From assembly GCA_900696465.1 (NCBI GenBank), contig CAADGE010000040.1:1-64000 (forward strand): a DNA stretch of 64,000 nucleotides. The letters run 5' to 3'. The position numbers and the translations under genes were made by a program. Of this stretch, positions 1 to 64,000 are shown piece by piece. Position 1 is the first letter of the stretch. The number at the start of each line of letters is the position of its first letter. The DNA is from an uncultured Planctomycetota bacterium. GTDB lineage: Bacteria > Planctomycetota > Phycisphaerae > UBA1845 > UTPLA1. The notes under the pieces are model-generated. The model did not search any database and had not been told where the DNA came from. It saw only the letters and a program-made list of their open reading frames with translations.

Positions 1-148
1 CGGACGCGACGTGCAGAAATTCATCGAATGCCTCACGGCCTCGCCGGGCAACTGCAACTGCGCCGACGTGGACCGCGCGAGCGGCGTGAACCTCGACGAC
101 ATCGTCGATTTCGTCGCCGATCTGCTCGCCTCCGCCGCGTGCTCCTGA
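1..148 (+). CDS. C-terminal end of a dockerin-like protein (partial)
   Basis: An open frame enters from the left edge (first full codon at 2) and stops at 146-148. The 48 visible residues contain a short Cys-rich segment (FIECLT...NCNCAD) followed by DVDRASGVNLDDIVDF. This resembles the calcium-binding, dockerin-type-I-like repeats that end many secreted planctomycete proteins (D-x-D-x-[ST]-G-x-[VI]-[ND]-L-D-D). The rest of the protein is outside the window, so its catalytic or binding function cannot be told. The next gene starts 138 bases downstream. Confidence 0.6.
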   Translation, partial: GRDVQKFIECLTASPGNCNCADVDRASGVNLDDIVDFVADLLASAACS

Positions 149-286
149 TCTTTGACACGCGTCGTCCGGCATGCGCAAAGTGTGCGTGCCTTGCACGATT
201 CGGTTTCGGCGACTACGACTCCGAGCGTGACGAGCAACATCCCCGCCAGCGAAAGCTTCCCTGCCGCGCCACGTTTCATCCGAAAC

Positions 287-1429
287 ATGCTGCGCCTCAC
301 CCTGCCGTTGTGGATCGTCCTGCTGCATTTCTCGATGGATGCCCGTGCCCACGAAGTCGACCTGACCCGCGTGCAGGTCTCCTTCGATGGTTCGAGCCGC
401 TTCACGGTCGACATGATCTACGACGTCCACGCCTTTCTTGCCGGCGTGCGACCCGAGCATCTGACGCCGGAGGACATCGAGCGCGTACGCAACATGGCGG
501 CTCTGGAGCTGGCGCAGCGGACCGAGGAACTTCGCGAGTATCTCCGCCGTCGCGTTCGCCTGCGGTTCGATGACACAGTGACGCCTTACGAAATCGCCTT
601 TCCCGATGTTGACCCGATTCCCCCGCCCGCGGATCCCGCGGATACGCCCGAGCAAAAGCACGCCTCGCCGATCTCACGGATTGTCCGGCTCACCGGTGAC
701 GCGCCCGACGGTGCGAAAAAGTTTGTCTTCTGGGCCTCAAAATCGTTCGGAAACATCATTCTGGAATTCGTCGATACCGACGGCCGCCTGCTCCATCAGC
801 TTCGCGTGGAGAAGGGCGATCGCAGCCGGCCCTACGACCTGACCCGGCCGTCCGTGCCGATCGGACGCGGCCAGGTCGCGTGGGATTACCTCGTCCTCGG
901 ATTTGAACACATCCTGCCGGAAGGGCCGGACCACATCCTCTTCGTGCTCGGACTCTTCCTGCTGACCGTGCAGCTTCGTCCGCTTATCTGGCAGGTGACG
1001 ATGTTCACACTGGCGCACAGCGTGACGCTGGCGCTGTCCACCTATGGTGTCATTCGATTGTCACCGGAGATCGTTGAGCCGCTGATCGCTCTTTCGATCG
1101 TGTGCGTGGCCGTGGAGAATATCCTGACCTCGCGCCTTTACCCCTGGCGACCGGTGGTCGTCTTCCTCTTCGGCCTGCTTCACGGACTGGGCTTCGCCGG
1201 CGTACTGGAGGAACTGGGCCTGCCCCGTGAGCGTTTTCTGACGGCTCTGGTCTCCTTTAACGTGGGTGTCGAGTTCGGGCAGCTCGCGGTGATCGGGCTG
1301 GCCCTCGTTCTGGTCGGCTGGGCAAGAAACCGGCTGTGGTATCGCCGCCGTATCGTCGTCCCTGCCTCGACGGTCATCGCCCTCATCGGTCTCTACTGGA
1401 GTATGGAGCGAATCGGCTTGATCGGCTAG
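287..1429 (+). CDS. HupE/UreJ-2 family membrane protein
   Basis: This is a 380-residue predicted membrane protein. I chose ATG 287 rather than the longer open frame from 152, because from 287 the protein begins with a clear Sec signal peptide (LTLPLWIVLLHF, then ARA before HEVDL). An extracytoplasmic domain of about 180 residues is followed by a C-terminal bundle of hydrophobic helices. The bundle opens with the family hallmark FEHILPEGPDHILFVLG (about residues 206-222); its His and Asp residues are typical of HupE/UreJ-type proteins, some of which transport nickel or cobalt. A second His-containing segment (FTLAHSVTLALS) and LLHGLGFAG follow. The substrate is not established: no hydrogenase or urease gene is nearby, so metal transport is only a family-level inference. 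Confidence 0.75.
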   Translation: MLRLTLPLWIVLLHFSMDARAHEVDLTRVQVSFDGSSRFTVDMIYDVHAFLAGVRPEHLTPEDIERVRNMAALELAQRTEELREYLRRRVRLRFDDTVTPYEIAFPDVDPIPPPADPADTPEQKHASPISRIVRLTGDAPDGAKKFVFWASKSFGNIILEFVDTDGRLLHQLRVEKGDRSRPYDLTRPSVPIGRGQVAWDYLVLGFEHILPEGPDHILFVLGLFLLTVQLRPLIWQVTMFTLAHSVTLALSTYGVIRLSPEIVEPLIALSIVCVAVENILTSRLYPWRPVVVFLFGLLHGLGFAGVLEELGLPRERFLTALVSFNVGVEFGQLAVIGLALVLVGWARNRLWYRRRIVVPASTVIALIGLYWSMERIGLIG

Positions 1430-1509
1430 AAGCTGCCACAGGCGCCAGCTATCTAAACATTTATTTAAAATATACTTAACACTATCCGTTCATGGGAGCC
1501 GAAATACGC

Positions 1510-1537
1510 TTGACAGCGTGGGAAGTTGGGCTATATT
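1510..1537 (+). promoter_or_regulatory. Strong sigma-70-type promoter of the 16S rRNA unit
   Basis: The -35 hexamer TTGACA (1510-1515) and -10 hexamer TATATT (1532-1537) are separated by 16 bases. An AT-rich tract at about 1451-1485 lies where an rRNA UP element would sit. The implied start near 1545 gives a leader of roughly 580 nt before the mature 16S. Confidence 0.7.
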
Positions 1538-1756
1538 TCCATTGCCTCTTTCGTAGTCCGGTGTTGGGTTTTCGCCGGGCCGCATGTCGCTCGTGCCGCT
1601 TTCTGGCGGTTTCAAACGGCGACACGAAGATGCGGCAATAGGCGGGTTTCCTGGCTCCGGTTTTTTTGTCGCCATCCAGCGGCTCTGCCGGGACCGACCT
1701 TCGGATCGGGCCGGGTGGCCCGCCGGGTGACGGGAAAAATCGAAGAGGTTTGTGGC

Positions 1757-1784
1757 TTGACAGCCCTTACGGGCCGGTTAAGCT
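1757..1784 (+). promoter_or_regulatory. Possible second rRNA promoter
   Basis: TTGACA (1757-1762) is followed after 16 bases by TAAGCT (1779-1784). The -35 is perfect and the -10 is weak. Tandem promoters are common for rRNA genes, but this one rests on the hexamers alone. Confidence 0.35.
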
Positions 1785-1790
1785 GCTTGG

Positions 1791-1813
1791 CTCGCCTGAT
1801 CGCATCAGGCGAG
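1791..1813 (+). other. Perfect 10-bp hairpin in the rRNA leader
   Basis: CTCGCCTGAT (1791-1800) and ATCAGGCGAG (1804-1813) are perfect inverted repeats with a CGC loop. No T-tract follows, so this is not an intrinsic terminator. It sits just before the boxA. Confidence 0.6.
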
Positions 1814-1845
1814 GCGGACGGCCGGTTTCGTGCCGGATCGCGACC

Positions 1846-1857
1846 TGCTCTTTGACA
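1846..1857 (+). promoter_or_regulatory. boxA antitermination site
   Basis: TGCTCTTTGACA differs by one base from the boxA form TGCTCTTTAACA found in rRNA leaders, where NusB/NusE bind and protect the untranslated transcript from Rho. It lies immediately upstream of the 5' arm of the processing stem, the usual position in rRNA operons. Confidence 0.75.
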
Positions 1858-1860
1858 AGT

Positions 1861-1888
1861 AAACAGAGATCGACGCGAGAATGTGGAG
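1861..1888 (+). other. 5' arm of the pre-16S processing stem
   Basis: AAACAGAGATCG (1861-1872) is the exact reverse complement of 3819-3830. ATGTGGAG (1881-1888) pairs with CTTCACAT (3801-3808) with one G-U pair. Together they form the leader/trailer helix expected around a 16S precursor, normally cut by RNase III. Confidence 0.7.
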
Positions 1889-2043
1889 CGGCCGCATCCC
1901 TGCAAGGATGCGTGCGGCTCATGATCCACACCGGCCGCAGCCGGGCGAAAGCCCGTCGGGCCGGATGAGGGTGTGCTCGCCGATGCGAAAGCGTCGGCAT
2001 GCTCAAACATTCTCGTTTGCAGACGTAAGTTTGAGCTTGGTGT

Positions 2044-2064
2044 CTCTCGACATTTTGTCGAGAG
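2044..2064 (+). other. Perfect 9-bp hairpin just before mature 16S
   Basis: CTCTCGACA (2044-2052) and TGTCGAGAG (2056-2064) form a perfect stem around a TTT loop. Other stems nearby include GCTCAAAC (2001-2008) with GTTTGAGC (2029-2036). They show that the leader is strongly folded RNA. No protein gene is supported between 1430 and 2126. Confidence 0.6.
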
Positions 2065-2126
2065 CCCTGTCAGTTCGAAGAACACGTTCGGTGTCGCTTC
2101 GGCGGCACTGACACGTTCGACGAATA

Positions 2127-3706
<1,580 letters not shown>

Positions 3707-3800
3707 GAGGATTACCTGGACGAGATTGACGTCCGCCTCGGCGGACCTCGACTCGATATCGTCAGCACATTGTCGGGTCGCTTCGGCGACCGCGGCGGCA

Positions 3801-3830
3801 CTTCACATGTCGCCCCGGCGATCTCTGTTT
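3801..3830 (+). other. 3' arm of the pre-16S processing stem
   Basis: CTTCACAT (3801-3808) and CGATCTCTGTTT (3819-3830) pair with leader segments 1881-1888 and 1861-1872. The helix encloses the whole 16S and ends just before the terminator. Confidence 0.7.
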
Positions 3831-3842
3831 CTTGCTATACAA

Positions 3843-3885
3843 AAACGCCCGGCGCGCTTCACGCACGTCGGGCGTTTCTTTTTTT
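3843..3885 (+). terminator. Intrinsic terminator of the 16S unit, probably bidirectional
   Basis: AAACGCCCG (3843-3851) pairs with CGGGCGTTT (3869-3877), with further inner pairs. A run of seven T follows at 3879-3885. On the minus strand the same stem is followed by a T-run (A-run at 3841-3845), so it can also end the convergent kinase operon whose last stop is at 3919. Confidence 0.85.
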
Positions 3886-3918
3886 ACCACCCTCTGACTG
3901 CTGGTTCGAACTCGCGGG

Positions 3919-5409
3919 CTACGCCGTTGCCGCAGGACGGAACCAGTCATGCCATGCGTGCAGCCACGCCGCGCCCATGGCCAGCGGTGCCGCGGCAAAC
4001 AGCCCCATCAACTCGCTATTCGATACATGCGTGGCAAAGTCGCGCGAGCCGGGCCAGGAGAGCACCCGCCGCGGCCACTCGCTCCAGAGCGTCTCCAGTC
4101 CTTTGGAGACCAGCAGTGCGTCCAGCGTTGTATCCTCGCAGACATCGGCCACAACGCCTTCGACGGTCAGCAGCGCCTTTCGGAACAGGAGCATCGAACC
4201 GGAAAAACGTGCACCGCACCGCGCCGCCGAGTCCAGTAGTTCCACGAGCCATGCCGGGCCCGGCAAGCGACCGCGCCGCAGGCCGCGCAGTGCCTCCTCG
4301 ACGGATGATCGCAACCCGGCCTCATTCGGTGTCGACAGCGACAGTTGCTCAATTGAGGATGCCATCGACGCGGCATCACTCAGAAGGGCGGCGAGGAAGA
4401 TTCGTGCGACGGCTTCGTGATCGCGCTTCGCCATCCGGCCGGTCAGACTCCAGTCCAGAATGGCCAGCGATCCGGCGGGCATCTCATCGGGCGACAGCAG
4501 GTTGCCCGCATGCGGGTCGGCGTGAAAGACGGTCTCCCCGTCCCGGCAGAAGACCACGTCTCCGATCAGGGCGTCCACAATGGTTCGCGCCAGACGGCGG
4601 CGTTCCGCGGCGGGGCGATCTGCGACCTGGGTGACTTTGGTGCCGGCGATGTATTCCATGGCCGTCATCCGCGGCGTGGAGAGCGGCAAGAGCACCGGAA
4701 CCCAGACATCCCGGCGATGGCTGTAGCGCGGCAGGGCTTCGGTGAGGTTGCGTTGCTCCTGGCACAGATCCACCTCGCCGGCGACCAGGTCGCGGACCGT
4801 GTCGAAGGTGTCGCGGTAGTCGAAGGCAGGCAGTTCGCGAGCTTCCCGAGTGGCATCGAGGTGATCGGCCAGCTCCGCAAGGACGGCCAGCTCCTCCTGC
4901 AGACGCTCCTCAATGCCGGGCTTCTTGACCTTCAACACGCCACGCTGCGGCGGGCCTGAAGGCGTGCGGTGCCACGTTATCGGCACCACGACCGCGACGC
5001 TGGCCTCGGCCATGGCCCCCTGTGCGATCAGAACATCCTCCTGAATGCTCGCCCGGCGCAGTTCTTCGTCGATGATCCGCCGAATCTCCTCGAAGGGATA
5101 GACCGGCGCAAAGGTTTCCAGTTCCTGCAATGCCCGTCGCAGGTCGGCGTCCAGCCCGCGATGACGGGCCACGACCTGTCCGAGCTTGTGCAGCACAGGG
5201 CAGCAATGCATCAGGGCGACCAGCCGCGCCGAGGGTGGCGCGTCCGCCGGCAGGACGCTCTGCGCGCGGACAATCTCCGCGCGGCGCTCCGCCGAAAGCC
5301 GATCGACAAAAAAGCGCAGCGCCTCGGCGATCAGCGGGCGGTAAGCAGCGTAGGTTTCGGGAATGAACTGCTGGGTCTGTGTGAGGAAAGGCAGGTCGGT
5401 GCCGGTCAT
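3919..5409 (-). CDS. AarF/ABC1/UbiB-family atypical kinase
   Basis: This 496-residue protein belongs to the ABC1/AarF/UbiB protein-kinase-like family, whose best-known member supports ubiquinone biosynthesis. The family's N-terminal K-x-G-Q element is present as KLGQ (residues 75-78). A candidate ATP-binding lysine lies in VLKVKKPG (about 158-165). The catalytic loop is HADPHAGN (296-303), and the metal-binding aspartate is in ILDWS (about 317-321), where DW replaces the common DFG. The usual Ala-rich loop is degenerate (GAMAEASVAVVV). It is the downstream gene of a two-gene minus-strand unit, 36 bases after a Ser/Thr kinase. The substrate is unknown; the name is at family level. Confidence 0.8.
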   Translation of the reverse strand: MTGTDLPFLTQTQQFIPETYAAYRPLIAEALRFFVDRLSAERRAEIVRAQSVLPADAPPSARLVALMHCCPVLHKLGQVVARHRGLDADLRRALQELETFAPVYPFEEIRRIIDEELRRASIQEDVLIAQGAMAEASVAVVVPITWHRTPSGPPQRGVLKVKKPGIEERLQEELAVLAELADHLDATREARELPAFDYRDTFDTVRDLVAGEVDLCQEQRNLTEALPRYSHRRDVWVPVLLPLSTPRMTAMEYIAGTKVTQVADRPAAERRRLARTIVDALIGDVVFCRDGETVFHADPHAGNLLSPDEMPAGSLAILDWSLTGRMAKRDHEAVARIFLAALLSDAASMASSIEQLSLSTPNEAGLRSSVEEALRGLRRGRLPGPAWLVELLDSAARCGARFSGSMLLFRKALLTVEGVVADVCEDTTLDALLVSKGLETLWSEWPRRVLSWPGSRDFATHVSNSELMGLFAAAPLAMGAAWLHAWHDWFRPAATA

Positions 5410-5445
5410 GTGGGATCACGTCCTTTACGGCGACGCAAGGCCGTG

Positions 5446-6273
5446 CTAAGCGGTCTTGGCGACGCGGTCGAAGCAGACCTCCAGGCGATCCTTGACGATC
5501 TGCATGTTCTCCGGACGGTCGGAGCGCTCCGTCCGGCAGCAGTCTTCGAGCAGCCGAAGAAGGGTGGGATCGAGCTGGCGGGCCTGGTCGGTGTTGGGGT
5601 TTCGCCAGAAATCGAGGTTCACGCCACTCTTGGTGACGCTCGTGCTGTTCAGCTCCGTTTCGACACTTCGCCCGAGAAAGACCTTGTGCATCGTCGCACC
5701 CAGGCCGAAGACGTCGGTGCGGGCATCCAGCGCCTGGCGCTCGACCTGTTCCTTGGCGATGAAATCCTTCGTGCCCTGGATGCGCTCTTTGCGGGTGAAC
5801 ATCGGGCATGCCTGGCCGAAGTCGATGATCGTCGGCCGGCCGTTCTTTGCGCAGAGAATGTTGTGCGGCTTGAGATCGGCATGCACGAAGCCGCGGCGGT
5901 GAAGATCGTGCAGACCGTCAGCCACGTGCCAGAAGACCTTGATCAGAAGGGGCATGGGCGACGTTTCGGCGAACTTGTCGAGCGAGATGCCGTCCACGAA
6001 CTGGAGTATGTTGTACGCCTCGATGGCCCGGAGCTTGCGCTTCACGATTCCATATTCGAGCGACTTGCGCAGTGCGGGGTGATTGTTGCCCACGCCGACG
6101 TCGAACTCGTTCTTGAGCTGGCGTACCTGCGAATGCCAGTTCGGCGCCGTCGCCGAAACATACTTCTTGCAGTAGTGCGTCCCGTCCCGCGCATCGCGCA
6201 TCAGAGCCACCTTGGTCCCGGCGCCGGTGCCAAGCTCGCGGACAAACATGAGACTTTCGAGGCGTTTGCTCAT
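5446..6273 (-). CDS. Serine/threonine protein kinase, cytosolic
   Basis: This is a 275-residue Hanks-type kinase with almost no sequence beyond the catalytic domain. Visible motifs are a glycine-rich loop (ELGTGAGTKVAL), a candidate ATP lysine in HYCKKYV, a catalytic loop VHADLKPHNIL (HAD in place of HRD), and the metal motif IIDFG. A GTKDFIAKEQ segment stands where the APE motif would be, and DVFGLGATMHK matches subdomain IX. I preferred ATG 6273 over a GTG 99 bases upstream because homology begins right after it; neither has an obvious ribosome site. No transmembrane or PASTA segment is present, unlike many planctomycete kinases. It is probably co-transcribed with the AarF-type kinase. Confidence 0.8.
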   Translation of the reverse strand: MSKRLESLMFVRELGTGAGTKVALMRDARDGTHYCKKYVSATAPNWHSQVRQLKNEFDVGVGNNHPALRKSLEYGIVKRKLRAIEAYNILQFVDGISLDKFAETSPMPLLIKVFWHVADGLHDLHRRGFVHADLKPHNILCAKNGRPTIIDFGQACPMFTRKERIQGTKDFIAKEQVERQALDARTDVFGLGATMHKVFLGRSVETELNSTSVTKSGVNLDFWRNPNTDQARQLDPTLLRLLEDCCRTERSDRPENMQIVKDRLEVCFDRVAKTA

Positions 6274-7187
6274 GTGTATCGATCGACCACTCGGATGACT
6301 GTGTGCGGCCTGCGGGTCAGGCACCCGCTCCGGAGGATTCGTCTGGAGATTGCCGGTCGATACCGGTCGCACCCACTGGATCTCGATGCAAGTAACGGGC
6401 CTGCGTTTCAGATTATCCCGTTATCGGACAAAAAACACCGGTCGAATCCTGACCGGTCGAGTTGTCCTCTCTTCGAGCCGAGTTTGCCACATAACTGCCC
6501 ATCGATGATGGGTTTAAGAATCCTGTCAACACATATATGGAAGTGAGAGATGAGGACGGCGCCAAGGATGGCTTAATGAATGAATGATAAAAGCGGGTTA
6601 CCACTGTTCCTGGCGACTTCGCCCACATCATGCCCTCACATCGGAGAATACTATAACGGCTGGCTATGTGTCTTTCCAGCAGTTCCCCAGACTCAGTGCC
6701 GTTTTGGCGGGCAGCCACAGGGGTGGGGAAGGCAAATTGGGCTATTTTGCCCGCCGCCCGCCGGTTCTCTCGTGGCGTCCTGCCCGACAAACACCCGACG
6801 TCCGATTCGCGAATCGGCCTTCCGACCAAGCGGGCTTGGTTTCCGCGTGAATTTCCGTCTGCCTGTCCGCTCGGTACCAACCTTGCATGAACGATGACTA
6901 CCTCGCTCATCGATCGGGACACCCTACGTCCCGGGATCGGAGCATTTCCATGCAGGCCCGTCATCATCACGCCCCGCCAAGCTGGTGGCGTCGAGTCCGT
7001 CGAACGATCGCGTATGTTCGCTGGTCACTGCGCTGCTCGGCTGCCTCAAAAGAGGAGTCGACAACATCCGGCCGCAGGTCGTTGCCAGCTTGCGCCTCGA
7101 TTCCGATGTGTTACCACGTGGAGTGAAGCGTTGCCGCATGCAGTCTGTTCGTAGAAGTGCGATTGTTCCGAGCGGCAGAGAAATGCC
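6274..7187. other. 914-base gap without a supported gene
   Basis: Open frames here (for example minus 6413-6970) show no recognisable domain and no ribosome site, so I call none. The gap holds four copies of CCGGTCG(A/C) at 6354-6361, 6364-6371, 6438-6445 and 6453-6460, and a perfect 16-bp palindrome (6802-6817). It also has an inverted repeat GGGAC/GTCCC near 6916-6932. It probably contains the promoter of the kinase pair and the tail of the lptB transcript. Confidence 0.5.
6802..6817. promoter_or_regulatory. Perfect 16-bp palindrome, operator-like
   Basis: CCGATTCG followed by CGAATCGG is a perfect palindrome with no spacer in non-coding DNA. A dimeric regulator could bind it, but no nearby regulator gene suggests which. 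Confidence 0.35.
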
Positions 7188-8009
7188 TTAGCTGCCTGTC
7201 GGCGGATGATCGAATTCATCGCCCCGGAACGTACTGCCGAGATAGGCCTCTCGTACAACAGGGTCGTTGATGAGTTGCCGTGGCGAGCCCTCGGCGATCA
7301 CCGTCCCCTCGTGGATGATGTAGCTGCGGTCTGTGACTTCCAGCGTCTGACGGACATTGTGATCCGTCAGCAGAAACGACAGGCCCAGGTCCTTCTTCAG
7401 GTGTCGTACCTCGCGCTGGAGGTCCTGCACGGCGATGGGGTCCACGCCGCTGAAGGGCTCATCCAGAAGAATGATCGCCGGCTGTGTGATCAACGCCCGG
7501 GCGATTTCCAGTTTGCGGCGTTCGCCGCCCGAGAGCGTCCGTGCTTCCTGCTTGGCGTTTCGGAGCAGGCCGAATTGCTCGAGCAGTTCGTGCGCTCTGC
7601 GCCGCCGCTCGGCGGTCGACAGCCCCTTGATCAGTTCGAGGATCGCCAGCAGGTTCTTCTCGACGGAGAGCCGCACGAAGACGCTATTTTCCTGTGATAG
7701 ATAGCCAACGCCCTTCTGGGCGCGCTTGTACATCGGCAACTGTGTAATATCTTCGCCGTTGAAGCGGACCTCGCCGCCGTCCGGCCGGACAATCCCCATC
7801 GTCATCCGGAAACTCGTCGTCTTGCCCGCACCGTTTCTTCCGAGCAGTCCGACGATTTCCCCCCGGCCCACGTAGAAGCTCACCTTGTTGACCACGACGC
7901 GCCCGCCGTAGGCCTTCTTCAGGTCTCGCACCTCCAACAGGTGACGGGGCTGAGCCGGTCCGTGAGAACGTGCAGGTTCGACGTTGGTTGCTGGGGACAA
8001 GGTGTTCAC
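7188..8009 (-). CDS. lptB: LptB-like ABC transporter ATP-binding protein
   Basis: This 273-residue ABC ATPase resembles LptB, the cytoplasmic engine that extracts lipopolysaccharide from the inner membrane with LptFG. It has Walker A GRNGAGKTT (57-65), the Q-loop region GVGYLSQENSVFVRLSVEKN, a signature LSGGE (159-163), Walker B LLDEP (181-185), and the switch histidine in LLTDHNVRQTLE. The phrase FSGVDPIAV and the VEKNL segment are characteristic of LptB rather than of amino-acid importers. The first 22 residues are an extra tail. The start is GTG 8009 with GGAGG some 11 bases upstream. The partners LptA, LptC, LptF and LptG are not in the window, so the LPS role is inferred. Confidence 0.8.
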   Translation of the reverse strand: MNTLSPATNVEPARSHGPAQPRHLLEVRDLKKAYGGRVVVNKVSFYVGRGEIVGLLGRNGAGKTTSFRMTMGIVRPDGGEVRFNGEDITQLPMYKRAQKGVGYLSQENSVFVRLSVEKNLLAILELIKGLSTAERRRRAHELLEQFGLLRNAKQEARTLSGGERRKLEIARALITQPAIILLDEPFSGVDPIAVQDLQREVRHLKKDLGLSFLLTDHNVRQTLEVTDRSYIIHEGTVIAEGSPRQLINDPVVREAYLGSTFRGDEFDHPPTGS

Positions 8010-8334
8010 GAAGCTTGCAGGTCCTCCATCGCGTGCGAGCGGTCCTGACTGGTAGCCGCACAGTGTAACCCCGTAGGCCGACAGGTGCAGGGGGATGTCA
8101 ATTCATTGCGCGAAAGATGCATAAGAATATATGATTCAATGAGTTGTGCCGTGAGGCAGTCAGAAATCACTGATTTCAAGCTGGCGATTCGACAGAATTC
8201 GACCAATTAGCCCGTGACCTCCCAATTCGCAGCGAGCTTTATGGGATTCGGAATTGTGGATAACTTCCTCCGACCTGTTGAATCATTTGATGACCCATCT
8301 GGTCTGCGATACCGATTGATACGAACCTTCGATC
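8010..8334. other. 325-base gap between lptB and lepB
   Basis: No gene is supported here. A minus-strand TTGACA (complement of 8098-8103) could be a -35 for lptB, but no good -10 follows. One perfect DnaA-box sequence (TTATCCACA on the minus strand, 8255-8263) is isolated. Confidence 0.4.
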
Positions 8335-10086
8335 TCATCGAATTATGCGCATCCGACCGACGTTCGGTATCACCGCCGGCGTGTCGCGCGACAGTCGATA
8401 GCCGCTCGGCCAGTAAACGAAGAAAGCGCGGCCGATGAGCTGGTCGCCCGGCACGGTCCCGTACTTGTAATCGCCACGCTGCTCGAGTGACTTGCAGACC
8501 TGCCACCAGAGTCGAGCGTCCTTGCTTTGAGGGCTGTTGTCGCCCAGGCAGTAGTAGTCCGGCGGGTCTTTTCTCAGTAGGATCGGGTTCAGCGTGGTAC
8601 CCCACCCGGGCTGGTTTGCGTATGGATTCGGCCGGTTTTCCAGATCGCGCTCGTCCAGATAGCAATCCGAGCGGTAATAGACATCGCGATAGACAGTCAA
8701 ATGCCGGATTTCCAGCGGCATGCCAGAAGCCCCGATGCGAATCTTAGCGATACTGCGGGAATCATCACGTCCGTAAGTCCGCAGTAGCTCGACCGGGTTC
8801 GGTGCGTATTGCGAATCCGTCGTGGCAAGCACTTCCGCTTCATCAATTCTCAGGGCCACCCGGTAATCCAGGTTCTCAAACTCGATGCTCAGCGAGCGGC
8901 CTGGATAGAGCGGTGCCGTCTGTCCGTGGGCCAACTCAATCATCACGCCGCCGGGTCCGATCCGCTGCAGGACCGCCCGGCCATCGGATTCGATTCTGGC
9001 GATGAATTCATCCGGTCCTTTGGAAAGGTAAAAGCTCATGTACCCTCCCATGTCCAAGGGCGTCAGCACAAACTTGAGCTGCACATCGCCGACGTATCTG
9101 GGTGTGTAGGGTACGCGATTGGCGCTGAGATCGTTGTAACCGTAACTGTCCACGATCGGCTTGCCGACCAGATGCAGCCATTGCTCGCCTTCTGTTTTGG
9201 GTGTGAAGCGGACAATCGGATGCCTGGCATCCCAGGAGCCGGCATCCGGTAGTTGGGGCTTCCAGGCCGGCGGCGTGAATCCCGGCGACGCGGTAACGAC
9301 CGGGTCGGGGATGAAATCGTGGTCGTAATGCAGCATCCACAGCGAGTCCTGGGCCATTCGCGTCTTGCGCTGGATGCGCAGCAGGCCAGCGAGTTGCTCG
9401 AGCTGCGCCTGCGTCAGCCGCCTCGTTTCAGGATTGCCCACCGGCGGGGAGATACTCAGCGTGTTGCGAATCGCCTCCGGTAGCACATCTATTGGCGCTG
9501 TGTAGATATCGCCATCGAGAATCTGCAGCGCCTCGCCGGGCAGACCGATCAGCCGCTTGATGAAGTTGGTATCGCCATCTTCGGGGTCCTTGAAGACCAC
9601 GACGTCCCACCGCTTCGGTCCCAGCAAGTCGCCGCCCAGGTCATACGGCCATTTGAAGACGAGGATTCGATCGCCGCCGTTCGGCACGACCGGGTTTTCC
9701 GGTGTATTCAGTTTGCTGTTGCCGCCCTCATCAAAGCCGCAGTTGGGGCATTTGACGGAGAAGCCCACGTGGCTCAGTGAACCGGTCTGGGTCTGTCCAG
9801 TGGGCAGCCGAATTTCCTCGCGAAGCCCATAGGAAAAGGAATAACTGCACAGCGTACAGCGGTGCTGGGCGTGAGCGCCATGCAGACCGGGGGCCATCGA
9901 GCCCGTAGGGATCACGAAGGCCTCGATCATGAAGGCCCGGAAGACGAAGGCGAGGATAAAGGCGACGACGATGGATTCGATCGTATCCCGGATGCCGTCG
10001 TGGCGAATGGCTTCCGGTGGCTCGGCGACGATTGTGCCGCGACGGCTGGCAGATGGAGGGTCGCCGGTTTGAGGGGTGGCGGTCAT
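8335..10086 (-). CDS. lepB: Signal peptidase I with Cys4 and large extracytoplasmic insertions
   Basis: This membrane-anchored type I signal peptidase cleaves exported preproteins. A transmembrane helix (about residues 37-56) is followed by box B with the nucleophile in PTGSMAPG (Ser63). The general base is Lys177 in FIKRLIGLPGE, and the C-terminal box GDNSPQSKDAR starts near 515. At 583 residues it is about twice the size of simple family members. A short insertion between Ser63 and the Lys carries CTLC (77-80) and CPNC (113-116), a likely zinc ribbon. A second insertion of about 300 residues between the Lys and the C-terminal box looks beta-rich and LamG/DUF1080-like (SLSIEFENLDYRVALRID, IRHLTVYRDVYY). 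Catalytic residues are intact, so I expect an active enzyme. Confidence 0.88.
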   Translation of the reverse strand: MTATPQTGDPPSASRRGTIVAEPPEAIRHDGIRDTIESIVVAFILAFVFRAFMIEAFVIPTGSMAPGLHGAHAQHRCTLCSYSFSYGLREEIRLPTGQTQTGSLSHVGFSVKCPNCGFDEGGNSKLNTPENPVVPNGGDRILVFKWPYDLGGDLLGPKRWDVVVFKDPEDGDTNFIKRLIGLPGEALQILDGDIYTAPIDVLPEAIRNTLSISPPVGNPETRRLTQAQLEQLAGLLRIQRKTRMAQDSLWMLHYDHDFIPDPVVTASPGFTPPAWKPQLPDAGSWDARHPIVRFTPKTEGEQWLHLVGKPIVDSYGYNDLSANRVPYTPRYVGDVQLKFVLTPLDMGGYMSFYLSKGPDEFIARIESDGRAVLQRIGPGGVMIELAHGQTAPLYPGRSLSIEFENLDYRVALRIDEAEVLATTDSQYAPNPVELLRTYGRDDSRSIAKIRIGASGMPLEIRHLTVYRDVYYRSDCYLDERDLENRPNPYANQPGWGTTLNPILLRKDPPDYYCLGDNSPQSKDARLWWQVCKSLEQRGDYKYGTVPGDQLIGRAFFVYWPSGYRLSRDTPAVIPNVGRMRIIR

Positions 10087-10114
10087 GGTTCGGGGGTGTT
10101 ACTCCTGCGGGGCG

Positions 10115-10143
10115 ACAATACTGACAATGCGTAGATCGGTCAA
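10115..10143 (-). promoter_or_regulatory. Sigma-70-type promoter of lepB
   Basis: On the minus strand, TTGACC (10143-10138) and TATTGT (10120-10115) are 17 bases apart. The implied start near 10108 leaves a leader of about 22 nt before ATG 10086. Confidence 0.6.
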
Positions 10144-10296
10144 ACACGCGACGCTTCACGTATCGATGCATCCGCCCTCGTTCTGGCGAGCCCTTCCTCT
10201 GCACTGCAATCGGGAGGATATTGGCGCAACCTGCCCGACAAGCGTTGGTCGGGCATCGTTCATCCGCATCCGCAGGCGGCGTTACCGGGACGGAAG

Positions 10297-11238
10297 TTGA
10301 ATACCTTTCAGAGGATACATTTCATCGTTAATCCGGTTTCCGGGCGCTTCGGCAGCCGTCGAATCGTCGAGCAGCTTCGGCAAAAACTCGCAGCGACAGG
10401 CGCAGAGATTTGTCTCCGTCGGACCGAGGCCGCCGGCGATAGCCGCCGGTTCGCGATGGAGGCGGGTATACAGGGAGCTGACCTCCTGATCATCGTCGGC
10501 GGTGATGGTACGGTAAGCGAGGCGGCGGATGGGCTGGTGGGCGATTTCGATAAATCAGCCGGTAATCCCGAGATCGGCGGAAACTCGGTGCCCATACTGC
10601 TCGTCCCCATGGGCACTGAGAATCTGCTGGCAAGGTACCTTGGTATTCGCGCGAATCCGGCCGCCCTTTGGGAAGTCTTCCAGACCAGCCGACTGGTCAC
10701 GCTCGATGCAGGTGTGGTCAACGATCGAACGTTCCTGATGGTGGCCGGCATCGGATTCGATGCTCACGTCGTGCGGCGGCTACATGCAGCGCGCCGAGGG
10801 CACATCAGTTATTCAAGCTACTTCGGCCCGCTCTGGCGCACTTTCTGGAGCTATCGGCAGCCGCAAGTCTTTGTGGAAGCGGATGGTGCGCAGGTTTTTG
10901 CGGGGCGGGGACTGGTATTCGTGGGCAACATTCCGAGGTATGCGATCGGGCTGAGATTGCTGCATCATGCGGATCCGACCGACGGAATGCTCGACTTGTG
11001 CATCTTCGAGACCTCTTGGCAGGGGCCGCTGCTCCGGCATTCACTGAATGTGCTGTTCCGCCGCCACATCGGGAGCAGGGGCGTGATCTATCGCCAGGCA
11101 AGCAAAGTAGCAGTCCGGTCTGGGCAGGGTGCGATCGACCTGGAGCTGGATGGTGATCTGGCCGGAAGTCTACCGGTGGAGTTCGCTATCCGACCTGGCG
11201 CCTTACGATTCATGGTCCCGCGCGATTGGCGCCCGTAA
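10297..11238 (+). CDS. Diacylglycerol kinase family lipid kinase (YegS/DagK-like)
   Basis: This 313-residue protein has the DAGK catalytic domain: IVNPVSG near the N-terminus and the nucleotide-binding GGDGTVSEAADGL at about residues 68-80. These are followed by VPMGTENLLARYLG (the common family form is GTxNDxAR) and a C-terminal beta-rich half (VAGIGFDAHVV). Relatives phosphorylate diacylglycerol or other lipids such as sphingoid bases, feeding membrane lipid turnover. The start is TTG 10297 with GGACGGAAG immediately upstream; no ATG lies near the N-terminal homology. It stands alone between a divergent signal peptidase gene and a 459-base gap. The substrate is not deducible from sequence. 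Confidence 0.82.
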   Translation: MNTFQRIHFIVNPVSGRFGSRRIVEQLRQKLAATGAEICLRRTEAAGDSRRFAMEAGIQGADLLIIVGGDGTVSEAADGLVGDFDKSAGNPEIGGNSVPILLVPMGTENLLARYLGIRANPAALWEVFQTSRLVTLDAGVVNDRTFLMVAGIGFDAHVVRRLHAARRGHISYSSYFGPLWRTFWSYRQPQVFVEADGAQVFAGRGLVFVGNIPRYAIGLRLLHHADPTDGMLDLCIFETSWQGPLLRHSLNVLFRRHIGSRGVIYRQASKVAVRSGQGAIDLELDGDLAGSLPVEFAIRPGALRFMVPRDWRP

Positions 11239-11697
11239 ACATGGCCGCTATTTCTCAAAAATTACCAGCCGAAGTCATCCTGTTGCTGTGCAACGCAGCA
11301 AGAAAATGGGGTTTTCGACCGGATCGTCTGCGCGTTGCCGAACCTGCCGCGCAATACTGGCCGATCGGCAAGATGATCAGCCGTTCCGGTCCCGGGCGTC
11401 GCGCAATACTGGCAGGAGACCGACGGTACCTATTTACTTGTCAGTGTGCCGCTTGCCGCCGCGCAGGTCTCGCGTCACATGCAAAAAATTGGCTTCGGCA
11501 ACGGGCGCACAACTCGCCGATAAACAGCCATCCCCCATCGGGCATTTCGCTCGACGTGCGGGTGGTGCGTCCGCCACGCAGGCGTACGACGCACCGAAAC
11601 CGGCAAGGATGGCCGGTAGGTTTCATGGCAATTCTCGCGGCGAATCAGCGTTCCGACAGGAACACGCGATCGCGCCGAACGAGAAACGGGGCTCAGG
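11239..11697. other. 459-base gap before the flagellar region
   Basis: No gene is supported; overlapping open frames lack ribosome sites and recognisable domains. It contains the 13-base direct repeat GCGCAATACTGGC (11349-11361 and 11401-11413). A sigma-28-like -10 GCCGATAA (11516-11523) has no matching -35. It probably holds the promoter of the TPR gene. Confidence 0.4.
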
Positions 11698-14145
11698 ATG
11701 AGCGCAGCCATCGAGCGATTACCGATTCGGGCGAGTCTTGCCGGGCGCTGGCAGGTCCCCGTTTTTCTGGTCGGCATCGCCGTCTTCGCATCGGGGTTGC
11801 ATTTCCTCTCCTCTCGTCCCCGGACCACAACCTTTGAAGATCAACTGAAACGGATCCATGCACTTCGAAGTGTCGGCGCATTAACGCGGGCCAGCGCCTA
11901 TACCGTCGCGCTGCTTCAGGAGCCCGAACGTCCGCGCGAAGAGCGGGCCACCCTGCACGCACAACTGGCAGGGATCATCCACCAGGCCGAAGCACGCCTG
12001 ATGCGACACAATCCGCGAAACGTGGCATCGATTCTGGAGCATTACAGGAAGGCGACGGAGCTGCAGGCCGCGCTGGGCCCGTCCGACTTCGTCGCCTGGG
12101 GCGATGCGTACCACTGGGCGGATCAACCGGCTGACGCAGTGCGCGCCTACCGGCTGGCGGTTTCCGCCGGCGCCGCCGGTAAAGACCGGCTGCGTCGATC
12201 GATCGTGGAACTCTCGCTTGGCAGGCGGTGCACGATCCCCGATGAGCTTCAGCCCGAACTCGAGGCGATCCTTACCGATACCACGGCGACGCCTAGCAAC
12301 TACCTCTGGGCGGTCGAGCAACGGATCGAGCAGCTTACGCGGGATGGCGATCTTGCCGGTGCGATGGCCCTTGTCTCGCAGGCCCGCGATCGACTTTCCG
12401 GTACGGAGGATCGAATAGCCGTGAGCTACAGTGAGGCCGTCTGCCTGTACCGCAGCGGACTGACCAATGCGGCACAGGACCGCCTCCATGCGCTTCGATC
12501 CGAGTGGCGATTGCACGACGAACTCTGGGGCAGGTCGGGCTGGCTGCTCGGTCAGATCGAACAGGACGACGGCCGTCCTCAGGCGGCGCTCAATTACTTT
12601 GAAGAAGTCCTTCGGGCCTTTCAGTCCGGAGACGTTTACGATCGTTGCATCCTCGGCCGGGCCGAATCGCTGGCCGCACTCTCGCACTATCATCGCGCGC
12701 TGGATGTTTTCACCGAGCTTCGCGACCGACTGCTTTCCAGAGATCCCCCCGCGGCCATCGATGCCGAAGCAGTGCGTCGCGCGGTCACGTCGATCGGCGA
12801 AACACTCATCACGGAAGGCCGGCTGCAACTTGGTGCCGCATACATGGAAGCGGGACTCTCACTGGTCGATCCTCAGGATGCGCCGCTGCGGGAGATGTAC
12901 ATCTCCCGCCGTGCGCAGGTGCTGGTCCAGCTTGCACGGCAATGGGCCCAGGGCGCTGTGCCGGAGGAACTCGATGCTGATGACGACCCCGATGTGACGT
13001 GGGCCGCCGCGCAATTGACCGAAAATGATTCCGATACTTCAGAATACACGCAGCGCGCCCGGGAACTGTACGTCCAGGCCGCGGAACAGTACCTGATGCT
13101 CGTTGAGCTGTCCGAGCCGTTGGAGAAGCCCGCCGTCAGTGCTCTGCAAGCGGCTGCGGATTACTTTGACCTCGGCGGTCGTCCGGATCGCATGGTTGAA
13201 ACGCTGACGCGCCTGGTGCAGGAATATCCCACGACATCTGCCTGCGGCGGCGCACTTTTGCGAATGGCCCGTGTGCATCAGTCCCAAGGGCGACTGGATG
13301 CGGCCATCCGCTGCTATCGACACATCATCGAATCCTATCCGCGCACACCGCCCGCGCTGCAATCGATGGTCCCGCTGGCCAACTGTCTCCTCGCCAGGGG
13401 AGGAGATGAGGCGCGCGAAGGAGAATCTCGCCTGATCGACCTCATCGAAGATCGCGGGCCGGATCCGCTCTTTTCACCGCAGGCCATCGAGTATCGCGAG
13501 GCCCTTATCAATCTGGCGGAGTACTACGTTCAGGCGAGCCCCGATGTGGTGCCGGATCATCTCGAAAAAGCCATCAGCCGACTCGAAGATGCGATACAAC
13601 TCTACCCGGATGACCCGCAGATGCCGAGATTGCGATTCCTGCTGGCCGACGCATATCGCGTCAGTGCCGGACGACTCCGCACCGAATCAAAGCAGCTCGT
13701 GAGTCCTCTTGCCAGCCGCGCCGGCGAAGATGCGGCCGATGAGCGCGTCGCCCGGGCACTGGATGAATACGATCGCGTGATTGCCCTGCTCGCGGCGGTG
13801 GATGATTCGAAGCTCAGCGACCTGGCGCGGACCTTTCTCAGAGCGAGTTACCTCTACCGCGGTGACTGCCTGTTCGATCTCGGCCGCTATTCCGAGGCCA
13901 TGATCGCTTATCACGAGGCGGCCTGGCGCTACGAGAATCTGCCGACCGCGATCGCAGCGATGCTTCAGGTGGTGCATTGCCACGAACGGCTGGGACAGGC
14001 CCAGGAGGCCAGGGCGGCGCTCGCCCGGCTCGGCTGGCTGCTCAAGAAGACGCCGGCCTCGACCTTCGACACTGAGCCGGGCATGTCGAGCAAGACCTAT
14101 TGGGAAACAATGGTGGCCCGCATGGAACGGACTTGGATGCAGTAA
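11698..14145 (+). CDS. TPR-repeat protein with one N-terminal membrane anchor
   Basis: This 815-residue protein has a single hydrophobic helix (about residues 18-38, WQVPVFLVGIAVFASGLHFL) followed by helical repeats across the rest of the chain. The repeats match tetratricopeptide units (for example AALNYFEEVLRAFQSGDVYD, LDAAIRCYRHIIESYPRTPP, and YSEAMIAYHEAAWRYENLPTA). The topology suggests one anchor with the repeats exposed on one side, acting as a scaffold. It lies 19 bases upstream of the FlgN-like gene and the two-component pair, so it is probably the first gene of the regulatory part of the flagellar block. No motility-specific domain is recognisable; involvement in flagella is inferred only from context. 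Confidence 0.65.
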   Translation: MSAAIERLPIRASLAGRWQVPVFLVGIAVFASGLHFLSSRPRTTTFEDQLKRIHALRSVGALTRASAYTVALLQEPERPREERATLHAQLAGIIHQAEARLMRHNPRNVASILEHYRKATELQAALGPSDFVAWGDAYHWADQPADAVRAYRLAVSAGAAGKDRLRRSIVELSLGRRCTIPDELQPELEAILTDTTATPSNYLWAVEQRIEQLTRDGDLAGAMALVSQARDRLSGTEDRIAVSYSEAVCLYRSGLTNAAQDRLHALRSEWRLHDELWGRSGWLLGQIEQDDGRPQAALNYFEEVLRAFQSGDVYDRCILGRAESLAALSHYHRALDVFTELRDRLLSRDPPAAIDAEAVRRAVTSIGETLITEGRLQLGAAYMEAGLSLVDPQDAPLREMYISRRAQVLVQLARQWAQGAVPEELDADDDPDVTWAAAQLTENDSDTSEYTQRARELYVQAAEQYLMLVELSEPLEKPAVSALQAAADYFDLGGRPDRMVETLTRLVQEYPTTSACGGALLRMARVHQSQGRLDAAIRCYRHIIESYPRTPPALQSMVPLANCLLARGGDEAREGESRLIDLIEDRGPDPLFSPQAIEYREALINLAEYYVQASPDVVPDHLEKAISRLEDAIQLYPDDPQMPRLRFLLADAYRVSAGRLRTESKQLVSPLASRAGEDAADERVARALDEYDRVIALLAAVDDSKLSDLARTFLRASYLYRGDCLFDLGRYSEAMIAYHEAAWRYENLPTAIAAMLQVVHCHERLGQAQEARAALARLGWLLKKTPASTFDTEPGMSSKTYWETMVARMERTWMQ

Positions 14146-14164
14146 GCAGGGGAGTGCCTTGAGG

Positions 14165-14644
14165 ATGACACAGGCAATTTTGGAACGAGAATCAACGGGA
14201 ACGGACCTCACGCTGCTCATGTCGCTGCTTGAGGAGCAGCGCGTGCTGTTCGCACGGCTGCGCGTCCTGGCGGATCGTCAGAAGGCGCTCGTCGTGCAGG
14301 AAGATCCGCAGCCGCTGCTGACCTTGCTTGCGGAGCGACAACTCCTGGTGGACGGCCTCGTGGCGGTGAACAACCGTCTCGCGCCGTATCGCAGTCGGTG
14401 GACGAGTATCTACTCGGGGCTGGATGAACCCTCTCGCCGGCACGTGGCCGAACTTCTCGAAGAATCAAACGCCGCCCTCAGCAGCATCCTCCAGAGCGAC
14501 AGCCGGGATACGGCGATGCTCGAGGCGCGGCGACAGGACATGGTCGGCCGACTCGGCGCCTGCGATCACGGTGTCGCAGCCGCCTCGGCTTATGCGGCAG
14601 CGTCCATGCATGCCCGCGGACCCCTCACGGACGAACAGGCATGA
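14165..14644 (+). CDS. FlgN-like flagellar chaperone
   Basis: This 159-residue all-helical protein resembles the FlgN family, export chaperones for the hook-filament junction proteins. It has a heptad-rich first half (LLMSLLEEQRVLFARLRVLA) and a second helical pair ending in an Ala-rich tail. ATG 14165 is chosen; TTG 14159 in the same frame is an alternative and is closer to the GGAG at 14151. The last four bases overlap the histidine-kinase start (ATGA), which indicates translational coupling. FlgN is poorly conserved, so the assignment depends on size, helical character and position. Confidence 0.5.
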   Translation: MTQAILERESTGTDLTLLMSLLEEQRVLFARLRVLADRQKALVVQEDPQPLLTLLAERQLLVDGLVAVNNRLAPYRSRWTSIYSGLDEPSRRHVAELLEESNAALSSILQSDSRDTAMLEARRQDMVGRLGACDHGVAAASAYAAASMHARGPLTDEQA

Positions 14645-15519
14645 CGGCGATGGCAACCATGGAAGCGGTGGGGCGGGTGACCGAGCGGGAGCTGGAGCTC
14701 TCCGCCATCATCTCGGCCTACAACGATGTGACCGACCGCCTGAAGGATGCGCACGAGCGCCTGCACCAGGAGGTCGTCCGCCTGCGCGAGGAGTTGCAGC
14801 GAAAGAACGCAGAGCTGCGCCGCCGGGAACGGCTGGCCGCCCTCGGTGAGATGGCCGCCTCGCTGGCACACGAAATCCGCAACCCGCTCGGCGGCATCGC
14901 CCTCTACGCCTCGATGCTGGAGCGCGAATTGGCAGGCCACGCGCGCGTCGAACAGGCGGCCTCGCGGATCACCGGCGGTGTGCGCTCGCTGGAGCGGCTG
15001 GTCTCGGACATACTCGATTTTGCACAGGACCATCCCCTCGAGCGGCAGCCGTGGGCATTGAATGACATCTTTACGACACTGGAGGACGGCGCTCGCTCCT
15101 GGGCTGAGCAGACGGGCGGCCGGGTGATCCTCGAACCGACTGCCGATGTCGGCGAGATCGACTGCGACCGCCATCGTGTGGCCCAGGTCCTGCTGAATCT
15201 GGTGATCAACGGTCTGCAGGCGGCCGGACGCGGTGGTACGGTTCGCGTTTCGGCGGCGCGGCCGGCCGGTGGCGGTGTGGAGCTCTGCGTGATCGACGAC
15301 GGCCCGGGTATCCCCGAAGAATGTCTGCACCGGATCTTCAATCCGTTCTTCACCACGAAGGCCAGCGGCACCGGACTCGGGCTGGCGATCGTGCATCGTC
15401 TGGTAGAGGCGCACGGCGGAACGATACAGGCGGGCAACCGGCCCGAGGGCGGCGCACGATTTGTGATTCGCCTGCCGGCCGCTGCCCTGGATCGTGGAGA
15501 GGCAAGAGGCAGGAGTTGA
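14641..15519 (+). CDS. FlrB/FleS-like sensor histidine kinase
   Basis: This 292-residue cytoplasmic kinase has no transmembrane segment. An N-terminal coiled coil (ERLHQEVVRLREELQRKNAE) leads into the H-box SLAHEIRNPLGGIALYASML with the phospho-accepting His. It then has an N-box (VLLNLVINGLQAAG), G1 (DDGPGIPEE), an F-box/G2 (FNPFFTTKASGTGLGLAIV) and a C-terminal strand region. Its architecture and its partner, a sigma-54 activator 166 bases downstream, match FlrB/FleS, which controls class III flagellar genes in other bacteria. The signal sensed is unknown; a soluble kinase suggests it reads assembly state or another cytoplasmic cue. Confidence 0.82.
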   Translation: MTAMATMEAVGRVTERELELSAIISAYNDVTDRLKDAHERLHQEVVRLREELQRKNAELRRRERLAALGEMAASLAHEIRNPLGGIALYASMLERELAGHARVEQAASRITGGVRSLERLVSDILDFAQDHPLERQPWALNDIFTTLEDGARSWAEQTGGRVILEPTADVGEIDCDRHRVAQVLLNLVINGLQAAGRGGTVRVSAARPAGGGVELCVIDDGPGIPEECLHRIFNPFFTTKASGTGLGLAIVHRLVEAHGGTIQAGNRPEGGARFVIRLPAAALDRGEARGRS

Positions 15520-15685
15520 CGAACACCGCCGGATCGCCTGAGCAGTCTCAGCGATCGGCGGACGCGGAATGTAGGGAGACTATTGGTTTCAAGTGGTAAG
15601 CGTGAATTGACAAACAGGCATTCGCGGCGCGACGGGAAGGACATGGAGTGCATTCCCACGCGTCGCACAGGATGGAGCGGCACTG

Positions 15686-17092
15686 ATGGCGCGCGTATGT
15701 ATTATCGATGACAAGGACGTCATGCGGGATTCGTTGACCGACATTCTCACGGTCGCAGGCCACGAGGTCACGGCCTTCGGAGAACCCAGCCAGGCGCTGG
15801 CGGCGATTTCGCCGACCCGGTTCGACGTGGTGATCAGCGATCTGAAGATGCCCGGCATGGACGGTATCGAAGTCCTGCGGTCGCTCCGGACCCGCAGCGT
15901 GGATACGCCGTTCGTGCTGATGACGGCGTATGCGACGGTCCCCAACGCGGTCGAGGCCATGCGGCTCGGCGCCTTCGACTACATTCAGAAACCCTTCGAG
16001 GCCGATGCCATCGGTCTGGTCGTCGAGAGGGCGGTGGCCATGGGCCGGCTTCGCGGCGAGAACGAGGCCCTGCGTCAGTCGCTGCGCGATCTGGAAGGAC
16101 CGGCCGAATTGGTGGGGTCGAGCCGCGTGATGCGAGCCGTGCGGGCACAGGTGGACCGGGTAGCACGGAGCACGGCGACTGTGCTGATTCAGGGCGAAAG
16201 CGGCACCGGCAAGGAGCTGGTGGCTCGTGCCATCCATGCGGCATCGAACCGATCATCCCGTCCGCTGCTCTGCGTGAACTGCGCGGCCCTGTCAGCCAAC
16301 CTGCTCGAGAGCGAGCTGTTCGGCCATGAGCGCGGGGCCTTTACCGGCGCCGACAAGATGCGCAAGGGCCGCTTCGAGCTGGCCGATGGCGGTACGCTGC
16401 TTCTCGATGAGATCAGCGAAGTCTCGGTGCCGGTGCAGGCCAAGCTCCTCCGCGTGTTGCAGGAGCGCGAATTCGAACGCGTCGGCAGCAGCGTTACGCA
16501 GTACGTCGACGTCCGCGTGATCGTCACCACGAACCGCGACCTGGCCGACTGGGTCGCACGACGGCGCTTCCGCGAAGACCTGTTCTTCCGTGTCAGTGTC
16601 CTTCCAGTGACACTCCCGCCGCTGCGCGACCGCCGCGAGGACATCCCCGAGCTGGTCGACTACTTCCTGCGCCGAATCGCCCGGCGCGAAGGTGGCGAGC
16701 CCCGGAAGATCGCCGCGCGGGCCATCTCGGTCCTGGAGAACTATCACTGGCCGGGCAATGTGCGCGAGCTGGAAAACATCTGCGAACGCGCCGTCGTGCT
16801 CTGTCAGGATGAGCAGATCGACGCCCCGCTTATCGAGCCCTGGCTTTCGAGCGGATTCGGCGCCGAGCAGGGCGGCCGGTCGTTGCGGCCGGGCCACATG
16901 ATGGAAGACATGGAACGCGCCCTGATCGAGCAGACCCTCGTCCGTTTCAACGGCCATCGCGAGAAGACGGCCAAGGCCCTGGGCATCGGCGTTCGCACGC
17001 TGGGCATGAAGCTCAAGGCCTGGCGCGAAGAAGCCGCCGCGGTCGCCGCGGCTGCGGCCATGGCACAGCAGGAAGCGCGCCGCGCAAGCTAA
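15686..17092 (+). CDS. FlrC/FleR-like sigma-54 response regulator
   Basis: This 468-residue NtrC-family activator has three parts. The receiver domain carries acidic residues Asp8/Asp9 and the phosphorylation site Asp52 in ISDLKMPGMDG. The AAA+ domain has Walker A GESGTGKE, the sigma-54 contact loop GAFTGA and Walker B GGTLLLDEIS. The C-terminal Fis-type helix-turn-helix lies in the segment HREKTAKALGIGVRTLGMKL. The start is ATG 15686 behind GGATGGAGC. It would take phosphate from the upstream kinase and open sigma-54 promoters; a perfect -24/-12 site lies 117 bases beyond its stop, in front of flgB. The Ala-rich tail after the HTH is of no known function. Confidence 0.92.
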   Translation: MARVCIIDDKDVMRDSLTDILTVAGHEVTAFGEPSQALAAISPTRFDVVISDLKMPGMDGIEVLRSLRTRSVDTPFVLMTAYATVPNAVEAMRLGAFDYIQKPFEADAIGLVVERAVAMGRLRGENEALRQSLRDLEGPAELVGSSRVMRAVRAQVDRVARSTATVLIQGESGTGKELVARAIHAASNRSSRPLLCVNCAALSANLLESELFGHERGAFTGADKMRKGRFELADGGTLLLDEISEVSVPVQAKLLRVLQEREFERVGSSVTQYVDVRVIVTTNRDLADWVARRRFREDLFFRVSVLPVTLPPLRDRREDIPELVDYFLRRIARREGGEPRKIAARAISVLENYHWPGNVRELENICERAVVLCQDEQIDAPLIEPWLSSGFGAEQGGRSLRPGHMMEDMERALIEQTLVRFNGHREKTAKALGIGVRTLGMKLKAWREEAAAVAAAAAMAQQEARRAS

Positions 17093-17208
17093 CAGGCACT
17101 CCCGCCGGTGGCGCAGATTTCGCGTGCCGGTGGGTTGTTTCTGCGCGGAAGTCGGCGCGACGCGCGATAAGAACACCCTGCGCCGATGAAAACCGGCCGC
17201 TGCGTCGG

Positions 17209-17223
17209 TGGCACGCCGCTTGC
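17209..17223 (+). promoter_or_regulatory. Sigma-54 (-24/-12) promoter of the flgB operon
   Basis: TGGCACG-N4-TTGC matches the consensus, with GG at 17210-17211 and GC at 17222-17223 separated by 10 bases. The expected start near 17235 leaves a leader of about 39 nt before flgB, and the cognate type of activator is encoded immediately upstream. Confidence 0.85.
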
Positions 17224-17273
17224 CTGATCCGGCGGCATGCAGGCGTCGTCCGACGTGGCAGGATGGAGTTTCG

Positions 17274-17714
17274 GTGAGTGATTTTCTGACCGAGATGACC
17301 GGCCAGGGCGCCGTGCCCATGCTGGAGAAGACGCTGGCCTTCAACGAAGCGCGGCAGAAGATGCTGGCGACCAACATCGCCAACCTCACGACGCCGGGCT
17401 ACAAGGCCCGCCAGCTAGACGTCGCAGGGTTTCAGAGGGCCCTGCGCGAGGCGTCCAACCGTCGCGCGGAGCGCGGCGAGCCGTTTCGGCTTGGCCGATC
17501 TCGGGAGTTCGAGGTCGAGGCCTCGGGTCGGCTCCGCGTGATGCCGAGCGAAGTCCCGGAGGAAAACGCCCGCTTTCACGACGGCACGAATGCCTCGATC
17601 GAGCGGCAGATGAGCCAGTTGGCCGAGACTGCCATGACGCACCAGGTAGCGACCGAGTTGTTGAAGGGATATTTCGACCGGCTCAGCCGTGCGATTCGCG
17701 GGCGCGCGATCTAG
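17274..17714 (+). CDS. flgB: Flagellar proximal rod protein FlgB
   Basis: This 146-residue rod protein forms the proximal part of the flagellar drive shaft with FlgC, FlgF and FliE. The N-terminal heptad region and ANIANLTTPGYKARQLDV (about residues 34-51) are the conserved flagellar rod/hook N-terminal motif. The C-terminus (MSQLAETAMTHQVATELLKGY) is the matching amphipathic helix. GTG 17274 is chosen because GGATGGAG lies 5 bases upstream. The longer open frame from 17208 would begin inside the sigma-54 promoter and before the transcript starts. It is the first gene of the structural block. Confidence 0.93.
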   Translation: MSDFLTEMTGQGAVPMLEKTLAFNEARQKMLATNIANLTTPGYKARQLDVAGFQRALREASNRRAERGEPFRLGRSREFEVEASGRLRVMPSEVPEENARFHDGTNASIERQMSQLAETAMTHQVATELLKGYFDRLSRAIRGRAI

Positions 17715-17742
17715 CTGTTAACAGAGTCAGGGAGCTTGAGGG

Positions 17743-18144
17743 ATGTACGGCGTTCTTGATATCAGCACTTCCGGCCTGGTGGCTCAGCGGATTCAGCTCG
17801 ACACCATCGCCGGCAACATTGCCAACGCGCGCACGACGCGCCGGGCCGACGGCGAGCCGGGGCCCTATCTGCGGCGCGTGGCGATGTTCGCACCGGGCGA
17901 CGGCAAGGGCGGACGCGGCGTGCACGTGACCGCGATCCGAGAAGACACGAATCTCGAGACGAGATGGGTGCACGATCCCAGTCATCCGGATGCCGACGCG
18001 AAAGGTTACGTGCAGTATCCGAACGTCGATCCGGGAACGGAAATGATCAACGCGATGGTGGCCGTGCGGGCCTACGAGGCCAACATCACGGCGATGGAAG
18101 CGACGAAATCCATGATGGCCGCCTCGCTGCGGCTGTTGGCATGA
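17743..18144 (+). CDS. flgC: Flagellar proximal rod protein FlgC
   Basis: This 133-residue proximal rod protein has an N-terminal LDISTSGLVAQRIQLDTIAG and NIANARTT, the family form of the rod N-terminal motif. The YVQYPNVDPGTEMINAMVAV segment is diagnostic for FlgC. The C-terminal coiled region is RAYEANITAMEATKSMMAAS. It follows flgB by 28 bases and precedes fliE by 29, the normal flgB-flgC-fliE order. The length is typical of the family. Confidence 0.95.
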   Translation: MYGVLDISTSGLVAQRIQLDTIAGNIANARTTRRADGEPGPYLRRVAMFAPGDGKGGRGVHVTAIREDTNLETRWVHDPSHPDADAKGYVQYPNVDPGTEMINAMVAVRAYEANITAMEATKSMMAASLRLLA

Positions 18145-18173
18145 TCCAATGAGCGAAAGGGAGAATAATCGCC

Positions 18174-18488
18174 ATGGCTGACCCGACGATTGGCGCCGCC
18201 GGTTTGATCCGGCCGATCCAGCCGCTGAGTCCGACGACGCCGGCCGCCCGACCGGCCGAGAGCACCGGCAAGGACTTCAAGTCCTACCTGCTGGAGAGTC
18301 TCGACAAGGTCAATCAGCTTCAGCACGAGGCCGATGCCGGCGTGCAGCGGCTCATGACCGGTGAGAGCGACAACGTAGCCGAGGTCTTCGCCGCGAGTCG
18401 CAAGGCGGGCGTGGCGTTCGATCTGCTCATGGAGATCCGCAACAAGCTGATGGATGCGTACACCGAACTCAAGCAGATGCGCGTCTGA
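18174..18488 (+). CDS. fliE: Flagellar hook-basal body protein FliE
   Basis: This 104-residue adapter joins the MS ring to the rod and is among the first proteins exported. A Pro/Ala-rich N-terminus (about 30 residues) precedes the conserved helical core, which contains VNQLQHEADAGVQRLMTGE and then NVAEVFAASRKAGVAFDLLM. The chain ends in MEIRNKLMDAYTELKQMRV, the usual FliE C-terminus. It is located between flgC and fliF. Confidence 0.93.
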   Translation: MADPTIGAAGLIRPIQPLSPTTPAARPAESTGKDFKSYLLESLDKVNQLQHEADAGVQRLMTGESDNVAEVFAASRKAGVAFDLLMEIRNKLMDAYTELKQMRV

Positions 18489-18571
18489 GTTCGATCCTGT
18501 CGTAAGCTGCACCACGCGGCATGGAGGCCGCGGTGAGGTCCGTACGTCGTTGGAGTTGACGACCCGCTGCC

Positions 18572-20245
18572 ATGGAGTTTCTCAGTTCACAACTCCGACA
18601 GATTTCCGAGCAACTGCGCGGCATGGCCGTCTCGCAGCGCATCGCCATCGGCCTGCTCGTCGTGGTGCTCGCGGCCGGCATGTGGGGCCTGATTCGCTGG
18701 GGATCGGAGCCGAATTGGACACCCCTGCTCGACCAGGCCTTCACACCGACCGAAGTTCAGCGCGTTCAGTCCGAATTGCGCGTCGCGGGCGTCTCTTCGC
18801 GCGTCCAGGGCGACCGTATCCTGATCCGCGGTGATGACGAAGAGCGTCAGCGCGTGCAGGCCATGCTTTCCGAACGCGGCGCGCTCCCCGCGGATACCAG
18901 TCTCGGTTACGCCTCTCTCGTAAATCAGAACAGCGTGTTCATCGGCGAGCAGCGCTCGCGCTGGCTCGAGTCTCGCGGGCTCGAGGCCGAGCTGTCAGCC
19001 GTCTTGCGAAAGTTTCAGGGTATCCGCGATGCCCGCGTCCTCGTTACTGTGCCACAGAAGCGTGGCTTTTCACGGCAGGAGTCGACCTCCAGTGCCAGCG
19101 TGGCCCTCACCCTTGCCGAGGGCAACGAACTCGACAAGAACCGGGTGCTGGCGATCGCCAATTTCGTCGCCGGCGCCGTGCCTGGTCTGAAGCCGGCGAA
19201 TATCAAGATCACCGACGGGAAGCGATTCTATCGCCCACCGGACGGGATGGACCACGTCTCTACGGAGCTGCTCGAACAGCAGCAGCGGATTGAAGATCAC
19301 TACATGCAGAAGATCTACGACCAGCTTCGCCACATTCCCGGCGTGGTGGTCAACGTGCATGCGAAGCTGCGCACCGCCAGCGAAAAGTCGCAGCAGGAGG
19401 TCTATGGCCCTCCCGCCGTGCAGCGCGAGACGATCACCACTGAGGAAACCGGCGGCGCATCCCGCGCGGCGGAGCCGGCCGTGCGACCGAACACACGCGT
19501 CGGCCTGACGGACACCGCTGCGGGTTCATCGAGCACGCGCGAGGAGAGCGACACGACCTTCAGCGACAAGCGCGACGTGAAGATGACGGTGATTGACGAG
19601 CTTCGCGGATCGGTCGATCGGCTCTCGGCCTCCGTGAGCATTCCGCGAAGTTTTCTCGAACGAATCGTCGAAGGCATGGAGCAATCGAAAGACCAGCCGC
19701 GCGACGCCGCGACGGAAAAAGTGGCGTCTGTCGAGCTGCCTCGTATCAAGGCCCTCGTACGGCCGCTTATCGACGCCCAGGCCGACGATCAGGTTGTGGT
19801 CGACTGGTACTACGAACTGCCGGCCACATCGGCGCCGGGGGCCGAGGCGTCCGGTGAGGAAGCGGGCTTCTTCGCGCTGGCGAAGAACTACGGTCCACGG
19901 GCGGTCTTGGGGCTGCTGGCCCTGATGGCGATTGTGTTTACGGCGAGGATCGCGCGCAAGGCGCACGCTGGATTACCGTCTCCCCGCGGCGTCGCCGCGG
20001 CCGGCGCCGGCGGCGCCATGATCGGCGGGGGCTACCTGCGTGAGGATTCGCCGTTGCAGACGCTTTCCAGCGGCACGTCACCGGTCGGCGAAGCGGAGGA
20101 AATCCCCGGTGTGCTGGTGGCCCAGGAAGTCGACGAAGCGACCGTGCGCACGCAGCAGATCATCAAGCAGATCGGCCAACTGGTGAAAGAAGATGCTTCC
20201 ACCGCGGCCAACATCGTCTCGCAGTGGATCAGCGAATCGGAGTAA
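18572..20245 (+). CDS. fliF: Flagellar MS-ring protein FliF
   Basis: This 557-residue inner-membrane ring protein, about family size, is the base on which the export gate, rod and switch assemble. It has two transmembrane helices (about residues 25-45 and 448-467). The ring-building motifs between them include LGYASLVNQNSVFIGEQ and ARVLVTVPQKRGF. The C-terminal cytoplasmic tail (IIKQIGQLVKEDASTAANIV followed by SQWISES) is the FliG-binding region. fliG begins 12 bases after its stop. Confidence 0.96.
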   Translation: MEFLSSQLRQISEQLRGMAVSQRIAIGLLVVVLAAGMWGLIRWGSEPNWTPLLDQAFTPTEVQRVQSELRVAGVSSRVQGDRILIRGDDEERQRVQAMLSERGALPADTSLGYASLVNQNSVFIGEQRSRWLESRGLEAELSAVLRKFQGIRDARVLVTVPQKRGFSRQESTSSASVALTLAEGNELDKNRVLAIANFVAGAVPGLKPANIKITDGKRFYRPPDGMDHVSTELLEQQQRIEDHYMQKIYDQLRHIPGVVVNVHAKLRTASEKSQQEVYGPPAVQRETITTEETGGASRAAEPAVRPNTRVGLTDTAAGSSSTREESDTTFSDKRDVKMTVIDELRGSVDRLSASVSIPRSFLERIVEGMEQSKDQPRDAATEKVASVELPRIKALVRPLIDAQADDQVVVDWYYELPATSAPGAEASGEEAGFFALAKNYGPRAVLGLLALMAIVFTARIARKAHAGLPSPRGVAAAGAGGAMIGGGYLREDSPLQTLSSGTSPVGEAEEIPGVLVAQEVDEATVRTQQIIKQIGQLVKEDASTAANIVSQWISESE

Positions 20246-20257
20246 GAGAGGCGTCGC

Positions 20258-21301
20258 ATGTCCAGCCGCGCGAATCGCAATGCGAACGTGATCGAGGAAG
20301 CGCCACTCACCGGTCTGCGCAAGACGGCGATCCTGATGGTGAGTCTCGACAAGGCCTCCGCTTCGGAGATTCTCAAGAATCTCGACCCGGAAGCCATCGA
20401 AACGATCACCCGGGAAATTGCTTCTCTGCGAAACGTCTCCGAGGCCCAGCGCCAGCAGGTCATTCATGAGTTTCACAACCTCGCCCTGGCCCGCAGCTAC
20501 ACCGAATCCGGCGGCCTGGCCTACGCGCGCATGCTCCTGTCGCAGTCACTCTCCAAGGAGGAATCCGACCGGATCATCCGGCAGATCGAGCACCAGTTTT
20601 ACTCCAAGCCCTTCACGTTTCTTCACAAGACGGACACCGAGAACCTGTTGACCTTCATCCAGGATGAGCATCCGCAGACCATCGCATTGATCCTCGGCCA
20701 CCTGACGGCCGCCAAGGCCAGTGAGATTCTCTCCGGACTGCCGCAGGAAAAGCAGGTCGAAGTGGTCACGCGCATCTCGCGCATGGAACAGACCAGCCCC
20801 GAGGTGATCAAGGAAGTGGAGCGCGGTCTGGAGCATCGCCTCTCCGGATTGATGACCGACCGACTGCAGCGCGTCGGCGGCGTCGAGTCCGTCGCGGAGA
20901 TTCTCAACTTTGTTGACCGCTCGACGGAGAAGGGAATCCTCGAAGTGCTCAACGAGGAAGACCCCGAACTCGTCGAACAGATTCGCCGGCTGATGTTCGT
21001 TTTCGAGGACATCCTGCTGGTCAACGACAAGGGTATCCAGTCCGTGCTCAAGGAAGTCGAAACGAGCGATCTGGTGCTGGCGCTGCGAACGGCCACCGAC
21101 GAACTCAAGGAAAAGATCTTCACCAACATGTCCGAACGCGCTGCTCAGATGATCAAGGAGGAGATGGAGTACATGGGCCCCGTGCGACTGTCGGACGTGG
21201 AAATGGCTCAGCAGCGCATCGTGGATGTCGTGCGGCGGCTTGAGGAATCCGGCGAGATCATCATCTCGGGTCGCGGCGGTGAGAAGGAACTGATCGTATG
21301 A
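20258..21301 (+). CDS. fliG: Flagellar motor switch protein FliG
   Basis: This 347-residue switch/torque protein has the N-terminal FliF-binding domain beginning LRKTAILMVSLDKASASEIL. The middle-domain signature EHPQTIALILGHL is followed by a C-terminal torque domain (MFVFEDILLVNDKGIQSVLK, then TSDLVLALRTATDELKEKIF). These include the alternating charged residues that face the stator. It overlaps fliH by four bases (ATGA). FliG normally contacts FliM, whose gene is missing from this cluster. Confidence 0.96.
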   Translation: MSSRANRNANVIEEAPLTGLRKTAILMVSLDKASASEILKNLDPEAIETITREIASLRNVSEAQRQQVIHEFHNLALARSYTESGGLAYARMLLSQSLSKEESDRIIRQIEHQFYSKPFTFLHKTDTENLLTFIQDEHPQTIALILGHLTAAKASEILSGLPQEKQVEVVTRISRMEQTSPEVIKEVERGLEHRLSGLMTDRLQRVGGVESVAEILNFVDRSTEKGILEVLNEEDPELVEQIRRLMFVFEDILLVNDKGIQSVLKEVETSDLVLALRTATDELKEKIFTNMSERAAQMIKEEMEYMGPVRLSDVEMAQQRIVDVVRRLEESGEIIISGRGGEKELIV

Positions 21302-22041
21302 GCCGCGTTCTCAAATCGCACGACCTCGCGACGATTCCGCGCGGCTCGCTCGGGCTCGATCTGCGCGACATCGCGGCACAGGCAGAAGCCCTGCGTCTCG
21401 CGGCCCGGCAGGAGGCCGAGCGCATCCTGGAGCAGGCCCGCGCCCAGGCCGAGGCGTTGCAACGCCAGGCGCATCAGGATGGTTACGCAGTTGGCCATGC
21501 CCAGGGTCTCGCCGAAGGACGATCGCAGGGACACGAAGCCGCCCTCACCGAGGAGCGCGAGCGGCTGCAAACGCAGGCCGCGCTGCTGTTGACCACGCTG
21601 AGCACGCTCGTGCAGGAGTTCGACAGCCGACGCGAGTCGCTCCATACACAGGCGAAGCGTGATGTCGTGACCCTGGCGGTCGCCATCGCGAAACGCGTAG
21701 CGAACCGGCTGGCACAGATCGAGGAACTCGCGCCGCAGATGGCCGCGGAAGCATGTGGTGAGGCCGTCGCACTCGTCGGCGAGGCCGCTCAGGTGCTCAT
21801 CCGGGTCCATCCAGCGGATGCCGCCGCCGTCGCTGAGATGACGAAGGAACTTGCCGAGACCTTTCACGCCTGCCGGCACGTGCGCCTCGCGGAGGATGAC
21901 TCCATCGAGCGCGGCGGCGTCCGGGTTGAAACGCCGGACTGCGAGGTGGATGCCACGCTCTCCGGACGCATGGATCGCATCGCCGACGAACTGGTGACCG
22001 GCTGGCGAAAGCGGCTGGAAGACTGGTCCGTGTCATCATGA
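21298..22041 (+). CDS. fliH: Flagellar assembly protein FliH
   Basis: This 247-residue export-apparatus protein holds and regulates the FliI ATPase. The N-terminal half is a long Ala/Glu/Arg-rich coiled coil (AEALRLAARQEAERILEQAR). The C-terminal half shows the FliH/YscL fold (VTLAVAIAKRVANRLAQIEE and VLIRVHPADAAAVAEM). It overlaps fliG upstream and fliI downstream, each by four bases, so the three are translationally coupled. Confidence 0.88.
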   Translation: MSRVLKSHDLATIPRGSLGLDLRDIAAQAEALRLAARQEAERILEQARAQAEALQRQAHQDGYAVGHAQGLAEGRSQGHEAALTEERERLQTQAALLLTTLSTLVQEFDSRRESLHTQAKRDVVTLAVAIAKRVANRLAQIEELAPQMAAEACGEAVALVGEAAQVLIRVHPADAAAVAEMTKELAETFHACRHVRLAEDDSIERGGVRVETPDCEVDATLSGRMDRIADELVTGWRKRLEDWSVSS

Positions 22042-23405
22042 CGGCACTCGCGGAACAGATCGAGATCGCCCGGCGGACACCGGCCCTTGGCGTGACCGGT
22101 CGGGTGACGGCGTTCGCCGGCATGTCGCTCAGCGCGGCAGGATTACCCGCGCCGATCGGCTCACTCTGCGAGGTCTTCACCGGCTCCCGGCGCAGCGTTT
22201 TTGCCGAGGTCATCGGCTTCCGGCAGGGGACCACGCTGCTCATGCCGCTCGAAGCATCGGAGGGCATCAGCAAGGGGCAGCGCGTTCGCCTCGTCACCAC
22301 GTCGCAGAAGATCGCCGTCGGTCCGGCGCTGCTCGGACAGGTCATCGACGGTCTGGGCCGCCGCCTCGACAACGGTCGTCCGATCGACACGGCGGAGGCC
22401 TATCCGCTGCATTGCGCCGCGCCCGAAGCCACGAGCCGCCCGCGCATCGATGTGCCGCTTTCCGTCGGCATTCGCTCGATCAACGCGCTCCTGAGCGTGG
22501 GCTGTGGTCAGCGACTTGGCGTCTTCGCCGGCACCGGCGTCGGAAAGAGCGTGCTTCTCGGGATGATGGCCCGTTACACGTCCGCCGATGTCACCGTGAT
22601 TGCACTGGTCGGCGAACGCGGTCGCGAAGTGGGTGACTTTCTCGCAAAGGACCTCGGTCCGCAGGGACTCAAGCGTTCCGTCGTCGTGGTCAGCACTTCC
22701 GACGAATCGCCGCCGATGCGAATGCGCGCCTGCTTCGCTGCGACGGCCGTCGCAGAATACTTCCGCGATCAGGGCGCCGGCGTATTGCTTCTGATGGACA
22801 GTGTCACCCGCATGGCCATGGCTGGGCGACAGATCGGGCTGGCTGCCGGCGAACCGCCGGCGACCAAGGGCTACCCGCCCAGTGTCTTCGCTGCCATGCC
22901 GCGCCTCATGGAACGCTGCGGTCGAACGCCGCGGGGCTCCATCACCGGGCTCTACACCGTCCTCGTCGAGGGCGACGATCTGACCGAGCCGGTCGCCGAT
23001 GCGGCGCGAGGCATTCTCGACGGTCACATCTGGCTCTCGCGCCGACTCGCTTCGCGCGGGCAGTATCCGGCGGTGAGCGTGCTCGACAGCATCAGCCGCG
23101 TAATGCCTGACCTGGCCGACTCGGCCCATCTTGCGGCTGCCGCCCGCGTGCGAAGATTGCTCGCGGTCTGGTCGGAGATCGAGGACCTGGTAAGCATCGG
23201 CGCCTATGCCGCGGGGACGAACCCGGAATACGACGTGACCATCCGCATGCGCCCGGCGGTGGAGGCGTTCCTGCGGCAATCGATCGACGAAGAAGCGGGT
23301 TTCGCAGCATCGCGCGAGGCACTGCTTGCGCTGGCGGCGCAGATTGAAGATGCGGAGAAATCAGCCGCACCGGCCGCGCGCGCCGCAACGGCGGTCAAAC
23401 GATGA
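22038..23405 (+). CDS. fliI: Flagellum-specific export ATPase FliI
   Basis: This 455-residue F1-beta-like ATPase powers loading of flagellar export substrates. Walker A is GVFAGTGVGKSVLLGMMAR at about residues 162-180; the Walker B region is VLLLMDSVTRMAMAGRQIGL. The LAAGEPPATKGYPPSVFA segment is characteristic of FliI and related type III secretion ATPases. It is coupled to fliH by a 4-base overlap. The length matches the family. Confidence 0.96.
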   Translation: MTALAEQIEIARRTPALGVTGRVTAFAGMSLSAAGLPAPIGSLCEVFTGSRRSVFAEVIGFRQGTTLLMPLEASEGISKGQRVRLVTTSQKIAVGPALLGQVIDGLGRRLDNGRPIDTAEAYPLHCAAPEATSRPRIDVPLSVGIRSINALLSVGCGQRLGVFAGTGVGKSVLLGMMARYTSADVTVIALVGERGREVGDFLAKDLGPQGLKRSVVVVSTSDESPPMRMRACFAATAVAEYFRDQGAGVLLLMDSVTRMAMAGRQIGLAAGEPPATKGYPPSVFAAMPRLMERCGRTPRGSITGLYTVLVEGDDLTEPVADAARGILDGHIWLSRRLASRGQYPAVSVLDSISRVMPDLADSAHLAAAARVRRLLAVWSEIEDLVSIGAYAAGTNPEYDVTIRMRPAVEAFLRQSIDEEAGFAASREALLALAAQIEDAEKSAAPAARAATAVKR

Positions 23406-23410
23406 TGAAC

Positions 23411-23426
23411 CGGCACGGTACTTGCA
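23411..23426 (+). promoter_or_regulatory. Sigma-54-like site before fliJ (uncertain)
   Basis: CGGCACGGTACTTGCA contains GG-N10-GC with both half-sites close to consensus. A start about 12 bases downstream would fall only some 5 bases before the fliJ ATG and would exclude its ribosome site. Either it drives later genes or it is a chance match. Confidence 0.3.
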
Positions 23427-23441
23427 GCGGATAGGAACACA

Positions 23442-23915
23442 ATGGCAGGACGATTTCATTTTCGCTTCGAGACGTTGCTCAAGCTTCGTGCTCAGAAAGA
23501 GCAAGCGGCGCGGCGTGCGGTGGCATCGCGCCTGCGGCAGATTCTCGAACTGGAGCGGCGTCACGAGCGGCTGGAGCGGCAGATTTCCGAGCAGACCTCG
23601 GCCGTGCGCGCATCACTGACCGATGAGCTTCTTGATGTCGATACGATCAAACTCGCAAGGCACTGGCTCATTCGCCTTCGACAGGGCGTGTTGCAGACCG
23701 ACGCGGAAATTGCGGGTCAGCGCGCAATTCTGGCGCAAGAGCGCGCCGCGCTGACAGAATCGCGCAAGGAAACGAAGACGCTCGAAACGCTGAAGGATCG
23801 GCAATATTCGGCGTTCGTCGCGCAAGTTCAGCGGAAAGAACAGCACGAACTGGACGAGATGAGTGTCACGCGCTTTGCACACACGGCGCTGACTGCAAAA
23901 GGTGAGAATCCGTGA
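23442..23915 (+). CDS. fliJ: Flagellar export protein FliJ
   Basis: This 157-residue, almost wholly coiled-coil protein couples FliI to the export gate. The N-terminal FHFRFETLLKLRAQKEQAAR is the common FliJ opening, followed by long charged helices (ERRHERLERQISEQTS). It starts 36 bases after fliI and overlaps the next gene by four bases. FliJ is weakly conserved in sequence, but order, size and opening motif agree. Confidence 0.85.
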   Translation: MAGRFHFRFETLLKLRAQKEQAARRAVASRLRQILELERRHERLERQISEQTSAVRASLTDELLDVDTIKLARHWLIRLRQGVLQTDAEIAGQRAILAQERAALTESRKETKTLETLKDRQYSAFVAQVQRKEQHELDEMSVTRFAHTALTAKGENP

Positions 23916-24553
23916 AACGTCTCTCAACGGTGATCGCGGTTGTGTCGATGATCAACATGGCGACGCTCGCCGGCGTCGTCACCCTTGCCTGGAGCAGGGG
24001 ATGGCTCGAGCCGGATCGGCTGCGTCGGGCATTCGCCGTTCTGCAAGGCAACGAGCCCGATCCCGAATCGCCGCCGCCGTCCGCGGATGCACGAGCACCG
24101 GGCGGTGAGTCGGAAGCAGTGGCCGCGGAGCGAAAAACCGCCGACGAAGTGGCGCGAACCGAACTTGATCGCCGCCGACGGGAGATTCAGAACGCGTGGG
24201 ACCTGCTGGAGCGTCAACAACTGGCCTTTGTGCAGGCGAAGGAGAACTTCGAAGCCCGTCAGCGACGGTATCAGGAAGAGCTGGATCGCCGGTCACGGGA
24301 GGCCGGTGACAGCGGCTTTGCCAAGGAGCTGGAGATCCTTTCCGAGCTCAAGCCGAAGGATGCCAAGGAAATCCTTCGCCTCAAGGATGAAGCCGACGTC
24401 GTCCGCATCCTGATGACCATGGAGCCACGAAAGGCCCGCAAGATCGTGGGCGAGTGCAGGAAGAATGACGAGCGTCTGTGGATCGGACGCATTCTGGAGA
24501 AAATGCATGACCGCGATGCGACGCAGGCGGAGGTCCTGGCCGCAGGCAACTAG
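23912..24553 (+). CDS. MotE-like flagellar protein (MgtE-N fold)
   Basis: This 213-residue protein has one N-terminal membrane helix (about residues 8-28, VSMINMATLAGVVTLAWSRG). A disordered charged stretch and a coiled coil (RRREIQNAWDLLERQQLAFV) follow. The C-terminal domain resembles MgtE-N/MotE: LSELKPKDAKEILRLKDEAD and ILMTMEPRKARKIVGECRK. In other bacteria MotE is a periplasmic or inner-membrane helper of MotC and the stator. Location between fliJ and fliK is common for such genes. Exact function here is inferred. Confidence 0.65.
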   Translation: MKRLSTVIAVVSMINMATLAGVVTLAWSRGWLEPDRLRRAFAVLQGNEPDPESPPPSADARAPGGESEAVAAERKTADEVARTELDRRRREIQNAWDLLERQQLAFVQAKENFEARQRRYQEELDRRSREAGDSGFAKELEILSELKPKDAKEILRLKDEADVVRILMTMEPRKARKIVGECRKNDERLWIGRILEKMHDRDATQAEVLAAGN

Positions 24554-24573
24554 CCGAGTCAGGAGTCCGTTTG

Positions 24574-26286
24574 ATGTCATCCAGGGTTCTCGCAGCGCTG
24601 CCTGCGCCGGCGCCCGCGCCGCGCGCCGCTACGCGACCGGCCGTCCCCGCGGATAGCGGCGGCGATTTCAAGGCGCTCTTACAGCCGAACCGCCTCCGTG
24701 CGAGCGATACAAAAACGCCCGCAACCGGCAACACTTCCGCGACGCCGCAGAAGGCGGGCTCCCCGCAGCCCGCGGGTAAAGGTGCTTCTACAGAATCAGA
24801 GGCGAAGCTCAAGCCCGAGATCAAGGATCCGATTGCGCCGCAGCCCGCCGCTCCGGTGGATCCGACGACACAGCAGCCGGTCACCGATGTCTCGACGAAC
24901 ATCGTCGTACCGGTCGTTCTGGAAAACATTCCGCAGGTCGATGCCGCGATCGTCGCACCGCTCGTGGATTCGTCCGCGCAACCGACTGAGAACCAGAACC
25001 CGGTGGCGTCGGATACTGTTCCTGTGCGAAGTGAATCTCCGCCGGCGACGGAGCAACACGTTGCCAGGCCTCATCCCTCCTCTGCTTCGTTTCGACCGCC
25101 AGTGCAGGAGGCGAAGGTCGATCCCGCCGGTCCGCAGCAACCGCGCACAGACACCGGTGAGCAGCGTACACCGACACCCGTACCGCGTGTCGACTCCGAA
25201 AACGTTCCGCAGCGTTCGGAATCCCCGACGCCCGTGAAACACGAGGCAGCGCCTGGCATCCTCAACCGACCCATTGCATCGACGCCCGACTCGATCCCTG
25301 CACTGCAACCGGTAACGGAGAACGTCGTCAGATCGTCGACACCCCGACTGAAGCTGTCGCGTGCAGCGGAGGGTGCAGCGGCGGAGCCACAGGAATCGCC
25401 GGCCCAGGATCCGCGATTGTCGTCGAAGACATCGGCTCGCCGCGTGCCGCAAACCGATACACCGCCACGCGCGGAGGGACGTGAATCGGCGACGACAGCC
25501 AACACGCGATCGACCCCGATCCGGATTGACATCCGCGGCGGTCAAGGCGATGCCGGAGCGGCGTCACTCGGCCGATTTCTTGTCTCCGGCGCCTCGGAAG
25601 TATCCGCGGCCACGGCCAACACCGGCACTGAATCGGTGCAGGTATCCGCGACAACCGTTCCGACCATAACAGGAATCGAGCGCGGCGTGATGTCGAATCC
25701 AACGACGCCATCCACGACCGTCGAGCGTCTGCTGACCGTCAGCGAGACGACGACCGACGTAGTCGGCGCGGCAGCGAAAGTGCTCAGCGCTTCCAGTTCG
25801 CAGGGACGACAGCAAGTGACCTTGCAGCTTGATCCGCCGGAACTTGGACATCTGCGGTTGGAGATTCGCATGCACCAGCAGGCGATGAGTCTGCGCGTCA
25901 GTGCCGAATCACACGCCGTTGCCAGATTGATTGAAAACCGCCTGCCGGAGCTTCGAGAGGCGCTCGCCCACCACGGCATTCGCGTCGATCGATCGGACGT
26001 CATCGTCCAGTCGCCTTCGACCGGTGAATCTGCCTCGCAGAACAGTCACGATGCCCACCGCGGACCGCAAGGTCAGGCGGACGGTCGATCGGGACAGACC
26101 GACAACGGAACCGGCATGACCGGGCACGATCGATCCGGCACGGCGTCGCAGGACGATGCACGCGGTCATCAAAATCTACCGAATGGCGCGGCGACCGATG
26201 TGGCGACGAGCACGGATGCATCGACCTGGCAGGAACTCGAAGAGGTCCACGATTCGCAGACGAGCTGGCTGGACCTCGTGGCCTGA
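24574..26286 (+). CDS. fliK: Flagellar hook-length control protein FliK
   Basis: This 570-residue molecular ruler sets hook length and triggers the export substrate switch. The first roughly 400 residues are low-complexity, rich in Pro, Thr, Ser and Gln, as expected for the ruler. The conserved Flg_hook domain follows: VTLQLDPPELGHLRLEIRMH (about residues 410-430), LRVSAESHAVARLIENRL, and LREALAHHGIRVDRSDVIV. A hydrophilic Gly/Gln/His tail ends the protein. ATG 24574 is chosen (AGGAG 8 bases upstream) over the adjoining TTG 24571. Order before flgD and flgE is canonical. Confidence 0.9.
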   Translation: MSSRVLAALPAPAPAPRAATRPAVPADSGGDFKALLQPNRLRASDTKTPATGNTSATPQKAGSPQPAGKGASTESEAKLKPEIKDPIAPQPAAPVDPTTQQPVTDVSTNIVVPVVLENIPQVDAAIVAPLVDSSAQPTENQNPVASDTVPVRSESPPATEQHVARPHPSSASFRPPVQEAKVDPAGPQQPRTDTGEQRTPTPVPRVDSENVPQRSESPTPVKHEAAPGILNRPIASTPDSIPALQPVTENVVRSSTPRLKLSRAAEGAAAEPQESPAQDPRLSSKTSARRVPQTDTPPRAEGRESATTANTRSTPIRIDIRGGQGDAGAASLGRFLVSGASEVSAATANTGTESVQVSATTVPTITGIERGVMSNPTTPSTTVERLLTVSETTTDVVGAAAKVLSASSSQGRQQVTLQLDPPELGHLRLEIRMHQQAMSLRVSAESHAVARLIENRLPELREALAHHGIRVDRSDVIVQSPSTGESASQNSHDAHRGPQGQADGRSGQTDNGTGMTGHDRSGTASQDDARGHQNLPNGAATDVATSTDASTWQELEEVHDSQTSWLDLVA

Positions 26287-26344
26287 GGACATCGCGGTTG
26301 CGGTCAGAGGATGGGCTGAGGAAAGATAGCAGGGAGTCAAACGG

Positions 26345-27034
26345 ATGGATACAAACACCATCACACCCGTCGGTACGAGTCTGGGCGCGCAGCGCACGAC
26401 GACGCGCGGCTTCGGCGACCTGAGCAGCGAAGATTTCTTCGGCCTGCTGATCGCCGAATTGCGGAACCAGGACCCGCTCAAGCCGGCCGACAATCAGCAG
26501 CTTCTCAGCCAGATGGCGACGATCCGCCAGATGGAGCAGTCCACGACGCTAAACAAGACGCTCCTGACACTTGCCGGTGAGCAGCGCTTCGGCAGCACCG
26601 CCGGTCTGATGGGGCACTACGTCTACGGCACGATGCGAAGTGCCGCCGGAAATCCGGTCGAGATCGAAGGCGTGGTCATCGGCGTACAGTACAACGCCAA
26701 GGGCGAGGCAACGCTCGAACTCCACAACGGCCAGTCGCTCCCCGCCAATCGCGTGGAACTCGTCACGCTTGTCGAAAACCTGCCACCGGAGATTCGCGAG
26801 CGGATCGGACTCGGACCGATTCCGACGGGTCAGGATGATGAGGATGAGACGGAAGCCGAGGAGACCGCACCGGAAGACAACGAGTTGCCGGACGATGAAA
26901 CCGCGCCGGTCGCAGATGCCGCGGCCCGCCGCATTCAGGCGGATGACTGGGCGCTCAAGACCACCCAGGCCATCGACAATGCCGGCGTGGTGCTGAGCCG
27001 ACTCTTCTCGCCCTCGATCAATCTGGGAATGTGA
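26345..27034 (+). CDS. flgD: Flagellar hook cap protein FlgD
   Basis: This 229-residue hook-capping scaffold has the conserved N-terminal region FFGLLIAELRNQDPLKPADN followed by QQLLSQMATIRQMEQSTTL. This is diagnostic of FlgD. A short middle domain (YGTMRSAAGNPVEIEGVVIG) precedes an acidic low-complexity stretch (about residues 165-195) that is not usual in the family. It lies between fliK and flgE. Confidence 0.93.
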   Translation: MDTNTITPVGTSLGAQRTTTRGFGDLSSEDFFGLLIAELRNQDPLKPADNQQLLSQMATIRQMEQSTTLNKTLLTLAGEQRFGSTAGLMGHYVYGTMRSAAGNPVEIEGVVIGVQYNAKGEATLELHNGQSLPANRVELVTLVENLPPEIRERIGLGPIPTGQDDEDETEAEETAPEDNELPDDETAPVADAAARRIQADDWALKTTQAIDNAGVVLSRLFSPSINLGM

Positions 27035-27120
27035 GGATCAGAAATTCACCGGCGAGCAGCTCGCAGCCGGCACAATGAAACAACGGGTCGTACGGACCTC
27101 TCGCCAGCGAGGTAACTGAC

Positions 27121-28800
27121 ATGGGATTGACATCCGCACTCTACACGGGACTCTCAGGACTCAACAGCAGCCAGTTTCGACTGGATGTGATCGGCGACAA
27201 TATCTCCAATATTAATACGACTGCGTTCAAGGGGTCGCGCACCCTCTTCCAGTCGCAGTTCGCGCGTACGCTCTCCGGCGGGTCTAGGCCGACCACTTTT
27301 CAGGGAGGCACCAACCCCATGCAGGTTGGCCTCGGCTCGGGCGTCGGCTCGATTCAGCGGTTCTTCACCGCGGGCTCCGTCGAGACCACCGGTGTCCAGA
27401 GCGATCTGGCCATCGAGGGCAACGGCTTCTTTGTCCTGCGAACTGCGGAGAACGAAAGCGTCTTCACCCGGGACGGCGCCTTCACGCTCAGCGCCGACAA
27501 TCGGCTCATCACCCAGGACGGTTTTTTCGTCCAGGGCTATCGCGTCAATTCAAACTTTGAGATCGTTCCCGGCGCATTGGCGGACCTGTCCATACCTGTC
27601 GGCACCCTGACCACGGCACGCGCCACCGAGCGCGTCATGCTCGATGGTACGCTGAACTCCACAGGCGTGGTCGCCACGCAGGGAAATATTCTCCAGTCGC
27701 AGGTACTTCATGACGCCGCTGACATGCCCATCACCTCCGCGACGGCACTGACGGACGTCAAGAATCCCGGCGGCGCGCCGATGCTGGCGAACGGTGACAC
27801 CATCACGGTCAACGGCATCCGTCGTGGCGGAAGAGATGTCCCCGCCGAAACCTTCATCGTCGGGACCACGGGAACGACCGTCGGTGACTTCCTTGCCTGG
27901 ATGGACGAGGTCACCGGCATTGACACCACGGTCGGTGTCGCCGGCTCTCCCGGGGTCACCGTGACCGGCGACGGCCGACTTGAAATCCGCAGCAATGCCG
28001 GCACGGCCAACGCGATCAGCATTCAGTCCGGCGCGCTCGTGAGCAGCGGAGCAACGCAGATACCTTTTACCTTCTCCGAAACGCAGGCCGCCAACGGGGA
28101 GAGCACGACGACCACCTTCATCACTTATGACTCCCTCGGCACACCGATCAGCGTCAACGTGACCATGGTGCTGGAGGAACGTAACACCGGCAGCAGCGTC
28201 TGGCGATTCTATGCGACCGCAGCTGACGACACCGATCTGGCCTTCGACATCGGCACCGGAACCATCACCTTCGATGCGAACGGGCAGTTTGTCAGCGCAC
28301 AGGACGGCGGAGTCGTTCTCAATCGCGTTGGAAGCGGCGCGACGGACCCGATGAGCGTGCTGCTCGATTTCTCACGGCTCAACGGACTCAGTGCCCGTGA
28401 ATCAACGATGGTCATGAGCTTTCAGGACGGTTTGGCGACCGGAACGCTCATCGACTTCAGCATCGCACAGGATGGCGTGATCAGCGGCACCTTCACGAAC
28501 GGTCTCAACCAGGTGCTCGGGCAGCTCGCCCTCGCGACCTTCGCCAACCCGTCGGGTCTTCTTGCCCGCTCGAACAACATCTACTTCGTCGGTCCCAACA
28601 GCGGTGAGGCGAGGATCTCCGCCCCGCAGAGTCTTGGAGCCGGCAGCATCACCGCGGGCGCCCTCGAACTGTCCAACGTCGACCTATCCCGCGAGTTCAT
28701 CAACCTCATTACGTCGACGACCGCCTTTTCGGCGGCCGGCCGCGTGATTTCCACCTCCGACCAGCTTCTACAGGAACTGCTCCTGCTGGCCCGGCGGTAA
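27121..28800 (+). CDS. flgE: Flagellar hook protein FlgE
   Basis: This 559-residue hook protein begins MGLTSALYTGLSGLNSSQ and contains VIGDNISNINTTAFKGSR. It then has FFTAGSVETTGVQSDLAIEG and NGFFVLR. The D2-type variable region with SETQAANGESTTTTFITYDS (Flg_bb FlaE domain) lies mid-protein. The C-terminal helix is VDLSREFINLITSTTAFSAA followed by GRVISTSDQLL. GAGGT precedes ATG 27121. Confidence 0.96.
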   Translation: MGLTSALYTGLSGLNSSQFRLDVIGDNISNINTTAFKGSRTLFQSQFARTLSGGSRPTTFQGGTNPMQVGLGSGVGSIQRFFTAGSVETTGVQSDLAIEGNGFFVLRTAENESVFTRDGAFTLSADNRLITQDGFFVQGYRVNSNFEIVPGALADLSIPVGTLTTARATERVMLDGTLNSTGVVATQGNILQSQVLHDAADMPITSATALTDVKNPGGAPMLANGDTITVNGIRRGGRDVPAETFIVGTTGTTVGDFLAWMDEVTGIDTTVGVAGSPGVTVTGDGRLEIRSNAGTANAISIQSGALVSSGATQIPFTFSETQAANGESTTTTFITYDSLGTPISVNVTMVLEERNTGSSVWRFYATAADDTDLAFDIGTGTITFDANGQFVSAQDGGVVLNRVGSGATDPMSVLLDFSRLNGLSARESTMVMSFQDGLATGTLIDFSIAQDGVISGTFTNGLNQVLGQLALATFANPSGLLARSNNIYFVGPNSGEARISAPQSLGAGSITAGALELSNVDLSREFINLITSTTAFSAAGRVISTSDQLLQELLLLARR

Positions 28801-28858
28801 GTCGATCGTTCGGACGCCGGGTAGATAAACGTGACGGCCCGGCGATGAGGACTGCGTC

Positions 28859-29050
28859 ATGATCGTCGTGACCCGCCTTCGTGGCGAACAGGTGGTGGTG
28901 AACGCTGAGTTGATCAAGTTCATCGAGGCAACACCGGACACGATTATCACGCTGACCAACGGCGAGCATCTGATCGTTCGCGAGAGTGTGGATGAAGTCG
29001 TTCGTCGCGCTGTGGAGTACGGGCGCAGACTTCGCGTGTTCGCCACTTAG
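28859..29050 (+). CDS. flbD: FlbD family flagellar protein
   Basis: This 63-residue protein fits the short FlbD family: MIVVTRLRGEQVVVNAELI, then KFIEATPDTIITLTNGEH and a charged C-terminal helix (VDEVVRRAVEYGRRLRVF). In many bacteria flbD follows flgE and precedes motA-motB-fliL-fliM; here the next gene is fliL after a 238-base gap. The molecular role of the short FlbD family is not well defined. It should not be confused with the Caulobacter transcription factor of the same name. Confidence 0.88.
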   Translation: MIVVTRLRGEQVVVNAELIKFIEATPDTIITLTNGEHLIVRESVDEVVRRAVEYGRRLRVFAT

Positions 29051-29288
29051 CACGGTATGCAGGCGCCGGCATCGCGCAGATATTGCTCGCGGATTCGGAC
29101 CGCGCATCTTCTGAGGGCGCACGATCGGCAGCTCTTGCGCGTCGCATACTGACCACATCATGATTCATGGGTCGTTCGTGCGATCGAGTTTGGATTCCGC
29201 GCAGAAATCGACCGATAAGAGTCTATGAATTGCGCGTCGTGCGGATCGCCGTATCGGCACCGTGAACGCGCGCATGCAGGACGCAACC

Positions 29289-29870
29289 ATGGCCAACGAA
29301 CCCCCCAAGCAGGAACCAGCCCCGGAGGTCAAGGGACCGACACCGTCGTCCAATCCATCCTCAGGAGCGGCGGATACTCCCACGCCGCCCGGCAAGAAAC
29401 TGAAAATGGGCATCGTTGGCGTGGTCGGCGGCATCATGGTCGTTGAAGGGCTGGCGGTCTTCTTTGGCATGAAGCTGCTCGGCAGCGATCCGGATCCCAC
29501 CGTGGGGATGGAGCGCGGCCTCATTCCGACAACCAAGCCCTGGGAAGAAAGTCAGGAGATTTCCGTCGCCAAGGTCCGCGTGCTCAACAGCAACGGTCCC
29601 AAGGCGATGCTCTACAACGTAAAAGTAGTCACGCGCGTGCATCACTTGAATCAGGCGAAGGTGCAGGAGTTCATGGAAGGACGAAAAAGCACCGTCGAAG
29701 ATGCCATCAGCCGCGTCATCCGCAGCGCCGAAGAACGACACCTGGCCGAGCCGGGTCTGGAAACCCTCAAGCGGCAGATCCGCCACGAACTCGGCGGCCT
29801 GCTGGGTGACGACAGTCTGATCGAACAGGTGCTGATCCCCGAGTGCATGCCGATGCCGACGGGCTACTGA
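29289..29870 (+). CDS. fliL: Flagellar basal body-associated protein FliL
   Basis: This 193-residue protein has a Pro-rich cytoplasmic N-tail (about 35 residues) and a single membrane helix (KMGIVGVVGGIMVVEGLAVF). A periplasmic domain follows, ending in a helical region (VEDAISRVIRSAEERHLAEP; LKRQIRHELGGLL; IEQVLIPECM), as in FliL, the stator-associated protein. ATG 29289 is preferred (AGG 8 bases upstream); ATG 29274 and GTG 29262 are in frame. It stands between flbD and fliN without the usual motA, motB or fliM. Confidence 0.78.
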   Translation: MANEPPKQEPAPEVKGPTPSSNPSSGAADTPTPPGKKLKMGIVGVVGGIMVVEGLAVFFGMKLLGSDPDPTVGMERGLIPTTKPWEESQEISVAKVRVLNSNGPKAMLYNVKVVTRVHHLNQAKVQEFMEGRKSTVEDAISRVIRSAEERHLAEPGLETLKRQIRHELGGLLGDDSLIEQVLIPECMPMPTGY

Positions 29871-29980
29871 GAAAAGGCGCCGCTCGCACCGCGCGGCGAC
29901 GCCGCGATCGGTCGGCGCATTCTGACAACGCGTCTCGGATCGGCATGGAGGCCGCTCGCTGCCACGGAAGGTAGGACCGA

Positions 29981-30466
29981 ATGTCCGGCGAAAATCCCAA
30001 CACATCCGAACCCGCTGTCCCGCAGCCCGCTGATACGGCTGCCCCGGCGCAAGCGCCGGAAGGCGCTTCGACCTCCTCGGACTCCTCCATTCCTTCATCC
30101 GGCGCGGATACTGTCGCGCTGCAGTCCACCACGGCAACACAATCCGCTGCCGCGCCTGATGGATCGAAGCAGATTGAGCTTCCCGAATTCGCATCCACCC
30201 CTGCGTCGGCCGAGAAGGGGATCGACCTGCTCAACGATGTGGAACTCGATGTCAAAATTGAGCTGGGTCGCGCCGTGATGCTCATCGAAGACGTGCTCAA
30301 GCTCGGCGAGGGCTCCGTCGTGGAGCTGGAAAAACTCGCCGGCGATCCGGTGGATGTTTTCGTCAACGATCGACTCGTCGCCCGCGGCGAAGTGCTGGTC
30401 CTCAACGACAACTTCTGCGTCCGCGTCAGTGAGATCGTCGCCGGACAGGAAGCGGCGGAGGCCTAG
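29981..30466 (+). CDS. fliN: Flagellar motor switch protein FliN
   Basis: This 161-residue C-ring protein has its last 80 residues as the SpoA/FliN domain: [60 protein letters not shown], then FCVRVSEIV. The first 80 residues are Ser/Thr/Pro/Ala-rich and lack any FliM-like CheY-binding motif. It is followed by fliO after 3 bases. In known switches FliN binds FliM, which is not encoded here. Confidence 0.93.
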
Positions 30467-30469
30467 TCC

Positions 30470-31318
30470 ATGCATTCGGCACGACAATCGCTTCATCATC
30501 CGCGATGCATCCCGGCGCGATCGGTCGTGGTCGCAGCCATGCTCCCCCTCGTCCTTCTGACGGCAGCGCAGGCCGACCCGCCGGAGTCAGTCGTGATGGT
30601 GCAGCCGAATCATCCGGTGTCGATTGCTTCTCAGCATGCAGGTACCGATTCGAACGCCGTCACTGCATGGATGCGACAGAACGCCGGCGATGAACCGTCG
30701 GTCCACAGCGATGTTTCAGGTGCCGCAGCAGCGGACAATGAAAATGCAGCCGGTGGCAAGCTGGTTCGCCGCCGCGGCACGCGCGAATCGTCTGCCGCGC
30801 AGGCACGCAGCGTTGACGCCGGATTCGGCACGGGTGGTTACGCTCAAATGCTCTGGCCGCTGATGGCCGTGCTCGGGACCATCGGGCTGTTGGCGATGCT
30901 CTTTCGACGTTGGAACGCTGGCGGACCGCGCTCCACCGGCGAAGCCGGCATTCGCGTGCTCGCCCGGCATTATCTCTCCAACAAGCAGAGTTTGTGTCTG
31001 GTCCGCGTGGGGCAGCGCGTGGTGCTGCTCGGTGTGACGCCGGAACGCATCAGCGCCTGTGCGTCCATTGAAGACCCCGAGGAAGTGTCGAACCTCATCA
31101 CGACGTCGCAGCGCAGCGCGCCGGGTTCGTTTACGTCCGCACTGACCGCATTCACGCATCGCGAAGTCGCCGCGGAAGCGATTTCTCCGAAGCAGTCGGA
31201 TCGGGCTGACGAGACCATCCTTCCCGGCCGCGCGGCCGCCACCGCCGACAACCTGCGCGACGTGCTCGACCGATTGCAGCAGCTATCGGCCGGCACGAGT
31301 CGATCTACCCCGGCCTGA
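30470..31318 (+). CDS. fliO: Flagellar export protein FliO
   Basis: This 282-residue protein has an N-terminal signal-like segment, a long hydrophilic stretch and one strong membrane helix (about residues 124-144, MLWPLMAVLGTIGLLAMLFR). The FliO/MopB C-terminal domain follows: IRVLARHYLSNKQSLCLVRV, then QRVVLLGVTPERISACASIE. FliO assists assembly of the FliP ring of the export gate. Position directly before fliP agrees. The family is variable in length. Confidence 0.82.
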   Translation: MHSARQSLHHPRCIPARSVVVAAMLPLVLLTAAQADPPESVVMVQPNHPVSIASQHAGTDSNAVTAWMRQNAGDEPSVHSDVSGAAAADNENAAGGKLVRRRGTRESSAAQARSVDAGFGTGGYAQMLWPLMAVLGTIGLLAMLFRRWNAGGPRSTGEAGIRVLARHYLSNKQSLCLVRVGQRVVLLGVTPERISACASIEDPEEVSNLITTSQRSAPGSFTSALTAFTHREVAAEAISPKQSDRADETILPGRAAATADNLRDVLDRLQQLSAGTSRSTPA

Positions 31319-31382
31319 CCGGGAGGTCGCGACGAAAAGTCGCCCGGTGGAACCGGGCAGGAGCGCAAAGGAGTTGCGCGTT

Positions 31383-32225
31383 TTGCAAAGGTTCATTCGA
31401 CATCATCAGCCGCGACGCGTGGCATTCGTTGCTGCGCTACTCGCCATGTTCGCGCTCTTCGGCGTGACGAGGACGGCGTACGCACAGGCCGATGCGTTGC
31501 CGGTCTTCGATAACCCCATCGGCATTCCCGACATGAGCGCCGTCGCGCCGCCGGCCACCGATGCCCGGGGTGTGACGGCATCGTTGCGCATCCTCGTCCT
31601 GCTGACGGTCCTTTCGATCGCCCCGTCCATCCTGATCATGATGACCAGCTTCACGCGGATCGTGGTCGTGCTCGCGCTTCTGCGACAGGCGATCGGCACC
31701 CAGCAGCTTCCGCCGGGGCAGGTGCTCGTCGGCCTCGCCGTCATCATGACCATGCTGGTCATGGCGCCCACCTGGCACCAGATGAAGACCGAGGCCGTCG
31801 ATCCCTATCTCGACGGCCGTCTGAGTCAGGCGGAGGCCTTCGAGCGCGGCGCTCGCCCGCTACGCGAGTTCATGTTCCGCCAGATCGAAACCGCTGAAAG
31901 CGAGGAGAACGTCTACCTGTTTCAGGAGTACGCCGGTGGGCCGGTGGCCGAGGACCAGGAACTTCAACAGGACGAAGTTCACCTGGCCGCGCTCGTACCG
32001 GCATTTGTGCTCAGCGAGCTAAAGACCAGCTTCGTCATGGGCTTTCGAATCTATCTGCCCTTTCTGGTCATCGACATGGTTATCGCGTCGATCCTCATCA
32101 GCATGGGCATGATGATGCTCCCGCCCGTTCTGATCTCGCTGCCGTTCAAACTGATGTTGTTCGTCCTCGCGGACGGCTGGGGACTGGTGGTCGGATCACT
32201 CCTCAGCAGCTTTGGGACGGCGTGA
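31383..32225 (+). CDS. fliP: Flagellar export gate protein FliP
   Basis: This 280-residue polytopic membrane protein is a core subunit of the type III export gate. TTG 31383 is preferred because AAAGGAG lies 9 bases upstream and the product then begins with a cleavable signal peptide (about 25 residues, ending TAYAQA). GTG 31347 in frame is an alternative. Diagnostic motifs include SIAPSILIMMTSFTRIVVVL, RQAIGTQQLPPGQVLVGLA, PAFVLSELKTSFVMGFRIYL and VIDMVIASILISMGMMMLPP. Confidence 0.93.
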   Translation: MQRFIRHHQPRRVAFVAALLAMFALFGVTRTAYAQADALPVFDNPIGIPDMSAVAPPATDARGVTASLRILVLLTVLSIAPSILIMMTSFTRIVVVLALLRQAIGTQQLPPGQVLVGLAVIMTMLVMAPTWHQMKTEAVDPYLDGRLSQAEAFERGARPLREFMFRQIETAESEENVYLFQEYAGGPVAEDQELQQDEVHLAALVPAFVLSELKTSFVMGFRIYLPFLVIDMVIASILISMGMMMLPPVLISLPFKLMLFVLADGWGLVVGSLLSSFGTA

Positions 32226-32268
32226 GTGCTTGCGCCGCCCGATCGAGGCGGCATGTCGGAGGTGTGCG

Positions 32269-32535
32269 GTGACTCCCGGTGCGGCGATCGATCTGAGTTA
32301 CGACGCTCTCTTTCTGGCCCTCATTCTCGCGGGGCCGATCATGGCCATCGGAATGATCGTGGGACTGTGCATCAGCGTCTTCCAGGCGGTGACCCAGCTC
32401 CAGGAACAGACCCTCAGCTTCGTTCCCAAGATCGTGGCCATGGGGCTGGCTTCGGCCTTCTTCATCCCCTGGCTCGCGACGCGCCTCGTCGAGTACACGC
32501 AGCGCCTCTGGGGCCACGGCATCGGGCTTCCATAG
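32269..32535 (+). CDS. fliQ: Flagellar export gate protein FliQ
   Basis: This 88-residue protein with two membrane helices has the usual FliQ size. GTG 32269 is chosen because GGAGG is 6 bases upstream; the open frame extends to 32212 without support. Motifs are LFLALILAGPIMAIGMIVGL, CISVFQAVTQLQEQTLSFVP and KIVAMGLASAFFIPWLATRL. It sits between fliP and fliR as in almost all flagellar clusters. Confidence 0.93.
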   Translation: MTPGAAIDLSYDALFLALILAGPIMAIGMIVGLCISVFQAVTQLQEQTLSFVPKIVAMGLASAFFIPWLATRLVEYTQRLWGHGIGLP

Positions 32536-32600
32536 TCGACAACGGATTGACGCATTGAGGGTGAAGCGAAAGTCGCCATCACGGAAACTACAGGTCACAC

Positions 32601-33395
32601 GTGGAACTGCTGCGTTTTGAATTGCTGCTGCCGAACTTCGCCCTCGTGCTGGCACGAATTGCGGGAATGGCCCTGGCCATCCCCATCTTCGCCAGCAGCC
32701 AGATTCCGCGTGTCTATGTCGCCGGTCTCGTCGTCATCCTCTCACTCATGATCTTTCCCGCCGTCGCGCCACTGCTCCCCGGTGAACTTTCGCTCGGGCA
32801 GGCGCTGACCGGCATGGTAGGGGAGTTCGTCCTCGGAGAAATCCTCGGGCTTGCCGTAGGTGCAGTCTTCTTCGCCGCACAAATTGCAGGGCAGGTCGTC
32901 AGCCATCAGGCCGGACTTTCTCTCGGACAGGTCTACAACCCGCTCTTCGACGAAGAGACGACGGTGGTCGATCAGATCTGGTTCTTCTCGGTGATGGTGC
33001 TCTTCTTCGCCCTGCGTGGTCACCTGGCGGCGGTCGAAGCCGTGCTCGGCAGCTTTCGACAGGTGCCGCCGATGATGCTGGTCGGCGGCGCGGCCCTGGG
33101 TGATTTCGTCATGGCCGTCACGCGAAGCATCTTTGAGGCGGCCCTGCGGCTGGCCGGTCCGGCCGTGCTCGCCCTGTTGCTGACTTCGCTCATCATGGGC
33201 TTTCTCACGAAGACCATGCCGCAACTCAACATCTTCTCCGTGGGTTTCAGTCTCAAGATCTGCACCGGTCTGCTGATGGTCGCCGTCACGCTGGCCCATG
33301 CCGACGGCGTGGTCGCCCGTGAACTCTACGACCGCTTCGATGATCTTGGCGCGTTGATGCAGCAGCTTTCCCGACAGGTGATCGATGCAGGGTGA
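32601..33395 (+). CDS. fliR: Flagellar export gate protein FliR
   Basis: This 264-residue protein has about six hydrophobic segments. It includes LARIAGMALAIPIFASSQIP near the N-terminus and the FLGEILGLAVG-type segment (EFVLGEILGLAVGAVFFAAQ). KTMPQLNIFSVGFSLKICTG, a conserved FliR stretch, lies in the C-terminal half. The start is GTG 32601 with AGG seven bases before. The end overlaps the flhB start by 11 bases. Confidence 0.94.
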   Translation: MELLRFELLLPNFALVLARIAGMALAIPIFASSQIPRVYVAGLVVILSLMIFPAVAPLLPGELSLGQALTGMVGEFVLGEILGLAVGAVFFAAQIAGQVVSHQAGLSLGQVYNPLFDEETTVVDQIWFFSVMVLFFALRGHLAAVEAVLGSFRQVPPMMLVGGAALGDFVMAVTRSIFEAALRLAGPAVLALLLTSLIMGFLTKTMPQLNIFSVGFSLKICTGLLMVAVTLAHADGVVARELYDRFDDLGALMQQLSRQVIDAG

Positions 33396-34473
33396 CGCCG
33401 GCGAAAAAACGGAAGCCCCGACGCCGCGCCGCCGGGAAGAGGCCCGGCGAAAAGGGCAGGTGGCCCGAAGCCAGGACCTTTCCTCCGCGCTCCTGCTGCT
33501 TGGTGGGATGGCCTGCCTGCGCATGTTCGGACCGAACATGCTCAAGTCGCTGATCGAGACCATTCAGCGCTTCGCGACCGTCTCGACTCATGAGGAAGCC
33601 ACGCGCATCGACGTAGCCCCCCTCATGTGGTCGGTCGTCTTGGCTATCCTCACCGCGGCAGGACCGGTGATGCTGGGACTGGTCCTGCTCGCGCTCGCCT
33701 CGCACCTCGTGCAGGTCGGATTCCTCCTCACCGGCGAGCCGCTCACGCCGAATCTCAACAAGATCAACCCCATCAATGGCGTCAAGCGACTCTTCACCAT
33801 GCGCACGCTCGTGCAGTTGGCCATGAACCTTGCCAAGCTGACCTTCATCAGTCTGGTGGGGTACATCGCCGTCCGCAGCCGGATGGACAAAATCTTCATC
33901 GCCATGGACGCCGGCGGATGGCAGCAGCTGGTGATCATCACGCAGGTGATCTACGAAATCGGCCTGATGATGGCCCTGGTGCTCCTGGTCATCGCGATCA
34001 TCGACTACGTCTGGCAGCGCTACCGCCACGAACACGATCTGAAAATGACAAAGGAAGAGGTCAAGGAGGAAATGCGCCGCATGGAGGGCGATCCGATTAT
34101 CAAGCAGCGCCGCCGCCGCATGCAGCTCGCCGCCGCCCTCCAGCACATTCGCAAGAACGTCCCGCAGGCCGACGTGGTCGTGACCAACCCGACCGAGCTG
34201 GCCATCGCCATCAAGTACGACGCCGAATCGATGAGCGCCCCGCGCGTGCTCGCCAAGGGACAGGATTACCTCGCCGCGAAGATTCGTGAGATTGCCGTCG
34301 CGCACGGCATCCCGATCGTCGAACGAAAACCACTGGCCCAGGCGCTTTTCAAAACCGTCGAAGTCGGACAGGAAATCCCTGAGCAATTTTACAAGGCGAT
34401 CGCTGAAATCCTGGCCTATGTGTACGAACTGACCGGCCGCGCAAGTAAGGTCCGCCGCGCGCCGGCCGCATGA
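33385..34473 (+). CDS. flhB: Flagellar export switch protein FlhB
   Basis: This 362-residue export-gate protein has a conserved N-terminus (EKTEAPTPRRREEARRKGQV) and four membrane helices. The cytoplasmic domain contains the autocleavage loop at residues 268-271, which reads NPTE instead of the common NPTH. The Asn-Pro bond that is cut is kept. Downstream it has IKYDAESMSAPRVLAKGQDY, then AHGIPIVERKPLAQALFKTV and EIPEQFYKAIAEILAYVY, all standard. With FliK it switches export from rod/hook to filament proteins. Confidence 0.95.
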   Translation: MQGDAGEKTEAPTPRRREEARRKGQVARSQDLSSALLLLGGMACLRMFGPNMLKSLIETIQRFATVSTHEEATRIDVAPLMWSVVLAILTAAGPVMLGLVLLALASHLVQVGFLLTGEPLTPNLNKINPINGVKRLFTMRTLVQLAMNLAKLTFISLVGYIAVRSRMDKIFIAMDAGGWQQLVIITQVIYEIGLMMALVLLVIAIIDYVWQRYRHEHDLKMTKEEVKEEMRRMEGDPIIKQRRRRMQLAAALQHIRKNVPQADVVVTNPTELAIAIKYDAESMSAPRVLAKGQDYLAAKIREIAVAHGIPIVERKPLAQALFKTVEVGQEIPEQFYKAIAEILAYVYELTGRASKVRRAPAA

Positions 34474-34517
34474 GAACTCGAAGACCGCCGGTACGCCCCG
34501 GCGAGTAACGGAACGAA

Positions 34518-36674
34518 ATGGCAGCAGCCGCATCGACGACATCCCCGCTTCTGAAGGCCGCCCAGGCCGTGCAGCAGCACCGCGGACTCGTGTTCCCGGT
34601 CGCCGCGATGACCCTCATCCTGGTCATTCTCATCCCGCTGCCGACGCCGGTGCTCGATGTCCTGCTGATCGCCAACATCACCCTCAGCGCCGTCGTCCTG
34701 CTCACCGTCATGTACATGAACGGCCCGCTGGAGTTCTCGTCCTTCCCATCGCTGCTGCTCTCGCTGACCCTGCTGCGGCTCGTGCTCAACACCGCCACCA
34801 CCCGTCTGATTCTCACCAATGCCGACGGAACCACCGCCGCCGCCGGCCGCGTCATCGAGGAGTTCTCTGCCTTCGTCGCCGCTGGCTCGCTGGCCGTCGG
34901 CGTCATCATCTTCCTCATCATCACGGTTATTCAGTTCGTCGTCATCACCAAGGGCGCCACGCGCATTGCCGAAGTCGCCGCCCGGTTCACCCTCGACGCC
35001 ATGCCCGGCAAGCAGATGGCCATCGACGCCGACCTGTCCGCGGGTCTGATCAACGAAGAAGAAGCCCGCCGCCGGCGCGAGAACATCACCCGCGAGGCGG
35101 ATTTCTACGGCGCCATGGACGGTGCCAGCAAGTTCGTCCGCGGCGACGCCATCGCCGGAGTGGTGATCACGCTGATCAACGTCCTCGGCGGACTGTACGT
35201 CGGCATCGTCGAGAAAGACCTGCCCATCATGCAGTGCCTCGAGGTCTTCACCAAGCTGAGCATCGGCGACGGCCTGGCCGCGCAAATTCCTGCCTTTCTC
35301 GTCTCCATCGCCGCCGGCATGATCGTCACCCGCTCCACCGCGAAGACCAACATGGGCGAAGAGCTGATCGCCCAGATGACCTCGCGACCGATCTCCATGC
35401 TCCTCGCATCGGGTTTCCTTTTCATTCTGATGCTCACGCCCCTGCCGACCGTGCCGCTTTCGATGATGGCCATGGGCATCGGCGGGCTTGGCTACCTGCT
35501 CTTTGGAAAGCTTCGCCGCGACGACAAGGCCGCCCAGAAGGCCAAGGCCGTCAAGCCGAAGGAACCCGAGAAGATCGAGACCTGCCTCGCCGTGGACGCC
35601 CTCGAACTCGAAGTCGGTTACGGCCTCGTGCGCATGGTCGATCGAAAACAGGGCGGCGACCTGCTCGATCGCATCACCAACATCCGCCGACAGATCGCCA
35701 CCGAGATGGGGCTGATCGTTCCGCCGATTCGTATACGGGACAACGTGCAGCTCGAACCGAATCAATACGCCCTCAAGTTGCGCGGCGCAGTGATCGCACG
35801 GGGAGACCTGGTGCCCGGTCGACTGCTGGCCATCGACAGCGGCGCGGCCGCCGAGCCGATCCACGGAATCGAAACGCGCGAACCGGCCTTCGGTCTGCCG
35901 GCCGTGTGGATCAGCGAGGAGGACCGCGGTACAGCGGAGCATCGCAACTACACGGTCGTGGAGCCGACGAGCGTGCTGGCGACGCATCTGACCGAGCTGA
36001 TTCGCAAGCATGCCGCCGAGCTGCTCACCCGCCAAGACCTCGCCCGCCTGCTGGAAAATCTCAAGGAACGCAGCCCGAAGACCGTCGAGGAGATCGTTCC
36101 CGACCTGATTAAGATGGGCGAGCTTCAGTCCGTGCTCCAGAATCTGCTGCGCGAGCGCGTCCCGGTTCGCGATCTGGAAACGATTCTGGAAACACTGGGC
36201 GACTGGGCGCCGCGCACGAAAGACCCCGAAGTGCTGACCGAATACGTCCGCAGCGCCCTGGCCCGCACGATCTGCGAACAGTATCGCGATGCAGAGAATA
36301 CCATTCACGGCGTAACGCTGGATCCCGCGCTCGAAGACCTGATCAATTCGCATGTCGAACGCACCGAGCGAGGTTCGTATCTCGCCGTTCCGCCGGCCGT
36401 CGCCAATCGGATCGTGGCCGCCATCCGAAACGAAATCGAAACCGCCGCGACAAGAACCACCGGCAAGGCGCCGGTCATCTTCGCTTCACCGCAGGTGCGC
36501 CCGTGGGTGCGGCGACTTGTGGAAGTCGCTTTGCCGACCGTGGCCGTGCTGGGCTACGGCGAGATCGTTCGCGGCGTCAGCGTGCGAACCCACGGCATGA
36601 TTTCGCTGGGCGCGGAGCCGGAAGCGCCGCCGACGAAGTCCGAGCCGCAGGCCGTGCTTTCAACGGTTGCATGA
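34518..36674 (+). CDS. flhA: Flagellar export gate protein FlhA
   Basis: This 718-residue protein, about family size, forms the nonameric ring of the export gate. The membrane half has eight or so helices with VLDVLLIANITLSAVVLLTV and FPSLLLSLTLLRLVLNTATT. The FHIPEP-type loop reads RFTLDAMPGKQMAIDADLSA and EADFYGAMDGASKFVRGDAI. The cytoplasmic half carries LELEVGYGLVRMVDRKQGGD, RDNVQLEPNQYALKLRG, and the C-terminal AVLGYGEIVRGVSVRTHGMI. It sits between flhB and flhF. Confidence 0.96.
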   Translation: MAAAASTTSPLLKAAQAVQQHRGLVFPVAAMTLILVILIPLPTPVLDVLLIANITLSAVVLLTVMYMNGPLEFSSFPSLLLSLTLLRLVLNTATTRLILTNADGTTAAAGRVIEEFSAFVAAGSLAVGVIIFLIITVIQFVVITKGATRIAEVAARFTLDAMPGKQMAIDADLSAGLINEEEARRRRENITREADFYGAMDGASKFVRGDAIAGVVITLINVLGGLYVGIVEKDLPIMQCLEVFTKLSIGDGLAAQIPAFLVSIAAGMIVTRSTAKTNMGEELIAQMTSRPISMLLASGFLFILMLTPLPTVPLSMMAMGIGGLGYLLFGKLRRDDKAAQKAKAVKPKEPEKIETCLAVDALELEVGYGLVRMVDRKQGGDLLDRITNIRRQIATEMGLIVPPIRIRDNVQLEPNQYALKLRGAVIARGDLVPGRLLAIDSGAAAEPIHGIETREPAFGLPAVWISEEDRGTAEHRNYTVVEPTSVLATHLTELIRKHAAELLTRQDLARLLENLKERSPKTVEEIVPDLIKMGELQSVLQNLLRERVPVRDLETILETLGDWAPRTKDPEVLTEYVRSALARTICEQYRDAENTIHGVTLDPALEDLINSHVERTERGSYLAVPPAVANRIVAAIRNEIETAATRTTGKAPVIFASPQVRPWVRRLVEVALPTVAVLGYGEIVRGVSVRTHGMISLGAEPEAPPTKSEPQAVLSTVA

Positions 36675-36767
36675 GACAAAGGCAAGGGAGCGCGCAGCGA
36701 GGATCGAAAAAAATCGATGCAGCCGGACAGTGTGAGAAGAATACCGCAAACTCGACTCAGGTGATCG

Positions 36768-38033
36768 ATGGAACTCAAGACGTTTCAAGCTCGAACGATG
36801 ACGGACGCCCTGCAAAAGGTCAAACGTGACCTCGGCCGCGAAGCCATGATCCTCCACACACGCACGGTTCGACGCGGCGGTGTGATGGGGATCGGCGCGC
36901 GAAACTTCGTCGAGATCACCGCAACGGCCGATCCGCGCGTGATCGATGCCCGCATGGCGGCGCGAGATCGCCGCGGCGCGAGCGCCGAGACCTCGCCGCC
37001 TCCGGATACCGCGCCGCCGTCCGCGGTCGACAGCACAATGCGCCTGCCGACGGACGGTGTGCGCGAGGAACTCACCGCCATCCGCGCGATGGTGCGTGAT
37101 CTCCTTAGCCACGTCGAGCCGTCGCGCACGCACGATGTCCCGGCCGAGCTGCTTGATTCCTACTCCCAGCTCATCAGCCACGAAGTCGCAGAGTCCATCG
37201 TCCGCGAGATACTCGATCGCGTCCGCCGGCGATCGCAGGATGCCGCGCCGGCTGCTTCCGATGATGTTTCCGCTGAGACGACGCCGATCCGCGATGAACT
37301 CGTCCGCTACATCAGTGAGATGCTCCCGGTCGCCGCGCCGCTCGAACTGGTCGCCGAAGACCGACCCACCATCGTCGCCCTCGTCGGCCCCACAGGCGTC
37401 GGCAAGACCACGACCCTGGCCAAGCTGGCTGCCCACATGAAGCTCCGCGAAGGCCGCAGCGTCGGGCTGATCACCATCGACAGCTACCGCATTGCCGCGG
37501 TCGAACAGCTCAAGACCTACGCGCAAATCCTGCAGATTCCCATCCACCCGGTCGTCACACCGGAGGAGATGGTCGCGGCGATCGAGCGGCTGTCCGGCGT
37601 AGACCTGATTCTCATCGACACCGCCGGCCGCAGTCAGAAGGATGATCCGCGCATCTCGGAATTGAAGGACTTCCTCGACGCGGCCCGGCCCGATCAGGTG
37701 CATCTCGTTCTGTCAACCACCGCGCGAGAGGCGGCCCTGCGCGAGGCGATCGAAAAATTCGGCACGCTGGGCGCACGACAGCTCATTTTCACCAAGCTCG
37801 ACGAGGCGGTTGGCTTCGGCGTGATTCTCAATGTCCTGCGATCCTTCGACATGCGGCTCTCGTACCTCACGATGGGACAGTCCGTGCCGGATGACATCGA
37901 GATCGGCAGTGCCCGCCGCGTGGCGGAGTTGATTCTCGGCGGAGAAGTGACCGGCGGTCCACGGCTGGTCATCTCCGAAGCTCGTGCGGACGCGACGGAC
38001 CGCGAGCCGGCCCGGGAAGGGACGCCCAAATGA
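36768..38033 (+). CDS. flhF: SRP-type GTPase FlhF
   Basis: This 421-residue SRP-family GTPase often sets flagellar number and place. The N-terminal basic segment begins MELKTFQARTMTDALQKVKR. The NG domain has P-loop VALVGPTGVGKTTTLAKLAA at about residues 204-223. It continues with SVGLITIDSYRIAAVEQLKT, LILIDTAGRSQKD (G3), and IFTKLDEAVGFGVILNVL (the TKLD specificity motif). The gene ends in a 4-base overlap with flhG. It follows flhA by 93 bases. Confidence 0.95.
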   Translation: MELKTFQARTMTDALQKVKRDLGREAMILHTRTVRRGGVMGIGARNFVEITATADPRVIDARMAARDRRGASAETSPPPDTAPPSAVDSTMRLPTDGVREELTAIRAMVRDLLSHVEPSRTHDVPAELLDSYSQLISHEVAESIVREILDRVRRRSQDAAPAASDDVSAETTPIRDELVRYISEMLPVAAPLELVAEDRPTIVALVGPTGVGKTTTLAKLAAHMKLREGRSVGLITIDSYRIAAVEQLKTYAQILQIPIHPVVTPEEMVAAIERLSGVDLILIDTAGRSQKDDPRISELKDFLDAARPDQVHLVLSTTAREAALREAIEKFGTLGARQLIFTKLDEAVGFGVILNVLRSFDMRLSYLTMGQSVPDDIEIGSARRVAELILGGEVTGGPRLVISEARADATDREPAREGTPK

Positions 38034-38959
38034 GTGTCATGCCGGCAGATCAGGCCTCGCGCCTTCGCGATCTGATGAACGCCCGCCCTGCGGTGGCGAC
38101 AGCGCCGTTGCCCCGCCCCGAAGCGCGTCCCGTGGCCGCTGCTCGCCCGGCCGGCTTCTCCCGCACGGCGAAGATCATCGCGATCGCCAGCGGCAAGGGC
38201 GGCGTCGGCAAGACAAACATCGCCGTGAATCTTGCGATTGCTCTCGCCCATGCCGGCCGCAGCGTGGTCCTGGTGGATGCCGACCTCGGCACGGCCAATG
38301 CCGATCTCCTGCTCGATGCCCCCGCGCCTTACGACCTGTCCCATGTCATTCGAGGCAAGCGCACCATCGATGAAGTTACGATTACGCTGGATTCAGGCCC
38401 GCGATTTATCCGCGGCGCCTCCGGCTTATCCTCCGCGGCGGATCTGGACACTTTCGAAAGAGAGCGGCTCGTCGATCAACTCGCCCGGCTCGAACGTCAA
38501 ACCGATTTTATCCTCCTCGACTGCGGCGCCGGCATCTCACGAAATGTAGCCGCCTTCGCCCAGGCTGCCGACGAGCTGCTCCTGGTCACCACGCCCGAAC
38601 CGACCGCGCTGACCGATGCCTATGCCCTGGTCAAAGTCCTCGCCCACTCGGGCCACCTCCCTTCCCTCGGCCTGGTCGTCAACCAGGCGGCATCCATCCG
38701 CGAGGCCCAGCTCGTGGCCGATCGCATTGCCGCGGTCGCTGAGCGATTCCTCGGGCTGTCGCTCGAATCCCGTGGGCATATCTTGCGCGATCAACACGTC
38801 GCCCGGGCCGTGCGGCAACGCACCCCGTTCGTGCTGGCCTATCCGCGCTGCCCGGCGGCGGCCTGCATAGCAGCATTGGCGCGGCGGGTCGACAGTCCGT
38901 CGCCCGACAGGCCCGATCGGCCCAGCTTTTTCGGCCGCGTCCTCGGTCTTTTCTACTGA
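38030..38959 (+). CDS. flhG: MinD-like ATPase FlhG
   Basis: This 309-residue ParA/MinD-type ATPase pairs with FlhF to limit flagellar number. A non-conserved N-terminal tail (about 45 residues) begins MPADQASRLRDLMNA, like the DQAxxLR motif that stimulates FlhF GTPase in this family. The deviant Walker A is ASGKGGVGKTNIAVNLAIAL. VVLVDADLGTANADLLL and FILLDCGAGISRNVAAFAQA follow. The last residues (RPSFFGRVLGLFY) resemble a membrane-targeting amphipathic helix. It is translationally coupled to flhF. Confidence 0.92.
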   Translation: MSVMPADQASRLRDLMNARPAVATAPLPRPEARPVAAARPAGFSRTAKIIAIASGKGGVGKTNIAVNLAIALAHAGRSVVLVDADLGTANADLLLDAPAPYDLSHVIRGKRTIDEVTITLDSGPRFIRGASGLSSAADLDTFERERLVDQLARLERQTDFILLDCGAGISRNVAAFAQAADELLLVTTPEPTALTDAYALVKVLAHSGHLPSLGLVVNQAASIREAQLVADRIAAVAERFLGLSLESRGHILRDQHVARAVRQRTPFVLAYPRCPAAACIAALARRVDSPSPDRPDRPSFFGRVLGLFY

Positions 38960-39029
38960 ACCGCTTCCGCACTTCCGCCGATGCCAATCGTGGTGACGAC
39001 CGAGAATCGACCTTCGGGACGGTGGGATT

Positions 39030-39296
39030 TTGGCACGACTTTGTGGTTCCTGTTGCGGCTTGCTGATCTTCAGCGCGATGGTCGTCGGCGGCTTGGCCGC
39101 CGGCAATCCCGTTGAGCGGATCATCCTCCGTGCTCTTGCCGGCTTGCCGCTGGGCTTCATGCTCGGCGCTCTCGTCGGCTGGATCGGGCTGCAGGTCGTC
39201 CGCGACCAGTTGGATCGGTCAATGGGTGACGACGCCGCGTCATCCGACACCACGAACGAGCCCGGCACGACGACTGCCGGCGCGCAACCTCAATAA
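39030..39296 (+). CDS. Small membrane protein of unknown function
   Basis: This 88-residue protein sits between flhG and the sigma factor gene. It has two hydrophobic segments (about residues 5-25 and 33-56, the second rich in Gly and Ala) and an acidic, Thr-rich C-terminal tail. The start is TTG 39030 after GGTGGG; no better start is seen. The N-terminus has a Cys cluster (CGSCCG). I recognise no family. Co-orientation with flagellar genes suggests co-expression, not necessarily a flagellar role. Its 3' end overlaps the sigma-54 site proposed for the next gene. Confidence 0.5.
   Translation: MARLCGSCCGLLIFSAMVVGGLAAGNPVERIILRALAGLPLGFMLGALVGWIGLQVVRDQLDRSMGDDAASSDTTNEPGTTTAGAQPQ
39263..39277 (+). 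promoter_or_regulatory. Probable sigma-54 promoter of the FliA-type sigma gene
   Basis: CGGCACGACGACTGC has GG (39264-39265) and GC (39276-39277) separated by 10 bases and matches at GGCACG. The expected start near 39289 leaves about 29 nt with the ribosome site AGGAGA. It lies inside the coding end of the upstream small gene. Confidence 0.45.
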
Positions 39297-39317
39297 GACG
39301 GATCAGGAGAACGGCGA

Positions 39318-40091
39318 ATGCTCGCGATCGAGACGGACATTCAGGAAGTCTGGCGAAATTACAAGCAGAACCCGACCAACGAACTGCGAAATCACCTGAT
39401 TCAGCAGTACGTTCACATCGTGCGGTACAACGCAGAGCGCATCCACGCGAAACTGCCGACCGAGGTCGAACTGGACGACCTCATCTCGGCGGGCATGTTC
39501 GGAATGATCGATGCCATCGAGGCCTACGACCTCGAGCGCGGCGTCAAGTTCGAGACCTATTGCTCACCGCGCGTGCGCGGGGCGATACTCGACGAGCTTC
39601 GCTCGATGGACTGGGTGCCGCGCCTGGTGCGCAATCGCTCGCAGAAGATCCAGGCCGCCACCAAGGAACTGCAGAGCGAGCTGGGTCGCGTGCCCACCGA
39701 GAAGGAGATCGCCGATCGCATCGGCGTCTCGCTGGCCGAGTTCGAGCGAATGAACAAGGACTCCAACGCCGTCTCGATGACTTCGCTCTCGCGAAAGGCA
39801 TATCAGAGTGATTCCACGCGCGACGTGACCGAGATCGATGTCCTGCGGGACGACCGATCGCTCACGCCCCCGCAAGAACTGCAGAAGCTCGACCTCAAGC
39901 AGCTCATCCAGCAGGGGCTCTCACCGATCGAGCGAATGATCATCGTCCTCTACTACTACGAGGAAATGACCATGAAGGAAATCGGTCTGACGCTCGACCT
40001 CTCCGAAAGCCGCGTCAGCCAGATGCACTCGGCCATCGTCGACCGGCTCCGCTTTCAGTTGCGACAGCGCGATAAGGAATTCAGGATTTAG
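39318..40091 (+). CDS. fliA: FliA/WhiG-type sigma-28 factor
   Basis: This 257-residue RNA polymerase sigma factor of the flagellar class has the region 2 motif ELDDLISAGMFGMIDAIEAY. It continues with FETYCSPRVRGAILDELRSM and DWVPRLVRNRSQKIQAATKE, the latter being the FliA/WhiG hallmark. Region 3 is EKEIADRIGVSLAEFE. Region 4 is SPIERMIIVLYYYEEMTMKE followed by IGLTLDLSESRVSQMHS. It should direct late genes (filament, chemotaxis, stator), none of which is in the window. FlgM was not seen. AGGAGA precedes ATG 39318. Confidence 0.93.
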   Translation: MLAIETDIQEVWRNYKQNPTNELRNHLIQQYVHIVRYNAERIHAKLPTEVELDDLISAGMFGMIDAIEAYDLERGVKFETYCSPRVRGAILDELRSMDWVPRLVRNRSQKIQAATKELQSELGRVPTEKEIADRIGVSLAEFERMNKDSNAVSMTSLSRKAYQSDSTRDVTEIDVLRDDRSLTPPQELQKLDLKQLIQQGLSPIERMIIVLYYYEEMTMKEIGLTLDLSESRVSQMHSAIVDRLRFQLRQRDKEFRI

Positions 40092-40105
40092 AGCTTCAAA
40101 AGAAT

Positions 40106-40156
40106 GGGTGGTATGGGCGTCTCGCCCGCAGGTAATCGGCGATCCACCCTCGTTTT
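40106..40156 (+). terminator. Possible terminator or folded RNA after the sigma gene
   Basis: GGGTGG (40106-40111) pairs with CCACCC (40144-40149). An inner hairpin GGGCG (40115-40119)/CGCCC (40123-40127) lies between, and four T follow at 40153-40156. The large loop and short T-run make it a weak terminator candidate. Confidence 0.3.
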
Positions 40157-40174
40157 GATAGGTACTTTAAGACC

Positions 40175-40495
40175 GTGTCCGCCATCCCTCCGCTTCCGAT
40201 CGCCTCCGTCCTCCAGTCGCCCACGGCGCAGGCCGACGCTGCACGCGAAGCCGACGCCGCGAAGAACGCCGACGCACAGCGGGCACGCGGATTGACCGGC
40301 GGCCCCGATGCCATTCTCGAAGTCGAGGGCACCGACACCGACGATACCGAAGTCCACACCGACTCCGGCGGTCTCGGCAGCCAGGGTCGTCAGGACAGTG
40401 GACCGGAGGATGAGCCGCTCGAAAATGAGCAGGCCGCCGATGCAGGTATCTCGACGGAGGCCGGCGGCCGCGTGCGAATCGACCTGACCGCCTGA
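40175..40495 (+). CDS. Small acidic protein of unknown function
   Basis: This 106-residue protein has GTG 40175 as start. The N-terminus is Pro/Ile-rich (IPPLPIASVLQSPTAQADAA); the rest is strongly acidic and Gly-rich, without signal peptide or membrane segment. It looks disordered and I recognise no domain. The end (RVRIDLTA) is more ordered-looking. It follows the sigma factor gene in the same direction, so it could be a co-transcribed late gene. Coding is supported only by open frame length and codon pattern similar to neighbours. Confidence 0.4.
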   Translation: MSAIPPLPIASVLQSPTAQADAAREADAAKNADAQRARGLTGGPDAILEVEGTDTDDTEVHTDSGGLGSQGRQDSGPEDEPLENEQAADAGISTEAGGRVRIDLTA

Positions 40496-40594
40496 ACATC
40501 TCGACGCCGGTCGCATTTCCCTGTAAAAAGCGGGTCTTTCCAGCGTCACCGTGACGAAGCGGAACTTCACCGTCCCCCATGGAAAGAAGCGTCC

Positions 40595-41635
40595 ATGCGT
40601 TACACGCGCGCCTGCATCGAGACAATCGGTTACGAACTTCCGCCGCAGGTGGTCACCTCGCGCGAGATCGAGGAGCGTCTCGCCCCGCTCTATCGCGAGC
40701 TGCGCGTTCAACCCGGCCAACTCGAAGCCCTCACCGGCATCCGCGAACGCCGCTACTGGAAGCCGGGGCAGACCATGGCCCAGGGTGCCGTCCTCGCCGG
40801 GCAAAAGGCCCTGGCCGCGTCGGCGGTCAGGCCCGACGACATCGGCATCGTCATCTATGCCGGCGTCTGCCGCGACAACCTTGAGCCCGCGACGGCCTGC
40901 GCCGTGGCCGACGGTCTCGGTCTCTCCGGCCGCATCGAAATCTATGACGTGTCGAACGCCTGTCTGGGCGTGATCAACGCCATCGTCCACATCGCAAACG
41001 CGATTGAGCTGGGTCAGGCCCGCGCCGGGCTCATCGTCTCCTGCGAGTCGGCCCGGCAGATCGTCGATCTGACCATCGAGCGCATGCTGCGCGAGAAAAA
41101 CATGGAGAGCTTCCGCCTCTCGCTGGCCACCATGACCGGCGGCAGCGGGGCGATCGCCGTCGTCGTGTGTGACAAAGCGCTGGCACCTGACGGCCACGCC
41201 CTGGTCGGCGGCGTCATCCGCAGCGACACGCGGCATCATCGCCTCTGCCGCTGGGGGCCGGACACCGGCATGCCCGCCACCGCCCCAATGCAGATGGTCA
41301 CCGATGCCGCCGGCGTCCTGGAGCACGGCGTAACGCTTGGCGTTTCGACCTGGCAGGCCTTTCTCGAGGAGATGGGCTGGTGTGTCGAACAGATCGATCG
41401 AACGATCTGTCACCAGGTCGGCGCCCCGCATCGCGAGATGGTGCTGCGGGCGATCGGCATCCCGCCGGAGAAAGACTTCCAGACCTACGAATTTCTCGGC
41501 AACATCGGAACCGTCTCGCTCCCCATCACCGCGTCAATCGCCGAAGAGCGCGGCTTCCTGGAAAAGGGCCACCGCGTCGCCTTCTGCGGCATCGGCAGCG
41601 GCCTCAACTGCCTGATCCTCGGCGTCGAGTGGTGA
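40595..41635 (+). CDS. 3-oxoacyl-ACP synthase III family protein (FabH/OleA-like)
   Basis: This 346-residue thiolase-fold condensing enzyme has the active-site Cys123 in DVSNACLGV, the His in ICHQVGAPH and the Asn in FLGNIGTVS, giving the Cys-His-Asn triad. The segment VCRDNLEPATA places a Glu (Glu97) like the catalytic glutamate of OleA, which joins two fatty acyl chains head to head. So an OleA-type role is as likely as fatty-acid initiation by FabH. No OleB, OleC or OleD gene is adjacent. It follows the flagellar block in the same direction with no obvious link. Confidence 0.82.
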   Translation: MRYTRACIETIGYELPPQVVTSREIEERLAPLYRELRVQPGQLEALTGIRERRYWKPGQTMAQGAVLAGQKALAASAVRPDDIGIVIYAGVCRDNLEPATACAVADGLGLSGRIEIYDVSNACLGVINAIVHIANAIELGQARAGLIVSCESARQIVDLTIERMLREKNMESFRLSLATMTGGSGAIAVVVCDKALAPDGHALVGGVIRSDTRHHRLCRWGPDTGMPATAPMQMVTDAAGVLEHGVTLGVSTWQAFLEEMGWCVEQIDRTICHQVGAPHREMVLRAIGIPPEKDFQTYEFLGNIGTVSLPITASIAEERGFLEKGHRVAFCGIGSGLNCLILGVEW

Positions 41636-41889
41636 GCGTGCTCGATCCAAACAACTGATCCGAGCCCGGAGCGCAAGCGACAAGTGTAGTTTTGCAGTAC
41701 TCGGCGCGAGCGCCGATCAAGGTGTTTTCATGCTGCGCCCCCACGTGCTGCAGCGGCGACCCTGCGGGCCACCGTCGATGAACATCTGCTCTCAATTTTC
41801 CGTTTTTTTCAGGGGCGCGCCGTGCTTTTCAGCTTGATTGGGGTGGCAATGCCAACCCACCGGTCTTCGTGGAGGAGGATGTGCCCGCC

Positions 41890-42882
41890 CTACGGGCGAT
41901 CGTTAAACCCCTTCGGGTGCGTGCGGTGCCATGCCCAGGCGCTGGCGACGATCTCGTTCAGGGTTGTGTACCGCGGCTGCCAGCCCAGTTCGCTTTGGAT
42001 GCGACTTGCATCGGCGCAGAGGATCGGCACGTCGCCGGCTCGCCGCGGGGACTCGACCACCGGGATCGGGTGACCGGTGACTTCGCGTGCCGCCTCGACG
42101 ACCTGGCGCACCGTCGCCCCGTGACCTGTGCCGGCGTTGAACGCGCGGAAGACGCCGGGCTTGATCGCGTCGAGCGAGCGGAGGTGGGCATCGGCAAGGT
42201 CTTCGACGTGGACGTAATCGCGCACGCAGGTGCCATCCGGCGTCGGGTAGTCCGTGCCGAAGATTTTTACGTGCTCGCGCTGGCCGAGGGCGACCTTGAG
42301 CACGTTGGGAATCAGGTGCGACTCGGGATCGTGGTCTTCGCCGATGGTGGCGTCCGCGACGGCGCCGGCGGCGTTGAAGTAACGCAGGGCTACGCAGCCC
42401 AGTCCCCATGCTGCGGCGGAATCCATCATCGCCCACTCGACGGCGAGTTTTGCCCGAGCGTAGGGGCTTTGCGGCGACGATGGCGTGTCTTCGGTGATGG
42501 GCATGCGCTCGGGCAGGCCGTAAATGGCGCAGGTGGAGCTGAAGACCATGCGGCGGATATCGTGGCGCTGCATCGCGGCGAGCAGGCGGACCGTGTTGCC
42601 GAGGTTGTTTTCATAGAACTTCAGCGGATGGACGACCGACTCACCGACTTCGATGAACGCGGCGAAGTGCATCACCGCGTCGTAGTGCTCCAGTGTCATC
42701 AGGTCGTCGAGCAAGGTTTCGTCGTGCAGGTCGCCCGCGACCAGTCGCGCATCGGTGTGGACAGCGGCGGCGTGTCCGGCGGAGAGATTGTCGAGCACGG
42801 TGACCCGATGTCCGGCGGAAACGAGCGCACGGACGGCATGGCTGCCGACATAACCTGCTCCACCGGTAACGAGTAAGTGCAT
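41890..42882 (-). CDS. galE: UDP-glucose 4-epimerase
   Basis: This 330-residue short-chain dehydrogenase-type epimerase interconverts UDP-glucose and UDP-galactose. It has the NAD-binding VTGGAGYVGSHAVRAL near the N-terminus, HFAAFIEVGESV, and the catalytic Ser/Thr in VFSSTCAIYG. The YxxxK motif reads YARAK, and RYFNAAGA and CVRDYVHVEDLADAH follow. All catalytic residues are present and the length is normal. It is transcribed alone on the minus strand, converging on the synthase gene and divergent from the small-peptide pair. Confidence 0.95.
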   Translation of the reverse strand: MHLLVTGGAGYVGSHAVRALVSAGHRVTVLDNLSAGHAAAVHTDARLVAGDLHDETLLDDLMTLEHYDAVMHFAAFIEVGESVVHPLKFYENNLGNTVRLLAAMQRHDIRRMVFSSTCAIYGLPERMPITEDTPSSPQSPYARAKLAVEWAMMDSAAAWGLGCVALRYFNAAGAVADATIGEDHDPESHLIPNVLKVALGQREHVKIFGTDYPTPDGTCVRDYVHVEDLADAHLRSLDAIKPGVFRAFNAGTGHGATVRQVVEAAREVTGHPIPVVESPRRAGDVPILCADASRIQSELGWQPRYTTLNEIVASAWAWHRTHPKGFNDRP

Positions 42883-43022
42883 CTGCGAAGCCCTCAGGTA
42901 ACGGGTAACTTATTTCAGCGTCTCAGGTTAGCAGTAGTTGAGCCGACGGTAAACAAGCGGGCCGTGGTGTGTAATGCGTTCGGTCGTCAGGCGATAAAGC
43001 GATCTATCTCTCGGGAAAAACA

Positions 43023-43050
43023 TTGATTCTCCGATAAATATCAATAGGAT
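43023..43050 (+). promoter_or_regulatory. Promoter of the tandem small-peptide unit
   Basis: TTGATT (43023-43028) and TAGGAT (43045-43050) are 16 bases apart. The inverted repeat ATTGAT (43022-43027)/ATCAAT (43040-43045) overlaps both hexamers and could be an operator. Confidence 0.45.
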
Positions 43051-43141
43051 ACGGCGCGTCCAGACGGTGTGCGTAGGATCGAGCACGGGCTCGACCGCAC
43101 GACTAACATCTTTCCCCAACCGGGATTTGGAGGAACGACGG

Positions 43142-43288
43142 ATGAATCTCCTTTGTTTAATCCTCGAACCCTCGATTTGTTTTACCCAGACGATCCTGAA
43201 CCTCGCGTGGTTCCCGCTCACATTCTTCGGCTTTACAGCGCCGGTCGTTGGCGACATCATCGGACCGGTTCTTGGTTGCACCTTCTGA
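43142..43288 (+). CDS. Tandem hydrophobic small peptide, copy 1
   Basis: This 48-residue peptide begins at ATG 43142 with GGAGG eight bases upstream, and is too short for routine gene calling. It is hydrophobic throughout with a central AWFPL motif and the end IIGPVLGCTF. It has 25 identical positions over 48, without gaps, with the next peptide, and many more conservative changes. Cys5 and Cys46 are shared; Cys13 is unique to this copy. Codons differ between copies while amino acids are kept (for example GGACCGGTTCTTGGTTGC versus GGTCCGATCGTGGGCTGC), which argues for protein-level selection. One membrane-spanning or membrane-associated helix pair is plausible. I recognise no family. Confidence 0.7.
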   Translation: MNLLCLILEPSICFTQTILNLAWFPLTFFGFTAPVVGDIIGPVLGCTF

Positions 43289-43395
43289 CGCAGGCTGCGT
43301 CGATGGCGATGCCCTGACACACGGTAGCAATGCGGCTCGGGCGTGTGCCTGGGCGCGGGGTATCGTCGGCTCCCGCTCTAGACATGGAGGTTTTC

Positions 43396-43542
43396 ATGGG
43401 AATTATCTGCACGCTTCTGAACCCGTTTGTGAATGTCTCGCAGCAGCTTCTGAACATTGCCTGGTTCCCGCTGAGCATCTTCGGCATCCAGGCGCCAACG
43501 GTCGGCACCATCATCGGTCCGATCGTGGGCTGCAACTTCTGA
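43396..43542 (+). CDS. Tandem hydrophobic small peptide, copy 2
   Basis: This 48-residue paralogue of copy 1 starts 107 bases after its stop. ATG 43396 has GGAGG five bases upstream; the longer open frame from 43330 has no ribosome site and no similarity to copy 1 before this ATG. It shares Cys5, Pro10, Gln16, AWFPL, the AP-V-G segment, IIGP and the C-terminal GC-F. A strong terminator follows 37 bases later, so the pair forms a closed unit of about 0.6 kb. Size, hydrophobicity and tandem layout fit a membrane-acting peptide, a peptide secreted without leader, or a small membrane-complex subunit; nothing in the sequence decides among these. Confidence 0.7.
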   Translation: MGIICTLLNPFVNVSQQLLNIAWFPLSIFGIQAPTVGTIIGPIVGCNF

Positions 43543-43579
43543 TCGCCGACCCGTTCCACGAATAAGATCGCAGACAATC

Positions 43580-43628
43580 GAACACGCTCATGGCCGGTCA
43601 CCCGGCCCCGGGCGTGTTCTCGCTTTTT
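43580..43628 (+). terminator. Intrinsic terminator of the small-peptide unit
   Basis: GAACACGC (43580-43587) pairs with GCGTGTTC (43612-43619) around an inner GGCCGG/CCGGCC stem. Five T follow at 43624-43628. Confidence 0.75.
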
Positions 43629-43696
43629 GCCGTTGTGCCGATGATCTGATTCGCTTCTCTCCGATGCTCGCGCTTCGGTAGCGGGGCGACGAACGA

Positions 43697-45232
43697 TCAG
43701 AAGGGGGCCTGCGATTCGTCGTCGGTCGGCGGCTCGCCCGGGTCTTCGTAAACCGCGGAGCCGTGACCGCCCTCGTAACCGCCGTCGTGGACATAGGACG
43801 GGGCGGCGTTGTCGAAGCGAGCGTACTGCGGGTTGAAGTGCAGTTCGACGTCGCCCGTCGGTCCGTTTCGCTGCTTGGCCACGATCAACTCGGCCTTGCC
43901 CTTGATCCGATTGAGCATCTCGATTCCTTCGGGCGTCTGGCTCTTCTTCTTGCTGAGGTAGTACTCCTCGCGGTGCAGAAGTGCCACCACGTCGGCATCC
44001 TGCTCGATGGCCCCGCTCTCGCGCAGGTCGCTCATGCGCGGGCGGTTGCCCTCGCGTCCTTCCACCTGGCGATTGAGCTGTGCCAGGGCCACGACCGGAA
44101 TGTTCAGCTCGCGGGCCAGTGCCTTGAGGCCGCGGCTGATCGCGGCGATCTCCTGCTGACGGCTTTCGGCGGAGGCCCGATCGTACATGAGCTGGAGATA
44201 ATCCACGAAAATGACGCGAATGTCGTGCAGCATCTTGAGGCGACGGGCCTTGGCGCGCAGCTCCATGACGCTCATGCCCGGCGTATCGTCGATGAAGATC
44301 TTGTAGTTCCGCATGTTGCCGCAGACGAGCTTGAGCTTGGTGCGTTCCTGCTCGGTGAGGCGGCCGTGCCGCAGGCGATGCATGTCGACCTGGGCGTGTG
44401 AACAGATCATGCGCTGGGCGATCTGCAGCTTACCCATTTCCATCGAGAAGAAGGCGCAGGGCTGGTTTTCAACGATGCCGATGTAGTCGAGCATCGACAG
44501 GGCCAGCGCCGTCTTGCCCATGCTGGGCCGCGCCGCGACGACGATCATGTCGCCGAATTGCATGCCGCCGAGCAGGTGATCCAACTCGGTAAAGCCAGTC
44601 GGCACGCCGGTCAGGTGCCCTTCCTGGAAGCTCTCGATCTGCTGCATGGTCTGATCGAGAAACTCGCGGATCTGGACGACCTGATTCGAGATGCGCTGCT
44701 CGGCGACCGCGAAAAGCTCCTTCTCCGCCTGATCGAGGATCGTCGTGGCATCTTCTTCCTGATCGTAGGCCGACTGCATGATCCGGCCGGTGCATTGAAT
44801 CAGATCGCGGAGCAGGGCCTTGTCGCGGACGATGCGGGCGTAGTACTCGGCATTGGCCGCCGAGGGGACGGACTGGACCAGGTCGATGAGATAGTCGCGC
44901 CCGCCCACGTCTTCATAAATGCCGCGGCGCGTCAGCTCTTCTTCAACGACATGGATGTCGATGGGTTTGTTCTGGTCGTAAACGTCGATCAGCGTTTCGT
45001 AGAGAAGGCGGTGATCTGGCCGGTAGAAGCGCGCGGCCTCCTCCCGCGGGATGATCTGCAGGACCAACCCGACGGCGTTGCGGTCGAGCAGCATCGCACC
45101 CAGCAGGGCCGTCTCGGCCTCGAGATTCTGCGGCGGGAGCTTTCCGCCGGCGACGGGATCAAGCGTTCGCGCGCCCGGCGTCGGACGTCCCTGCGACGGC
45201 GTCTGTGTCTGCGTCGTTGCGGCTGGTGGCAT
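43697..45232 (-). CDS. dnaB: Replicative DNA helicase DnaB
   Basis: This 511-residue hexameric helicase works at the replication fork. The N-terminal DnaB domain begins at LPPQNLEAETALLGAMLLD. The RecA-like domain has Walker A ARPSMGKTALALSM, Walker B VIFVDYLQLM, and LAQLNRQVEGREGNRPRMSD followed by LRESGAIEQDADV. ATG 45232 is chosen because AACGGAGGTC lies 6 bases upstream; the frame stays open to 45292 without support. The first 74 bases therefore overlap the 3' end of rplI. No intein is present. It is the last gene of the minus-strand operon. Confidence 0.96.
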   Translation of the reverse strand: MPPAATTQTQTPSQGRPTPGARTLDPVAGGKLPPQNLEAETALLGAMLLDRNAVGLVLQIIPREEAARFYRPDHRLLYETLIDVYDQNKPIDIHVVEEELTRRGIYEDVGGRDYLIDLVQSVPSAANAEYYARIVRDKALLRDLIQCTGRIMQSAYDQEEDATTILDQAEKELFAVAEQRISNQVVQIREFLDQTMQQIESFQEGHLTGVPTGFTELDHLLGGMQFGDMIVVAARPSMGKTALALSMLDYIGIVENQPCAFFSMEMGKLQIAQRMICSHAQVDMHRLRHGRLTEQERTKLKLVCGNMRNYKIFIDDTPGMSVMELRAKARRLKMLHDIRVIFVDYLQLMYDRASAESRQQEIAAISRGLKALARELNIPVVALAQLNRQVEGREGNRPRMSDLRESGAIEQDADVVALLHREEYYLSKKKSQTPEGIEMLNRIKGKAELIVAKQRNGPTGDVELHFNPQYARFDNAAPSYVHDGGYEGGHGSAVYEDPGEPPTDDESQAPF

Positions 45233-45722
45233 CGGTGACCTCCGTTTCACTCGCTTCGTCGTCCATCTCACCGGCACGTTTCTCGGCGACAACCCAGACC
45301 TTGACGGTCGATCGGATGTCGTCCGCCAGAACGACCGGCACTTCCTGTGCGCCGACTTCCTTGATGTTGTGCGACATCTTGATCTGATCAGCGTGGACCG
45401 AGTGGCCCTCCTGCATCAGGGCATGCGCGATCTCGCGCGGTCCCACCGAGCCGTACAGGTGCCCGTCGGGCGTGCAGGCGGCGCTGATTGTGACTTCGGC
45501 GCCGTTGAGCCGGCCGGCCGTCTGGAGAAGCACCTCGCGAATGCGGGCGCGTTCCGCCGCGGCGATCTTTTTGTCTTCCTCGATGGCTTTGAGATTCGCC
45601 TTGGTCGGCGTCAGGGCCAGCCGATGTGGCAGGAGATAGTTACGTGCGTAACCGTCCGTGACGTCGACGATGTCGCCGCACAGGCCGAGCTTGTGAATGT
45701 CTTTTCGTAAGAGCAGCTTCAT
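45159..45722 (-). CDS. rplI: 50S ribosomal protein L9 with C-terminal extension
   Basis: This 187-residue L9 has the N-terminal rRNA-binding motif (KLGLCGDIVDVTDGYARNYL, then LPHRLAL), the long connecting helix, and a C-terminal domain ending near KVWVVAEK (about residue 149). A further tail of about 38 residues is acidic and Thr/Ala-rich, not found in typical L9 of about 150 residues. The tail is read in a different frame from the dnaB N-terminus that it overlaps. The order rpsR-rplI-dnaB is conserved in many bacteria. Confidence 0.95.
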   Translation of the reverse strand: MKLLLRKDIHKLGLCGDIVDVTDGYARNYLLPHRLALTPTKANLKAIEEDKKIAAAERARIREVLLQTAGRLNGAEVTISAACTPDGHLYGSVGPREIAHALMQEGHSVHADQIKMSHNIKEVGAQEVPVVLADDIRSTVKVWVVAEKRAGEMDDEASETEVTDATSRNDADTDAVAGTSDAGRANA

Positions 45723-45737
45723 GGGTTCACCTCGATG

Positions 45738-46004
45738 TTATCCGCAGAAGGGCATGAGCCCGATGTAGCGGGCGTGTTTCAGTGCGCGGCGCGAGTCACG
45801 CTGATGGGTGGCGCAGTTCCCGCTTCGCTTGCGGGAAAAGTGCTTGCCCTGGCTGGAGACCAGCTTCTGGAGCGTGGCCAGGTCCTTGTAGTCGATTTCC
45901 TCCGTCTTCTCACGGCAGAATCGACACTTGGATGGCTCACGCACGCGCGAGCGCTTCTGCTTGCGATCGGTCTTCTTGTCGAGTTTCGGTCCTCTCATTT
46001 TCAT
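45738..46004 (-). CDS. rpsR: 30S ribosomal protein S18
   Basis: This 88-residue small-subunit protein has the core FCREKTEEIDYKDLATLQKL, then ISSQ-like VSSQGKHFSRKRSGNCATHQ and RDSRRALKHARYIGLMPF. Cys residues in SKCRFC and near the C-terminus suggest the zinc-binding form of S18. A second Met two codons in (ATG 45998) is an alternative start. It lies 15 bases upstream of rplI. Confidence 0.95.
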   Translation of the reverse strand: MKMRGPKLDKKTDRKQKRSRVREPSKCRFCREKTEEIDYKDLATLQKLVSSQGKHFSRKRSGNCATHQRDSRRALKHARYIGLMPFCG

Positions 46005-46118
46005 TCGTCCTTTCGTTGCAATTCGTTCGCGTCAACGTGTTGTCGTCGCGGTGACATCGATCTGCGTTGTCATGCCGGCCGGCCACAGGCACGTCGGTGA
46101 CGGCTTACGGATCGTCCG

Positions 46119-46625
46119 CTAAAACGGAATCTCCTGTTTTCCACCGTGCGGTTCGTCGATCGGCGGCATTTCGTCGATCGGCGGAGCGTCGTCGTAATCG
46201 CCGCTGCCCACGGCTGCACCGGCACGCGCTGGTGCCGCCGGGCGACCGGCGCCGCGGTCGTTTCGTCCGCTGTCAGGTCCTCGGCCGCCGCCTGCGGGGC
46301 CGCCGAGAAACTGGAAGTTATCAACCACCACGTAGAGCTTGCTACGCTTCTGGCCGTCTTTGCCTTCCCACTGGTCGAGTCGCAGTTGTCCCTCGATCAG
46401 GATGGGCTTGCCCTTGGTCATGTACTGATTGAGCGTTTCCGCCTGGCGGCCGAATGCGCGAATGTCCACATAGCAGACATCTTCGCGCTGTTCGCCGGTC
46501 TGGCTCTTCCACTTGCGATTGATCGCCATGCCGAACTCGCAGACTGGTGTGTTGCTCGGCAGGTAAGAGAGCTGCGGATCGCGCGTCAGGTTGCCCGCCA
46601 GGATGACCTTGTTGAAATTCGCCAC
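46119..46625 (-). CDS. ssb: Single-stranded DNA-binding protein
   Basis: This 168-residue protein has the OB-fold N-terminus (FNKVILAGNLTRDPQLSYLP, then EDVCYVDIRAFGRQAETLNQ and GKPILIEGQLRLDQWEGKDG). A Gly/Pro/Arg-rich linker follows, and the C-terminal acidic tip ends EIPF, the partner-binding end of bacterial SSB. Placement between rpsF and rpsR is the conserved arrangement. Confidence 0.95.
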   Translation of the reverse strand: MANFNKVILAGNLTRDPQLSYLPSNTPVCEFGMAINRKWKSQTGEQREDVCYVDIRAFGRQAETLNQYMTKGKPILIEGQLRLDQWEGKDGQKRSKLYVVVDNFQFLGGPAGGGRGPDSGRNDRGAGRPAAPARAGAAVGSGDYDDAPPIDEMPPIDEPHGGKQEIPF

Positions 46626-46692
46626 GATGCGCTCCTTTCACATTCGAACCGATTTGCCGGCGCGGCCGCGCCCGCCGGAAACGGACACAGAG

Positions 46693-47199
46693 TTAGTCCT
46701 CAGCACCGACATCGCCGCCCGCCGCGCCCACCTCGGCCAGCTCACTCTCGGCTTCCGGCACCGCTGTCGGTACTCGCTCACGCTCATCTCCGCCCGGCGT
46801 GAAGCGACCGCGTCCGCCCGGTCCACCGCCGCCGGGTCCGCCCCATTCGTCGCCGCGAACCGGCGTCTTCGGCGGTGGTGCCGCAGTCATGGCCTTCTCG
46901 ACGTATTCGGGCGTGAGGCGATCCTTTCGGAGCACCAGGACGCGCAGAATCTTTTCGGAGAGCTGGCAGTCGCGTTCCAGCGGACTGATCTTTTCGGGGG
47001 CCGCTTCAAAGAAGGTCAGGACGTAGAGACCGCGCTTGCTGCGTCGGATCGGATAGGCCAGCTTGCGCTCATCCCACTTCTTGAGGCCCAGCACCTTCGC
47101 CTCGGCACGATCCAGCACGCGCCGCACCTCGGCCTCGGCGGCCGGCCAGTCCGACGCCAGGGCCGGATCCAATAGAAACATGCCTTCGTAGCTCTTCAC
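46693..47199 (-). CDS. rpsF: 30S ribosomal protein S6 with C-terminal extension
   Basis: This 168-residue S6 opens with MKSYEGMFLLDPALA. The core has KKWDERKLAYPIRRSKRGLY and LRVLVLRKDRLTPEYVEKAM, ending near residue 105. About 60 extra residues, rich in Gly, Pro and Arg then Glu, follow the normal end of the protein. It is the first gene of the rpsF-ssb-rpsR-rplI-dnaB stretch. Confidence 0.93.
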   Translation of the reverse strand: MKSYEGMFLLDPALASDWPAAEAEVRRVLDRAEAKVLGLKKWDERKLAYPIRRSKRGLYVLTFFEAAPEKISPLERDCQLSEKILRVLVLRKDRLTPEYVEKAMTAAPPPKTPVRGDEWGGPGGGGPGGRGRFTPGGDERERVPTAVPEAESELAEVGAAGGDVGAED

Positions 47200-47263
47200 G
47201 GTTCGTTACTCCTTCATGCATGCCGCCGGTCGTTCGCGCGTATGATGCGTTTGCGGGCGACTG

Positions 47264-47896
47264 CTACTTCGTTTCATCGCGGTTGCGATCTGGTTCCTTC
47301 AATTCGGTATCCACATTCTTTTCGCGACCCTTGTCCTTGTCGCGGTTGGTCTCGTTCATCGCCGCCTGGATGCCGCGTCTGATCCAGCATTCCACGGCAT
47401 CGGCCGCCCTCGGCAGGGCTTCTTCCATCAGCTCGCGCTCGCCTTCCGAGAAGGGCGAGAGCACGTAGTCGGCCACATCGCCGCGCGTCGGCCGGCCGAT
47501 GCCGATCCGCAATCTCGCGACCTCATCGCTGCCCAGGCAGCGAAGCACGTCATCGAGGCCGCGCTGTCCGCCGGCCGAGCCATTGGCCCGCAGGCGGAGC
47601 CGCCCCGGAGGCAAGTCGACGTCGTCGGAGACGATCAGGACGTCCGACAGCGGGACCTGATAGAACCCCACGGCGGCAACGACACTCTTGCCGCTGAGGT
47701 TCATGTAGGTCATGGGCTGCAGCAGGCACACTCGCTCGCCGGCGTACTGGCCGTCGGCCATCAGGCCGGAAAACTTCTCCCGCGGCGGGTCGAACTGCCA
47801 GCGCCGGGCCAGCAGCTCCACCACGCGAAAGCCCACGTTGTGCCGCGTTCCGGCGTATTGGCGACCGGGATTTCCCAGTCCGACGATGAGCTTCAT
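47264..47896 (-). CDS. pth: Peptidyl-tRNA hydrolase
   Basis: This 210-residue enzyme releases peptides from dropped-off peptidyl-tRNA. The signature [19 protein letters not shown] carries Asn9 and the catalytic His19. [12 protein letters not shown] and [16 protein letters not shown] carry the conserved Asn and Asp. The [13 protein letters not shown] segment replaces the more usual GGHNGL form. The last 20 residues are a charged tail. It lies between rplY and rpsF. Confidence 0.95.
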
Positions 47897-47955
47897 TTAT
47901 GCGTCTGTGCTGCAGGCGCGGTCGATCCGCAGGACGCCCCACGGAGTTGCCTGAC

Positions 47956-48618
47956 CTACTCCTTCTCTTCCTTGCCTTCCTCTTCCTCCACCTTGCCCTT
48001 GGCAATGACTTCCGGCTCGGCGGCACCTTCGACCGGGGCTTCGCCTGTGGGCTCGGCCTGAACGATCGGCTGCCGCACCGTCGCCACGACGATGTCGGGA
48101 TCGTGCATCGCGGTGATTCCGGGATCGAGCTTGAGCTCGGAAACGTGGAGTACCTGATCCATCGCCAGATCGGACACGTTGACCCGGATCACGTCGGGAA
48201 TGCTGGTGACCAGACACTCGACTTCGAGTTCCATGAGTTCCTGCCGGAGGACACCGCCATCGGCGACGCCCTTCGGTGTGCCGCGCAGCTCGAGCGGCAC
48301 CTGCACCGTGACGCGCTCATTCAGGTCGACGCGCGTCAGGTCCACGTGGAGCAGCGTAGCGCCGAGGTGGTCGTACTGCGTGTCTTTGAACAGGCAGGAC
48401 TGCACCTTGCCGGCGATGTCCAAGTTGACCACGTGGACGCCGTGACGAAGCTGCATTTCCACTTCGTGGTAGTCGAGCACGACGGATTCGGGATCCTGCT
48501 TGTGGCCGTAGACAACGGCCGGGAGCTTGCCGGCGTTGCGCAGGCGGTTTGCGGCGCGCGAGCCGCCGGGTCGTCGGGGTACTGCTTTAAGCGTCGATAT
48601 CTGCTGCATGGGTTGCAC
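47956..48618 (-). CDS. rplY: 50S ribosomal protein L25/Ctc family
   Basis: This 220-residue two-domain L25 (Ctc type) binds 5S rRNA. The N-terminal domain includes NRLRNAGKLPAVVYGHKQDP; the C-terminal TL5-type domain includes PLELRGTPKGVADGGVLRQE and LVTSIPDVIRVNVSDLAMDQ. A Glu/Lys-rich tail ends the protein, as in many family members. Order prs-rplY-pth is conserved widely. Confidence 0.94.
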   Translation of the reverse strand: MQPMQQISTLKAVPRRPGGSRAANRLRNAGKLPAVVYGHKQDPESVVLDYHEVEMQLRHGVHVVNLDIAGKVQSCLFKDTQYDHLGATLLHVDLTRVDLNERVTVQVPLELRGTPKGVADGGVLRQELMELEVECLVTSIPDVIRVNVSDLAMDQVLHVSELKLDPGITAMHDPDIVVATVRQPIVQAEPTGEAPVEGAAEPEVIAKGKVEEEEGKEEKE

Positions 48619-48668
48619 CTCTTGCTACGAGACGCGGGCTGTCAGTTGTCTCCGCGTCCGGACCTTTC

Positions 48669-49637
48669 TTATTTCTCTTCATGGTTGGTGAACAGACTGC
48701 TCACCGACCGGTGTTTGTGAATGCGAGCGATGGCCTCGCCGAAGATTTCCGCGACGCTGAGCACGACCAGATTCGGCAGGCGCTTACGCACTTCGTTAGG
48801 CAATGGAATCGTGTCGGCCACAGCGATCTCGGTGAACGGGGCCGCGGAGAGCCGCTCGAGGGCGGGACCGGCGAAGACGGCATGCGTGGCCGCGCCGCGA
48901 ACCGACCGGGCGCCGCGCTCCGTACAGATGCGGGCCGCTTCGCAGACCGTTCCGGCGGTGGCGATCATGTCGTCGATCATGACGACGTCTTTGCCTTCGA
49001 CATCGCCGATGATGTTGTGCACGACGGCCGTGCTTCCGCTCGTGCGTCGCTTGTCGATCACGGCCAGGTCGCAGCCCATCTTTTCGGCGTACATGCGGGC
49101 GCGCTTGACGTTGCCCACGTCCGGGCTGACGAAGACGACATTCTTGAAATCCAGATTCCTGAAGTGGCGCGTGAAGGCCGGCTCGGCCTGCAGGTGATCC
49201 ACCGGGATGTCGAAGAAGCCCTGAATCTGGGCGGCGTGGAGATCCATCGTCAGGACGCGATCGGCGCCCGCCTCGCGAATCAGATTGCTGATGAGCTTTG
49301 CCGTGATCGGAACGCGGCCTTCGTCCTTTCGGTCCTGTCGGGCATAGCCGAAATAAGGCAGCACGGCGGTGATGCGACGCGCCGAGGCGCGACGCAGGCA
49401 GTCCATAAAGACGAGCAGCTCAAGCAGGTTTTCGTTGACCGGGCGGCAGGTCGGCTGCACGACGAAGACATCCCGCCCGCGAACGTCGTCGTTGAGCTTC
49501 ACGAAGAGTTCGCCGTCGGGGAAGGTCTCGCAATGCACGCGGCCGGGGCGGATCTCCAGGTAGCTACAGATGGCATCGGTCAGCGCAGGGTTTCCGCGAC
49601 CGCTGAAGACCTTGAGTTCGCCATCGGGGTTGATCAT
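48669..49637 (-). CDS. prs: Ribose-phosphate pyrophosphokinase
   Basis: This 322-residue PRPP synthase feeds nucleotide, His and Trp synthesis. It has FSGRGNPALTDAICSYLEI and FPDGELFVKLNDDVRGRDVF, then PYFGYARQDRKDEGRVPITA (the ATP flexible loop). VLTMDLHAAQIQGFFDIPVD and the PRPP loop VVMIDDMIATAGTVCEA follow. ATG 49637 is chosen (GAGGATC upstream) because the frame upstream to 49748 overlaps glmU and has no homology. The gap to glmU is 13 bases. Confidence 0.95.
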   Translation of the reverse strand: MINPDGELKVFSGRGNPALTDAICSYLEIRPGRVHCETFPDGELFVKLNDDVRGRDVFVVQPTCRPVNENLLELLVFMDCLRRASARRITAVLPYFGYARQDRKDEGRVPITAKLISNLIREAGADRVLTMDLHAAQIQGFFDIPVDHLQAEPAFTRHFRNLDFKNVVFVSPDVGNVKRARMYAEKMGCDLAVIDKRRTSGSTAVVHNIIGDVEGKDVVMIDDMIATAGTVCEAARICTERGARSVRGAATHAVFAGPALERLSAAPFTEIAVADTIPLPNEVRKRLPNLVVLSVAEIFGEAIARIHKHRSVSSLFTNHEEK

Positions 49638-49650
49638 GAGCGGATCCTCG

Positions 49651-50745
49651 TCATGGACAACCTGATTGAGCGGGCGGTCTACGGACCACCTGCACGGTTC
49701 GCTTGCCTGCTGGATGCGGTGCCGGACGCGATCCGGCCGTCGCATCAAAGGCGGTCAGCGCGCCGGGGCCGACCGTCGCACCATCGGCGACCACGGCGCC
49801 GGCGGTCACATACGCAAAGGGGCCGACCACGCAGCCCGCGCCGATACGGGCATTGCCTTCGATGTAGGTGAACGGACGGACGACCGTCTCCGGGCCGATG
49901 ACGGCACGGCTGTCGATCCAGGTGTTGTCAGGGTCGACAATGGTGACGCGGTTTTCCATCCAGGCGGCGCAGATGCGGAGTCGCATCAGGTGGGCGACCT
50001 GTGCCAGCTCGCTGCGCGAGTTGATGCCGGTGGCGTCTTCGGCAGGTACGCGCGTGCCCGCGAGGACCTTTCGGCCATCTGCCCGGAGGACGGAAAGAGC
50101 GTCGGTGATGTAATACTCGCCCTTGGCGTTGTTCGGTGTGATCCGCTCGATCGCGTCGAAGAGCGCGGCGGCGTCGAAGCAGTAGTAGCTGGGGTTGACT
50201 TCGTGGATTGCCAATTGCTCAGGCGTGGCGTCGCGATGTTCGACGATGCATTCGAATTCGCCGCCGGCATTTCGGACGATGCGACCGTAACCGGTGGGAT
50301 CGTCCAGAACCGTGGTGGCGATGGAAGCGGCGGCCGCCGCGGCGCGATGACCGCCGACGAGGTCGGTGAGTGTTTTTGCGTGGATGAGCGGCATGTCACC
50401 GGCGATGACGATCACGTCACCGGCGAAGTCCTTGAAGGCATCCCGGCACATCTGCACGGCGTGGCCGGTGCCTTTCTGCTCTTTCTGTTCGACGAAGCGA
50501 ACGCCCGGCTCCTGTGAGAAGGCGCTCATGACCGCCTCCTTGCCGAAGCCGACGACGATGTAAAAGTCTTTGACGCCAGCTTCTCGACAGGCGTCGATGA
50601 CGTAGGCGAGCATCGGCCGGCCGCAGATTTCATGCATGACCTTGGGCAGGTCGCTCTTCATGCGCGTGGACTTGCCCGCCGCGAGAAGGATGGCCGCGAG
50701 CCCGCGAGTTGATGTCTTGTTGCCTTGTCCCGATGCCACGAACAC
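49651..50745 (-). CDS. glmU: GlmU-type UDP-GlcNAc pyrophosphorylase, acetyltransferase domain truncated
   Basis: This 364-residue protein has a complete N-terminal nucleotidyltransferase domain. It shows LAAGKSTRMKSDLPKVMHEI, EQKGTGHAVQMC, VIAGDMPLI, GYGRIVRNAGGE and NAKGEYYITDAL, followed by a linker and only two or three hexapeptide turns (WIDSRAVIGPETVVRPFTYI). Full GlmU continues for about 100 further residues of left-handed beta-helix with the acetyltransferase active site; that part is missing. It should make UDP-GlcNAc from GlcNAc-1-P, while acetylation must come from another protein. The start is GTG 50745, or GTG 50739 with better spacing to AAGG. Confidence 0.87.
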   Translation of the reverse strand: MFVASGQGNKTSTRGLAAILLAAGKSTRMKSDLPKVMHEICGRPMLAYVIDACREAGVKDFYIVVGFGKEAVMSAFSQEPGVRFVEQKEQKGTGHAVQMCRDAFKDFAGDVIVIAGDMPLIHAKTLTDLVGGHRAAAAAASIATTVLDDPTGYGRIVRNAGGEFECIVEHRDATPEQLAIHEVNPSYYCFDAAALFDAIERITPNNAKGEYYITDALSVLRADGRKVLAGTRVPAEDATGINSRSELAQVAHLMRLRICAAWMENRVTIVDPDNTWIDSRAVIGPETVVRPFTYIEGNARIGAGCVVGPFAYVTAGAVVADGATVGPGALTAFDATAGSRPAPHPAGKRTVQVVRRPPAQSGCP

Positions 50746-50775
50746 ACCCTTACTTCAGGCGAGTCATACCTTGAA

Positions 50776-50846
50776 CTACCCGGCGAGGACTCGAACCTCG
50801 ACAAACAGGACCAAAACCTGTTGTGCTACCATTACACCACCGGGTA
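50776..50846 (-). tRNA. tRNA-Gln (UUG anticodon)
   Basis: This 71-nt minus-strand cloverleaf has acceptor TACCCGG (50846-50840) paired with CCGGGTA, and a D-arm with TAATGGTAG. The anticodon stem ACAGG/CCTGT encloses the loop TTTTGGT, so positions 34-36 read TTG. The T-arm is CGAGGTTCGAGTCCTCG. No CCA is encoded. The glmU start is 31 bases downstream on the same strand, so the tRNA may be processed from the operon transcript. Confidence 0.95.
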
Positions 50847-51263
50847 ATGGTCTGCGCGGGCGCGCGTGCCGTCCGCCTTGCAGTCACTTGTCGATCCATG
50901 GCAGCCGAGAGTGCGCCGGGCGAATCACCCGGTACATCTCAGAAGAACGGCCTCGAAAGACCGTGTCAGGCGGGGCATCAGAGCCCGCCGGACAAGAGAA
51001 AAGACGCGGCTGCGATTGGGCCCTTCCCGGAGCTAGAGCGCCCGGCCGCGTGCCGGATGCCCTCAGGTCGCCACCGTCGAATCGACGCCATCGACCGGCC
51101 CCTTGGGGAAGAACGAATCTTCGTGTTCTGAGAGGTTCGCCGCCGGGCAGACCCGGAGGTCGAACACAGGTCGGCAAGGATAGCTCGATCCACCTGGACT
51201 GTCAACGCTGTGAGATGGGGCGATTTCAGGTGCATGGACGTGGGTAACGCACGGGGATGGCGC
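50847..51263. other. 417-base gap upstream of tRNA-Gln
   Basis: No gene is supported. It should contain the promoter of the tRNA-glmU-dnaB operon, but I see no hexamer pair good enough to name. Confidence 0.4.
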
Positions 51264-51297
51264 AAAAAAAACCCACCCGGTCCGACCACCGAGTGGG
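51264..51297 (-). terminator. Intrinsic terminator of the phosphomannomutase-like gene
   Basis: On the minus strand CCCACTCGGT (51297-51288) pairs with ACCGGGTGGG (51281-51272) with one G-T pair and a 6-base loop. Eight T follow (51271-51264). Confidence 0.8.
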
Positions 51298-51584
51298 CAA
51301 AGACCAGCGGATGGGCGAGCCGAACAATCATCCGCTGATCATACACGCGATTTTTCGCAGGTCCTGAGCACCTTCAGGGCTGATAACCCTGACAGCCGCA
51401 GGCCTGTCACTCTCTTTAACAGACCAGACTGGAGCATTTATTCCAGAAACCCTTACAACCCTGAGTAATTTATTCATCGGTTGGACCCCAGAAGCTTTTA
51501 GCTGTAAGTATATGTAAATAAGTATGTTGGAATATACAGGCGGGGCTCAGTGAAAGGTATGCCTGAACTCAGGCGGAAAAATAG
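51298..51584. other. 3' region of the phosphomannomutase-like gene with several small hairpins
   Basis: This AT-richer stretch holds stems CAGCGGATG/CATCCGCTG (51305-51313/51329-51337), TCAGGG/CCCTGA (51374-51379/51387-51392) and TGACAG/CTGTCA (51390-51395/51404-51409). No gene is supported. It is probably a long folded 3' untranslated region ending at the terminator. Confidence 0.4.
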
Positions 51585-53210
51585 TCACGCGGAGTTTTCT
51601 CCATCCTTGAGCATGGACTCCAGTTCGGCCAGCCGTTCCTCGACAAGCTTGCGTGTCCGCGCTTCGAGCAGGACATGAAGCTCTGACTCCGCAGCGCCAC
51701 CCGGCTGTCGAAGATTGAACCACCAGTCCGGATAGCGAACGGTGATTCCGTCGAGTTGCTCGATCTGGGCGTCGGCGTGGGCCGAGGTGATTCGCCGGAG
51801 GGCCCGCTCGCCGTCCCGACAGGATACGCGAAGCTCGCCGAAGGAGCGATTTCTTGCGATCGGTCGCACCAATTCACTGAGCTTTCGCCCGGTCTCACAG
51901 AGCAGGTTCATCATCTGTACGACGGCGAGCATCGCATTCTCGCAGTAGCCGTTGTCGCGGAAGTAGTAGCGCCCGGAGAGGTCCGCGCCGAAGACTGCAT
52001 GTCGCTCGGTCATGGTCTTCTTGATGAAGACGTGTCCGACGCGCTCGCGGATCGGCAGGCCGCCGGCGCGCAGGACCTCGTCGTTCACGAGTGAACTGAA
52101 ACGGTGGTCGAAGACGATCGCTGCTCCGGCTTCGCGTTCGAGGAATCGCCTGGCCAGCAGCGTCGCAATCAAGTCCGGCCGGACAAGTGTTCCCTTTTCA
52201 TCGACGAAGAGCAAACGATCGGCGTCGCCGTCGAAGCCGACACCGAAGTCCGCCGCGTGTGTCTGAACGGCTTTGCGCAAGGCGTTCAGATTGCCGGGAC
52301 GAGCCGGATCGAGTTGTGCTGTCAGGGCGTCCTGGGCTGCGAAAAAGAGTGGATTCCAGTTGAGTCCGATCACGCCGTCGAACAACATCGGGAATACCTT
52401 TGCGGCGACGCCGGCGCAGGCGTTGACGACGATGTTCAGCTCGCGCGACAGTCGATACGTGTCCCCATTACGGCCGGCAGCGATGGAATCTGGCGGCGGC
52501 GGAAGCCGGCTGCGGACAAATTCGCGATAGGCGTCGCTGAGGTCAGTCGTCTTCACGGTGCCGGTGGTCCCCGTGCGATGACGAGGGACGCGCAAGGCGA
52601 TATCTCGAATGCTGGCAAGGCCTGTCTCTGATGCGATCGGAAAGCCACGGGCGGCGCAGATCTTCATGCCGTGATACGGTAACGGATGTCGGCCACCGGT
52701 GATCTGGATTCCGCCGCAGGCGCCGAAATGGCTGACCGCGAAGTAGAGCTGCGGCGTATCGACCACGCCGATCTTTACGACATCGATGCCAGTGGAAAGG
52801 ATGCCCTCGATGAGTGCCGACTCGAGGGCTTCGGCGTCCTGCCTGCCGTCATTCCCGACGATCAGCGATCGTATGCTCGGATCCGCTCGATCGAAGCCGC
52901 GCAGCCGTCCGTGCAGGTACTGGCCTGCGGCATGACCGATTCGCCAAGCGGCGTCGGTGGAAAGGGGCGCGGGGTATGTACCCAGCACGTCGTGCGGACG
53001 AAAAAGCGACTCGAGTTGTGAGTGGACTGCGGCTCGATCGAGATGGGTCGAGACAGGTATCGCCGCGCGTTCGTCGTCGTTGAACTGGCAGCCGGCGCAT
53101 TTCGGATAATGGGCCTGTCGGCGACCGCGACAAACGGCATTCGACAGCTTGATCTGCTCCTCACCGGGGCAGAAGCGGTAGTAATCCGTCGCGGGTTGAA
53201 TCGCCGGCAT
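51585..53210 (-). CDS. Phosphomannomutase-like protein lacking the phosphoserine, with Cys4 N-terminus
   Basis: This 541-residue protein of the alpha-D-phosphohexomutase superfamily starts at ATG 53210; the open frame to 53453 is unsupported. Residues 14, 27, 38 and 41 are Cys (C-x12-C-x10-C-x2-C), a probable zinc site not usual in the family. The mutase core follows: IVGNDGRQDAEAL, then the active-site loop ITGGRHP (170-176). The family's TASHNP serine is replaced there by Gly173. The metal loop DGDADR (327-332) and the sugar loop GADLSGRYYFRDN are kept. The phosphate-binding end (NLRQPGGAAESELHVLLEAR) is recognisable. Without Ser173 normal mutase chemistry is unlikely; it may be a pseudoenzyme or use another reaction. 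Confidence 0.75.
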   Translation of the reverse strand: MPAIQPATDYYRFCPGEEQIKLSNAVCRGRRQAHYPKCAGCQFNDDERAAIPVSTHLDRAAVHSQLESLFRPHDVLGTYPAPLSTDAAWRIGHAAGQYLHGRLRGFDRADPSIRSLIVGNDGRQDAEALESALIEGILSTGIDVVKIGVVDTPQLYFAVSHFGACGGIQITGGRHPLPYHGMKICAARGFPIASETGLASIRDIALRVPRHRTGTTGTVKTTDLSDAYREFVRSRLPPPPDSIAAGRNGDTYRLSRELNIVVNACAGVAAKVFPMLFDGVIGLNWNPLFFAAQDALTAQLDPARPGNLNALRKAVQTHAADFGVGFDGDADRLLFVDEKGTLVRPDLIATLLARRFLEREAGAAIVFDHRFSSLVNDEVLRAGGLPIRERVGHVFIKKTMTERHAVFGADLSGRYYFRDNGYCENAMLAVVQMMNLLCETGRKLSELVRPIARNRSFGELRVSCRDGERALRRITSAHADAQIEQLDGITVRYPDWWFNLRQPGGAAESELHVLLEARTRKLVEERLAELESMLKDGENSA

Positions 53211-53358
53211 GGCCGCATGATACCGCGCGGCGGGTCCGTGGGCCACGATTTCGAGCGCAGGGCGGTGCGATCCGGCCCGCGCGAGGGAAAAGGAGCGGTG
53301 AATAGCGATTTTCAGGTCTCCTTTCACATGTGGGCGATGCCGGCCGCTGTGTGCCCGC

Positions 53359-53374
53359 TGGCACGATGATTGCA
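53359..53374 (+). promoter_or_regulatory. Sigma-54 promoter of acs
   Basis: TGGCACGATGATTGCA is a perfect TGGCACG-N4-TTGCA match with GG (53360-53361) and GC (53372-53373) 10 bases apart, in intergenic DNA. The start near 53385 gives a leader of about 109 nt before acs. Confidence 0.7.
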
Positions 53375-53398
53375 GGTGACAATGGTATGAGTTAAAAT
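53370..53398 (+). promoter_or_regulatory. Overlapping sigma-70-type promoter of acs
   Basis: TTGCAG (53370-53375) and TAAAAT (53393-53398) are 17 bases apart. The -35 shares bases with the -12 element of the sigma-54 site, so the two polymerase forms would compete. Confidence 0.4.
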
Positions 53399-53493
53399 GG
53401 CGCGGAACGTCGAACCTGACGCATGAATCCAGCCGACGAGTTGCGTCTCCCACCTGCTGCGTCCTTGTTTACCGCGACCGGGAGGTATTCTCG

Positions 53494-55458
<1,965 letters not shown>

Positions 55459-55484
55459 GGCCCCTTTCTGCGGCCGGGAATATC

Positions 55485-55493
55485 TGCTATAAT
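55485..55493 (+). promoter_or_regulatory. Extended -10 promoter
   Basis: TGC immediately before TATAAT (55488-55493) forms an extended -10 element. No clear -35 is present, which is normal for this type. The start near 55500 gives a leader of about 275 nt. Confidence 0.6.
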
Positions 55494-55499
55494 ACGCAC

Positions 55500-55775
55500 C
55501 GTATTGCGAGGCCCTGACCGGAGCCGTCAGGGCTGACCGGGGAATGCGATGGGCAGCAACCACCGGTCCTCTGAGCGCGGCGGTCCATCGGGCCCTGCGA
55601 ACAGGCAGTGAACGCATCGCGGCAACGAGCTTCGCGCGGCGCGGCGCGGAGATCGGAAGCCGGAGTGGAAGGCCGGCCGTACCGACCGGCACGGACGGAT
55701 CGTTCACCTCGAACGAAACCTCGCCTGGGAACAGCTACGGGCAGAATCGCGCCAGACGATAAAGGGACTGCAATC
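55500..55775 (+). other. Long folded 5' leader of the DUF3052 gene
   Basis: This non-coding transcribed region begins with a perfect 8-bp hairpin GCCCTGAC (55511-55518)/GTCAGGGC (55526-55533). Several GC-rich complementary segments follow. I do not recognise a known riboswitch, tRNA, SRP RNA, RNase P RNA or tmRNA core. Confidence 0.45.
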
Positions 55776-56486
55776 ATGGCGATGGAATCAGCCTGCAAGT
55801 TACAGGTCGGCAAAGAGAAGTACGATGGCAAGGTTCGCATGGAAGGCGATCACATCGACTTCGCCGGCAATACGAAATTTCGATTTCGAATCAGCGAGAT
55901 GCGGGATCCTCATCAGGAAGATCTCTGCATTCTCTTTAATTTTCACGGCCACGCGGTCAACATCGAGCTTTCCAGTCTGCGGGCCGCGCAGAACTGGATC
56001 GACTACATCCTGCACCCGCAGACCCTTGCCGACAAGCTCGGCGTCAAGGAGGGTCAGACCATCCGTGTGATGAATCTGGACGACGAAGAACTGATCAACT
56101 CCCTTCAGAGCAAGAATACCAAGCTCGTCTCCCGGGCGCGCTCGCGGTGCGATCTGGTCATGCTCGGTGTCGAGCGATCGGCCGAGCTGCGACAGTTGGA
56201 GGATCTCGGCGAGTCGCTTCGACCGCGCGGGGCGATCTGGGTCGTGCTTCCCAAGACCGGTCGCATGGTGACCAAGGCCAACGTCGTGGCCGCCGTGCGT
56301 GAGGCCGGCCTCAGCCACGTCGAGATCGTCGACTACTCCGAGACGATGTCCGCTCACAAGATCATCCGGCCCAACGCACCGAAGAAGCGTCTTTCGACAC
56401 CTGATGGCTCGAACGGCTCCAACGGCACCCATCACGCGAAGCCCGCGGCGCGCTCCGGCCGGCGCAGTCCGCTCAAGATCAAGTAG
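55776..56486 (+). CDS. DUF3052-domain protein
   Basis: This 236-residue cytoplasmic protein has two parts. The N-terminal part (about 80 residues; HIDFAGNTKFRFRISEMRDP) is unfamiliar. The C-terminal part matches DUF3052: KLGVKEGQTIRVMNLDDEEL, SRCDLVMLGVERSAELRQLE, SLRPRGAIWVVLPKTGRMVT and AVREAGLSHVEIVDYSETMS. A Ser/Gly/Lys-rich basic tail ends the protein. ATG 55776 is used because the frame upstream lies in the leader. The function of DUF3052 is unknown. The N-terminal fusion may be lineage-specific. Confidence 0.7.
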   Translation: MAMESACKLQVGKEKYDGKVRMEGDHIDFAGNTKFRFRISEMRDPHQEDLCILFNFHGHAVNIELSSLRAAQNWIDYILHPQTLADKLGVKEGQTIRVMNLDDEELINSLQSKNTKLVSRARSRCDLVMLGVERSAELRQLEDLGESLRPRGAIWVVLPKTGRMVTKANVVAAVREAGLSHVEIVDYSETMSAHKIIRPNAPKKRLSTPDGSNGSNGTHHAKPAARSGRRSPLKIK

Positions 56487-56569
56487 CGCCCCGCTGTTTT
56501 CCGGCGGATGTTCTGCGGCGTGGAGTAGCGTGCCGCAGTCGCGTCGGCACTTGCGATCTGCGGTAAACC

Positions 56570-57178
56570 ATGCTCCCTTCTTCTAGCGTCGTCATCTTCG
56601 ATATGGACGGCACCCTGACTGTGCCGCAGCTCGATTTCGATCAGATTCGGCGTGAAATCGGCATCGACAGGGCCAGTCAGCCGCTGCTCGAGGCCGTCGA
56701 AACGATGTCGCCACCCGAGCGCACGCGTGCGGAGGCCGTGCTGCTTCGGCACGAGGCGGTGGCGGCGGCAACCAGCGTGCTGCAGCCCGGCACGCGGGAG
56801 GTGCTCGGTGCGATCCGCGCCGCGGGCTGGCACATCGCCCTGATGACCCGCAATTCGCGGGAATCCGTCCGCGTCTTCGTGGAGCGTCATGGCCTGTCCT
56901 TTGATCTGGTGCGCACGCGCGAGGACGGCGCGGTCAAGCCCTCGCCGCAGCCGGTGCATGACATCTGTGTGACACTCGGCGGACGCGCTGAGGCCTCCTG
57001 GGTCATCGGCGATTTTCACTACGACATCCTCTGCGGCGCTGCCGCCGGCGCGCGGACGGTGCTGCTGCTCGAGCCGGATTCGCTCCGACCGAGCTGGGCC
57101 GACGAAGCCGATTTCGTGATTGACCGATTGATCGACCTGCTGCCGATTCTCGGGCTCGCTGTCCGCGAGCCCGTCTGA
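56570..57178 (+). CDS. HAD-superfamily hydrolase
   Basis: This 202-residue haloacid-dehalogenase-type phosphatase has motif I VIFDMDGTLT (nucleophile and acid Asp), motif II ALMTRNS, a conserved Lys in GAVKPSPQPV, and motif IV VIGDFHYDILCGAAAGA. The helical cap is small. Such enzymes hydrolyse phosphoglycolate or sugar phosphates; the substrate cannot be told. It follows the DUF3052 gene by 83 bases in the same direction. Confidence 0.85.
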   Translation: MLPSSSVVIFDMDGTLTVPQLDFDQIRREIGIDRASQPLLEAVETMSPPERTRAEAVLLRHEAVAAATSVLQPGTREVLGAIRAAGWHIALMTRNSRESVRVFVERHGLSFDLVRTREDGAVKPSPQPVHDICVTLGGRAEASWVIGDFHYDILCGAAAGARTVLLLEPDSLRPSWADEADFVIDRLIDLLPILGLAVREPV

Positions 57179-57236
57179 TGACTGCGGATCGCCGTTGGCT
57201 GGCCGATCGGGACGCCGTGATCTAGAATCCTCGCAC

Positions 57237-58112
57237 ATGAGGACTTCGCTGATGACTTGTCTGTGGCGATCGTGGCTTGCGGTGCTGTTCCTGGCGATCG
57301 CCTCGGCCTGCAAGGCGCAGGATGCGCCGCTGATCAACACGAAGGCCAGTGATGCGCCGACGGAAACGCGCGCCACGGTCGATGCGCCCGACGGGCCGCT
57401 TTCATCGGGCGATGAGAAGATTGACACGCTGCTCGATCGCCTCGAAGCCCGCGGCAAGTCCGTCCCGGGTCTCAAGTCGAAGCTCACCTACACACATGTC
57501 ATCGTGGACCCGGTCGAGTCGCGCAAGGTGAAGGAAGGCGAGTTGCTTTTTGCCCGGGCCGAGCCGAATTACCGGTTTTATGTGCACTTTGATCGTCACA
57601 TCGCCGACGGCGTGGTGAGCCGCAGCGGAGAGTACTTCGCCTTTGACGGCCGCTGGCTGATCGAGCGCAACGACCGCGCGAAGAACGTCATCAAGCGCGA
57701 GCTGGCGCGCGAGGGGCAGTACCGCGACCCGTTCAAGCTGGGGGAAGGGCCGTTTCCGCTTCCGTTCGGACAGCGCCGGGGCGACATGCTGAAGAACTTT
57801 CGCGTCTCACTGGAGCCCTTTGCGATTGGTGACCCGCTCCAGACCGATCACCTGCGCTGCGTGCCACGGCCGGGGACCGATCTTGCCAAACGCTACAGCC
57901 GGGTGGATATCTACATTGATCGTCGGATCGACCTGCCGGTACGGATCGTGACAGAGAACCTGAAGGACGGGAACCGCATCGAGGTGGACTTCAAGGACAT
58001 CAGCACGGGTGAGGCCCCGGCCGCTTCACGGTTCGCGATTGAGGAACCGAAGGATTATGACATCCGCATTGAGCGATTGGATGATTCGCCAGAAGACGGA
58101 GCGGCCCCATGA
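57237..58112 (+). CDS. Secreted LolA-like lipoprotein-carrier-fold protein
   Basis: This 291-residue protein has an N-terminal signal peptide (about residues 10-26, WRSWLAVLFLAIASACKAQ). The Cys is preceded by ASA, a poor lipobox, so cleavage by signal peptidase I is as likely as lipidation. The mature part has the beta-rich rhythm of LolA/LolB-like proteins: LKSKLTYTHVIVDP, KVKEGELLFARAEPNYRFYV, EYFAFDGRWLIERND and NRIEVDFKDISTGEAP. ATG 57237 is chosen; the open frame from 57195 is unsupported. It overlaps the next gene by four bases. Confidence 0.6.
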   Translation: MRTSLMTCLWRSWLAVLFLAIASACKAQDAPLINTKASDAPTETRATVDAPDGPLSSGDEKIDTLLDRLEARGKSVPGLKSKLTYTHVIVDPVESRKVKEGELLFARAEPNYRFYVHFDRHIADGVVSRSGEYFAFDGRWLIERNDRAKNVIKRELAREGQYRDPFKLGEGPFPLPFGQRRGDMLKNFRVSLEPFAIGDPLQTDHLRCVPRPGTDLAKRYSRVDIYIDRRIDLPVRIVTENLKDGNRIEVDFKDISTGEAPAASRFAIEEPKDYDIRIERLDDSPEDGAAP

Positions 58113-58633
58113 ATCATCCGAATCGGCGTAGCGGCCTGCGACGCGCGCGGGGGAGGATCGCGATGCTGGGCACGTTGGTTTTTTCTTACGGCTGCTTTGA
58201 TGTACCGCATGGATCGCAGGAGCGAAACAACCTTTCCGCCATGGTGACGGCGTCCGTTCGAATCGTCGATCGCACGAGCTATACCGTCTATATTGCCCGG
58301 GAGGATCCCACCGGCGCCGACAAGTCGGTGCAACTCGGGCTGATGAATGTAACGCAGGACGAGCTGGCCGACGATCACGGCATGCTGTTCGTCTTTCGCG
58401 ATGATCGACTGCGAAACTTCTGGATGCGCAACACGATCATTCCGCTCGATATCGCCTACATCCGCTCCGACGGCATCATTGTCCAGACGTACACGATGCA
58501 GCCGTTGAACGAGAGCGGCTATCCGTCGATCGAGCCGGCGCGCTTCGCCCTGGAGGTCAAGGGCGGACAGTTCGCCCGCTGGCACGTCCAGCCCGGCGAC
58601 CGCGTGGAGATTCCGCCGGATTTGTTCGATTGA
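58109..58633 (+). CDS. DUF192 family exported protein
   Basis: This 174-residue protein has a hydrophobic N-terminus (AMLGTLVFSYGCFDV), with a Cys that could be lipidated. The DUF192 domain follows: VQLGLMNVTQDELADDHGML, FVFRDDRLRNFWMRNTIIPL, DIAYIRSDGIIV and a C-terminal KGGQFARWHVQPGDRVEI. The family is small, beta-barrel and of unknown function. It is coupled to the LolA-like gene by an ATGA overlap, which suggests a joint envelope role. Confidence 0.82.
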   Translation: MNHPNRRSGLRRARGRIAMLGTLVFSYGCFDVPHGSQERNNLSAMVTASVRIVDRTSYTVYIAREDPTGADKSVQLGLMNVTQDELADDHGMLFVFRDDRLRNFWMRNTIIPLDIAYIRSDGIIVQTYTMQPLNESGYPSIEPARFALEVKGGQFARWHVQPGDRVEIPPDLFD

Positions 58634-58645
58634 CGCGCTGACCGT

Positions 58646-60268
58646 TTACGACACTTCGCGCTGTACATGCTCCGCCAGCATCCGGAGCCGGTCCATCGGT
58701 TGCAGGGCAAAAAACCACTCACGCGAGCCGGCGATCTCATTGTGCGCGAGCTGCGCTTCCACGTGCACAACGTGAGCACGTAGCTGATTGTCGAATGCCG
58801 GAGACGATTCGAGGAGGGCCTGATTCACACGGCGAATCTGTTCGTAGGCATTTCGTCTCGCGGTTCGGTCACGCGGCGAGCTCCTGCGCAGCATCTCCGA
58901 TGCCTGGATCGCGGCGGCTCTCGCTTCGATCAGCGCGGCCATGCGACCGCTTGGCGATCCATGGAGATAACGCTGAGGGTTGAATCGGACATCGCGGAGC
59001 CGGTATCGGGCCCGTCGGGCATCGGAGCGTGACACGTCGTGCAGCGTGAGCGGCAGTCGGAGCGTCGCGCTGACACAGGCAAAGGCCGGCGGCTCGATGC
59101 CGAAATAACTCTGAATCATTGCGTCGGTAATCTGGTCGTACTTCGCGCCGCCGATGCCATGAATGAACAGGTCCGAAGTGAGCAGTCGCGCGAAGAGCGT
59201 CAGGGCCAGGGCGCGCGGGCGGATGCCGAAGGCGCCGTCGCTCGGTTGCAGAAGTGATTCCGGTACTTCGCGCAGCTTTGCGATCGGCAACTCGGCGATC
59301 GGTTGCCATTGCTCGTCGGTCCGATGCGTGGTTGAGTCTGTCAGATCGCGATCGCTCGCGGCGTAAAGCAGTACCTTTCCGCCGGAGGGTTTCGAGACGA
59401 AGAGCCGCCGTCGGGGTTTGCCGGCGGACACGATCCAGAACGGCAACTCAATTGCGTCGGTGTCGGTGTGGAGATCAGGGATCGGATGCTGCCGGCCGCG
59501 AAGGCCGCGGCGACGTCGGTAAGCCGCGAGGGCATCGTTGTAGGCGACGGCGAATCGCTCGGCGGTCAGCAGAAGGTGGGCCGTAAAGGCCGCGGCGGCG
59601 GGGGAGATTTCACTTCGGCCTGAGAAAATGCCCGCAACCGAGAGATACTCCGGCGATTGCATGCCGAGTTCGGTTTCGACGGCGCGGATGCCCGCGATCC
59701 ATCGTGATACGTAGTCCGCTGCACGTCCATCGGTGGCCGGTTCTGCATGGATGAACGCATCGGCAAAGGGCGCGAGCGCGGTCGGTGAATTCTGCGGGAT
59801 CGCGTCGAAGAACGCGCGCCAGGTATCCGCCGGCACTGCCGGGTATCTCTCGAATGCCAATCCGACGGCACTTCCAGGCGCTGGCGCCCATGCCTTCCGC
59901 AGGCGGCCCTGATCATCGGCGGGCCAGGCGAGCACCAGTTGGTGCGGTACGTCGCTGTCGACCAGCAGATAACGAGCGACGCCATCGACAAGATCGGCGA
60001 CCCGTCGAACGGCCGGATGCTTGGCCCAGACGCCGGGGTGAATGAACTCCGGCTGGTGACCGGCCAGGATGACCGGTCGATCGCCGCGTGCGACCTGCCG
60101 CCAATGGCGCAGCGGGCGCTCGAGCAGCATCGCATCGGTCGCTGCGAGCATGTCCTGATTGCGCCGGGCGAGTGAGGCCGGGGCTGCGCCGCGGGGCCAG
60201 ACTACGACGCCGCCGTCCGTCACGGGTGCGGCAAGGGCGTCGATGGTGGATGCGTCCGTCGTGGGCAT
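58646..60268 (-). CDS. Conserved-looking protein of unknown function
   Basis: This 540-residue soluble protein has no signal peptide or membrane helix. Striking motifs are ILAGHQPEFIHPGVWAKHPA (about residues 67-86), RYLLVDSDVPHQLVL, and LFIHGIGGAKYDQITDAMIQ followed by SYFGIEPP in the C-terminal half. The first resembles the GQQ-type nucleotide-fold opening of BshC-like ligases in rhythm, but the similarity is too weak to name a function. The motif density (His, Asp, Gly) suggests an enzyme. It converges on the DUF192 gene with a 12-base gap. Confidence 0.6.
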   Translation of the reverse strand: MPTTDASTIDALAAPVTDGGVVVWPRGAAPASLARRNQDMLAATDAMLLERPLRHWRQVARGDRPVILAGHQPEFIHPGVWAKHPAVRRVADLVDGVARYLLVDSDVPHQLVLAWPADDQGRLRKAWAPAPGSAVGLAFERYPAVPADTWRAFFDAIPQNSPTALAPFADAFIHAEPATDGRAADYVSRWIAGIRAVETELGMQSPEYLSVAGIFSGRSEISPAAAAFTAHLLLTAERFAVAYNDALAAYRRRRGLRGRQHPIPDLHTDTDAIELPFWIVSAGKPRRRLFVSKPSGGKVLLYAASDRDLTDSTTHRTDEQWQPIAELPIAKLREVPESLLQPSDGAFGIRPRALALTLFARLLTSDLFIHGIGGAKYDQITDAMIQSYFGIEPPAFACVSATLRLPLTLHDVSRSDARRARYRLRDVRFNPQRYLHGSPSGRMAALIEARAAAIQASEMLRRSSPRDRTARRNAYEQIRRVNQALLESSPAFDNQLRAHVVHVEAQLAHNEIAGSREWFFALQPMDRLRMLAEHVQREVS

Positions 60269-60321
60269 GGTGATTCGGAGGAGATGTTAGGCGCGGACGG
60301 CGTTTGTGTGCAGTGGACGGT

Positions 60322-61062
60322 TTACCGGTTGCCGCAGCGAGAGCGAGGCGTGTCGCAGGGCGCGTCCTCGGTGGCCGCCAGCTCGGCGTGAAAGACTTCG
60401 AGATAATGATTCAGTCGGGCATCGGGATCATCGAGCATGCCGCCGAAGTGGCGGGTGGGGTCGAGGTAGATCAGCGGTACGGCCAGCTCACAGATACGCA
60501 GACCACTACGCACCGCCTGTACCCAGAACTGCATCGGGAAGGCATAGCCCGGCACGGTGAGCGGAAGCTCGGCCACGCCTGATACGCGATAGGCCTTAAA
60601 ACCACAGAAGGCGTCGGTGAGCGAGAGTCCGAGCGTCTTATTGAGCAGGCGGGTGATTTGCATGTTGATCCGGCGACGGTCTTCGGGGGCCTGCGTGCTG
60701 CCGGACATTTCGGTCAGATAGCGCGATCCGGAGATGATGTCCACGTCGTCCTGCCGGGCACGCTCGATGAACATCGGTATCTGCCGCGGCTCGTGCTGAT
60801 CGTCGCAGTCGAGGGTGATGATCCAGTCGTAACCACGGCAGGCCGCGAAGGCAAAGGCGTCGATCAGACTTTGCCCATAGCCGCGGTTCTCGGGATGGCA
60901 GATAAGGTGAATGCCGTCGATGTCGCGCAGGATTTGCGGGGTCCGGTCAGTCGAGCCGTCGTCCACAACCAGCACATCCTGTCCTTGGCCAAGGACCTCG
61001 GCCACCACCCGGGCGACGTATCGCTCCTCGTTGAAGACGGGGATGGCAACCAGCACGCGCAT
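60322..61062 (-). CDS. Family 2 glycosyltransferase (dolichyl-phosphate mannosyltransferase-like)
   Basis: This 246-residue GT-A enzyme has VLVAIPVFNEERYVARVVAE at the start. DVLVVDDGSTDRTPQIL (UDP/GDP-sugar site), GYGQSLIDAFAFAACRGYDW and TLDCDDQHEPRQIPMFIERA (metal site) follow, then SGSRY, and TRLLNKTLGLSLTDAFCGFK. No C-terminal membrane helices are present, as in the soluble DPM1-like type that transfers sugar to a polyprenyl phosphate. ATG 61062 is chosen; the upstream frame to 61185 is unrelated sequence. Confidence 0.88.
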   Translation of the reverse strand: MRVLVAIPVFNEERYVARVVAEVLGQGQDVLVVDDGSTDRTPQILRDIDGIHLICHPENRGYGQSLIDAFAFAACRGYDWIITLDCDDQHEPRQIPMFIERARQDDVDIISGSRYLTEMSGSTQAPEDRRRINMQITRLLNKTLGLSLTDAFCGFKAYRVSGVAELPLTVPGYAFPMQFWVQAVRSGLRICELAVPLIYLDPTRHFGGMLDDPDARLNHYLEVFHAELAATEDAPCDTPRSRCGNR

Positions 61063-61299
61063 CAGGCAATTCCGATTGAATTCAGGGATACCGCGCCGTG
61101 CTCCAGCGGCGCCGAAAGTCTCCTGAATGATAACCCAAACGAGGCGCAAGTCAAACCGGATGTCTCGCAACCTTTGCGTGCGCACTCAGTTACGACGCAC
61201 TCCGGCGCGTAGGTTGCCGATATAGAGCGAGGCAGATGGTTCGCGCAGGGTGGCCACCCTGCCGCGCGGACTGTCTGCGAGCGAGAGGATGTACCCGGT

Positions 61300-62157
61300 T
61301 TGAAGCGACGGGCAGGCCATTGTGTGTACGTTTGCGTGTGCGTCGCGGTCGCATGTGCGCTGTGCGGCTGTCAGCAGCGCAGCGGACCGATTCGGGAGAT
61401 TCAGCTATCGCTCGCCCGCCGGGAAAACAGCCGCGGCGAGCAGCTCATGGCCCGACGGCAGTACAGCGATGCGGCGAAGGCATTTGACCGTGCCCTTTCG
61501 CACGATCCCGATTCCTCCGCGGCTCACGCCGGGCTCGGGCGGGTGCGCGAGCTGGAGGGCGATCTGCACGCGGCGGTGGCGCACTACCAGTCGGCCCTGA
61601 AAAAGGCGACGGATCGGAGTGACTACGCAGTGGCACTTGGCGACGTCCTGCGCAAATCGGCCATGACCTCGATGCAGCGCGCCGCGATGTTCGAAGCCGC
61701 CATGCGAGCGTATCGGCACGCGCTGTCAGTCGATCCGACCTGCAGCGCCGCCGCCGTCGGCATGGGCATCTGCCAGCGCTTCTCCGGGCAGCACGACGAA
61801 GCCGCAGAATCCTTCAAGCTGGCCCGCAAGCTGGATCCGAACTGTACCGAGGCCTATTTGCAACTCGGCTCGCTGCTGGAATCGCAGTCCGACTTTGATC
61901 GGGCGCTGGTGGAGTACCGTCGGGCCTTGCGACTGGAGCCGGAAAACCCCCGACTGCACAACGCCGTCGCGGCGCTGAGCGTACGGATGATCGGCGAGGG
62001 CGGCGTCCACGCGACCCTGGCCCGGCAGCGCGCCTTGGCGCATTACCGCAAGTCGCTGGAGATCAAGCCCGATCAGCCGTATGTGCAGGCCCGACTGGCG
62101 AAGCTCGATCCTTCCTATCGCACGACGCTCAGTGCCGCTTCGCCGGAAGTACCATAG
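61300..62157 (+). CDS. TPR-repeat lipoprotein
   Basis: This 285-residue protein has a lipoprotein signal peptide (VCVCVAVACALCGC, acylated Cys24 probable). Five or six tetratricopeptide repeats follow: MARRQYSDAAKAFDRALSHD, LEGDLHAAVAHYQSALKK, GQHDEAAESFKLARKLDPNC and QSDFDRALVEYRRALRLEPE. It is probably an envelope scaffold. The start is TTG 61300; no ATG or GTG gives a complete signal peptide. Confidence 0.75.
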   Translation: MKRRAGHCVYVCVCVAVACALCGCQQRSGPIREIQLSLARRENSRGEQLMARRQYSDAAKAFDRALSHDPDSSAAHAGLGRVRELEGDLHAAVAHYQSALKKATDRSDYAVALGDVLRKSAMTSMQRAAMFEAAMRAYRHALSVDPTCSAAAVGMGICQRFSGQHDEAAESFKLARKLDPNCTEAYLQLGSLLESQSDFDRALVEYRRALRLEPENPRLHNAVAALSVRMIGEGGVHATLARQRALAHYRKSLEIKPDQPYVQARLAKLDPSYRTTLSAASPEVP

Positions 62158-62215
62158 AGTCCGTGGCCGAGGCATTGCGCGAGGGGTATGGTTCGCAGTA
62201 AGAGCGATCCGCTGA

Positions 62216-62578
62216 TCAGTCAGCGTGCGAAGACAGCGCGTCGGATGCATGCTTCGCGACGTGTTCATACAGCGTCGCCAGAAAGCCCATCACCGGGAAG
62301 CCGCCGCGCGGAAATGGCAGCGGGCCGAGCAGTTTGAGCACCGGCGTGCGATCGTTTTCAGGAAAGCTTTCAAAAGCGGATAGGTCCTGCGCAGCGTGCC
62401 AGAAGCGGGCGGGGTCGGCGGGCAGATTGACCTCTCGCGATCGGCCGATCGTGCCGCGTTGGGTGGCATGGCTGCGGCTCTGGGCTGCTATGCCGGAAAT
62501 AGCGCGTTGTGTGCGCTTCGAACCGCGCGCGTCGGAGCAGGGCGGTTTGGATTGATCGCGCGAATGCTTCTTCTTCAT
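62216..62578 (-). CDS. Small protein of unknown function
   Basis: This 120-residue protein (ATG 62578; ATG 62590 also possible) has a basic, disordered first half. A compact C-terminal half contains PADPARFWHAAQDLSAFESF, then KLLGPLPFPRGGFPVMGFLA and TLYEHVAKHA. The second half looks like a folded, conserved domain, but I cannot name it. It lies downstream of the SNF2 helicase gene on the same strand with 91 bases between, so it may be co-transcribed. Confidence 0.5.
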   Translation of the reverse strand: MKKKHSRDQSKPPCSDARGSKRTQRAISGIAAQSRSHATQRGTIGRSREVNLPADPARFWHAAQDLSAFESFPENDRTPVLKLLGPLPFPRGGFPVMGFLATLYEHVAKHASDALSSHAD

Positions 62579-62669
62579 GCCGTGTTCCATTTTGCACCGG
62601 CTATCCGCCGGTGCCCCGTCGCTGCACCAGGGTGGGTTTTGCCCACCAACTCGCAGCTTAACGATTCAC

Positions 62670-64000
62670 TCATGACTCCGCGACGGCTTCCGCGGAGAGG
62701 GCCAGGTGCTCGCGCAGTTCCGCCGTCGAAAGATTCGTCAGCCATTCGTCGCCGCTGCCGACGATCCGATCCGCCAGGGCGCTCTTCTCGGCAAGCAGCT
62801 TGTCGATCCGTTCTTCCACCGTTCCGATGCACACGAACTTGTGGACCTGCACGCGGCGCGTCTGCCCGATGCGGTGCACGCGGTCAGCCGCCTGTTCCTC
62901 CACGGCCGGATTCCACCAGCGGTCGAAGTGGAAGACGTGGTTTGCCCGCGTGAGGTTCAGCCCGAAGCCGCCGGCCTTGAGCGAGAGCAGAAAGATACGC
63001 TGGCGGCCGGCATCATCCTGAAAGGCGTCGATCATCTGCTGGCGTTTCTTCATGGGCGTGCCGCCATGGAGGAAGGCGATTTCCTGCCGGAGGCGGTCCT
63101 GCATGAGCTGCTGCAGGAGCGTGCCCATCTCACGATACTGCGTGAACACCAGGGCGCAGTCGCCCTCGTCGAGCACCTCTTCGAGCATCTCGATGAGTCG
63201 TTCGCATTTGCCGCTGCGATCGTCGAGCGGGCTGCTCTGTCGAAGGAAATGCGCCGGATGGTTGCAGATCTGCTTGAGCCGTGTGAGGGCCGCGAGGATC
63301 AGACCGCGGCGGCGGATGCCGGTGGCCCGATCGACTTCATCCAGCGTGTCGGCCACGGTTCGCTCGTAGAGCGCCGCCTGCTCGGGCGTCAGATTGCAGT
63401 AGACGCGCATCTCCATCTTTTCAGGTAGGTCGCAGGCCACCGCGGGGTCGCCCTTGAGCCGGCGTAGGACGAACGGACGGATCAGACGTCGAAGCTGCTC
63501 GGCGCGCTGGCTGTCGCCCATCTTTTCGATCGGTACTGCAAAGCGGCTGCGAAACTGCGTGGCATTGCCGAGCAGACCGGGGTTGAGCATTTCCATAATG
63601 GACCACAATTCATGGAGATGATTTTCGACCGGCGTACCGGTCAGCGCGACGCGGTGCGGCGCGGAGAGCGATCGGAGGGCGATGGTCTGCTGGGCGGAGG
63701 GGTTCTTGACCTTCTGGGCCTCATCGAGTGCGATTCGATGCCAGTCGATCCGCGAGAAATCCTTGAGCTCGCGGCCGGCCAGGCCGTAGGTAGTCAGGAC
63801 GACATCGCTCTCGTGTGCTGCATCGAGCAATGCCTGGCCAGAGAGGCGGAGCGGTCCGTGATGCACGAGGACGCGGAGGGACGGCGCGAAGCGCTCGATC
63901 TCTCGTTCCCAGTTGCCGACGACGGACATCGGGGCGAAGAGTAGTGTCGGCCCGACGCGCTTCCCATCGCGCCGTTCGTGGAGGAGGAGGGCGATAAGCT
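62670..64000 (-). CDS. SNF2-family DEAD/DEAH-box helicase (C-terminal part)
   Basis: The frame is open to the right edge: the sequence before residue MSVVGNW reads [21 protein letters not shown], so the N-terminus and Walker A lie outside. The 443 visible residues contain motif II as [10 protein letters not shown] (DEAQ), motif [23 protein letters not shown], and [10 protein letters not shown]. The helicase C-domain has [39 protein letters not shown] and [20 protein letters not shown], then RIGQTR (motif VI). It belongs to the bacterial RapA/HepA-related SNF2 group with a DNA-translocase role, target unknown. Confidence 0.93.

What the first reader, a model, noticed from the sequence alone, without database searches (positions are those of the whole stretch)
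43023..43628. Self-contained cassette of two paralogous 48-residue hydrophobic peptides
Two small genes of identical length (25 of 48 residues identical, no gaps) each have a GGAGG site and share one promoter with an overlapping inverted repeat and one strong terminator. AWFPL, IIGP and the terminal GC-F are conserved with different codons, so selection acts on protein. They match no family I know and are too short for routine annotation. Membrane-active peptide, secreted peptide or a heteromeric membrane complex are possible.
Basis: partly seen in the sequence, partly recalled or inferred. Interest (0 to 1): 0.72.

Follow-up and report, generated by a model that had tools for sequence, protein, structure and literature searches.

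The report
Clade-specific cysteine-paired small hydrophobic proteins
Two overlooked 48-residue genes turn out to belong to a real, unnamed family of tiny acidic, lysine-free, membrane-seeking proteins found so far only in one family of planctomycete bacteria, where most genomes carry one to four of them; what they do is still unknown.

Summary
Two 48-codon genes lie at 43142-43288 and 43396-43542, 52% identical without gaps, each with a ribosome-binding site, between divergent galE and convergent dnaB, with one strong terminator. They belong to an unnamed protein family. Iterated profile searches found relatives in 14 of 17 genomes of the window's own taxonomic family (plus one doubtful), in 0 of 97 other genomes of the order, and no credible hit in class and phylum samples. 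In 12 genomes the gene sits at the same galE/moeA-dnaB place, single in 11, so the window pair is a local duplication, not an obligate two-part system. Ortholog dN/dS is 0.09-0.30. I read 35 members: 44-63 residues, no lysine or histidine, net charge about -2, amphipathic first helix, two cysteines near the ends that are both kept (32) or both absent (3). Pfam, NCBIfam, PHROGs, PDB, phages and plasmids give no credible relative. A GCCGATA-like element lies upstream of many copies; a flagellar sigma-28 reading was tested and is not supported. Best guess: a leaderless, membrane-bound helical hairpin whose terminal cysteines pair. Its role is not shown. Real, new as a family, lineage-restricted; moderately interesting.

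The parts
43030..43037 (+). TCCGATAA, the window's copy of the upstream element shared by many family members (consensus GCCGATaa)
   Evidence: De novo motif search; [GT]CCGATA in 11 of 26 leading genes against 0.5 expected, 2 of 26 on the opposite strand; 8 of 22 after dropping near-identical orthologs against 8 of 188 control upstreams, Fisher p 3e-5
43022..43045 (.). 6-bp inverted repeat ATTGAT-N12-ATCAAT around the element; may be chance
43142..43288 (+). p1, 48-aa acidic hydrophobic protein, cysteines 5, 13 and 46
43396..43542 (+). p2, 48-aa paralogue with no charged residue at all, cysteines 5 and 46
43580..43628 (+). intrinsic terminator of the p1-p2 unit
   Evidence: fold -33.2 kcal/mol, z -3.36; T run in sequence
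41890..42882 (-). galE-type epimerase, divergent neighbour; syntenic marker
   Evidence: Pfam PF01370; conserved position
43697..45262 (-). dnaB helicase, convergent neighbour; syntenic marker
   Evidence: Pfam PF03796, PF00772; conserved position

Best explanation
p1 and p2 are tandem duplicates of a vertically inherited, clade-specific gene for a leaderless small protein. The protein is an acidic, almost basic-residue-free amphipathic helix (about residues 3-27), a turn at FG-x-x-P, and a short second helix (36-44). It binds or inserts in the membrane by itself, and its N-terminal and C-terminal cysteines act as a pair, most simply as a disulfide or shared thiol site that closes the hairpin or links subunits. 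The narrow polar face (Gln16, Asn/Asp20) would carry self-association. The most likely role is a structural or regulatory component of the cell envelope of this lineage, made from its own small transcription unit. Shown: family, distribution, synteny, selection, composition, joint presence of the cysteines, amphipathicity of helix 1. Inferred: membrane location, disulfide, oligomer, envelope role.
For: Family and distribution: profile searches. On a DnaB tree the 13 carriers that have a DnaB form one branch (support 89/91, below the tool's mark of confidence) beside a sister branch (97/91) of three genomes, two without the family and one doubtful. Synteny of three recurring settings. Purifying selection, dN/dS 0.09-0.30 in five ortholog pairs with dS below 1. 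No Lys or His and 12 Arg in 1721 residues of 35 members; 26 of 35 have no basic residue against about 3% of 138 similarly hydrophobic windows of neighbouring proteins; hydrophobic moment of 20 residues from the first cysteine above the mean of its shuffles in 35 of 35, mean z 1.86; cysteines both present in 32 and both absent in 3, never one. AlphaFold model of p2: helices 3-22, 24-27, 36-44, mean pLDDT 77.6, pTM 0.49, from only 3 sequences.
Against: No expression, localisation or redox evidence exists. The model is of moderate confidence and says nothing about membrane or oligomer. The three members without cysteines belong to one genus, so this is one event, and they are still under constraint (dN/dS 0.23, 0.30 and 0.31 among the three): the pair is not indispensable. 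Foldseek found no match in the PDB, which says little for so short a model. The neighbours give no functional hint.
Confidence: 0.5

Rival explanations
1. Exported leaderless amphipathic peptide, working like beta-type phenol-soluble modulins or leaderless bacteriocins: a surfactant or membrane-active agent released from the cell.
For: Length, amphipathic helix, negative net charge, no basic n-region, several copies with tandem arrays. The comparison with modulins is recalled; a paper search with five terms found no paper. A MacB/FtsX-type permease lies beside one member, L032, and an ABC ATPase upstream of another, L035 (by eye).
Against: No exporter, immunity or maturation gene was seen to recur beside the copies (neighbours of all members were not annotated). 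Stable inheritance at housekeeping places is unlike bacteriocins. No Lys or His, few Arg.
Confidence: 0.2
2. Small accessory subunit of a larger membrane complex, like CydX or KdpF (recalled examples).
For: Size, hydrophobicity, purifying selection.
Against: The recurring settings hold no membrane complex in the same operon; three unrelated settings; several copies in most carrier genomes.
Confidence: 0.15
3. Type I toxin of a toxin-antitoxin pair (hydrophobic toxin repressed by antisense RNA).
For: Small hydrophobic product, multi-copy, tandem arrays, lineage-restricted.
Against: Orthologs at the same place in 12 genomes; no basic tail; p2 finds only E 3 or worse in phages and plasmids. Antisense RNA was not tested.
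Confidence: 0.08
4. Flagellar late gene under sigma-28 (FliA).
For: The upstream element GCCGATAA equals the recalled sigma-28 -10 box; a FliA-type sigma factor (name by eye; sigma-70 regions by Pfam) lies at 39318-40091 at the end of a flagellar operon in the window.
Against: 13 of 30 flagellin upstreams of the same genomes show [CT]TAnnGAAAGTC-N13-CCCGATA; a pattern for that site found none in sense orientation before a peptide gene (one lies on the opposite strand of the interval before L048), and the base before CCGAT is G in 19 of 24 peptide upstreams rather than C. All 17 genomes have flagellin, also those without the peptide. 17 of 30 flagellin upstreams lack the site too, so its absence is not conclusive.
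Confidence: 0.04

Closest known systems
Beta-type phenol-soluble modulins of staphylococci (recalled)
   Same: about 44 residues, leaderless, amphipathic, acidic, tandem copies
   Different: the modulins, as recalled, have no cysteine pair and contain lysine; no family match in the libraries searched; no recurring exporter nearby
Small single-helix membrane proteins such as CydX, KdpF or type I toxins (recalled)
   Same: short, hydrophobic, easily missed by annotation
   Different: here almost no basic residue, a terminal cysteine pair, a predicted second short helix, stand-alone genes in three recurring settings
Circular or leaderless bacteriocins (recalled)
   Same: hydrophobic helical peptides of about 50 residues
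   Different: those are mostly cationic and come with maturation, export and immunity genes; none were seen to recur here

Membership tests
Any Pfam, NCBIfam or PHROG family | profile match of convincing score | tested here: not met
   31 members scanned; best E 0.0095 in Pfam, 0.29 in NCBIfam, 0.0078 in PHROGs, each family in one or two members only
Type I toxin | hydrophobic peptide, usually with charged tail | tested here: inconclusive
   hydrophobic, but no basic tail
Type I toxin | antisense RNA antitoxin | not testable with these tools
   needs RNA-seq
Leaderless or circular bacteriocin | dedicated export, immunity or maturation genes | tested here: inconclusive
   recurring neighbours are galE, moeA, dnaB, a secreted Gly/Ser-rich protein, an aromatic lyase and an Fe-S protein; single ABC-type genes beside L032 and L035; not every member's neighbours were annotated
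Beta-type phenol-soluble modulin | amphipathic acidic helix without signal peptide | tested here: met
   moment z mean 1.86, mean charge -2.3
Beta-type phenol-soluble modulin | sequence homology | not tested
   no modulin was compared directly; general libraries gave no match
Sigma-28 regulon | -35 and -10 as in flagellins of the same genomes | tested here: not met
   flagellin site seen in 13 of 30 flagellin upstreams
Sec-exported protein or lipoprotein | basic n-region and signal peptide | tested here: not met
   judged from composition, no predictor run: no Lys or His, 12 Arg in 35 members; 3-8 residues before the first cysteine in 31 of the 32 members that have cysteines, 13 in the other

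The most novel reading that the evidence does not exclude
A protein kind born once in this planctomycete lineage and kept by all 13 placed members of one branch since: an acidic amphipathic hairpin almost free of basic residues, stapled by cysteines at its two ends, building a membrane or cell-surface structure for which no counterpart is known.
Probability: 0.2. Interest if true: 0.75.

Novelty: new variant of a known kind. Interest (0 to 1): 0.48.

Why it matters
It adds a well-supported small-protein family, absent from the family libraries searched, whose origin can be bracketed on a species tree, with orthologs, paralogues and a sister branch that largely lacks it: good material for asking how new membrane proteins arise. 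The jointly kept cysteines and the near absence of basic residues make concrete, testable predictions.

Tried and rejected
Sigma-28 control: attractive because the de novo motif is GCCGATAA and a FliA-type gene lies 3 kb away, but the site seen before 13 of 30 flagellins of the same genomes differs and was not found in sense orientation before a peptide gene. One such site lies on the opposite strand of the interval before L048, pointing at moeA. An exact TAAA-N14-17-GCCGATA pattern has 2 matches in the window's genome, neither before a peptide gene.

Conserved 5' UTR hairpins: by eye many members have one, but folding 38 upstreams against dinucleotide shuffles gave mostly z between -1.3 and +1 (lowest -2.26), so I dropped it. 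The spacer between p1 and p2 is not unusually structured, z 0.03.

Link to the secreted Gly/Ser-rich protein: 6 of 7 genomes of the family that hold it have a peptide gene divergent from it; around the seventh (G009) and the three found outside the family no peptide gene was detected. So at most a local association.

Weak hits beyond the family: 4 class genomes (E 0.008-0.02) and 9 phylum genomes (E 0.0011-0.016) are about as many as chance gives at that cut-off. G011's only hit (E 0.52) lies in a 2308-aa frame. Left out of the 35-member counts: G004's doubtful hit (L084), three cysteine-free relatives (L087, L198, L200), the contig-end fragment L083. Kept but individually less secure: L050, L086 and L199, all from the 75% complete G005 (E 0.0038, 0.69 and 0.019 with the 31-row profile).

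Searches for papers on planctomycete or taxonomically restricted small proteins listed nothing on this family (listings only; PMC11266412: passages only). This is not proof that nothing is in print. Viral contigs were not searched (one search failed).

Full report
WHAT IS THERE. Two 48-codon genes, p1 (43142-43288) and p2 (43396-43542), lie on the + strand between galE (divergent) and dnaB (convergent). They align without gaps, 25 of 48 identical. Each has a GGAGG before its ATG. A strong hairpin at 43580-43619 followed by a T run closes the unit (z -3.36). The sigma-70 scan found no promoter before p1.

A REAL FAMILY. Pfam has nothing for either. With p2 as query the whole genome shows only p2 itself and p1 (E 3.7e-14). 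A two-row profile of p1 and p2 over 120 relatives found members down to E 5.7e-4 in 12 other genomes of the family. I rebuilt the profile twice from what it found (20 rows; 31 rows). With the 20-row profile 15 of 114 genomes of the order match at E 0.01, all among the 17 of the window's own taxonomic family; 0 of the 97 others. With the 31-row profile 16 of 17 match at E 1, of which G011 (E 0.52 in a 2308-aa frame) is not credible and G004 (E 0.012) is doubtful; it also shows a third copy in the window's genome (C29, E 9.5e-15). In the class sample 18 of 397 match at E 0.02, 14 of them in the family (G004 included) and 4 others at E 0.008-0.02; in the phylum sample 10 of 392, the window's genome plus 9 at E 0.0011-0.016, about what chance gives. 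A profile scores its own rows high by construction; the independent support is, where it held only the two window proteins, and synteny.

WHO. A contig of the close relative G001 (89604 bases) agrees in length and content with QEVG01000017.1, Planctomycetota bacterium isolate PLA2. PMC11266412 (passages) says that genomes of the Phycisphaerae order UBA1845 come among others from anammox enrichments; that the window belongs to that order is only my inference.

INHERITANCE. In 12 genomes a member sits at the same place: divergent from galE or moeA and/or convergent with dnaB (window, L033-L038, L042, L044, L046, L048, L049). Only the window shows two copies there; some of these contigs are short (L034, 3308 bases). 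Six genomes have another copy divergent from a secreted Gly/Ser-rich protein (L039, L043, L045, L047, L085, L197). Four have two or three copies just downstream of an aromatic amino-acid lyase (L078, L080, L081, L082), and L079 lies before the same Fe-S protein as L078. L032, L040, L041, L050, L086 and L199 have none of these markers near. On a DnaB tree the 13 carriers with a DnaB form one branch (89/91), next to a sister branch (97/91) of G004, G011 and G013, of which two lack the family and one is doubtful. G005, a 75% complete carrier, has no DnaB match and is unplaced. One origin followed by duplication fits, as does loss in the sister branch.

SELECTION. Nei-Gojobori dN/dS for five ortholog pairs with dS below 1: 0.23, 0.09, 0.30, 0.30, 0.16. 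The other eight pairs have dS above 1.2: seven range 0.22 to 0.42, p1 against p2 being 0.24 at dS 1.7, and one is undefined. Pairs are 44 to 51 codons, so single values are rough.

ANATOMY. 35 members (33 plus L197 and L199) hold 1721 residues: Lys 0, His 0, Arg 12, Asp 75, Glu 19; 26 of 35 have no basic residue, against about 3% of 138 similarly hydrophobic windows from 66 neighbouring proteins. Cysteines: near the N end and near the C end in 32, neither in 3 (L038, L044, L048, one genus), never just one. C5, Q16, G30, P34, G45 and C46 are at or above 90% in the 31-row alignment. The 20 residues from the first cysteine have a hydrophobic moment above the mean of shuffled order in 35 of 35 (mean z 1.86). 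AlphaFold on p2 with 3 sequences: helices 3-22, 24-27 and 36-44, pLDDT 77.6, pTM 0.49; no PDB match by Foldseek and only one, E 2.4, by profile.

UPSTREAM ELEMENT. An unsupervised search of 200 nt before 32 leading genes gave GCCGATaa (log-likelihood 52.1; six sets with shuffled bases 19.9-22.9, run with fewer starts). [GT]CCGATA occurs in 11 of 26 (three doubtful relatives and three G005 genes dropped), 0.5 expected, 2 of 26 on the opposite strand, against 8 of 188 upstreams of neighbouring ORFs. After dropping four near-copies it is 8 of 22, p 3e-5, and 0 of 29 flagellin upstreams. In p1, L032, L033 and L037, all of the window's genus, the element (TCCGATAA in p1, GCCGAAA in the others) stands 112-115 nt before the start codon. 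It looked like sigma-28, but 13 of 30 flagellin upstreams show GAAAGTC-N13-CCCGATA, and no such site was found in sense orientation before a peptide gene. I take it as a shared control element of unknown factor.

FUNCTION. The sequence argues for a leaderless amphipathic membrane protein with a cysteine pair. That both cysteines are absent together argues that they work together, though this is a single event. An obligate p1-p2 heteromer is unlikely because 11 of 12 orthologous places hold one gene. Mobile-element or toxin readings are disfavoured by stable housekeeping positions and no credible hit of p2 in phages or plasmids. What it does in the cell remains open.

Noticed in passing
window 18572-40091: A long flagellar operon on the + strand (names by eye: fliF, fliG, fliH, fliI, flgD, flgE, fliL, fliN, fliP, fliR, flhB, flhA, flhF, flhG) ending in a FliA-type sigma factor (sigma-70 regions by Pfam).
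   Followed up: partly
L213-L220, L224, L228, L234, L237, L240, upstream of flagellin genes: 13 of 30 flagellin upstreams in this family show a strict site GAAAGTC-N13-CCCGATA, a good candidate sigma-28 promoter for this lineage.
   Followed up: partly
L217, L218, L220, L222, L223, L228, L237, L240, L241, about 45-75 nt before the flagellin start: Inverted repeat such as GGCATGC-ACGGTT-GCGTGCC with a loop beginning A-N-G-G in these 9 loci, resembling a CsrA-binding hairpin (the resemblance is recalled). Similar repeats with other loops in L213, L216 and L219.
   Followed up: no
L087:5265-5414 and L198:4480-4632: Cysteine-free small acidic hydrophobic proteins in G000 and G001, 50% identical to each other, weakly like the family: possibly a sister family.
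   Followed up: partly
L085:5552-6913 and its homologues: Secreted (by eye) Gly/Ser-rich protein; its homologue in L039 has no Pfam match. A family member is divergent from it in 6 of the 7 genomes of the family that hold it.
   Followed up: partly
L048, interval between moeA and the peptide gene (minus strand): A sigma-28-like site GAAAGTT-N9-GGCCGATA points away from the peptide gene toward moeA.
   Followed up: no
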